34,962 bases of DNA from an uncultured Flavobacteriales bacterium (GTDB lineage: Bacteria; Bacteroidota; Bacteroidia; Flavobacteriales; Schleiferiaceae), in NCBI GenBank assembly GCA_937942085.1, contig CALDGA010000243.1, positions 1 through 34,962 on the forward strand. The letters run 5' to 3'. Below the pieces are notes generated by a model. The model saw only the letters and a program-made list of their open reading frames with translations, did not search any database and was not told where the DNA came from. How positions within the stretch are numbered: position 1 is the first letter of the stretch; each line of letters starts with the position of its first letter. Both the position numbers and the translations under genes were made by a program. Below are positions 1 through 34,962 of this stretch, in pieces.

Positions 1-1279
1 ACGTCCACGTCTCTACAAACTCTCCTTTCGGGTCGTAACGCTCGGCTTGCATCTTGGTGTTGAACTTTCTGAATGGTCTCGGATCATTGCCCCTACCGGC
101 ATTATAGAGCCAATTCCCATAATTCGATGCCGGGTCGTAATCGATCAAATGCTTTTCGAAAAAAGCAGCACCAGCGCGCCAGTCTATACCCATGTCGTGC
201 ACCAAATAGGATGCTACATTCTGTCTTCCACGATTGCTCATGAAACCTGTAGCTACGAGTTCTTTCATGTTGGCATCCACCAGCGGATCACCGGTATTTC
301 CTGTGGTCCATTTTTCAAAAGCTCTTGCATTAAAACCTTGCTTCAAAGGCTTTTCTGGCTGCAATCCGTGTGCAGTAAATAAATCCCTGCCGTGCTTAAG
401 CGCAATCCACTGGAAGTATTCGCGCCATAAAAGCTCGAAAAACAGCCAATAAGTACTCTCGTTTGCTTCGACCTCTTCCTCAAATCTTTTCAATTCGTCG
501 TAAATCTGTCGAGCACTGATACAGCCTAGGGCGAGAAATGCGGAAAATTTCGAACTGTAGTTGCGACCGATCATCCCGTTACGAGTTTGCTTGTAAGCCA
601 GGACATGTTCGCTTTCCCATAGGTAAAAGTCTAATTGTTCCCAAGCAGCCGAGGTACCGCCAGCAAATGGTACTGCGCTACGTTCATCTCGAACTACATC
701 CCACAGGTCTATACCGTCCGAACTCAAATCAAAATCATAGGGATCAAAGGAAGAAATTTCTGGCTCCTCAATCGGCGGCTGCACGCGAGAACGTTTTTCG
801 ACCTTACCTCTAAACCTCGAGAACACTTCAGGAATTTCATTCACACTAAAGGGCAAATCACTCTCCAAGTACAAAGTTCGCTCCGTTATTAAATGAACAG
901 ATACTCCTTGTTCTTTGGCTTTTTCGGTCAACTTGCGCTCGACTTGTCTTTCATTGTAGGCGAACTCTTTTGGTGCATAAATGGCTGTTGCTCTCGTTTT
1001 TGTGGCCAATTCTAGCAGCCCTTTTACCGGGTCAATACCACGCAGCACGAGCAACTCGCTTGAGTCTTTTTGCAAAGCATTGTTTAGGTCAGAGAGGCTT
1101 TCCATCAAAAAACGCTTTCTATGGTCGCCTTTGCCTTCTTCTACCCATTTAGTATTGTGCCACGACTCTTCATCAAAATACACAGGGATAACGGTATCAA
1201 AGCGAGAGTAGGCTTCGGCAACAGGGGTGTTGTCTCCTAATCGTAAGTTGTTTCTAAACCAGAGAATACAGGTACTCAT
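1..1279 (-). CDS. DASH-family cryptochrome (C-terminus cut by window edge)
   Basis: Reading the minus strand from the ATG at 1277-1279 gives an open frame of 426 codons that runs off the window start, so only the last few residues and the stop are missing. The N-terminus (STCILWFRNNLRLGDNTPV) is the photolyase antenna-domain start. The FAD domain carries RNGMIGRNYSSKFSAFLALG, LLWREYFQW, MSNRGRQNVASYL and NYGNWLYNAGRGNDPR, the DASH pattern. DASH proteins bind FAD and usually MTHF and repair CPDs in single-stranded or loop DNA; some may signal. The start codon overlaps the stop of the upstream photolyase gene (TAATG), so the two are probably translationally coupled. Family assignment is firm; photoreceptor versus repair role is open. 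Confidence 0.93.
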   Translation of the reverse strand, partial: MSTCILWFRNNLRLGDNTPVAEAYSRFDTVIPVYFDEESWHNTKWVEEGKGDHRKRFLMESLSDLNNALQKDSSELLVLRGIDPVKGLLELATKTRATAIYAPKEFAYNERQVERKLTEKAKEQGVSVHLITERTLYLESDLPFSVNEIPEVFSRFRGKVEKRSRVQPPIEEPEISSFDPYDFDLSSDGIDLWDVVRDERSAVPFAGGTSAAWEQLDFYLWESEHVLAYKQTRNGMIGRNYSSKFSAFLALGCISARQIYDELKRFEEEVEANESTYWLFFELLWREYFQWIALKHGRDLFTAHGLQPEKPLKQGFNARAFEKWTTGNTGDPLVDANMKELVATGFMSNRGRQNVASYLVHDMGIDWRAGAAFFEKHLIDYDPASNYGNWLYNAGRGNDPRPFRKFNTKMQAERYDPKGEFVETWT

Positions 1280-2808
1280 TACAGTGCTTCTAAGTTTTCT
1301 AAAACATAATTTGCTCGAGCTCTGATGGCTGCCTTATTTTCAGAGGACATCTTATCGAACGTGCGATACACCATGCCCAGCCTAAAGTTGTTGCCAAGCA
1401 GGTCTCTATGTCGTTCAAAGAAGTTCCAATAGAGCGAGTTAAAAGGACAACTATCAGAATCGGTTTTTGTTTTCTCGTTGTAGAAACAATTCTGGCAATA
1501 GTCGCCCATTTTCTTCATGTAGTTGGCGGATGCGACATAAGGTTTGGTTGCGATCCAGCCACCGTCTGCATATTGACTCATCCCGCGAGTGTTGGTGATT
1601 TCAACCCATTCAAAGGCATCAATGTAAATGCCTAAGTACCATAAATCCACTTCATCGGGATCTATGCCAGCAAGCAGCATAAAGTTGCCGGTAACCATAA
1701 GTCGCTGAATATGGTGTGCATAGGCATGGTCAAGGCTTTGGCCAATGGAGTGCGATAGGCACTTCATCTTCGTATTACCGTTCCAAAACCATTTGGGTAG
1801 AGGCGTTTTGTGGTTGAAGTAATTCTCGTTGCCAAAATCGGGCATGCGCTCCCAATAGACGCCTCTCATGAACTCTCGCCATCCCAAAATCTGACGGATG
1901 AAACCTTCGGCTGCATTCAATGGAATGTGCTCATTAGATCTGTAATAGGCCTCTGCACGCTGGCAAATGGTCAATGGGTCTATGAGCTTGACGTTTAAGG
2001 CAAATGATATTCTGCTATGGTACAGCGCCCAATCACTCACGGTCATTGCATCTTGAAAATCACCAAAGAATTGGAAACAATGTTCAAGCCACTGATCGAA
2101 TATGGCAAGTGCCTGCTCGGTAGAAGTTGGCCAATAATAATGTTTGGGATCCTTAAGGTTCCCGATGGTTGGCAAATCCGCCTTCAATACATCGGTATAT
2201 ACTTCCTCAACGTTTGTGGACGGCAAGTAGGGGGGAGGAATCAAGTGATTTTTTGGAAGTTTCTTTCGGTTTTGAGCGTCGTAGTTCCATTTGCCCCCGT
2301 GTGGCGCATTTCCTTCCATGAGAATGCCCGTGCGCTTCCTGAGTTTGCGGTAAAAGGTTTCCATAAGGAAGCTCTTTTTCCCCTTGAAAGTCGCAGTGAA
2401 TTCCTCCTTTGAGGATATGAAATGCTCGCTAGATACAAACGAGATAGGATGGCCTTTAGTGGCCAATTCTTCTAGGTTTTGTTGCACTCTTAGCTCATCC
2501 GGCTGCATAAATTGCAATGCTGAAACCTGTAGTTTATCACTAATGCTGTGCAAGATTTCGGCCAGCTCTACTTGCTCTGAATCGAGTATCCGATGGTAAT
2601 ATACCTCGTGACCCTGCTCTTTTAGCCTCACGGCAAAATTCCGCATGGCTTGTAGTATCCCAACCACCTTTTGGATGTGATGAGGCGCGTACGAACCTTC
2701 ACCACGACATTCTATGAATACATAGGTAATGGAGGCGTCGATTTTTTGAAACCAGGAATGCGTTGGATTAAGCTGATCGCCAAGAACTAATCGGAGGGTA
2801 CGTGACAT
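1279..2808 (-). CDS. FeS-BCP / PhrB-type (6-4) photolyase-cryptochrome
   Basis: A 509-residue protein of the iron-sulfur bacterial cryptochrome/photolyase group, typified by Agrobacterium PhrB, which repairs (6-4) photoproducts using FAD and a lumazine antenna. The ATG at 2806-2808 (MSRTLRLVLGDQLNP) is chosen because homologues begin this way; the longer frame from 2862 starts inside a terminator hairpin. With this start the four cysteines expected to bind a 4Fe-4S cluster fall at C350, C438, C441 and C454, the PhrB numbering as I recall it, within MKCLSHSIGQ and CQNCFYN...SCPFN. A histidine pair lies at 365-366, where PhrB has a histidine needed for repair. First gene of a two-gene operon with the DASH cryptochrome, overlapping it by one base. 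Confidence 0.95.
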   Translation of the reverse strand: MSRTLRLVLGDQLNPTHSWFQKIDASITYVFIECRGEGSYAPHHIQKVVGILQAMRNFAVRLKEQGHEVYYHRILDSEQVELAEILHSISDKLQVSALQFMQPDELRVQQNLEELATKGHPISFVSSEHFISSKEEFTATFKGKKSFLMETFYRKLRKRTGILMEGNAPHGGKWNYDAQNRKKLPKNHLIPPPYLPSTNVEEVYTDVLKADLPTIGNLKDPKHYYWPTSTEQALAIFDQWLEHCFQFFGDFQDAMTVSDWALYHSRISFALNVKLIDPLTICQRAEAYYRSNEHIPLNAAEGFIRQILGWREFMRGVYWERMPDFGNENYFNHKTPLPKWFWNGNTKMKCLSHSIGQSLDHAYAHHIQRLMVTGNFMLLAGIDPDEVDLWYLGIYIDAFEWVEITNTRGMSQYADGGWIATKPYVASANYMKKMGDYCQNCFYNEKTKTDSDSCPFNSLYWNFFERHRDLLGNNFRLGMVYRTFDKMSSENKAAIRARANYVLENLEAL

Positions 2809-2846
2809 GCTAAAATAACATTCCCAATGGCACGAAAGTTTAGGGC

Positions 2847-2874
2847 AAAAAAAAGGAGCCAATTTCTTGGCTCC
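2847..2874 (-). terminator. Rho-independent terminator, minus strand
   Basis: A perfect 8-bp stem (GGAGCCAA/TTGGCTCC, loop of 4 at 2863-2866) is followed on the minus strand by eight U (A run at 2847-2854). It terminates transcripts coming from the lipoprotein gene. It ends only 38 bases before the photolyase start codon, so that operon needs its own very close promoter or depends on readthrough. Confidence 0.85.
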
Positions 2875-3007
2875 GTACCCCTAACCTAATTCAAAGTTGC
2901 CCTTGAATACATGCAATATAGAAAGAACTTTTTTGTGTGTAGCCCGCTAATTACATATTGAGTATAAAAACTTATGAATTGACCCCTAGAAGACTGATTA
3001 TGAACTT

Positions 3008-3598
3008 TTAAAGGTAGACTTTGAAGGATTCTATGACTTCATCCAAACATTTTTCCTGCTTCAAGGAGAAAGAATCTGCAGGGCACTGCATTTGCAATTC
3101 AAGCAAAATGGAATTCGATAATGTATCTCTCATGACCAATTTATGCGCAATGACAAAATCCCAAGGTTCTTGCTCGTACCTTCCATAATTCACCCACCAA
3201 CCGTCTACGGTATCTTTTCGCTCAGTCACCCATGAATCTCTCGCCGCCATTGCCACAGATCTATAAATCAGTGCATTACTTTGCTCACTGACTGAGATAT
3301 ACGCGCCTTGTCGTTTGAAGGGCATTACGCGTAATACAATGGAATTCGTTTCAGCATCGTTGACTCTCGCAGCCTCGTAATAGTAGAAGTTTTGTTTAGC
3401 AAATTCAGGCATGCGCACCTGCCAATTATAGTCTAAACTGAAACTAAAGTCTATCGTTGGTAAGGCGTAATACTGGGCTTGCTCGAAGTTAAAGGTGTAA
3501 TAGGCGTCGAGGTTACAGTCTTCTTTTGAAGATTCTGTTGTACTTGAGCAGGAAATGAGTGTTCCTATCAACAATATTGCGCTTATCTTCGTTTTCAT
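3008..3598 (-). CDS. Predicted outer-membrane-anchored lipoprotein, unknown function
   Basis: A 196-residue protein starting at the ATG at 3596-3598 (MKTKISAILLIGTLISCSS). The N-terminus is a lipoprotein signal peptide with lipobox LISC, followed by a short Ser/Thr/Glu-rich linker and a compact domain rich in aromatic residues. I do not recognise a named domain; the shape resembles the many small lipoproteins of Bacteroidota. A longer in-frame start at 3655 would hide the signal peptide and overlap bshC, so it is rejected. The gene is divergent from bshC with only 11 bases between the start codons. It ends 134 bases before the terminator that separates it from the photolyase operon; the 2875-3007 stretch shows no other gene. 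Confidence 0.75.
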   Translation of the reverse strand: MKTKISAILLIGTLISCSSTTESSKEDCNLDAYYTFNFEQAQYYALPTIDFSFSLDYNWQVRMPEFAKQNFYYYEAARVNDAETNSIVLRVMPFKRQGAYISVSEQSNALIYRSVAMAARDSWVTERKDTVDGWWVNYGRYEQEPWDFVIAHKLVMRDTLSNSILLELQMQCPADSFSLKQEKCLDEVIESFKVYL

Positions 3599-3609
3599 CT
3601 TTGCTTGCA

Positions 3610-5139
3610 ATGACGTATCAATTTGTACCACATACTGAATCTGGTGTCCCTTCAAAGGTAATGAAGGACCTCATTGCTGGGGGTACATTTCTGGAATCAA
3701 TTGCCAACAGTCCGTACGATTGGAAAGCCTTCGCTACACAGGCCCAAAAACAGCAGGATTATTCTCAAGAGACACGCAGGATAGTCCTTCAGGCTTTGGA
3801 ACGACAAAACCCGGAACTTAGTGCTTCGGAACAGGCCTCTTTGGACGCTTTCCGAAACGGTGCTTTAACCATCACTACCGGGCATCAATTGATGGTTTGT
3901 GGCGGTACGGTATTCTTTGAAGCTAAAGTGCTCGGTGCCGTTGCATTGGCCCAGGCTGCTTCAAAGGAATTGGGCAAGGAGGTGGTTCCTGTATTTTGGA
4001 TGGCTAGTGAAGATCATGATTTTGAGGAGATTGCCTCTTTCCGAATAGGCGAACACCAATTCACTTGGAAGCAGCCAGATGCAAAAGGTCCGGTGGGGTA
4101 TTTGCCTACCCAAGATTTAGCCGACCAATTATCCTCATGGCTCGAGCAAGTACCGTTGAACGAAGCGCAGAAAAAATTGGTCCAACCGAGACTTAAAGCG
4201 TATCGCGAGGGTAAAAATCTTGCAGAAGCAACGCGTCAATGGGTGCGACAGTGGGCCGAAGGATTGGGACTCCTCGTCTTGGACGGTCAGGATATGGCGC
4301 TCAAAGGCCATGCTGCTCCACTTTGGACGGCCGAGATGGGCGGTCAGTACTCCACGCTCATTCAAGCACAGACCGAAGCCCTTGTTGCACAAGGGTATAA
4401 AGCACAGGTATTTCCTCGTGAGATCAATCTATTCGATTTGCGCAATGGCGATCGTCAACGCTTCGAACAGCCCGACCCGGAGTGTCCGTATTTCTACGTT
4501 AGTCCCAATGCTTTAATGCGTCCACTGTACCAGGAGTGGTTGTTGCCCAATCTGGCCTATGCCGGAGGGGGTGGAGAGTTGGCCTATTGGTTGCAGCTGG
4601 GCAGTGCGTTCGAACATTTAGGTCGTCCCATGCCTCTCTTGTATTTGCGCGATAGTGTACTGGTCCAAGATTCCAAGCTCACTAAAAACTTGAAGAAATT
4701 GGGCATTAGTCTGTCCGATCTACTCGCCTCAAATGTGGAAAAGCTCAAAGGGGAGTTGTTGGGTAAAAACACTGTCTTACAGGCCGAAGGAGAGTCGCTC
4801 CAAGCCCCATTGATGGAAGCTATTGACCAATGGAATGCGTCGCTTATAGAGCGTTATCCTGAGTTGAAACAGCACGCGGCGGCGTTGAAAGTGAAGATGG
4901 AAAAATTGGCCCAACGTACTTCAGAAACCAGGTACCGCTCACAGAAACGTCGTCATGAAGAGCTCATGCGTAGCGTTGAAAGTGCGATCCATGCAGTTTA
5001 CCCCGGGGGCGTTTTTTGGGAGCGCCGTGCTTCGTATGCGGATTTAGTGGGAATCCTAGGTCAAGATCCGCGGGATGCCATGGTTGAAAACATGTCAACA
5101 ATAAAGGCCGGAACCATAGTCATACAGCCAGATTTTTAG
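3610..5139 (+). CDS. bshC: BshC, bacillithiol biosynthesis cysteine-adding enzyme
   Basis: A 509-residue protein matching BshC, the putative ligase that joins cysteine to glucosaminyl-malate in the last step of bacillithiol synthesis, the low-molecular-weight thiol that replaces glutathione in Firmicutes and many Bacteroidota. Recognisable segments are ALTITTGHQLMVCGG, VFWMASEDHDFEEIASF, YAGGGGELAYWLQL and a C-terminal helical region with RRHEELMRSVESAIHAVYPGG. Start chosen at the ATG at 3610 (MTYQFVPHTESG), because the family begins directly with this segment; the upstream frame from 3559 overlaps the divergent lipoprotein. bshA and bshB are not in the window. guaA follows after 15 bases. 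Confidence 0.93.
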   Translation: MTYQFVPHTESGVPSKVMKDLIAGGTFLESIANSPYDWKAFATQAQKQQDYSQETRRIVLQALERQNPELSASEQASLDAFRNGALTITTGHQLMVCGGTVFFEAKVLGAVALAQAASKELGKEVVPVFWMASEDHDFEEIASFRIGEHQFTWKQPDAKGPVGYLPTQDLADQLSSWLEQVPLNEAQKKLVQPRLKAYREGKNLAEATRQWVRQWAEGLGLLVLDGQDMALKGHAAPLWTAEMGGQYSTLIQAQTEALVAQGYKAQVFPREINLFDLRNGDRQRFEQPDPECPYFYVSPNALMRPLYQEWLLPNLAYAGGGGELAYWLQLGSAFEHLGRPMPLLYLRDSVLVQDSKLTKNLKKLGISLSDLLASNVEKLKGELLGKNTVLQAEGESLQAPLMEAIDQWNASLIERYPELKQHAAALKVKMEKLAQRTSETRYRSQKRRHEELMRSVESAIHAVYPGGVFWERRASYADLVGILGQDPRDAMVENMSTIKAGTIVIQPDF

Positions 5140-5142
5140 TGG

Positions 5143-5150
5143 TATTTTTG
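5143..5150 (+). promoter_or_regulatory. Candidate -7 box for guaA
   Basis: TATTTTTG matches the Bacteroidota -7 consensus TAnnTTTG exactly and lies 4 bases before the guaA ATG, so a transcript from it would be nearly leaderless. No TTG -33 element is seen at the usual 19-21 spacing, so this is weak. Confidence 0.35.
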
Positions 5151-5154
5151 TGCC

Positions 5155-6684
5155 ATGCAAGAAACCATTTTGATCCTCGATTTTGGCTCTCAGTACACGC
5201 AGTTGATTGCGCGTCGCGTGAGAGAACTCAACGTCTATTGTGAAATCCACCCGTTTAATAATCCACCGGCCCTCACAGAGGATATCAAAGGTGTGATACT
5301 CAGCGGTTCTCCTTACAGCACATTGCAAGAAGATGCTCCTCAGTTTGATTTGAGTGAAATCAAGGGGAAGCTGCCATTGCTTGGTGTTTGTTACGGTGCT
5401 CAATACATGGCACTTGTAGGCGGGGGGCAAGTTGCTCCTAGCGAAATCCGCGAGTATGGAAGAGCGAACCTAAGTGAGGTGGATGCCACTTCGGATTTAT
5501 TCCAAGGAGTGGGCGCCGGTTCTCAGGTTTGGATGAGCCACGGGGATACCATCATGGAATTGCCCACAGATTTTGAAGTCATTGCCTCTACGCACGACGT
5601 TCGTGTAGCAGGATATAAAGTAAAGGACGAAGCAACCTACGGTATTCAGTTCCACCCTGAAGTGTACCACAGCACAGACGGTACTCAGTTGTTGAAGAAC
5701 TTCTTGTACGACGTAGTAGGCGTAAGTGGGGATTGGACTCCCGCACACTTTGTTGATGAAACTGTCGCGCAACTCAAGGCTCAGCTTGGCAATGATAAAG
5801 TTGTTCTCGGACTTTCAGGGGGTGTAGATAGCTCTGTCGCTGCTATGCTTCTTCACAAAGCAATTGGGGCGAATTTGTATTGCATCTTCGTCAACAATGG
5901 CCTGCTCCGCAAAGACGAGTTCACTCAGGTATTGAAACAGTACGAAGGGATGGGCCTTAACGTAAAAGGCGTAGATGCTTCAGATCGTTTCTTGGGTGCA
6001 TTAGCAGGTATTGAAGAGCCAGAGGCCAAGCGCAAGGCCATCGGACGTGTGTTCATTGAAGTATTTGACGATGAAGCACATATGATTGAGGATGTGGTTT
6101 GGTTGGCTCAGGGTACCATCTACCCAGATATCATTGAAAGCATTAGCGTCAAAGGTCCATCTGCGACCATTAAGTCACACCACAACGTAGGGGGTCTTCC
6201 AGATTTCATGAAGTTGAAAGTAGTAGAGCCGTTGAAGACCTTGTTCAAAGACGAGGTTCGCAGAGTGGGGGCTTCTATGGACATGAGTGCAGAATTGCTA
6301 GGACGTCATCCGTTCCCAGGCCCAGGTTTAGCCATTCGTATCCTCGGAGACATCACGGCTGAAAAAGTGCGTATCCTTCAAGAAGTAGATCACATTTTCA
6401 TCAATGGATTGAAAACGGAAGGTCTTTACGATAAAGTTTGGCAAGCTGGTTGCATACTCTTACCTGTGAACTCCGTGGGAGTGATGGGAGATGAAAGAAC
6501 CTACGAAAAAGTTGTAGCGCTTCGTGCGGTAGAAAGCACGGATGGTATGACGGCGGATTGGGTACATCTTCCTTATGAATTCCTAGCGAAGGTCAGCAAC
6601 CAAATTATTAATAAGGTGAAGGGAGTGAACCGCGTAGTGTACGACATCAGCTCCAAACCACCGGCCACCATTGAATGGGAATAA
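5155..6684 (+). CDS. guaA: GMP synthase, glutamine-hydrolysing
   Basis: A 509-residue GMP synthetase that converts XMP, glutamine and ATP to GMP, the final step of guanine nucleotide synthesis. The N-terminal class I glutamine amidotransferase shows the nucleophile C79 in [10 protein letters not shown] and the H167/E169 pair in QFHPEV. The ATP-pyrophosphatase P-loop is SGGVDSS at 221-227, and the C-terminal dimerisation domain ends in the typical KPPATIEWE. Length is normal and all catalytic residues are present. guaB, the preceding enzyme, is also in this window but about 19 kb away, so the two are not in one operon here. The next gene overlaps its end by 10 bases. Confidence 0.98.
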
Positions 6685-8213
6685 GAAAGAGCATATGGAT
6701 GTTCATGTTGCTGCTGGCAGCAACAGCTCACGGACAAAGTATTATTGAGCACATTGTGGTCAAGGGAAATACGCTGTATTCTATTTCAAAAACTTACGAT
6801 ATTACTGTAGAAGCCTTGCAAGAGGCGAACCCTCAAATCTCAGAGACAGCATTGTCTGTAGGAGATACCCTGCTCATTCCAAGTATTGATTATCCGGCTC
6901 CCTCGCCTGAAGTTCAACCTAGTGAAACCACGGGTCCAGCGTCTGTGGATGCGGGCTATGAAATGTACAAGGTTAAAAAGGGCGATACGCCGGCAGATCT
7001 TGCGAAAGCCTGGGGATTCACTACCATGCGTGCCTTCTACAGATTGAACCCTGATGCTCGTACAGATTGGAAGAAGGGGATGATTCTGGTAAAACCTGTA
7101 CTGCCAGGTACTTTCGAGGAAAGCCCTAAAGATTCGGTGGTAACCACAGTTAGTTCAGATAGTGCAGTTTCTGTCGAACTCCTTGATGAAGTGCACATCT
7201 TAGGCTTGTTACCATTTTTCCACAGAGATTACATCAACGAAACGCCGTTGGCCAAACGCAGTCCCTTAGCGCTGAGTTTCCGTCAGGGTATGGAATTAGC
7301 CATTGATGAGCTCAATGATTCAACACGTACCGTTGGTATAACCTTCGCGGATACCTACAACCACGCAGATTCGTTGCGCTTGGCTATCGAGCGAAATCCG
7401 TTGGATTCTTTCGACATTGTTGTAGGTCCCTTGTATTCCAAACGAGTGATGGAAATCAGTACACACGCCTCAGCCAATAAGGTAGTTAGTCCACTGAGTA
7501 AAAATGCGTCTATCAATGCGTTGCCCCTACAAAATGCGGTTGTAGCTGAGGAATATCAATGGCAAGCCATTATTGATTTGATACTAGAGCGTCGTGAACA
7601 AGTGAATGTGTTGCTTCCTGTCGTAAATGGACTGCGACTGCATCAAACTCTCATCGTTGCCCAAAGCAATGCAAAAACGGATACTGCGATGAATAAAATG
7701 TTCTCAGTATTCGATAAACCTCTGCTGATTAAGGCAACCGAGGGATGGAAAGAAAACGAACGATTGGCATTTTTGGATTCTACCATGCATTATGACCTGA
7801 TCGTCTATGATAATGATCCCGCCTTCGTGCTTGATGTATTACGTAATATCCGTGCCGGAAATGCGTCCTATACTTGGTATACCATCGAACATCAGATTGT
7901 CAACAACGGCATTACACAGGACAACTTTGCAAGAGAAAAAGGGGTGGTATGTGCCTATTCCTCTTATATCGACTACCGCAGCGAGGCGGCCATGTCCATG
8001 GTGCAAACCTTCCGCGAAATGTTTGGTGCTCAACCTGATGAATATGCCATAAAGGGATATGATCTTGTCCAGTTCTATGTGCGTAATCTCACGGAGGGTA
8101 CTGAAGCGTATCGCGGGGTATCACTTGGATTCATGCCAAATGAACAAGGAAAGAACATGTATACTGAGCTTCGTGTTTTCCAAAATTTGGAGTGGCGAAA
8201 AATCAATCCTTAG
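6675..8213 (+). CDS. Exported LysM protein with periplasmic-binding-like domain
   Basis: A 512-residue secreted protein. Residues 1-20 form a signal peptide ([14 protein letters not shown]). Two LysM motifs follow, at about 25-69 ([18 protein letters not shown]) and 97-141 ([18 protein letters not shown]), expected to bind peptidoglycan. After a Pro/Ser/Thr-rich linker, residues from about 172 ([11 protein letters not shown]) resemble a type I periplasmic-binding fold, as in the LysM/amino-acid-ABC-like proteins common in Flavobacteriia. The binding-domain call is by general pattern ([16 protein letters not shown]) and is less certain. The ATG lies within guaA (10-base overlap), implying co-transcription; a second ATG at 6699 would shorten the signal peptide. 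Ligand and role unknown. Confidence 0.85.
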
Positions 8214-8265
8214 GTTGAACAATCAGGGTAGGCTAAGGGTTTAATGACCAGGTAAAATCCGCATT

Positions 8266-8745
8266 ATGCCCCTACATAAAGCCCTCGATATCGGTGACCG
8301 TATTCCGGACTTCGAATTACAAGACCAACACGGTCAATGGATCAAAAGAGAAGATTTTGAAGGGAAACCTCTTGTGATCTTCTTTTATCCAAAAGACCAC
8401 ACGCCTGGCTGTACGGCTCAAGCGTGTTCATTTAGAGATTATGAAAGTGCGTTTCAAGCCGCGGGAGCTCAGGTTATTGGTATAAATGATGCTGAGGTAA
8501 TCATGCACAGAAGCTTTACCGATAAGTATGATTTAAAATACCCGGTACTCAGTGACCCTGATCATGTGGTACGAAAATCATTCGGTGCACCTGGTTTGCT
8601 TTTTAATACCGTAGCGAATAGAATTACTTATGTCACTGATAGTTCCCATAAAGTGGCGTATATTTTCAAAAGTTTATTTCGAGCCAACGATCACGTGTTG
8701 GAAAGCTTGGATTATGTAAAAAAATTGGTTCATGAAACCCATTGA
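8266..8745 (+). CDS. bcp: Thioredoxin-dependent thiol peroxidase, PrxQ/Bcp type
   Basis: A 159-residue peroxiredoxin that reduces hydrogen and lipid peroxides. The peroxidatic cysteine C49 lies in TPGCTAQACSFRD with a resolving cysteine C54 five residues on, the intramolecular disulfide arrangement of the PrxQ/Bcp group. The phrase VIFFYPKDHTPGCT is diagnostic. Start at the ATG at 8266 gives the usual IGDRIPDFELQDQHG beginning. It overlaps the start of crtZ by 14 bases, so it is probably co-transcribed with the carotenoid genes; pairing a membrane-lipid antioxidant pathway with a lipid peroxidase makes physiological sense, but that link is inference. The reductant may be thioredoxin or a bacilliredoxin, given bshC nearby. 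Confidence 0.95.
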   Translation: MPLHKALDIGDRIPDFELQDQHGQWIKREDFEGKPLVIFFYPKDHTPGCTAQACSFRDYESAFQAAGAQVIGINDAEVIMHRSFTDKYDLKYPVLSDPDHVVRKSFGAPGLLFNTVANRITYVTDSSHKVAYIFKSLFRANDHVLESLDYVKKLVHETH

Positions 8746-9199
8746 GATTAGTACCGCATTGTTGACCTTTTTCGCGATGGAAGGTGTCGCCTGGGGTGCC
8801 CATAAATACCTCATGCATGGTGTTTTATGGTTTCTGCACGACGATCACCATACCAAGACGCCTGGTGCCTTAGAAAAGAATGATACGTTCTTTTTGATTT
8901 TCGCCATTCCATCTTGGCTGTGCATTATGCTTGGTTTATTCAACGGAAATGGAATCAGTGTGGCCATTGGGGCGGGTATTGCTTTATATGGCTTTGCTTA
9001 TGCCTTAGTGCATGAACTCTTTATTCACCAAAGACTGCCGGTTTTAAAGAAATCTCGTTTTGTATACTGGGAAGCGGTTCGATTGGCGCACAAGATGCAC
9101 CACCGCCACCTAGGGAAAGAAAACGGAGAGAATTTTGGGATGTTATGGGTACATCCAAAATACATCCGACAGGTACGCCAAATGCGCGCCAATTCTTAG
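8732..9199 (+). CDS. crtZ: Beta-carotene 3-hydroxylase CrtZ
   Basis: A 155-residue integral membrane di-iron hydroxylase of the CrtZ/fatty acid hydroxylase superfamily, adding the 3-hydroxyl to beta-ionone rings. All four histidine boxes are visible: H24-x4-H29 (HKYLMH), H36-x2-H39H40 (HDDHH), H94-x4-H99 (HELFIH) and H120-x2-H123H124 (HKMHH). Hydrophobic segments at about 8-24, 52-68 and 73-93 fit a membrane protein. It starts inside the peroxiredoxin gene and is followed by the lycopene cyclase gene 5 bases on, or overlapping, depending on that gene's start. Length is typical of bacterial CrtZ. Confidence 0.95.
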   Translation: MKPIEISTALLTFFAMEGVAWGAHKYLMHGVLWFLHDDHHTKTPGALEKNDTFFLIFAIPSWLCIMLGLFNGNGISVAIGAGIALYGFAYALVHELFIHQRLPVLKKSRFVYWEAVRLAHKMHHRHLGKENGENFGMLWVHPKYIRQVRQMRANS

Positions 9200-9204
9200 A
9201 AACC

Positions 9205-9912
9205 GTGTTAGAAACCAAATGGCTTTATTTATTGCTCAACCTATTCACGGTGAGCGTACCGTTGATACGAAGCTTTGAGCCTCGCATCGCGTACTATAAA
9301 AGTTTTGGGTCCTTGAGTAAAGCCATGCTCATCTGGAGCGGCTTCTTTTTGATTTGGGATATATGGTATACGGATCTTGGCGTGTGGGGATTCACCCCAG
9401 ATTACCTCAGTGGGGTAGAGCTGTTTGGATTGCCTTTGGGTGAGTATTTGTTCTTTATCACCGTGCCTTTCGCCTGTGTATTTATTTACAAATGCATGGA
9501 ACTATTCTTCCCAGATGGTATTCTGAGCGTGGCAGTGGCGAATCGAATCAGCCAGTTGCTCATCCCTTTTACCCTTGTCGTTGGATTGATGTCATTGGAC
9601 AAGTTGTATACCGCGGCGACCTTCTTGTTACTGGGGGTGGCGCTCATTTATGTGGCTTGGATTGCTCGTTGTGCCTGGCTTCCTAGGTTCTATGAGAGCT
9701 ATATTATCGCTCTGCTTCCCTTCTTTTTGAAAAATGGAATCTTAACAGGTTCCTTCTTGGAAAGCCAAGTCGTTTGGTACAACGATGCGGAAAACCTAGG
9801 CATTCGGTTGGGTACTATTCCCTTTGAGGACATCTTCTATGGAATGCTGCTAATCTTAGGGATTGTGTACTTCTATGAAAAATTTGAGGCGACCCGGAAG
9901 AGCAATCTTTAA
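9205..9912 (+). CDS. crtYcd: Lycopene cyclase, CrtYcd (CarR/heterodimer-fused) type
   Basis: A roughly 235-residue, multi-helix membrane protein with two lycopene-cyclase domains of the type fused in flavobacterial CrtYcd, which forms beta-ionone rings on lycopene or gamma-carotene. The first domain includes SFEPRIAYYKSFG, FLIWDIWYTDLGVWGF and LPLGEYLFFITVPFACVFIY; the second has the matching signature TIPFEDIFYGML. I chose the GTG at 9205 because homologues start just before LYLLLNL and it leaves a 5-base gap after crtZ; an ATG at 9145 in the same frame would add 20 residues overlapping crtZ. Oddity: the first signature usually reads P-x-E-E but here is PLGE, losing the first acidic residue, while the second (PFED) is intact. 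Confidence 0.88.
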   Translation: MLETKWLYLLLNLFTVSVPLIRSFEPRIAYYKSFGSLSKAMLIWSGFFLIWDIWYTDLGVWGFTPDYLSGVELFGLPLGEYLFFITVPFACVFIYKCMELFFPDGILSVAVANRISQLLIPFTLVVGLMSLDKLYTAATFLLLGVALIYVAWIARCAWLPRFYESYIIALLPFFLKNGILTGSFLESQVVWYNDAENLGIRLGTIPFEDIFYGMLLILGIVYFYEKFEATRKSNL

Positions 9913-9940
9913 AGTAAGGCTGCCTTTTCTTCTAAGGTCA

Positions 9941-9948
9941 TACCTTTA
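9941..9948 (+). promoter_or_regulatory. Candidate -7 box for the terC-family gene
   Basis: TACCTTTA matches 5 of the 6 fixed positions of TAnnTTTG and sits 22 bases before the ATG at 9971, in the 58-base gap after the lycopene cyclase gene. No clear -33 TTG is seen at normal spacing. Confidence 0.3.
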
Positions 9949-9970
9949 GACCGCAAAAAATCGCAAACCT

Positions 9971-10702
9971 ATGGAAGCGCTATTGACCGCCCCAGGACTA
10001 TTATCATTGGCCACCTTGACCTTTTTGGAGATTGTACTAGGCATTGATAATATCATATTCATCTCCCTTGTTTCGAATGATTTAGAGGAAAGTCAGCAGC
10101 CACTGGCGCGCCGTTTGGGTCTGGCGTTGGCGTTGGGGTTCAGAATATTAATGTTACTGGGAATTACCTGGCTTATTGGCTTGACTGCGCCGTTGTTTCA
10201 TCTTGGCGATCATGCGGTTTCCGGGAGAGACGCCATTTTGTTTGTAGGAGGAGTATTCCTGTTGGCCAAATCCTCTTCTGAGATTTTTAAGAAGACGGAA
10301 GGGAGGGGACATGGAGAGCATGCACATAAACCAAAATCTTTTGTTGGAGTGATTATTCAGATAGGGTTACTGGATATTGTGTTCAGCTTTGATAGCGTAC
10401 TTACGGCAATAGGAATGACTCATGAGTTGGTCATCATGATTGTGGCAGTGGTCATTTCAATGGTGATCATGTTGACTTTTGCGAAGCCTATTGCGCATTT
10501 CATTGAGAAGCACGTGAGCTTGCAGATCTTGGCACTTAGTTTCTTGATTATGATCGGGACTGTTTTGGTCGCTGAAAGTGCACATGTAGAAATCCCGAAA
10601 CCCTATGTCTACAGTTCTGTAGGATTTGCGCTGATTGTCCAATTATTGAGCATTCGCGCGGCTGAAAAGTCCAAATCTACTGGTAGCGGCCCACAAGCCT
10701 AA
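9971..10702 (+). CDS. TerC family integral membrane protein
   Basis: A 243-residue polytopic membrane protein of the TerC family (PF03741). Characteristic acidic transmembrane motifs are FLEIVLGIDNIIFISL near residue 18-33 and LLDIVFSFDSVLTAIG in the second half, separated by a His-rich cytoplasmic loop (GRGHGEHAHKPKS). The family is linked to tellurite resistance, manganese export and metal loading of exported proteins; the substrate here is unknown. About seven hydrophobic segments are present and length is normal. It sits between two carotenoid blocks but has its own candidate promoter box. Its last 26 bases overlap, tail to tail, the end of the next gene on the opposite strand. Confidence 0.92.
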   Translation: MEALLTAPGLLSLATLTFLEIVLGIDNIIFISLVSNDLEESQQPLARRLGLALALGFRILMLLGITWLIGLTAPLFHLGDHAVSGRDAILFVGGVFLLAKSSSEIFKKTEGRGHGEHAHKPKSFVGVIIQIGLLDIVFSFDSVLTAIGMTHELVIMIVAVVISMVIMLTFAKPIAHFIEKHVSLQILALSFLIMIGTVLVAESAHVEIPKPYVYSSVGFALIVQLLSIRAAEKSKSTGSGPQA

Positions 10703-11246
10703 AATAATCCTTGAGGACAGCCTGATTGGCCTTCTCATTGCTTTGTGTACCGTTCAATAGGAGGGAATCCCTTCCTTGAACGATGAAGGCACGGCGGTAA
10801 TCCAGCGCATTTTGAAACACCCAAGCGGCCAGTCTATAGTGGTCCGCGAAGTCCATATGATCAAGGCTTAGGGTAGCCATTGAATCCCCCAATGCGATAT
10901 GCACCGTATCTGCGAAATAACGTCGTGCATTCGGCTCGGCAATGATATACGCCTGGTCTGTACGCCAAGAATTGATGATGGTAAAGTTCAACAACGGTTG
11001 GGTCGTGTCGTAGGTGCACTTTAAATACCGGTGGACTTTAAATCCTTGTTGGGCCAATTCTGTTCGCTCCTCCGTTCTGTATTGGTGAATGCGTGTGTTG
11101 TTGAAGAAGATTTCGTCGCTCTCCTTCACCAAATAATTGGGTTCCAAATCCCAATGCTGCAACTGCTGCTCATAGGGCCATAGGATGCTCAGCAGCAACA
11201 TCGCCGTAAAGAAAATTAAGGCAACGCGGTATAGTTTCTTTTCCAT
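10677..11246 (-). CDS. Membrane-anchored protein of unknown function
   Basis: A 189-residue protein I do not recognise. The N-terminus is a short basic stretch and one hydrophobic segment (residues 7-24, VALIFFTAMLLLSILW), either an uncleaved anchor or a signal peptide, followed by about 165 residues of soluble, presumably periplasmic, domain containing YHRY-like basic/aromatic stretches and one cysteine (KCTYDTTQPL). Start at the ATG at 11244-11246 is the only sensible one. It is convergent with the terC-family gene, the two overlapping by 26 coding bases, and divergent from crtD 67 bases away. No terminator separates it from the terC gene. Confidence 0.75.
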   Translation of the reverse strand: MEKKLYRVALIFFTAMLLLSILWPYEQQLQHWDLEPNYLVKESDEIFFNNTRIHQYRTEERTELAQQGFKVHRYLKCTYDTTQPLLNFTIINSWRTDQAYIIAEPNARRYFADTVHIALGDSMATLSLDHMDFADHYRLAAWVFQNALDYRRAFIVQGRDSLLLNGTQSNEKANQAVLKDYFRLVGRYQ

Positions 11247-11313
11247 CGTGTTTACAACAATAAACGGAGTTGGTTGTTTAATGTATACCCCTAAGAAAAC
11301 ACCTTAACGCCAC

Positions 11314-12801
11314 ATGAAAAAGAATCTCGAATCAGTAGCGATCATAGGATCAGGAGTAGCTGGACTCAGCGCAGCCATACGTTTGGCCCTGCAGGGAAAG
11401 CAAGTCATTGTTTTTGAGCAGAATCCCTATACGGGAGGTAAAGTTACTGCGTTCGAGAAGCAGGGATTTAGATTCGATATGGGACCCTCCTTATTCACTA
11501 TGCCTCATTTAGTGGAGGAGTTGTTCGAATTAGCCGGGAGGACCCCCAAGGATTACTTTCAATACCACACACACGATGAGGTTTGCAGGTATTTCTGGCT
11601 GGATGGAACACAAATAACATTATACCCTTCAGTGGAAAAAAACGTGGAAGCCATTACCACCGTTTTTGACAAAGAGTCCGGAAAACGAGTCCGAAAGTAT
11701 TTTGATGATGCGCGCAAGAAATTCGAGCTCACGGCACCTTTCTTTTTAGAGAGTAGCCTACATAAAATGAAAACCTTCCTTTCGCCGAGGGTGTTAAAGG
11801 TGGTTTCGGAAATCCCAAGATTAGGGTTGTTTTCGACTTTGGACGATCAAAATAAGCGTTACTTCAAAGAGCCTAAGCTGGTCCAATTATTCAATAGATA
11901 TGCGACCTATAATGGTTCTTCACCGTATCAAACGCCAGGGATCATGCAGATGATTTCGCATTTGGAACACGGTATGGGAACTCATTTTCCCGTCGGTGGA
12001 ATGCACGCTATTTCCCAGAGCCTGACCAAACTTGCCAAGGAATTAGGTGTGCAGTTTGAGCTGAATTCTAAAGTCGAGCAAATCCTTATTGAGGAGAAGA
12101 AAGTACGCGGCGTAGTGGTCAACGGGGCGAAACGGAAGTTTGACCTAGTGGTGTGTAATTCCGATATCAAACACGCATACCAAGAGTTATTGCCTGAGCA
12201 GGTGCGTCGTCCTAAGAAGACCTTGGCACAAGAACCTAGCTCCAGTGCATTGATATTTTATTGGGGTGTAAGACAAACCTTCCCTAAATTGGACCTACAC
12301 AACATCATCTTCAGCGAAGATTATAAGGAGGAATTCGATCGGATTCGTACCAATGGGCCATTTTGGGAGGATCCAACCATTTATATTCATATTTCCAACC
12401 GATTAGAGGTTAATGACGCCCCAAAGGGTAAGGATTCTTGGTTTGTGATGGTGAATGTATCTTACGATCAAGGTCAGGATTGGGGAGATATAGTGGGTAA
12501 AGTGCGACGCAAGCTTATTGAACGTATGTCCGCTATGCTGGGACAAGATATTACGCCCTTGATTGAAACCGAGGAAATTTTAACCCCGCCGCAAATCCAG
12601 CACAGAACATCCAGTGTGGGCGGAGCGCTCTACGGAACAAGCTCGAACGAGCGAATGGCGGCATTTTTAAGGCATTCCAATAAAAGTAGCTCGGTCAAAG
12701 GGTTGTACTTTTGTGGTGGATCAGCACATCCGGGCGGCGGTGTGCCCTTATGTATATTGAGCGGTAAAATTGCCGCGGAATGGATAGAAGAAGATGAATG
12801 A
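11314..12801 (+). CDS. crtD: Carotenoid 3,4-desaturase (CrtD), CrtI-type FAD enzyme
   Basis: A 495-residue member of the phytoene desaturase/CrtI superfamily. The FAD-binding Rossmann motif is at residues 10-35 (IIGSGVAGLSAAIRLALQGK), followed by YTGGKV and GFRFDMGPSLFT. The C-terminal motif YFCGGSAHPGGGVPLCILS is of the CrtD type, unlike the GAGTHPGAGIPG style of classical CrtI. Direct 8-base overlap with cruF, the carotenoid 1-hydroxylase gene, supports a 3',4'-desaturase acting after CruF on the acyclic end of gamma-carotene derivatives. Without crtI in view, a phytoene desaturase role cannot be fully excluded. Start at the ATG at 11314 (MKKNLESVAIIGSG). Membrane-associated. Confidence 0.88.
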   Translation: MKKNLESVAIIGSGVAGLSAAIRLALQGKQVIVFEQNPYTGGKVTAFEKQGFRFDMGPSLFTMPHLVEELFELAGRTPKDYFQYHTHDEVCRYFWLDGTQITLYPSVEKNVEAITTVFDKESGKRVRKYFDDARKKFELTAPFFLESSLHKMKTFLSPRVLKVVSEIPRLGLFSTLDDQNKRYFKEPKLVQLFNRYATYNGSSPYQTPGIMQMISHLEHGMGTHFPVGGMHAISQSLTKLAKELGVQFELNSKVEQILIEEKKVRGVVVNGAKRKFDLVVCNSDIKHAYQELLPEQVRRPKKTLAQEPSSSALIFYWGVRQTFPKLDLHNIIFSEDYKEEFDRIRTNGPFWEDPTIYIHISNRLEVNDAPKGKDSWFVMVNVSYDQGQDWGDIVGKVRRKLIERMSAMLGQDITPLIETEEILTPPQIQHRTSSVGGALYGTSSNERMAAFLRHSNKSSSVKGLYFCGGSAHPGGGVPLCILSGKIAAEWIEEDE

Positions 12802-13432
12802 TTTAGGGAAAATCCAATTATTGACGGCCAAGTACGGCGGCTACGTCCTCATCTTTTTCCACACCATAGGATTATTTTTACTTGGGGCCGATTGGCGCCA
12901 AAATTTCGTATTCCTTACGCCCTACAACCTACTCTTAATGTTGGTTGTCTTCTTGCTGGCCAGCGATCGTCCGAAGCATTGGGGGCTCTACATGGCGCCC
13001 ATAGTACTAGGCTACATCATCGAGGTTATTGGCACCAATAGCGGATGGCCTTTTGGTGCCTACACCTACGGTACAGCTTTAGGGCCGAGAGTATTCAGTA
13101 CTCCTCTAATGATTGGCGTATTGTGGTGGGTGTTGATTCGAGCTTGGTTTGATTTGTCGGATCGATGGACGCAAAATGCGTGGGCAAAATCACTCATCAC
13201 TGGAACGGCTATGGTTTTGATGGACGTGTTGATTGAACCTGTAGCGATAGAATTGGGCTTTTGGACTTGGGCGGAGGTCGAAGTTCCTGTGGCCAATTAT
13301 ATTTCGTGGTTCGTCCTTGCCACATTGTTCGCACGGGCCACGGCAGGCGGCACTACGAAAAACCCTCAGAGCCCTTGGGTCATAGCGGTACTTACTGTGT
13401 TTTTTGCCGTACTCAACATAGCGTATGCATAA
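12794..13432 (+). CDS. cruF: Carotenoid 1-hydroxylase CruF
   Basis: A 212-residue integral membrane protein of the DUF422/CruF carotenoid biosynthesis family (PF04240). The two conserved signatures are visible: GYIIEVIGTNSGWPFGAYTYG at about 76-96 (also in homologues, containing E and N of the active region) and DVLIEPVAIELGFWTW in the second half. CruF adds water to the psi-end of gamma-carotene-type carotenoids, giving the 1'-hydroxyl of saproxanthin and myxol. Translationally coupled to crtD by an 8-base overlap. Seven or so hydrophobic helices fit the family. A bidirectional terminator begins right after its stop codon. Confidence 0.92.
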   Translation: MNDLGKIQLLTAKYGGYVLIFFHTIGLFLLGADWRQNFVFLTPYNLLLMLVVFLLASDRPKHWGLYMAPIVLGYIIEVIGTNSGWPFGAYTYGTALGPRVFSTPLMIGVLWWVLIRAWFDLSDRWTQNAWAKSLITGTAMVLMDVLIEPVAIELGFWTWAEVEVPVANYISWFVLATLFARATAGGTTKNPQSPWVIAVLTVFFAVLNIAYA

Positions 13433-13464
13433 AAAAAGCCCCTGCTTAAGGCAAGGGCTTTCTT
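13431..13464. terminator. Bidirectional terminator between cruF and pspC
   Basis: The hairpin AAAGCCCcTGC / GCAaGGGCTTT (one C-A mismatch, loop at 13446-13450) has seven A on its left and TTTCTT on its right, so it can stop transcription from both cruF (plus) and the PspC gene (minus), which converge here. The A run overlaps the cruF stop codon. Confidence 0.85.
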
Positions 13465-13481
13465 AGCTCAGGGGTACGAGC

Positions 13482-15122
13482 CTAGCGGTCTTTCAACCGT
13501 TTGATTTCCAGCTCTAGCTCTTCAATCTTTCGATCGATTTCATCGTCCATAGCTTCAAGTTCTTCTTCGATTGTTTCCTCGAGATCTTCAGCTGAATAGT
13601 ATTCGATAACGGGGCAATCGGCACAATCCAAGCCTCTTTCGGTCATGATCCAGGTATGTCCTAGCATGTCGCCGTCCCACAGATTCTGGACATTTTCGAG
13701 GTCATAAATGATGTTTTCAAGACTTGGGTCTAGGAATACGGTGGTTCCTACCGGCAATCTTAAGGTCACTTTGAGGTCTTGACCACGGTACAAGGCATCC
13801 TCGGGCACGCTGAAATACTCGCTTAATCGTAGTGTTTCTCCTGTTTGCTCGGTTTTAAAATCAAACCGCTGTGCACGTTGTCTCGCCTCGGCATGGTTGC
13901 GGCCGCTGGCCGAATGCTTTAATTCTAGGTGGGCCGTGCTATCATTGGTTCGCTCGATGTTGAAGCGGACGTTTTCAACTCTTAATTGGTCATCATCAAT
14001 ATCAAATAAAAATCCTGTGGACTCCTCCAATATATCGGCTTCGAGGACGAGGGAATTTCCTTGTACTGTGATCTTTTCCACTTCGGTGGAGCGCTCTTTA
14101 AAATCCGTGGCCAACGATCCCGCGCTGATGAAAATGAGGATCAAGCCAATGATGAATGATGCGATGCCTGAGAAGGAGAGTAGGCGCGCGTTCGATACGG
14201 ATTTCCCAAACAATTTGGCCAGGAATACTACCAAGGCGAACAGTGGCATCAATAGGGTCAACAAGGTTCCCACGCGCAATGACATCAAACGCCACCCCGA
14301 TCCAAACAAGGCCTGCGCCCCGTCCATGCCGTAGATATAGCCATTGATGTCGATGAAATCAAAGCCGCCAAGATTCCAAGTACTGCCAAAGACCCCGATC
14401 AGTGCAACTATCAAGGTAAAGGCGATTACTGACCCAACTATGGCCAAAACCACCCCAAAGAATTTCAGGATGAATCCAAGGATGGCTCCAATGGTATTCG
14501 TGATGAAATCAAAAAATCCTCTAGGCGTGTTTTTAAACTTCTTTCCGAACGCTTTGCCCTGGGCCTCGAACTCCTTGAACTTCTTTTCAATGTTGCCCAG
14601 GTTTACCGGCTCCCCCCGCATTTGGAGTTTTTGCGCAGTAGTTTTCGCTTCAGGAATAGCCGCCCATAGTATGATGTAGGTGATGAATCCAATTCCCGTA
14701 AAGAACAACAGCACCAAGAATAACACGCGTATCCAAACCACGTCAATGTTGAAATAGGCTGCGATACCGCTGCAGACCCCGCCAATGACTGTCTCGTCTG
14801 GGTTACGGAAGAATCTGCGTTTGGTTTCTGTTTGAGTGGTTTCCGTCTCCTCAGCAGCTTCTGCAAAATCCTCAGGGCGCCCGAGGGTAGAGATGATGAA
14901 GTCGACATCTTCCTGCGTTACAACCTGACGTTTGCCTTCAGAAAGTCGCATGGAAAAGATTTCCGCGATGCGCGATTCGATATCTGCGACTATTTCGGCG
15001 CCGCCTTCCTCGTGGGATAATCGGTCTTTAATCGCATTTAAATACAGGTTAAAGTTCTCGTAGGCACCTTCGTCCAAGTGATAGATGATGCCGCTTAGGT
15101 TGATATTTATTGTCTTATTCAT
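13482..15122 (-). CDS. PspC-domain envelope stress protein
   Basis: A 546-residue membrane protein. The N-terminal 90 residues (INLSGIIYHLDEGAYENFNLYLNAI...VTQEDVDFIISTLGRPEDF) are the cytoplasmic segment typical of Bacteroidota PspC proteins. The PspC domain spans about 102-161 (NPDETVIGGVCSGIAAYFNIDVVWIRV). Several transmembrane helices follow between about 205 and 340, then a large extracytoplasmic beta-type domain, and a C-terminal acidic coiled coil (EELEAMDDEIDRKIEELELEI). Family members relate to phage-shock/envelope stress, but the function in this phylum is not defined. It is the last gene of an operon with PadR (6-base gap) and probably under PadR control. Long open frames antisense to it are composition shadows. 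Confidence 0.92.
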   Translation of the reverse strand: MNKTININLSGIIYHLDEGAYENFNLYLNAIKDRLSHEEGGAEIVADIESRIAEIFSMRLSEGKRQVVTQEDVDFIISTLGRPEDFAEAAEETETTQTETKRRFFRNPDETVIGGVCSGIAAYFNIDVVWIRVLFLVLLFFTGIGFITYIILWAAIPEAKTTAQKLQMRGEPVNLGNIEKKFKEFEAQGKAFGKKFKNTPRGFFDFITNTIGAILGFILKFFGVVLAIVGSVIAFTLIVALIGVFGSTWNLGGFDFIDINGYIYGMDGAQALFGSGWRLMSLRVGTLLTLLMPLFALVVFLAKLFGKSVSNARLLSFSGIASFIIGLILIFISAGSLATDFKERSTEVEKITVQGNSLVLEADILEESTGFLFDIDDDQLRVENVRFNIERTNDSTAHLELKHSASGRNHAEARQRAQRFDFKTEQTGETLRLSEYFSVPEDALYRGQDLKVTLRLPVGTTVFLDPSLENIIYDLENVQNLWDGDMLGHTWIMTERGLDCADCPVIEYYSAEDLEETIEEELEAMDDEIDRKIEELELEIKRLKDR

Positions 15123-15128
15123 GGGGCG

Positions 15129-15458
15129 TTAATTCGATGTAGTGATGTGTTCAACGGCTTTTTGAAGGGCATCCCAAGTGCTTTTTAGCTCCTTTTGAAA
15201 TGCCTTTCCTTCGGTAGAAAGTGAGTAGTATTTGCGCGGTGGTCCCGAAGTACTTTCTTCCCAGCGGTACTCGAGGAGTCCGGCGTTTTTTAATCGGGTC
15301 AATAGTGGATACAAGGTTCCTTCTACGACGATGAGTTCTGCATTCTTCAAGTGCTCAATGATGTCCGAGGCATAGGCATCACCGTTGCTGAGTATGCCTA
15401 AAATGCAATACTCCAGGACGCCCTTACGCATCTGTGCTTTAGTATTCTCAATCTTCAT
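15129..15458 (-). CDS. PadR family transcriptional regulator
   Basis: A 109-residue PadR-type winged-helix repressor. The core KGVLEYCILGILSNGDAYASDII, EGTLYPLLTRLKNAGLLEYRW and GPPRKYYSLSTEGK are diagnostic of the family (PF03551). PadR proteins are usually dimeric repressors released by small ligands or envelope signals. Located between an exported DUF4252-like protein (11-base overlap) and the PspC gene (6-base gap), the standard PadR-PspC arrangement of Bacteroidota. Likely autoregulates the operon through the inverted repeat at 15946-15961. Start at the ATG at 15456-15458. Confidence 0.94.
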   Translation of the reverse strand: MKIENTKAQMRKGVLEYCILGILSNGDAYASDIIEHLKNAELIVVEGTLYPLLTRLKNAGLLEYRWEESTSGPPRKYYSLSTEGKAFQKELKSTWDALQKAVEHITTSN

Positions 15459-15906
15459 GCAGGGTCTTGCTTAGGGTGAAGTCTCCGTAGAAGGTGATCA
15501 ATATGGTATTGCTCTCCTCGGTCACTAGGAAGTGAGCCTCGTCAAATCTGGTGCGGCTTCCACGGAAATACAGGTAGTGCACCTCGCCGTTATCTTCTTC
15601 GAGTTCAACTTTTTTATACCCCGAGCGGTCCAGGAACTTTTGCCAGTCCTTGGTCACTTCTTTGCGATAGCGATCATCAGATACTCTAAGCCATTGAACA
15701 CGCTTGATTTCACCATTTAGTGTGCGCTCAAGGTCGCCGTTGGCGAAATCTATATCCAAGGGTAGGGCACTGAGTAAGGAGCCGCCAAAGCTGAATCCGC
15801 CGATATACGGTTTGGGCTCGTATTCCTCATATAGGTCGTCTGCCAATCCCTTGGGTTGTGCCATCAAGGCTACGGGAAATAGTAATAGGAAAAGGGTTCT
15901 TTTCAT
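15448..15906 (-). CDS. Exported DUF4252-like protein
   Basis: A 152-residue secreted protein with a clear signal peptide (MKRTLFLLLFPVALMAQ, cleavage near residue 16-17). The mature domain, with GEIKRVQWLRVSD, a central region ending EVHYLYFRG, and a C-terminal strand ITFYGDFTLSKTL, resembles the DUF4252 family of small envelope proteins in Bacteroidota; the assignment is by pattern and moderate. First gene of the operon with PadR and PspC, overlapping padR by 11 bases. A promoter and candidate operator lie directly upstream. Function unknown; context suggests envelope-stress sensing or reporting. Confidence 0.75.
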   Translation of the reverse strand: MKRTLFLLLFPVALMAQPKGLADDLYEEYEPKPYIGGFSFGGSLLSALPLDIDFANGDLERTLNGEIKRVQWLRVSDDRYRKEVTKDWQKFLDRSGYKKVELEEDNGEVHYLYFRGSRTRFDEAHFLVTEESNTILITFYGDFTLSKTLHED

Positions 15907-15925
15907 GGTCCAATTGAATTTTCGA

Positions 15926-15957
15926 CAAAGTTATAGGTAAAAATAGGTACTATGCAA
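15926..15957 (-). promoter_or_regulatory. Promoter of the DUF4252-like/padR/pspC operon
   Basis: On the minus strand a perfect -7 box TAACTTTG (15926-15933) is preceded at 21 bases by a TTG -33 element (15955-15957), matching the Bacteroidota consensus TTG-N19-21-TAnnTTTG. The box ends 20 bases upstream of the start codon at 15904-15906. Confidence 0.7.
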
Positions 15958-15961
15958 TACC
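15946..15961. promoter_or_regulatory. Candidate PadR operator
   Basis: An inverted repeat GGTA-N8-TACC overlaps the -33 element of the operon promoter. PadR-family operators have half-sites separated by eight bases (ATGT-N8-ACAT in the best-known cases), so spacing fits though the half-site differs. A direct repeat of GTACTAT (15948-15954 and 15964-15970) overlaps it. Confidence 0.45.
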
Positions 15962-16020
15962 AAGTACTATAATTTTTTCTGGGTGCTTCTGGCAGGTTGT
16001 TTTTGTCTCAAAAACGAAAC

Positions 16021-16035
16021 ATTGTGAATAACAAT
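16021..16035. promoter_or_regulatory. Palindrome upstream of the CarF-like gene
   Basis: ATTGT-N5-ACAAT, a perfect 5-bp inverted repeat, lies about 47 bases upstream of the -7 box of the CarF-like gene. A second hairpin (GTTTTTG-TCT-CAAAAAC) lies at 15999-16015. The 233 bases between the two divergent genes (15907-16139) hold no other gene. Confidence 0.3.
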
Positions 16036-16081
16036 TAGCTCGGTATCTAGGGTGTCGCTACAATAATCGTTTCTTTTTGAG

Positions 16082-16089
16082 TAGTTTTG
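16082..16089 (+). promoter_or_regulatory. Candidate -7 box for the CarF-like gene
   Basis: TAGTTTTG matches TAnnTTTG at every fixed position and lies 50 bases before the ATG at 16140. No TTG is found at the standard -33 spacing. Confidence 0.45.
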
Positions 16090-16139
16090 TGATTCGACAA
16101 AGCCCCTACGTCGGTATATTAGAACAAACCATTAAAACT

Positions 16140-16688
16140 ATGAATATTGCCATTATCGCATTGCAAGTAGTGGGACTCTACCTACTACTGGATTTTTTAA
16201 CCGGAGTCGTTCACTTCTGGATGGACCGTTATGGTAGAGAAGATATGCCACTCGTGGGCAAGGCTATTATTGAGATTAATACTTGGCATCACGAGAACCC
16301 ACGCCGCATGACCACCCGTAGTTATTGGTACCTGTGTAAAAGCGGATGGGTAGGTGTAGGTGCCATGTTGGTTGGTGTGTATTTGGTAACTGGAACGGTA
16401 AGCTGGCAGTGGTGGTTTATCGGAATCCTCGGTGCAAATGCTAACATTGTGCACCAATGGGCGCACAAGTTTCCCAACGAGAAGCCGGCTTTGATTAATT
16501 GGTTACAGAAGATTGGAATCATCCAGCGACCACATGATCATGCCCAGCACCATACGAAGCCTGAAACACGGAGTTATTGTACGTACACGCCTTGGCTCAA
16601 TCCAATGTTAGATAGAATAGGGTTTTGGTTTGGCATAGAAAGATTCTTTGCCACCTTCGGGGTGTATACCACTGATAGAATTGATTAA
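16140..16688 (+). CDS. CarF/PEDS1 (TMEM189)-type lipid desaturase
   Basis: A 182-residue membrane protein of the Kua/TMEM189/CarF lipid-desaturase family (PF10520). CarF of Myxococcus and human PEDS1 are plasmanylethanolamine desaturases that form the vinyl-ether bond of plasmalogens. The family's histidine array is visible: H25-x3-D29 (GVVHFWMDRYG), H50H51 (TWHHENP), H105-x3-H109 (IVHQWAH), and H132, H134, H137, H138 (RPHDHAQHH), followed by the conserved YTPWLNPMLDRIGFW. Start at ATG 16140 is chosen over an in-frame TTG at 16077, which lies before the candidate promoter box. It is shorter at the N-terminus than CarF (about 280 residues). In Myxococcus, CarF is required for light-induced carotenoid synthesis; here carotenoid genes are 3 kb away. 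Substrate is inferred. Confidence 0.9.
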   Translation: MNIAIIALQVVGLYLLLDFLTGVVHFWMDRYGREDMPLVGKAIIEINTWHHENPRRMTTRSYWYLCKSGWVGVGAMLVGVYLVTGTVSWQWWFIGILGANANIVHQWAHKFPNEKPALINWLQKIGIIQRPHDHAQHHTKPETRSYCTYTPWLNPMLDRIGFWFGIERFFATFGVYTTDRID

Positions 16689-16691
16689 AAG

Positions 16692-16718
16692 AAAACCCGC
16701 GCTCCGCGCGGGTTTTTT
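16692..16718. terminator. Terminator after the CarF-like gene
   Basis: A perfect 11-bp stem AAAACCCGCGC/GCGCGGGTTTT with loop TCC (16703-16705) followed by TT. The A-rich left side makes it usable in both directions; it separates the CarF-like gene from the convergent DsrE-like gene. Confidence 0.9.
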
Positions 16719-16773
16719 GTTACCGCACCTTGGCGGAAAGATTTCTTGGGATACGAAGCTTGCCCGTTCGTAC

Positions 16774-16839
16774 AATCGAGCCTCTTCTCTAGTGCAATCG
16801 AGTCCCTTCGCCTGTGAAGTCGAGCCTCTTCGCTCGTGA
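16774..16839. repeat. Three imperfect 22-bp tandem repeats
   Basis: Three consecutive 22-base units (16774-16795, 16796-16817, 16818-16839) share the core ATCGAGcCTCTTC...GTG; a more degenerate fourth unit may precede them at 16752-16773. Unit 3 contains CGAGC-N6-GCTCG, which can form a hairpin. They lie in the 170-base gap between two convergent genes, which holds no other gene. Confidence 0.75.
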
Positions 16840-16858
16840 GGTTCAAACAGCGTTCTGT

Positions 16859-17287
16859 CTACATCCCACCTTTAACGTACGACCAACCTTGCTCTTGTTT
16901 TTCCATGACTTCACCGATGCCCATCGGGACAAATTCAAATTCTTCCATGATGGCGTCGCGAGGAATGTCGCGGCCTTTAAGGGTGTTCTCGCACGCCAAG
17001 AAGATGATGCCGCGTTCTTTCAGGGCGAGGAGTTCTTCGCGGTATTCCGTGCGCTCTTTATGCAATAGGTCTAAGCCTGGTCCATGGCAGACTACCTCAA
17101 TGGTGATGGTATTGCCGTATCCATCTTTGAGGTTGTTGAGTTGCTTGATGAGCCCTTTTTGCACTTTGGGATTATTGTCGACCATCTGCACCACTAGCTG
17201 GTGTTCAGTTTGTGCGTGTAGCGTGGTGGGTAGGGCCATGGTAACCAAGACGATGGCGGTGGTGAGGTAGGAAACCAATGTTTTCAT
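16859..17287 (-). CDS. Exported DsrE/DsrF-like sulfur-relay family protein
   Basis: A 142-residue protein with an N-terminal signal peptide (about residues 1-25, ending TTLHAQ) and a DsrE/DsrF-like domain (PF02635). Family features are the strand/loop TIEVVCHGPGLDLL with C67, and the second strand IIFLACENTLKGRDI with C99, a position often occupied by the active cysteine. Cytoplasmic DsrE proteins transfer sulfur or persulfide; exported forms are common in Bacteroidota but of unknown role. The C-terminus GWSYVKGGM is typical of this exported group. Monocistronic, convergent with the CarF-like gene. Start at ATG 17285-17287. Confidence 0.88.
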   Translation of the reverse strand: MKTLVSYLTTAIVLVTMALPTTLHAQTEHQLVVQMVDNNPKVQKGLIKQLNNLKDGYGNTITIEVVCHGPGLDLLHKERTEYREELLALKERGIIFLACENTLKGRDIPRDAIMEEFEFVPMGIGEVMEKQEQGWSYVKGGM

Positions 17288-17349
17288 GTTGCTTTGCTTT
17301 TGATGGAATCAAAGTACGATAATTGGTCCCACCTCGAGCGGAATCTAGA

Positions 17350-18141
17350 TCACAGCTTGCGTGCCTTTAGCGAATAGACCAACGGGAATAGGCCTTCGCG
17401 CCCCTTGATTTGATAGCGACCGGGGGATGGGGAGGTGGATTCAAACAGGGCATAAGGACTCCAATTCGTCTCTCCGAAATACACCAAATCTCGTTCCGGA
17501 TGCTCCACAATGGGCAGCACAATGTCGCTGATGGGATGGTTCCAAGTTTGGTTCTTCATGCGCTTGGCTTCTGGCGAAGCGTAGCTCCCTTCGCGCTCCT
17601 CTTCAATAACCCCAGTGTTGAAATAGGGGTAGGCGATGTGCTCGAAATTCTCGTCGAGAATCCAAAGGACAGGGTGGAAGTCCGCCATGATGAGCTCACC
17701 GCCGGGTTTCAAATAGGAGAAGGCCGCGTCCATCCACGGCTTAATGTCCGGGTGCCAGCCTAATACGCCATAGGAGGCGAAAACAAGATCGAATTGGCCC
17801 ACCAACTCCTCCTGAATCTCAGTGGCATTGGCCAATACCCAATTCGCTTCCATGTCCAAACTCTGCGCCAGTGCCGCCGCCTCGCGAAGCGCCACAGGAC
17901 TGAAATCCAGCCCCCAAACCTCGGCGGCGCCCAAGGTCTTCAGCGAAAGCGTATCCTGTCCAAAATGGCATTGCATGTGCAGGACCTTTTTTCCGGCCAA
18001 TTCCGGCAACAGCGCCCTCTCAATCTCGTGCAAGGTCATGGGATTCTGGCGAAAGGCTTCGGCATCGTAGAAATCCGATCGGGGATGCAAATCCGCCCAA
18101 TGGTCCCAGAGCTTGCGGTTGATGTCGAGGTATTCTTTCAT
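17350..18141 (-). CDS. Class I SAM-dependent methyltransferase
   Basis: A 263-residue methyltransferase. Motif I is KKVLHMQCHFGQDTLSLKTLGA from about residue 51, in which the usual D/E-x-G-x-G-x-G glycines are partly replaced (QCHFGQD), a recognised variant in one subgroup of small-molecule methyltransferases. Motif II is VWGLDFSPVALREAA, and FDLVFASYGVLGWHPDI forms the motif IV region. The N-terminus (YLDINRKLWDHWADLHPRSDFYD) is typical of this subgroup. Substrate is unknown. Its start overlaps the stop of the upstream gene by one base (TGATG), so the two are translationally coupled. Confidence 0.88.
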   Translation of the reverse strand: MKEYLDINRKLWDHWADLHPRSDFYDAEAFRQNPMTLHEIERALLPELAGKKVLHMQCHFGQDTLSLKTLGAAEVWGLDFSPVALREAAALAQSLDMEANWVLANATEIQEELVGQFDLVFASYGVLGWHPDIKPWMDAAFSYLKPGGELIMADFHPVLWILDENFEHIAYPYFNTGVIEEEREGSYASPEAKRMKNQTWNHPISDIVLPIVEHPERDLVYFGETNWSPYALFESTSPSPGRYQIKGREGLFPLVYSLKARKL

Positions 18142-18896
18142 CAGCGTCCGTATTTCTCCAAGGCCTCCTGGCGCTCCTTCTCGCGCTCATATTCTTCGTA
18201 ACAATCGAGCAGGGACACGAGGAATTGGTAATCGTTGAAGGTGCGGATTTCGGTTTCGGAATATTTGCAATAGAACATGAAAGCCTCCATTTCGGCTTTC
18301 GGAATGCCCGTCAATTCTTCAATGATTTGGCGGTTGCTGCCCTCTTCGAGCATTTGACGGTAATAATCCTCACGTTGTAATTGGCGTAGGGCCTGCAGTT
18401 GTTTCGGGCGTTTTCCGAAGCTGTAGTAGAGCAGATCGAGCGGGTTGGCGAGGGTAGGAGCCACCGCTTGTGGCATGCGAATATCCTCGTTGCGCGGTAC
18501 TCTAGGCTCGCTTTTGGGCATAGTCCGCGGGTTGTTCGAGGTGATGGCGTAAATGCTCACTTCGTCTAGCAGGTAGTTTCGAGGGACCAATTTTATCAGC
18601 AATTCCTCCCGAATTCCACTGACCAATGCGCTATCAATGGCGAGGTAATAGAATTGGTACCCCACGTTGGAAATCACCAACGTATCTCCTATGGATACTG
18701 GGATTTCGAAATACCCAATGCCGTTGGATACGGTCCCAAAATAGGTCTTGTTGTTGACCACATAAGAATTGGGCACTGCAAAAGATGAATCGCGGTCTAC
18801 AACCGTGCCTTTCAATACGTAACTTTGGGCTACGGCTGCGCGGGGCATGCACCCCAAGGCCAGTACAACAGCAAATACAAACTTTTTATAATCCAT
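18141..18896 (-). CDS. Exported protein with carboxypeptidase regulatory-like domain
   Basis: A 251-residue exported protein. The ATG at 18894-18896 gives a good signal peptide (MDYKKFVFAVVLALG...AVAQ). The mature N-terminus is a CarboxypepD_reg-like beta-sandwich (YVLKGTVVDRDSSFAVPNSYVVNNKTYFGTVSNGIGYFEI, split here by description), the fold that also begins many TonB-dependent receptors in Bacteroidota, but no receptor barrel follows. The rest is helical and charged (QALRQLQREDYYRQMLEEG; DCYEEYEREKERQEALEKYG). An upstream in-frame ATG at 18905 would overlap ettA and is rejected. Divergent from ettA with 7 bases between the starts, and coupled to the downstream methyltransferase. Confidence 0.85.
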   Translation of the reverse strand: MDYKKFVFAVVLALGCMPRAAVAQSYVLKGTVVDRDSSFAVPNSYVVNNKTYFGTVSNGIGYFEIPVSIGDTLVISNVGYQFYYLAIDSALVSGIREELLIKLVPRNYLLDEVSIYAITSNNPRTMPKSEPRVPRNEDIRMPQAVAPTLANPLDLLYYSFGKRPKQLQALRQLQREDYYRQMLEEGSNRQIIEELTGIPKAEMEAFMFYCKYSETEIRTFNDYQFLVSLLDCYEEYEREKERQEALEKYGR

Positions 18897-18903
18897 TAAT
18901 CTC

Positions 18904-20601
18904 ATGTCAGACGACGGTCAGAAGGTCATTTTTTCGATGTCCCGAGTGAGTAAGATCTTGCCACACAATAACAAGGCCATTCTCAAGGACATCTACCTTT
19001 CTTTTTTCTATGGAGCCAAAATAGGCATCTTAGGTTTAAACGGTTCAGGTAAATCCACACTTTTAAAAATCATCGCCGGGGTAGAAAAGAGCTACCAGGG
19101 AGATGTGGTGTTCGCCCCAGGCTACACGGTCGGCTATTTAGAGCAAGAACCGGTGCTTGAAGCGGGGAAGACCGTGATGGACATCGTCAAAGAAGGTGCA
19201 GCGGAAACTGTAGCGGTCTTGGAGGAATACAACAGTATTAACGACCAGTTCGGCTTGCCGGAGGTCTATGAAAACCCAGATAAGATGGACGCGCTGATGG
19301 CGCGACAGGCGGAGCTTCAAGATAAAATTGATGCCACCAACGCTTGGGAACTTGATACTATGTTGAGCCGTGCGATGGATGCCCTGAACTGTCCACCCGC
19401 GGACCAATTAGTCGATAACCTCTCCGGTGGAGAAGCGCGCCGCGTTGCCCTATGTCGCCTACTCATCCAAACTCCGGACGTTCTTCTGTTGGATGAGCCT
19501 ACCAACCACTTGGACGCTGAGAGCATCTTGTGGTTAGAGCAGCATTTGCAGCAATACAAAGGAACGGTCATCGCCGTAACGCACGACCGTTATTTCCTAG
19601 ATAACGTAGCCGGATGGATCCTAGAACTCGACCGTGGGGAAGGCATTCCTTGGAAGGGGAATTACAGCTCTTGGTTGGATCAAAAAACCAAACGCCTGGC
19701 CCAAGAAGAGAAGCAAGCCTCCAAGCGTCGTAAAACACTCGAACGAGAGTTGGAGTGGGTTCGCATGAATCCGAAAGGCCGCCAAAGCAAGAGCAAAGCT
19801 CGTTTGAACAACTACGAAGCCATGCTTGCCCAAGAGGATAAGGAGAAGGAAAGCAAGTTGGAAATCTTCATACCTGCCGGACCGCGATTAGGAACGAACG
19901 TGATCAACGCGAAAAACGTGCGCAAGGCCTTCGGCGAGAAGCTCCTGTACGATGATTTGAACTTCACCCTTCCGCCTGCCGGAATCGTAGGAATTATCGG
20001 TCCAAACGGAGCCGGTAAGACGACGATTTTTAAAATGATCATGGACCAATTACAACCTGATGGCGGAAGTTTCGACGTAGGGGACACGGTCAAAATATCC
20101 TATGTTGACCAGAGCCACGAGAAGATGAATCCTGAGAAAACCATCTTCGAAGTTATTGGCGATGGCACCGAGGAAGTCATGCTCGGAAATCAACGCACCA
20201 ACGCACGTGCCTACCTCAGTAGATTCAATTTTGCCGGTGGCGATCAAGGCAAAAAAGTCGGTGTACTTTCTGGGGGTGAGCGCAACCGTTTGCACCTGGC
20301 CATGGCGCTCAAAGAAGGCGGTAATGTGTTGCTTTTAGATGAGCCTACCAATGATTTGGATGTCAATACATTACGGGCGTTGGAAGAAGCCTTAGAAAAC
20401 TTCGCAGGATGTGCTGTAATTATCTCCCACGACCGCTGGTTCTTGGACCGTGTGTGTACTCACATCTTGGCCTTCGAAGGGGACTCACAAGTTTATTCGT
20501 TTGAAGGCTCGTTCTCGGAATACGAAGAGAACAAGCTGAAGCGATTGGGACGATCGGAACCGACTCGATTCAAGTACAAGAAGTTGATGAAAAACGACTA
20601 A
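18904..20601 (+). CDS. ettA: EttA, energy-dependent translational throttle ABC-F ATPase
   Basis: A 565-residue soluble ABC-F protein with two ATPase domains and no membrane part. Domain 1 has Walker A GLNGSGKST (44-52), signature LSGGEARRVALCRLL and Walker B LLLDEPTNHLD; domain 2 has GPNGAGKTT, LSGGERNRLHLAMAL and LLLDEPTNDLD. The linker KRRKTLERELEWVRMNPKGRQSKSKAR and the C-terminal end (RFKYKKLMKND) are those of EttA, which binds the ribosomal E-site and gates the first elongation step according to the ADP/ATP ratio. Length is close to E. coli EttA (about 555). Followed by a terminator. Confidence 0.96.
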   Translation: MSDDGQKVIFSMSRVSKILPHNNKAILKDIYLSFFYGAKIGILGLNGSGKSTLLKIIAGVEKSYQGDVVFAPGYTVGYLEQEPVLEAGKTVMDIVKEGAAETVAVLEEYNSINDQFGLPEVYENPDKMDALMARQAELQDKIDATNAWELDTMLSRAMDALNCPPADQLVDNLSGGEARRVALCRLLIQTPDVLLLDEPTNHLDAESILWLEQHLQQYKGTVIAVTHDRYFLDNVAGWILELDRGEGIPWKGNYSSWLDQKTKRLAQEEKQASKRRKTLERELEWVRMNPKGRQSKSKARLNNYEAMLAQEDKEKESKLEIFIPAGPRLGTNVINAKNVRKAFGEKLLYDDLNFTLPPAGIVGIIGPNGAGKTTIFKMIMDQLQPDGGSFDVGDTVKISYVDQSHEKMNPEKTIFEVIGDGTEEVMLGNQRTNARAYLSRFNFAGGDQGKKVGVLSGGERNRLHLAMALKEGGNVLLLDEPTNDLDVNTLRALEEALENFAGCAVIISHDRWFLDRVCTHILAFEGDSQVYSFEGSFSEYEENKLKRLGRSEPTRFKYKKLMKND

Positions 20602-20627
20602 GGGAATTGGACCCTGAAAAAACTTTG

Positions 20628-20659
20628 AAGCCCGCAAACACAATGCGGGCTTCTTTGTT
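20628..20659 (+). terminator. Terminator after ettA
   Basis: Stem AAGCCCGC/GCGGGCTT (8 bp, loop of 9 at 20636-20644) followed by CTTTGTT. It ends 31 bases before the acyl-CoA dehydrogenase start, so that gene's promoter must overlap it. Confidence 0.75.
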
Positions 20660-20689
20660 ATCTTGAGACTCAACCTATCACAACCAACT

Positions 20690-21841
20690 ATGAGAATCAA
20701 TCTATCTGATGCCCAGCAGGAAACGCTGGAAATGATCCGTCAAACTGCACAAGATTTTGCCGCTACTAAAATCAAACCACACTTTATGGAGTGGGATGAG
20801 GCGCAATATTTTCCAGTGGATTTGTTCAGAGAAATGGGCCAATTAGGCTTTATGGGGGTCCTCGTTCCAGAAACTTACGGTGGAGCAGGCCTCGGCTACC
20901 AAGAGTACATCACCATCATCGATGAAATCGCGCAGGTTTGCGGCTCCATCGGACTAAGCGTTGCGGCGCACAACAGCCTGTGTACCGGGCATATCCTGCA
21001 ATTTGGCACGGAAGAACAGAAGCAGAAGTGGTTGCCAAAACTCGCCACCGCGGAGTGGATTGGCGCTTGGGGTTTGACCGAAACCGGCACAGGCTCTGAT
21101 GCGGGTGGCATGGACACTACAGCAGTGCTCGATGGCGACCATTGGGTGTTGAATGGTTCAAAGAATTGGATCACACACGCTATTTCCTCAGAGATTGCAG
21201 TGGTCATGGCCAGAACAGGCGAGAAAGGCGATAGCCATGGCATGAGCGCTTTCGTGGTGGAAAAGGGTACGCCTGGATTTAGTGCTGGGAACAAAGAAAA
21301 CAAACTTGGTATGCGCGCTTCAGAAACCGCTGCCTTGTATTTTGATAATTGCCGTATTCCCAAAGAAAACATCCTTGGCCAGAAAGGAGAGGGCTTTATC
21401 CAAGCTATGAAGATTCTTGACGGCGGAAGGATTTCTATTGCAGCCTTGAGTATCGGTATAGCCAAAGGGGCTAAAAATGCAGCCGTTGCCTACGCAGATG
21501 AGCGCCAACAGTTCGGTAAAAAAATTCGTCAATTCCAGGGTGTGAGTTTTAAACTCGCCGAGATGGCCACAAAAATCTATGGTGCTGAGCTCATGACTAG
21601 ACATGCTGCGGCACTAAAAGAGGAGGGTAAGCCAATGACCCAAGAGAGTGCAATGGCGAAACTCTATGCCTCCGAAATTTCAACAGAAGTTGCAAATGAA
21701 GCCGTACAAGTTTTTGGAGGTTATGGGTATACCAAAGACTACCCTGTAGAGAAGTTCTACAGAGATTGTAAGTTGTGTACAATCGGAGAGGGAACCTCTG
21801 AAATTCAGAAGGTTGTGATTTCAAGAAACATGTACAAGTAG
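20690..21841 (+). CDS. Acyl-CoA dehydrogenase
   Basis: A 383-residue flavoprotein of the short/medium-chain acyl-CoA dehydrogenase family, oxidising acyl-CoA to trans-2-enoyl-CoA with FAD and passing electrons to ETF. Visible hallmarks are AWGLTETGTGSDAGGMDT, WVLNGSKNWITHA, ADERQQFGKKIRQFQGVSF, VQVFGGYGYTKDYPVEKFYRD and the C-terminal IGEGTSEIQ, where E367 is the expected catalytic base. Start at ATG 20690 (MRINLSDAQQ) rather than the TTG at 20663. Substrate chain length cannot be read. Its stop codon (21839-21841) is one base from the stop of the oppositely oriented DUF2256 gene, leaving no room for a terminator. Confidence 0.95.
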   Translation: MRINLSDAQQETLEMIRQTAQDFAATKIKPHFMEWDEAQYFPVDLFREMGQLGFMGVLVPETYGGAGLGYQEYITIIDEIAQVCGSIGLSVAAHNSLCTGHILQFGTEEQKQKWLPKLATAEWIGAWGLTETGTGSDAGGMDTTAVLDGDHWVLNGSKNWITHAISSEIAVVMARTGEKGDSHGMSAFVVEKGTPGFSAGNKENKLGMRASETAALYFDNCRIPKENILGQKGEGFIQAMKILDGGRISIAALSIGIAKGAKNAAVAYADERQQFGKKIRQFQGVSFKLAEMATKIYGAELMTRHAAALKEEGKPMTQESAMAKLYASEISTEVANEAVQVFGGYGYTKDYPVEKFYRDCKLCTIGEGTSEIQKVVISRNMYK

Positions 21842-21842
21842 A

Positions 21843-21974
21843 TTATTTACTGCGTCGACATCGCTCGCTACAATACTTCACTTCGTCCCAATTCTTTTCC
21901 CACTTTTTGCGCCAAGTAAAGGGTCGTTCACACACGGGGCAAACTTTTTCGGGTAAATGAGGTTTCTTATGCAT
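21843..21974 (-). CDS. DUF2256 family zinc-ribbon microprotein
   Basis: A 43-residue protein read on the minus strand from the ATG at 21972-21974 to TAA at 21843-21845, beginning [15 protein letters not shown] and ending [11 protein letters not shown]12, C15, C35 and C39 form a CxxC...CxxxC zinc-ribbon pattern around the conserved [16 protein letters not shown] core, which identifies DUF2256 (PF10013). The family has no known function and is commonly found beside cryptochrome/photolyase genes. Here it is boxed in: one base from the acyl-CoA dehydrogenase stop and zero bases from the likely start of the divergent DUF2805 gene. Its promoter must lie inside the DUF2805 coding region. Confidence 0.9.
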
Positions 21975-22295
21975 ATGTCGGAAGCAACATCACCTCAAGA
22001 AGAAAGTTCAAAACCCAGTTCAGAATTGGACCGAAGAACCATTGACCGCATCGTGGAAATGGCTTGGGAAGATCGCACCCCATTTGATGCTATAACCTTG
22101 CAATTTGGACTTGCAGAAGCAGAGGTCATCAAGCTGATGCGTCGAGAAATGAAGCCCTCGTCGTTCCGCATGTGGCGTGCCCGTGTGCAGGGTAGGAGCA
22201 CCAAGCATCAAGCTTTGCGTAACTTCAAAGTAGGCCGTAACCGAAGCGACCAACAACGACACATTTCTTTGAATAAAATATCAAAGCGTCGATAA
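21975..22295 (+). CDS. DUF2805 / TIGR03643 family protein
   Basis: A 106-residue protein from the ATG at 21975 ([10 protein letters not shown]). The conserved region at about residues 22-80 includes [36 protein letters not shown] and [17 protein letters not shown], which identify DUF2805 (PF10985, TIGR03643). The middle part looks like a helix-turn-helix and the C-terminal tail is strongly basic ([18 protein letters not shown]), so nucleic-acid binding is plausible but unproven. ATGs at 21957 and 21969 are in frame but overlap the DUF2256 gene. It co-occurs with DUF2256 and photolyase genes in other bacteria. Being downstream of the acyl-CoA dehydrogenase with no terminator between, it may be transcribed from that promoter. 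Confidence 0.9.
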
Positions 22296-22319
22296 TCCAC
22301 TCGTAAGATTCAGTAAATG

Positions 22320-22362
22320 AATAGGTTAATGCGTTCGCTCATTGTTAGCAATGAGGCCTATT
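22320..22362 (+). terminator. Possible terminator after the DUF2805 gene
   Basis: Hairpin CTCATTG-TTAG-CAATGAG (22338-22355), enclosed by a further AATAGG/CCTATT pairing (22320-22325 with 22357-22362) and followed by a T-rich tract. The U run is interrupted by C, so strength is uncertain; it could also act as an operator for the next gene. Confidence 0.5.
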
Positions 22363-22417
22363 TTCCCCTTTTTCGTATCAAATTAATACCCTATTTTCGA
22401 GGTTCAACTACGTTGTT

Positions 22418-25400
22418 ATGAATTTAAGACGCATTTTAACCGTTGTGGTATTCACACTGATGGCATTCCAAAGCCAAGCAACCCACTTGTTGGGCGGTGA
22501 AATTATTTGGGAATGTCGCCCCAACGGAAAATATAGATTTACGCTGGTAGTTTATCGCGATTGTGGTGGTGTTTCCCTACCTACCACAGCTCAAACACTA
22601 GGAACAAACTGTGGTACAGCAATTTCTTGTAGCTATATCACCACCGTGGATGTTGTTCCTTCTTGTTATACCGGTACGACCTCTTGTTCAGGTGCCACTT
22701 CTGGTTCCGGAAAAATGCAGAAGTACATTTACCGCTCCGGTGATGTACAGCTCACGGGTACGCCTCCAGCGGGTGGTTGGTACTTTACGTGGAGCAGCTG
22801 TTGTCGACCTACGTCTATTTCTAACATCACCTCGCCATCTTCTGCGTCTTACTTGTTGCGCGCTGTGATGTATCCGTACACGCCTCCTGGCAGTACTTCA
22901 CCATTGACGGCGACTACTGGTGGAAACCCAACGTGTTTTGACAACTCGCCGAACTTCTTGGAAGACCCACAGGTAATTTCTTGTACTGGTGTGGATGTTG
23001 TTTACAACAACCTAGGATACGATCCAGATTTGGATTCGCTGTACTACGATTGGTCTTACCCTTGGGATGCTTCTACGTTTTCGGCGAACCCATCTTCTAA
23101 TTCAGTAAACTTCTCCTCAGGATACGCCTACAACAACCCTATGCCTTCGACTGGTAGCTCAACGGGGGCCGATATTGATAACGAGACGGGAGAAATCACT
23201 TTCAATTCTGCCGTTGCTGGATCATGGGCCACCTGTGTTAAGATTGAGGAGTGGCGTTGTGGTCAGTTGATCGGGGAGATCTACCGTGATATTCCTATCG
23301 TAACATTGGCATGTACGCCTCCAACTGGGTTGTGTTCTGCTGCTTTTGTGGATGAAGAGCCAGAAATGTCATTGACCATTGATTCATCATTAATGAACCC
23401 TACCATCCTGACACCGGTTGTTAATGCTGGTGGGGATACCATCTACTACTACACTGAAGTATACCCTGGTGATACCGTACGATTTAAAATTTCATCTGCG
23501 GATCCATATCCAAACCCTAACTGTTCTTCTCAGAACATTCAATTTAAGGCCAGTGGTGGTAACTTGAGTTCAGCTTCAAACTACAGTAACCCTAATAACT
23601 GTTTGTTTAATCCACCTTGTGCCACATTATCTTCGCTAAACCCTGGTAATGTTTTTACCTATCCGGGTATCAATAACGTGCAGTTCAACTGGTACATAGA
23701 TTGTAATCACTTGTTTTATCAGCAATACCAATGTGGTTCACTGAAGTCCGAATATTCCTTTTATTTAAGGATGCAGGATGACCAATGTCCTATTAATCGC
23801 TTTGCCTACAAGAAAGTGGTGGTGAAGGTTAAGAACTACATGCCTGCACTACCAGATATTGGCAATGCTTGTGTGTACCAAGATGATTTGGGCGTAAGCT
23901 TTGATTGGGTGGCAAATCCTGATACTGGATTTAATTGGGACTACTACTTGATCAATCGAATAGATACCCTTGGTAACCAAGCAGTCATTGATACCATTTT
24001 TGACTGGGCTACCACAACCTATACAGATGCTAATGCCGACCCAAATGCAGTGAACGGTTATACCATTCAGGTTGCAGGTGGTTGTGGATTGCTATCTGAT
24101 CCTACAGATACGCTTCAAAACGTTCGTGTAAGCCTTCAAGCGTTCCCTCCGCCGCCGAACTCTTCAGTAGCAGTATTGAACTGGAACACTTGGTTGCGCG
24201 GTGATACCAACACTGTATATGATGTATGGGTAGAAGCCCCTATTAACTCAGGTTCTTGGGTACAAATAGGCTCTACAGATGATTTTACCTACACGGATTC
24301 AGTGGCCTTCTGTGGAGAGTGGTTGAACTATCAAGTTCGCTACAATACCACATGTGAGAGTACCACAGATAGTGGGTTCTTCTCTGATAAGACACCTCCA
24401 TCTCCGGTCGTTTTTGATAGTGTGACGGTCGCTAATGGTAATTTGGCCGCACTAGCTTGGCAAGGATCAAATGATAGCGACGTAGTGTACTACCGCATCT
24501 ACAGAAAAGATAATGGTGGTTTCTTCCAGCCTATCGATTCTATTTTAGCGGCGGACCATGCTACCTCAATGCCGTGGGTATATGCATTGTCTAATGCTGA
24601 AAACGAAAGCGAGACTTATCTCATCACTGCGGTGGATAGTTGTGGTAATCAAAGTTCTGTTGGGAATACCATTCCTTCAAGTACGATCTTCCTGAACCTA
24701 GGAGTAGATCCATGTGATGGTTATGCTCGTATTCGCTGGAACACCTATAAGGAGTGGACCCAGACTCAACCGGCAGCCTACAACTTGTACGCAGATATTA
24801 CGGATCCTCTTGGTGGTACACTCACTGGAGTGCTCCTAAAAGGTGGTAACCTCGATACCACTTTCAACCATTACGGAATCATCAATGGCTATACCTATTG
24901 TTACTATGTACGTGCCGTAGATACTACGGGTACCATCAGTTCTACTTCTAATAGAGCATGTAATAGTTCAGCGGTAGTACAGAAATCGAAGGTGTTATAT
25001 CTAGGTCGAGCTTCTGTAAACTCCCAGAATGGAGTTGATCTATATGCATACATTGATAAAGATGCCGACGTTATCGACTTTAATATACAGCGTGCTGACG
25101 ATGAGATAGGTCCATATATGACCATCGGTACAGTTGCCAAACCGGCATTGGGTCCTTGGGAGGTTAAATTTATTGACTTTACGGGTGATCCGATGAGTCG
25201 GAGCTACTATTACCGAATAGCTTCACGCGATTCTTGTGGTGCCATGGATACGATTTCCAACTTAGGTACAAACATTCTGCTAAACGTAGAGGCTATAGGC
25301 AACTTGACCAATCAATTGATTTGGACGAAATACCGTGATTTCGACGCAGGAGTTGAGACTTATGAAATTTACCGCTCAATCAATGGTGGAGGTTCCTATA

Positions 25401-25861
25401 CACTGGCAGGAAGCACTACGGATACAGCCTTTTTAGATGATATTAAGCCTTACTCAAATAGCAAGGGTAAGTTCTGCTACTATGTTAAAGCCATTGCAAA
25501 AGACGGCGTTATTCCATGGCGCGATGAGTTTGGTATGAAGTTCAATGCACGTTCAAACGTCGCTTGCGCGGTACACAAAGCCCGTCTATGGGTGCCAAGT
25601 GCTTTCAATCCAAAATCTGATGTGGTTGAAAACCGTGTGTGGAAACCACAAGGAGTATTTGCACGTCCAGATAGCTACACTATGTTCATTCAGAACCGTT
25701 GGGGACAAGAAGTCTTCCGTACGAATGACCTCAATGAAGGTTGGGACGGTATGATCGGCGGTAAGGAAGCCAAGATTGGCGTATATACCTACTACATCAA
25801 GTACAGAAGTATTGAAGATGTGCCAATTGAAGAGCGCGGAAACTTTACATTATTGTACTAA
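22418..25861 (+). CDS. T9SS-secreted protein with FN3-like repeats and type B sorting domain
   Basis: A 1147-residue secreted protein. The signal peptide covers about residues 1-21 (RILTVVVFTLMAFQSQA), followed directly by THLLGGEIIWECRPNGKY and VVYRDCGG, a conserved start of large surface proteins in this group. The middle contains cysteine-rich beta regions and several fibronectin-III-like segments (for example VFDSVTVANGNLAALAWQGS and VVYYRIYRKDNGGFF). The last 91 residues (from LWVPSAFNPKSD, with YTMFIQNRWGQEVFRT and GVYTYYIKY) are a gliding-motility-associated/CHU_C type B sorting domain, so it should exit through the type IX system and stay on the surface. Function likely adhesive, not determined. 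A strong terminator follows. Confidence 0.93.
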   Translation: MNLRRILTVVVFTLMAFQSQATHLLGGEIIWECRPNGKYRFTLVVYRDCGGVSLPTTAQTLGTNCGTAISCSYITTVDVVPSCYTGTTSCSGATSGSGKMQKYIYRSGDVQLTGTPPAGGWYFTWSSCCRPTSISNITSPSSASYLLRAVMYPYTPPGSTSPLTATTGGNPTCFDNSPNFLEDPQVISCTGVDVVYNNLGYDPDLDSLYYDWSYPWDASTFSANPSSNSVNFSSGYAYNNPMPSTGSSTGADIDNETGEITFNSAVAGSWATCVKIEEWRCGQLIGEIYRDIPIVTLACTPPTGLCSAAFVDEEPEMSLTIDSSLMNPTILTPVVNAGGDTIYYYTEVYPGDTVRFKISSADPYPNPNCSSQNIQFKASGGNLSSASNYSNPNNCLFNPPCATLSSLNPGNVFTYPGINNVQFNWYIDCNHLFYQQYQCGSLKSEYSFYLRMQDDQCPINRFAYKKVVVKVKNYMPALPDIGNACVYQDDLGVSFDWVANPDTGFNWDYYLINRIDTLGNQAVIDTIFDWATTTYTDANADPNAVNGYTIQVAGGCGLLSDPTDTLQNVRVSLQAFPPPPNSSVAVLNWNTWLRGDTNTVYDVWVEAPINSGSWVQIGSTDDFTYTDSVAFCGEWLNYQVRYNTTCESTTDSGFFSDKTPPSPVVFDSVTVANGNLAALAWQGSNDSDVVYYRIYRKDNGGFFQPIDSILAADHATSMPWVYALSNAENESETYLITAVDSCGNQSSVGNTIPSSTIFLNLGVDPCDGYARIRWNTYKEWTQTQPAAYNLYADITDPLGGTLTGVLLKGGNLDTTFNHYGIINGYTYCYYVRAVDTTGTISSTSNRACNSSAVVQKSKVLYLGRASVNSQNGVDLYAYIDKDADVIDFNIQRADDEIGPYMTIGTVAKPALGPWEVKFIDFTGDPMSRSYYYRIASRDSCGAMDTISNLGTNILLNVEAIGNLTNQLIWTKYRDFDAGVETYEIYRSINGGGSYTLAGSTTDTAFLDDIKPYSNSKGKFCYYVKAIAKDGVIPWRDEFGMKFNARSNVACAVHKARLWVPSAFNPKSDVVENRVWKPQGVFARPDSYTMFIQNRWGQEVFRTNDLNEGWDGMIGGKEAKIGVYTYYIKYRSIEDVPIEERGNFTLLY

Positions 25862-25884
25862 TTGTTAAAAGAATAGGAAACCTT

Positions 25885-25915
25885 ACGGGCGGCCAGCGGC
25901 CGCCCGTTTTCTTTC
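25885..25915 (+). terminator. Strong terminator after the T9SS cargo gene
   Basis: A perfect 10-bp GC-rich stem ACGGGCGGCC/GGCCGCCCGT with loop AGC (25895-25897), followed by TTTCTTTC. It lies 24 bases after the stop codon and just upstream of the guaB promoter. Confidence 0.9.
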
Positions 25916-25920
25916 AGATT

Positions 25921-25958
25921 AATTGCGTACCTTTGAGCGCAATTCAAATCGGAATTGC
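25921..25958 (+). promoter_or_regulatory. guaB promoter with three symmetric half-sites
   Basis: A perfect -7 box TACCTTTG (25928-25935) sits between inverted copies AATTGCG (25921-25927) and CGCAATT (25938-25944). A third half-site lies at 25952-25958 (GAATTGC), which pairs with GCAATTC at 25939-25945. The third AATTGC copy starts 32 bases after the first, about three helical turns. The layout suggests a dimeric repressor or an RNA hairpin just before the ATG at 25960. No clear -33 TTG. Confidence 0.5.
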
Positions 25959-25959
25959 A

Positions 25960-27429
25960 ATGCCAAATAACAACGATAAAGTTCTCAGTTTAGGATTGAC
26001 GTACGACGATGTCTTGCTCGTACCGAATTACTCTGAAGTATTGCCACGTGATGTGGATTTATCCTCAAAATTCACCCGCAACATCGGGATGAAAACACCA
26101 ATAGTTTCTGCTGCCATGGATACGGTAACAGAGAGCGCTATGGCTATTGCTATAGCACAAGAAGGTGGTATTGGTGTGATCCATAAAAACATGACCATTG
26201 AGCAACAAGCCATGGAAGTTCGCAAAGTGAAGCGTGCTGAAAGTGGAATGATCTTGGATCCTGTCACCCTAAGTAAAGATGCTACGGTTCGCGATGCTAA
26301 GGCGATGATGGCAGAATTTAGAATTGGAGGGATTCCTGTGGTCAATGATGAGAAAGAGCTTATCGGTATTATCACTAACCGCGATCTACGATTTGAGAAG
26401 AACAACGATCGCCTCATTGATGAGGTGATGACGAAGGAGAACTTGGTTACCACAAAACCAAACGGCACAATGGACGAGGCCGAAGCCATTCTTCAAGAAT
26501 ATAAGATCGAAAAACTACCTGTGGTTGACGCCAACAATAAATTGGTTGGGTTGATTACCTACAGAGATATCACTAAGATTAAGATTAAGCCAAACGCGAA
26601 TAAAGATCAATACGGTCGTTTGCGCGTTGCAGCTGCAGTAGGCGTTACTCCTGATGTCGTGGATCGCGTGGCTGCGCTGAACGAGAGCGGTGTGGATGCA
26701 GTGATCATCGATACGGCACACGGACATACGAAAGGTGTGGTCACTGCCCTACAGAGCGTGAAGGCTAAGTTCCCGGATTTGGATGTAGTCGTAGGAAATA
26801 TTGCCACTGCTGAAGCAGCACTGTATTTGATGGAGGCCGGTGCCGATGCGGTTAAAGTGGGTATTGGTCCCGGTTCTATTTGTACCACTCGTATTGTCGC
26901 AGGTGTAGGATATCCTCAGTTAAGCGCGGTAATGGAGGTGGCCAAGGCCATTGATAACAGAATCCCTGTCATTGCAGACGGTGGTATTCGATTCACCGGT
27001 GATATTGTAAAGGCGATTGCTGCCGGCGCAGATTGTGTGATGTTAGGCTCTATGTTCGCAGGAACCAAGGAAAGTCCAGGAGAAACTGTGATCTACGAAG
27101 GGAGAAAGTATAAAACATATAGAGGTATGGGTTCTGTGGAAGCCATGTCTGACGGGTCGAAAGACCGTTATTTCCAAGACGTTGAGGACGATGTGAAAAA
27201 GCTCGTTCCTGAAGGTATCGTTGGACGTGTTCCTTATAAAGGTGAAGTAGGTGAGGTGATGTACCAATTCATTGGTGGATTGCGAGCAGGAATGGGCTAT
27301 TGCGGCTCTAAAAACATCCCTACCCTCAAGGAAACTGCGCGATTTGTACAGATTACTTCAGCGGGTATGCAGGAAAGCCACCCTCACAACGTTAGTATTA
27401 CAAGAGAAGCACCTAACTACAGCAGATAA
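25960..27429 (+). CDS. guaB: IMP dehydrogenase
   Basis: A 489-residue IMP dehydrogenase that oxidises IMP to XMP with NAD, the first committed step to GMP. The beta-barrel starts [10 protein letters not shown]; two CBS domains are inserted at about 98-150 and 158-210; the catalytic C308 lies in [17 protein letters not shown]; and the flap contains [13 protein letters not shown]. Length is typical. Start at ATG 25960 ([12 protein letters not shown]) rather than an in-frame TTG at 25933 that overlaps the -7 box. Its stop is immediately followed by the ATG of the first PPIase gene, so guaB leads a five-gene run ending with moxR. Confidence 0.97.
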
Positions 27430-29385
27430 ATGAAGAAGATTAGATTGGTACTCCTTGCCGTATTGGCAATGGGATTAAGAGCAAACGCACAAGAGAATTC
27501 CGTTTTATTCCAAGTAGGTGATGTAGTCGTTACTGCCGATGAATTCACTGCTGTGTATGAGAAAAACAAAGGCGTGGGAGCGGCCATCGATCCCAAGACT
27601 CCTGAGGAATACTTGGATTTATATATCACCTTTAAACTGAAAATTGCTGAAGCTTATGCGCAACACCGCGATACAGCTGCTCAGTTTTTGAGTGAATTTG
27701 GGGGATACAGAGCGCAATTGGCCAAACCTTATTTAAGTGATCAAGGTGCAGAGCAAGAGCTTTTAAGTGAGGCCTATTCACGCATGCAAGAAGAAGTTCG
27801 CGCTTCTCACATCATGATTGCCTTAGACGGTGATGCATTGCCGGCAGATACCTTGAAAGTGTACAATCAACTGATGGATTTACGCGCCACTATCTTGAAA
27901 GGTAAGCTGACGTTTGAAAATGCAGCTCGCACTCAAAGTGCTGATACTTGGAGTGCAAAACAGGGTGGAGATCTTGGTTTCTTCACGGCTTTCAGCATGG
28001 TATATCCATTTGAATCAGCTTCTTACGAACTTGAACAGGGAGAGATCAGTATGCCTATTCGTACGCAATACGGGTATCACTTGATCAAGACTACTGACCG
28101 TCGTCCTGCGAATGGGACAGTACTTGTTCGTCATATTTTCTTTGCGGCTAATAATGGCGCCGAAGCAGCTCAAGCGCAACGTGCCGAGCGAAGTGCTCAA
28201 GAAATCTATACTCGCTTACAAAATGGGGAGTTGTTCATGGATTTGTTGGAGTACAGCGAAGACCGTCGCACGAAGGATAAGATGGGTGAGTTGCCGGAGT
28301 TCGGTATTAATAAAATGATGCCAGCTTTTGAAGAAGCCGCGTTTGCCCTTGAAAATCCAGGGGATTATTCCGAGCCTGTACAAACCACCATTGGATGGCA
28401 CGTGATCCAGTTGATTGAGAAGAAGCCTATTGGATCCTTTGAATCTATGGCCAAGGAGTTGAGTAAGAAAGTAAAGCGAGATAGCAGAAATGCCATTGGT
28501 GCCAAGCGCTTTGTCAAGCAACTCAAGCAAGATTACAATTTTAAAATTGACGAGAAGGGCTATGCCTATGCGCTCAAGCTGGTGGACATGGATGCCTTTG
28601 AAAATCATACTTGGGAAGTCCCTACTAGATATCAGAACCGAACGGTAGCAACCTTTGCCGACCAAAAAGTAACAGTTTCTGATGTACTTCCATTTTGGGC
28701 TCAGAATCAACAAGCCGAGGTTGGCGGTAAGGGAGAAGAATTTCTACGCCTACAATTCAACACGCTTTGTAACGATAAGGTCGTGGCTTATGAAGATAGC
28801 CAACTAGAATCGAAGTATGCTGATTTTAGAAACTTAGTACGTGAATATCGCGAGGGCATCTTGCTTTTCGATTTGACTCAAGACGAAGTTTGGGACAAGG
28901 CTGCTAAGGATAGCGCGGGCATTGCACTGGAGTACGAACGCATCAAAGAAAATTATCGTTGGGACGACCGTATTACTTACAATTACTGGGTTTGTAAGGA
29001 AGCTAAGGATGCTAAGCGCATTGCGAAATGGTTGCTTAAAGACCGTCGCGATAAAGTCGACGAGTTGCTTGAGAGCCAGGAAGCCTTGAGCATTGCCTAT
29101 ACTTCAGGAATGGCACAGCAGAAAGACGAGCCTGTATTGCAAGAAATTTGGAGCATGGACAAAGGTGTCTATGGTCCTACAGAGCTCTCTACTGGAGGTT
29201 ATGCCGTTTTGTTTGTAGAGAATAGCCATCCTTCGGCTCCGAAAGCCTTGAATGAGATCAAAGGACTTGTAATTGCGAGCTACCAAGACCAGTTGGAACA
29301 AACTTGGGTGGCCTCATTGCGCGAGAAGTTTGATGTTCAAGTAAACGAAGAGGTTAAAGCTCAGGTTTTTGAAGCTTTGAAATAG
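27430..29385 (+). CDS. Periplasmic parvulin-type peptidyl-prolyl isomerase, two PPIase domains
   Basis: A 651-residue exported protein. Signal peptide at about 1-20 (MKKIRLVLLAVLAMGLRANA). A SurA-like N-terminal helical part is followed by two parvulin domains, about 125-228 (VRASHIMI...GGDLGFFTAFSMVYPFE...YGYHLIKT) and 232-334 (VLVRHIFF...FGINKMMPAFEEAAFAL...GWHVIQL). The rest is a long C-terminal extension with no family I can name. These proteins assist folding of outer membrane and secreted proteins. It begins directly after the guaB stop with no spacer and overlaps the next gene by one base, so it is part of an operon with two further SurA-like genes. Confidence 0.92.
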   Translation: MKKIRLVLLAVLAMGLRANAQENSVLFQVGDVVVTADEFTAVYEKNKGVGAAIDPKTPEEYLDLYITFKLKIAEAYAQHRDTAAQFLSEFGGYRAQLAKPYLSDQGAEQELLSEAYSRMQEEVRASHIMIALDGDALPADTLKVYNQLMDLRATILKGKLTFENAARTQSADTWSAKQGGDLGFFTAFSMVYPFESASYELEQGEISMPIRTQYGYHLIKTTDRRPANGTVLVRHIFFAANNGAEAAQAQRAERSAQEIYTRLQNGELFMDLLEYSEDRRTKDKMGELPEFGINKMMPAFEEAAFALENPGDYSEPVQTTIGWHVIQLIEKKPIGSFESMAKELSKKVKRDSRNAIGAKRFVKQLKQDYNFKIDEKGYAYALKLVDMDAFENHTWEVPTRYQNRTVATFADQKVTVSDVLPFWAQNQQAEVGGKGEEFLRLQFNTLCNDKVVAYEDSQLESKYADFRNLVREYREGILLFDLTQDEVWDKAAKDSAGIALEYERIKENYRWDDRITYNYWVCKEAKDAKRIAKWLLKDRRDKVDELLESQEALSIAYTSGMAQQKDEPVLQEIWSMDKGVYGPTELSTGGYAVLFVENSHPSAPKALNEIKGLVIASYQDQLEQTWVASLREKFDVQVNEEVKAQVFEALK

Positions 29386-30224
29386 TGCGTAATCTCCTGT
29401 ACATAGGAATTTGTGCGCTAGCTATATCCTGTGCCCCAAGGGTAGAGGATCCAACGCTGTTGGCACAATTGGGCTCTGAAAAGCTCTATCTCGAGGATAT
29501 TAAAGATCGTTTGCCGTCCGCTGGATCTATGGAGGCTGCTGATAGTGCAGGCTATGTGGATCTACTGATTACGAGCTGGGCGAAGAATGTGCTTTTAGTA
29601 CAAGCAGCAGAGTTTAACCTACGTGCGGAATTGCAGGATTTCGAGGATTTGGTAGAGCAATACCGAAATGATTTGTTGAAGCACGCATACATTGACCGCT
29701 ACATCAATCAGCACCTCGATACGACCATTACCGATAATGAGGTAAGGGAGTATTACGAAGCCAATACATCAAGCTTTGAGCTCAAGGAGCGTATTGTGCA
29801 GGCGAAATACATCGCTGCGCCTGTAGGCGCTCAAAAAATGAGCGAAGCGAAGCGTTGGTTTACCTCGACGCATCAACAGGAAAAATTCCTGGACTGGGCC
29901 GAGGTATTTGCTACGAAGCAAAGCAACTACCAGGATTCCATTTGGGTGCCTCTGGATGATTTTATCGCAGAGATTCCCATAGATGTGAGCAATCCATATA
30001 CCTACTTTAATAGGACCAAAAAATTTACCTGTGAAGACACGGTTCTTGTGTATTTTGTGGAGGTAAATGATGTCCGACTAGAGGATAGCTACAGCCCGCT
30101 AGAATACGTGGAAGAGCGTGTTCGTAAGGTGTTGTTAAACAAACGCCGATTAAAACTGATCGAGCGTATAGAAGAAAATATCATTGATGATGCAATTGAA
30201 GAAGGCACACTTATTATTTACTAG
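29385..30224 (+). CDS. SurA-N-like lipoprotein lacking a parvulin domain
   Basis: A 279-residue lipoprotein starting at GTG 29385 (TAGTG overlap with the preceding stop). The lipobox LAISC places the acylated cysteine at residue 16. The mature part resembles the chaperone half of SurA/PrsA proteins (YLEDIKDRLPS, ITDNEVREYYEANTSSFEL) but I see no complete parvulin signature; the region after residue 140 seems a degenerate PPIase-like fold. Probably a periplasmic chaperone working with its two neighbours. Its 3' end overlaps the next gene by about 35 bases, an unusually long same-strand overlap. Confidence 0.85.
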   Translation: MRNLLYIGICALAISCAPRVEDPTLLAQLGSEKLYLEDIKDRLPSAGSMEAADSAGYVDLLITSWAKNVLLVQAAEFNLRAELQDFEDLVEQYRNDLLKHAYIDRYINQHLDTTITDNEVREYYEANTSSFELKERIVQAKYIAAPVGAQKMSEAKRWFTSTHQQEKFLDWAEVFATKQSNYQDSIWVPLDDFIAEIPIDVSNPYTYFNRTKKFTCEDTVLVYFVEVNDVRLEDSYSPLEYVEERVRKVLLNKRRLKLIERIEENIIDDAIEEGTLIIY

Positions 30225-31545
30225 TCTCTGTCTAGGAGTTACTGTTTTTGCACAAGCACAGTCAAAAACGGTGGACGGTGTGGCTGCCATAGTTGGAGGG
30301 GATATCATCCTTCAAAGTGAAATTGAAGAACAGTATGATGTTTTCAATCGCCAGAATTTCGGTGAAACGGTGACCTACTGTGAGGTCTTCGAGGAGTTGT
30401 TGTTTCAGAAGTTGTTGATCCACCATGCGGAAATTGATTCTGTAACAGTGGGTGAGGACGAAGTGGAAGCGAATATGGACCGCCGAATTCAGCAACTGAT
30501 TATGCAGATGGGCGACCAGCAGAAGCTCGAGGAGTTCTACGAGAAGTCCGTGGTTGAAATCAAGGAAGAGATGCGTGATTTGATCAAGGACCAATTAGTT
30601 GCGCAGCGCATGCAAATGACGGTAGTTGAGGGCGTTGAGGTTACTCCTTCGGAGGTGCGTTCTTTTTATGAGAGCTTGCCGGCGGATAGCGTCCCCTTGA
30701 TTAACGCCGAGGTTGAAATCAGCCAGATTGTGAAATATCCTGAGGTTTCAAAGGAGGCAGAGCAAGAGGTTATCGACAAATTAGCCAACCTCAAGCAGCG
30801 CATTGAAAACGGCACGAGCTTTTCTTCCATGGCCATCCTGTACAGCGAAGATCCTGGTTCGAACAAAAAAGGAGGGGAGTACAAGGGCATTCAACGCGGT
30901 GTGTTCGTGAAAGAATTCGAAGCGGTTGCCTTCAACCTGCGCAAAGGTGAAATCAGCGATCCATTCAAAACGGAATTTGGGTACCATATTGTCCAATTGT
31001 TGGAGAAGCGCGGAGAGGAATTGGACCTTCGTCACATTTTGATTAAGCCTAAGTTGAGCCAAGAAGACCTCCAGGAAGCCAAGGCGTTCTTGGATAGTGT
31101 AAGTAGTGCTATTTCTGCCGGCGAATTGACCTTTGAAGAGGCAGCACGTCGATACAGTGAAGATGAGAATACACGTTTCAATGGCGGACAAATGAGCAAT
31201 TTCCAAAACGGAAATAACAAGTTTGAAATCAGTCAGTTAGATCGCACATTGTTCGGTATGGTAAATAACTTGGCGCCGGGTGAGATTTCAGAATCTTCCT
31301 TCTTTGTGTCGGACGACCAACGCGAAGCATTCCGTATTATCAAACTCGACCAAAAATACGAGCCGCACCGTGCTAATCTTGACCTTGATTTTACTCGAAT
31401 CAAAGGATTTGCCCTGCAAGAAAAGCAGGCGCGGATTGTGAATGAGTGGAAGGAAGAAAAACTACAAGAGACCTTCGTTCGAGTAAATTCAGGATATTAT
31501 CCTTGTGATGAATATTTAGAAGGTTGGAATTCAAATAATGACTGA
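30190..31545 (+). CDS. SurA-like periplasmic chaperone/peptidyl-prolyl isomerase
   Basis: A 451-residue exported protein with a signal peptide (MQLKKAHLLFTSLCLGVTVFAQA). A SurA N-terminal domain (VDGVAAIVGGDIILQSEIEEQ) is followed by two parvulin domains: INAEVEISQIVKYPEV...GGEYKGIQRGVFVKEFEAVAF...YGYHIVQ-type (FGYHIVQLL here), and LDLRHILIKPKLS...NGGQMSNF. SurA escorts outer membrane beta-barrel proteins. Three adjacent start codons exist (TTG 30184, ATG 30187, ATG 30190); the last is chosen, and 30187 would add one residue. The start lies within the preceding lipoprotein gene, and the end overlaps moxR by 8 bases. Confidence 0.93.
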   Translation: MQLKKAHLLFTSLCLGVTVFAQAQSKTVDGVAAIVGGDIILQSEIEEQYDVFNRQNFGETVTYCEVFEELLFQKLLIHHAEIDSVTVGEDEVEANMDRRIQQLIMQMGDQQKLEEFYEKSVVEIKEEMRDLIKDQLVAQRMQMTVVEGVEVTPSEVRSFYESLPADSVPLINAEVEISQIVKYPEVSKEAEQEVIDKLANLKQRIENGTSFSSMAILYSEDPGSNKKGGEYKGIQRGVFVKEFEAVAFNLRKGEISDPFKTEFGYHIVQLLEKRGEELDLRHILIKPKLSQEDLQEAKAFLDSVSSAISAGELTFEEAARRYSEDENTRFNGGQMSNFQNGNNKFEISQLDRTLFGMVNNLAPGEISESSFFVSDDQREAFRIIKLDQKYEPHRANLDLDFTRIKGFALQEKQARIVNEWKEEKLQETFVRVNSGYYPCDEYLEGWNSNND

Positions 31546-32500
31546 TCAGCAAATCATAGCCATACTCGAGTCCGCTCCAGCGCGCATCAAAGCTTTTAAG
31601 GCGGAGATCGCTAAGGTGATCATTGGACAAGAAGAGGCCGTAGATTTGATTGTCATGAGCATCCTGTGTCAAGGCCACAGCTTGTTGGTCGGCGTGCCAG
31701 GATTAGCAAAAACACTTTTGATTACCTCGGTATCAAAGGCATTGGGATTGGATTTTTCTAGGATCCAATTCACTCCTGACCTCATGCCCTCAGATATTAC
31801 AGGGACGGAAATGCTCAATGCTCAGCGCGAGTTTGTGTTTCATAAAGGACCGGTCTTTGCCAATATCGTGTTGGCCGATGAGATCAACAGGACACCTCCG
31901 AAAACGCAAGCCGCATTACTCGAAGCGATGCAGGAGCGCAAGGTCAGTGCCGCCGGAAAAACGATGGACCTGCCACATCCGTTCTTTGTCTTGGCCACTC
32001 AGAACCCTATTGAGCAAGAGGGAACCTACCCGCTGCCTGAGGCGCAGCTTGACCGCTTCTTGTTTAACATTCGTATGGATTATCCATCGGCTTCGGAAGA
32101 GGTTGCAGTGGTTCAGGCTACGACGACCAATGAAAAGCCCGAAGTCCGCTCTTGTATGAGCGCAGAAGATATCGTGGATCTACAGCACGCCTTGCGTGCC
32201 GTGCCGGTAGCTGATGATGTGGTTACCTATGCGGTTTCTTTGGTGAGAAAAACACGTCCTGGACAATCGGATAGCCATGCGATAGCCAATGATTATTTCA
32301 GTTGGGGAGCGGGGCCAAGGGCGTCGCAAAGCTTGGTCATCGCAGCCAAGGCCATTGCCATGATGCGTGGCGAGGGCAGTCCTTCTATGGCCCACATTCG
32401 AGAGGCGGCACCGGCGGTATTACGCCATAGAATTGCCATCAATTACAAAGCCAAGGGCGAAGGGCTAGATGTCGATGCATTAATTGGCCAAATCCTCTAG
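31538..32500 (+). CDS. moxR: MoxR family AAA+ ATPase
   Basis: A 320-residue MoxR AAA+ ATPase. Walker A is GVPGLAKT (52-59), Walker B is VLADEINR, sensor 1 region LATQNPIEQEGTYPLPEAQLDRF, and the C-terminal lid ends with RHRIAINYKAKGEG. MoxR proteins act as chaperones for metal insertion or complex assembly and usually sit before a DUF58/VWA gene; here no such gene follows, and it is instead the last gene of the PPIase operon, as in other Bacteroidota. Starts inside the SurA-like gene (8-base overlap). Confidence 0.94.
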   Translation: MTDQQIIAILESAPARIKAFKAEIAKVIIGQEEAVDLIVMSILCQGHSLLVGVPGLAKTLLITSVSKALGLDFSRIQFTPDLMPSDITGTEMLNAQREFVFHKGPVFANIVLADEINRTPPKTQAALLEAMQERKVSAAGKTMDLPHPFFVLATQNPIEQEGTYPLPEAQLDRFLFNIRMDYPSASEEVAVVQATTTNEKPEVRSCMSAEDIVDLQHALRAVPVADDVVTYAVSLVRKTRPGQSDSHAIANDYFSWGAGPRASQSLVIAAKAIAMMRGEGSPSMAHIREAAPAVLRHRIAINYKAKGEGLDVDALIGQIL

Positions 32501-32545
32501 GCTGTTAATACGCGTTAAAAAAAGCCGCGGTCTCGGTGAAGCCCG

Positions 32546-32553
32546 TACCTTAG
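32546..32553 (+). promoter_or_regulatory. Candidate -7 box for the two-component operon
   Basis: TACCTTAG matches 5 of the 6 fixed positions of TAnnTTTG and lies 4 bases before the histidine kinase ATG at 32558, the same distance as the box before guaA. Confidence 0.25.
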
Positions 32554-32557
32554 TACT

Positions 32558-33958
32558 ATGTTCAAAGTACTGCTCAGCAAACTCAGAAAACATTCGACGA
32601 CAGCCATATTAACGGCGGCTGTTTTGGGTGCCTTGTACCTACAGCTGAGCTTGTTATCTGGGGAGTTGGAATTACAACGCCAGCAATACGAGACGAACGT
32701 GGGCCAAATGGCGACAAATTTGAACGACCGTGTTCGTTTGCATATTCGCCGCAAAAGCATGGGTATGCGACAAACCACGAGCACGGGGGATAGTACTGTG
32801 ACTATTTCTACACCCATGGGAACGACCACGTTGCGTTGGTCCAGCGGTCAGGTGCAAAACCCGTACGGTCTCGGCGGTATAGATACGAACTTCCTAGGCG
32901 GGATTTTTGACAACTTCCAAAGCAATCTGCCTTGGGAAACGCAGTTGTCTTATGGTGAAATGGACAGTATCGTTACGGCTGAGTTGCGGGCACAAGGCAT
33001 CAACGTGGAGCCGATGTGGAGCGTCGTGGAAAATGGCTACTTGAGTACCTTGACGACAGAGGGATTCAATCCGCAATTGGTCAAATTCAATTACGTTTTA
33101 GCTGAAAGCTTTTTCGGTCCCACCCGCCAATTGCTCTTGTACTTCCCTCGTGAAGGATTCTTTTTGGCCAAACGCGTGTATCTAAGCTTGTTGGCAGCTT
33201 TATTGTTTGCGGCCGTCATTCTTATTGCCTTCTTTGGTGTGCAGCGTCAAGGCCGTCGTCAAAAGCGATTAGCTGCCGTGAAGAGCGATTTCATTAACAA
33301 TATGAGTCACGAGTTTAAAACCCCGTTGGCCACCATCAACTTGGCAGTAGATTCATTGATGAAGAACGGAGAGAAGATGAACCCCGAGCGAATGCGCAGC
33401 TATTTTGAGATCATCAAGGCCGAAAACAAGCGGATGAATGCGCAGATGGAAAGCGTATTGCAAATGTCCATGATGGATAAGGAGGAACTCACCCTGGATA
33501 AGGAGTGGATGAAACTGGACCAATTAGTGGAGGAGGCCGTCGATCATTTCCGTTTGAATGTACAAGACCGTGGCGGTTGGATGGACCTTCAAATGGCAGA
33601 GGGGAGCTTTGATTTCCTCGGCGACCGCACCCAGTTGAAGAGTGCCTTGACGAATCTCATCGACAATGCCATTAAGTACAGTCCTTCAGCGCCGCAGATC
33701 AGCGTAAAATTGGGCCTTAATAATGCCCATTATCTCGTGGACATCAAAGATCGAGGCATAGGCATGGATGAGGAAACCCAGATGCAGGTCTTTGACCGAT
33801 TCTTCCGAGCTACCAAAGGAAACATTCACGACGTGAAAGGGCACGGTTTAGGCCTTTCCTTCGTTAAAGAGATTGTAGAAAAACACCGTGGTCAGATCAC
33901 CTTAAAAAGTGCACCCGGTGAAGGAACCACATTTACCCTGGCATTACAAAGAAAATAG
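32558..33958 (+). CDS. Membrane sensor histidine kinase
   Basis: A 466-residue sensor kinase. A first transmembrane helix at about 15-34 and a second at about 205-228 enclose a periplasmic sensor domain of roughly 170 residues without a recognised fold. The HisKA box has H251 in NNMSHEFKTPLATI. The HATPase domain shows N box NLIDNAIKYS, G1 DIKDRGIGMD, and G2 GHGLGLSFVKEI. Signal unknown. It is followed after two bases by its response regulator. This kinase-regulator pair of the OmpR type is common in Bacteroidota. Confidence 0.94.
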   Translation: MFKVLLSKLRKHSTTAILTAAVLGALYLQLSLLSGELELQRQQYETNVGQMATNLNDRVRLHIRRKSMGMRQTTSTGDSTVTISTPMGTTTLRWSSGQVQNPYGLGGIDTNFLGGIFDNFQSNLPWETQLSYGEMDSIVTAELRAQGINVEPMWSVVENGYLSTLTTEGFNPQLVKFNYVLAESFFGPTRQLLLYFPREGFFLAKRVYLSLLAALLFAAVILIAFFGVQRQGRRQKRLAAVKSDFINNMSHEFKTPLATINLAVDSLMKNGEKMNPERMRSYFEIIKAENKRMNAQMESVLQMSMMDKEELTLDKEWMKLDQLVEEAVDHFRLNVQDRGGWMDLQMAEGSFDFLGDRTQLKSALTNLIDNAIKYSPSAPQISVKLGLNNAHYLVDIKDRGIGMDEETQMQVFDRFFRATKGNIHDVKGHGLGLSFVKEIVEKHRGQITLKSAPGEGTTFTLALQRK

Positions 33959-33960
33959 AT

Positions 33961-34650
33961 ATGGACAAGCAGCACATTTTACTGGTAGAAGATGATATCA
34001 ACTTCGGCAATCTTTTGCGAGATACTTTGACTTTCAACGATTACGAAGTTACCCTGGAGCGCGATGGTGTTCAAGGCTTACGTGCTTTTAAGCAAGGCAC
34101 CTTTGACTTATGTATTTTCGACATTATGATGCCGAAGAAAGACGGCCTCACCCTAGCCACAGAAGTGAAAGAGATTGATAACGGTCAACCCCTTATTTTT
34201 CTCACGGCAAAAGGGCAGAAGGAGGATATTATCGCCGGATATTCGGCTGGGGCGGATGATTATTTAGTAAAGCCCTTTGATACAGATGTGTTGCTGTATA
34301 AAATTCAAGCCATTATTGGCCGCAAATCTGCGGAAGTTGAAGAGGAGCCGGATGAACTGACCATAGGTAATTTCAAATTTTACCCTAAGATTCGTCAACT
34401 AGGCATTGATGGAGAGGTGGTTCGGTTGAGTCCCAAGGAAAGTGATCTACTCAAGTTGATGATCGTACACCGCAATCAACTATTGCCCCGTTCGAAGGCA
34501 CTCTTAAAGATTTGGAAAGAGGATAACTATTTCACCGGGCGTTCCATGGATGTATATGTGGCGAAACTCCGTAAATATTTGCGTCCAGACGAGCGATTGC
34601 GTATTGAGAATGTGCACGGTGAAGGCTTCCGATTAGTAGACGAAAGCTAG
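33961..34650 (+). CDS. OmpR/PhoB-family response regulator
   Basis: A 229-residue response regulator. The receiver has acidic pocket D11/D12, phosphoacceptor D54 (CIFDIMMPKKDG), T82 (LTAKG) and K104 (YLVKPFD). The C-terminal winged-helix DNA-binding domain includes VRLSPKESDLLKLMIVHRNQLLPR, SMDVYVAKLRKYL and VHGEGFRLV. It is the partner of the kinase two bases upstream. Its TAG stop (34648-34650) overlaps the stop of the convergent photolyase gene. Confidence 0.95.
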   Translation: MDKQHILLVEDDINFGNLLRDTLTFNDYEVTLERDGVQGLRAFKQGTFDLCIFDIMMPKKDGLTLATEVKEIDNGQPLIFLTAKGQKEDIIAGYSAGADDYLVKPFDTDVLLYKIQAIIGRKSAEVEEEPDELTIGNFKFYPKIRQLGIDGEVVRLSPKESDLLKLMIVHRNQLLPRSKALLKIWKEDNYFTGRSMDVYVAKLRKYLRPDERLRIENVHGEGFRLVDES

Positions 34651-34962
34651 CGTTCGCGACGACCTGGGTTGGTGTGTTTAGCGAGAATTCGCTTAGATTC
34701 TACCGCAGCAGATTTTGATTTTTTCGCAGCATACAGCGTGTCGCTGGCCTGTTTTCGAGCCTTGGAAAGATTGATAATCGGTTCTGCAGGATAATCGCCC
34801 AGGCTGATGTTTTCCATCGCTAATTGCAAAGGAGGAATGTTCCACGGCTCGTGGATGTATTCCACCGTTACTTGGGCCAATTCTGGTATCCATTCCTTGA
34901 TAAATATTCCCTTAGGGTCGTGATCCTGACTCTGTTTGATCGGATTGTAGATGCGAATGGTA
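34647..34962 (-). CDS. Cryptochrome/photolyase family protein, C-terminal part only
   Basis: An open minus-strand frame enters from the window end and stops at TAG (34647-34649). The 104 visible residues include RIYNPIKQSQDHDPKGIFIK, EWIPELAQVTVEYIHEPW and NIPPLQLAMENISLGDYPAEPI, the conserved end of the FAD-binding domain of the cryptochrome/photolyase family (COG0415), followed by a Lys/Ser/Ala-rich tail ending NPGRRER. The N-terminal antenna domain and most of the FAD site are outside the window, so CPD photolyase and cryptochrome cannot be told apart. This is the third photolyase-family gene in the window. It converges on the response regulator gene. Confidence 0.88.
   Translation of the reverse strand, partial: TIRIYNPIKQSQDHDPKGIFIKEWIPELAQVTVEYIHEPWNIPPLQLAMENISLGDYPAEPIINLSKARKQASDTLYAAKKSKSAAVESKRILAKHTNPGRRER

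Follow-up and report, generated by a model that had tools for sequence, protein, structure and literature searches.

In the phylum sample, the small protein family DUF2256 appears to be tightly linked, and DUF2805 more loosely linked, to iron-sulfur photolyases, and we regard this as the more valuable result of the present analysis. Both genes are probably helpers of light-driven repair, since both tend to accompany photolyases in related bacteria. We consider it probable that DUF2256 and DUF2805 are photolyase/cryptochrome accessory genes, foremost of the FeS-BCP type (PF04244), and that the locus at which they meet head to head is the compacted remnant of a photolyase cluster. The arrangement itself is real, compact and conserved in the genus. 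No function is assigned to either family, and the near one-to-one presence of DUF2256 and iron-sulfur photolyases in the phylum points to a concrete, testable role in light-driven DNA repair.

Geometry and conservation of the locus

The window, i.e., the whole stretch of 34,962 nucleotides that was analyzed, is contig C243 of a 2.26 Mb genome that is 72% complete. The following features were considered:

5..439, minus strand: photolyase FAD-binding domain, near the left edge of the window
1279..2862, minus strand: DPRP/FeS-BCP-type photolyase gene (PF04244), ~19 kb from the small-gene pair
18904..20601, plus strand: ettA, ABC-F ATPase, the upstream neighbour; found in 19/21 genus loci, the remaining 2 being cut by a contig end
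20627..20653, plus strand: strong terminator-like hairpin 3' of ettA, between ettA and acdH; 10 bp stem, T-rich tail
20690..21841, plus strand: acdH, acyl-CoA dehydrogenase; alternative in-frame TTG at 20663, stop codon TAG at 21839-21841
21843..21974, minus strand: DUF2256 (PF10013), a protein of 43 aa in which four cysteines are conserved; start codon 21972-21974, stop codon 21843-21845
21972..21977, no strand: abutting start codons CAT/ATG (CATATG), found in 4/21 genus genomes
21975..22295, plus strand: DUF2805/TIGR03643, small basic protein with a predicted helical core; ATG 21975-21977
22338..22355, plus strand: weak terminator-like hairpin 3' of DUF2805; the same scan gave none here in the other genus loci
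34737..34958, minus strand: part of a photolyase FAD-binding domain, at the right edge of the window

A single base (21842) separates acdH from DUF2256. A sequence-only reading of this DNA had placed DUF2256 on the minus strand with one base to the acdH stop and none to the DUF2805 start, and had pointed to the CATATG at 21972-21977. All of this is correct: acdH ends at 21841, DUF2256 occupies 21843-21974 and an in-frame ATG of DUF2805 opens at 21975; the geometry also bears out its remark that no space is left for a conventional intergenic promoter. The start of DUF2805 is ambiguous, with in-frame ATGs at 21957 and 21969, both overlapping DUF2256, and a TTG at 22026, which leaves 51 nt. Adenines at positions -3, -6, -12 and -13 upstream of the start are favoured in Flavobacterium (passages of PMC6847099), and the full set is absent at all four candidate starts. 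A second start-to-start contact lies ~3 kb away, where a cbpD-like gene (18905, minus strand) and ettA (18904, plus strand) overlap by their longest-ORF starts at 18903-18906, so that such a contact is not unique in the window.

The same-genus set comprised 25 genomes, the window's own included, of which 21 carry both families and 4 carry neither. The order acdH (plus), DUF2256 (minus), DUF2805 (plus) is kept in 21/21 genomes holding these genes, the same large T9SS-type protein gene follows DUF2805 in 21/21 loci, and the neighbourhood around the three genes is syntenic throughout the genus. Tail-to-tail spacing of acdH and DUF2256 ranges from a gap of 2 nt to an overlap of 12 nt. Abutting start codons occur only in G000, G005, G006 and G008; in the remaining 17 genomes a DUF2805 start codon (ATG in 10, TTG in 7) lines up with the window protein's residue 9 and leaves a gap of 21-23 nt, and a few of these also offer in-frame starts farther upstream, e.g., an ATG at 2 nt in G004. 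The abutment looks like a derived state of its subclade, because these genomes lack the residue-9 start codon, so that translation must begin at another in-frame start. Across the 21 genomes the DUF2256 protein is kept while most of its codons vary, which suggests purifying selection.

No close acdH match was found in the four genus genomes without either family (best match 59% identity over 58 residues), and thus they lack the entire segment. With completeness at 58-91%, the likely explanation is incomplete assembly, and deletion is a possible alternative.

Window positions 1-5139, holding a photolyase gene, the DPRP gene and two further genes, show 93-99% protein identity to G022, and between 17 and 31 kb the genes show 81-99% identity to G005, the small-gene pair sitting in this G005-like part. 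Recombination could account for the G022-like left end, as could a chimeric contig. The genome's second DPRP gene, on contig C13, is 61% identical to the first.

The two small proteins and their photolyase neighbours

DUF2256 was assigned by its Pfam family PF10013 with 82.7 bits against a cut-off of 25, and no NCBIfam model matched it. DUF2805 scored 122.2 bits for PF10985 (cut-off 22.5) and 119.5 bits for TIGR03643 (cut-off 66.55). Members of DUF2256 have a WRKKW core in common, and the cysteines of the C-x2-C ... C-x3-C pattern (C12, C15, C35 and C39) are invariant in 17/17 and 28/28 aligned members; the family has been placed in the TRASH clan (excerpt of PMC4047054). Its predicted model reached a pLDDT of 83 and a pTM of 0.46, and a profile search of PDB sequences gave only matches at E 0.038 or worse (ribosomal L24, zinc fingers).

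For DUF2805, helices are predicted at residues 20-32, 37-44, 48-58 and 61-71, a block with pLDDT 86-92 (whole model 74.1, pTM 0.54), and this predicted four-helix core is compatible with an HTH. Its listed fold matches are weak and include HTH regulators and sigma region 4 at Foldseek E-values of 0.8 or worse; the best VIA-align Z among them, 5.6, was to a spliceosome chain. Naming a fold family was rejected, as the structural matches are too weak. A profile search of PDB sequences with DUF2805 returned nothing at E 1. The stretches of open-access text around the names DUF2256 and DUF2805 leave photolyases unmentioned, and no open-access paper was found under the names COG4338, PF10985 or TIGR03643; PF10013 turned up mostly under Plasmodium or apicomplexan titles, and in a Xanthomonas paper (PMC8612006) it may denote the Pfam family.

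Co-occurrence was counted in a phylum sample of 148 genomes, the window's own included and the rest drawn at ≥95% completeness. DUF2256 lies above cut-off in 49 genomes and PF04244 likewise in 49; 46 genomes hold both, 3 only DUF2256, 3 only PF04244 and 96 neither, a below-cut-off DUF2256 match in G070 being excluded from the counts. The association with photolyases and cryptochromes that the sequence-only reading had put forward is thus strong within the phylum. DUF2256 stands without PF04244 in G127, G192 and G137 (the last a partial hit), and PF04244 without DUF2256 in G121, G136 and G197. DUF2805, found in 42/148 genomes, coincides with PF04244 in 37, with 5 genomes holding only DUF2805, 12 only PF04244 and 94 neither. 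The two small families coincide in 37 genomes, with 12 holding only DUF2256, 5 only DUF2805 (two of them just a divergent paralogue of ~76 bits) and 94 neither. Fisher p-values for co-occurrence are tiny (6e-31 and 4e-19), but they come from genomes that are related and not independent. Divergent DUF2805 paralogues (~76-84 bits) were seen in G038, G053, G112, G123, G139 and G196 (genus g15), in G038 and G053 without DUF2256 or PF04244.

Position adds to these counts. Among the 46 genomes with both, 21 have DUF2256 no more than 6 kb from PF04244, on the same strand in 21/21 and upstream in 20/21. Among non-genus relatives, 13 of the 15 with DUF2256 have a photolyase-family gene within ~130 nt of it, the two exceptions being G026 and G056, whose copy contains an internal TAG. 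DUF2805 loci were surveyed as the best 80 of at least 577, nearly all from Bacteroidota: a photolyase-family gene lies within 5 kb in 46 of these 80 (41/64 where at least 5 kb is available on both sides) and in none of the other 34, 16 of the 80 having a short flank. DUF2256 is in the locus for 40 of these best 80, and in 31 of the 40 a photolyase-family gene lies no more than 300 nt from it. Many clusters in Flavobacteriaceae have the order DUF2256>PL>DPRP>PL>..DUF2805>..PL>, and a Polaribacter cluster (L188) adds GTP cyclohydrolase I, an SDR, glutathione peroxidase and a TspO-like gene. Locus L167 has the order PL<DPRP<DUF2256<DUF2805>, the layout that would be expected before the pair and the photolyase genes separated. 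The window's DPRP gene and edge photolyase domains follow an order common to G022, G023 and G012. Carotenoid-type genes (crtZ- and crtI-like from reading translations) lie at 8732-13432, between the DPRP gene and the pair, and the region therefore looks rich in photoprotection genes.

Outside the genus, a plasmid sample provided 14 annotated stretches with flanks of 4-6 kb, and a photolyase/cryptochrome gene is listed on 4 of the 14 in PLSDB gene tables that are incomplete; one further stretch, which came unannotated, is outside this count. Acinetobacter haemolyticus reads photolyase>DUF2256> <DUF2805, and photolyase genes lie near DUF2256 or DUF2805 in V. pelagius, Salinivibrio and V. parahaemolyticus. 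No photolyase is listed in the flanks of DUF2256 in Erwinia, Hirschia, Agrobacterium, Spirosoma and Thioclava, of DUF2805 in Nostoc, V. coralliilyticus (cut by the record start) and Spirosoma, or of the pair in Acinetobacter nosocomialis and Pseudoalteromonas. As judged from these records, the association is looser beyond the phylum. On the Thioclava plasmid (L146 5995-6791) DUF2256 lies 5 nt from an SOS-response-associated peptidase gene and on the Agrobacterium plasmid (L142 1-6132) near error-prone polymerase genes, neighbours that may point to a broader connection with DNA damage.

The several plasmid copies of one or the other family that have no photolyase nearby, together with the syntenic genus neighbourhood and the second start-to-start overlap in the window, are what would be expected if these were independent small genes with intragenic promoters, held side by side by genus synteny only and sharing no function. 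We consider this improbable, because the families are linked repeatedly in differing contexts and orientations: the two lie within 6 kb of each other in 14 of the 37 phylum genomes with both, with domain hits less than 100 nt apart in G000, G096 and G135, and they stand tail to tail in Acinetobacter and head to head in Pseudoalteromonas sp. THAF3 (102 nt gap).

Under the favoured reading of accessory genes in a compacted cluster remnant, the ancestral layout would have been clustered, as judged from a few loci and not from a tree. The photolyase genes would then have come to lie 12-21 kb away in the genus, leaving the head-to-head pair beside acdH, and compaction of the pair may have gone so far that the 5' control region of each gene sat inside its neighbour, as the geometry suggests. 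DUF2256, a small protein of putative metal-binding type, would help the photolyase, and DUF2805, a basic protein that may be HTH-like, would act on DNA or on expression in the same programme.

Transcription across the pair

The gene order raises the possibility of a true noncontiguous operon, in which an acdH-DUF2805 mRNA carries the whole complement of DUF2256 and mutual silencing of the two transcripts works through collision and RNase III. The plus-minus-plus layout resembles the S. aureus case (described in part of PMC7154746) and is present in 21/21 genus loci. It recurs in L147 with another upstream partner, where an unrelated-looking plus-strand ORF of 833 codons overlaps the DUF2256 end by 13 nt. 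A hairpin scan of the plus strand from acdH to DUF2805 found no terminator-like structure in the window, in agreement with the sequence-only reading; in two of the 21 genus genomes (G001 and G014), however, terminator-like plus-strand hairpins with T-rich tails lie inside DUF2256, which counts against such an operon. Hairpins were also found within the acdH coding region in several relatives, and a plus-strand hairpin follows ettA in 13 of the 19 genus loci covering that site.

Gene order outside the genus weighs against such an operon as well. Among the other relatives within a set of 60, 14 carry both families, and head-to-head adjacency occurs in 0/14: the genes are on different contigs in 10, far apart in 2 (G031 and G049) and 2.8-2.9 kb apart in 2 (G041 and G054), where both lie on one strand with photolyase genes in between. 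Transcript overlap or mutual antisense control is thus not a general requirement. An acdH gene beside the pair was not found outside the genus among the loci searched. Head-to-head loci with less than 120 nt between domain hits number 8 among the best 80 of at least 577 DUF2805 loci, and of these L149 and L150 belong to the window's genus (matching G014 and G010); elsewhere, L147, L148, L151, L167, L175 and L187 have 39-94 nt between starts, and in G096 the head-to-head domain hits are 85 nt apart. Asked whether the genes are ever adjacent in relatives, the comparison therefore gives a divided answer, with adjacency in the genus as well as in several distant lineages and none in most other genera examined. 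Taking both sides together, we regard the noncontiguous operon with reciprocal antisense control as unlikely.

Promoter motifs were examined with the element TAnnTTTG, described for Bacteroidota (parts of PMC6847099). The strict box is found upstream of DUF2256 in 0/21 and of DUF2805 in 1/21 genus genomes, with ~2/21 expected by shuffling, and its near absence upstream of DUF2805 would suit the operon. Among 15 control genes in the window the strict box precedes only 4, so that missing consensus promoters are weak evidence. Neither TAnnTTTG nor the F. psychrophilum variant TAnnTTGY gave a conserved site in the genus loci; partial matches (5/6) are limited to subsets of the genomes, such as the 7/21 with TAAGTTTT 45 nt upstream of DUF2256. 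At other loci, 7/71 DUF2805 upstream regions carry the strict box against 2.8 expected. A sigma-70-type scan was at chance (3 found, 2.4 expected), with two of the sites on the plus strand upstream of DUF2805. The hairpin and box results fit acdH read-through into DUF2805 and fit unrecognized promoters as well.

Codon invariance within DUF2256 was considered as a trace of a hidden cis-element. Codons 9-11 (GAA AAA GTT) and that of K4 are invariant across the 21 genomes (for E9, across the 18 having E). Within the first 15 codons, invariant codons account for 4/9 conserved columns in DUF2256, 5/12 in ettA, 4/7 in guaB, 2/7 in acdH, 0/12 in padR and 0/5 in MT17350. Invariant three-codon windows number 1/9 in DUF2256, 5/336 in ettA, 1/275 in guaB, 1/84 in cbpD and 0 in the rest; in acdH, none of the 116 windows of invariant residues holds four invariant codons in a row. 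A cis-element is not claimed, because two neighbouring genes show the same codon invariance at their 5' ends.

With neither a terminator-like hairpin nor a Bacteroidota-type promoter box seen from acdH to DUF2805 in the window, overlapping transcription at the locus, as in a noncontiguous operon, is plausible. In the compacted cluster remnant that we favour, read-through from acdH would probably supply at least part of the DUF2805 transcription, and DUF2256 would probably be transcribed from a site inside DUF2805; as the simplest reading, the overlap of the transcripts would be a side effect of compaction, causing modest interference at most. A more elaborate proposal makes DUF2256 a dedicated partner or maturation factor of iron-sulfur photolyases whose level is set against a DNA-binding DUF2805 through the acdH-driven overlapping unit, coupling fatty-acid metabolism to light repair; we find this very hard to credit. 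The locus is also a clean natural setting in which to ask if the overlap of neighbouring transcripts is regulatory or merely tolerated.

Likeness to known systems

The sequence-only reading had seen a new regulatory design in mutual antisense control of the pair. This novelty is not supported, as noncontiguous operons and excludons have already been described (sections of PMC7154746) and antisense transcripts are reported to overlap 12% of CDSs in Flavobacterium psychrophilum (excerpt of PMC9723704), so that transcript overlap alone would be unremarkable. The layout is instead a candidate for the kind of operon already described. The S. aureus operon menE-menC-MW1733-ytkD-MW1731 likewise has an opposite-strand gene between same-strand genes (same sections of PMC7154746), and overlapping mRNAs are possible in both. 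In contrast to that operon, the interposed gene here measures 132 nt, only three genes are involved, acdH is the partner in one genus, and the case is known from sequence alone.

A second likeness is to the neighbourhoods of FeS-BCP/prokaryotic (6-4) photolyases, in which DUF2256, and often DUF2805, adjoins PF04244 in many phylum genomes and in Acinetobacter haemolyticus. The window's genus differs from these in that its photolyase genes lie 12-21 kb off and the small genes stand apart. PhrB and CryB are members of this FeS-BCP/prokaryotic (6-4) kind. In Pseudomonas, the light-inducible LitR regulon includes phrB, cryB and folE, and PME7070 is thought to be co-transcribed with cryB in P. mendocina (portions of PMC9758184); the words DUF2256 and DUF2805 are absent from that paper. 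The Polaribacter DUF2805 cluster resembles the regulon, as far as those portions describe it, in that it also combines photolyase genes with GTP cyclohydrolase I and an SDR.
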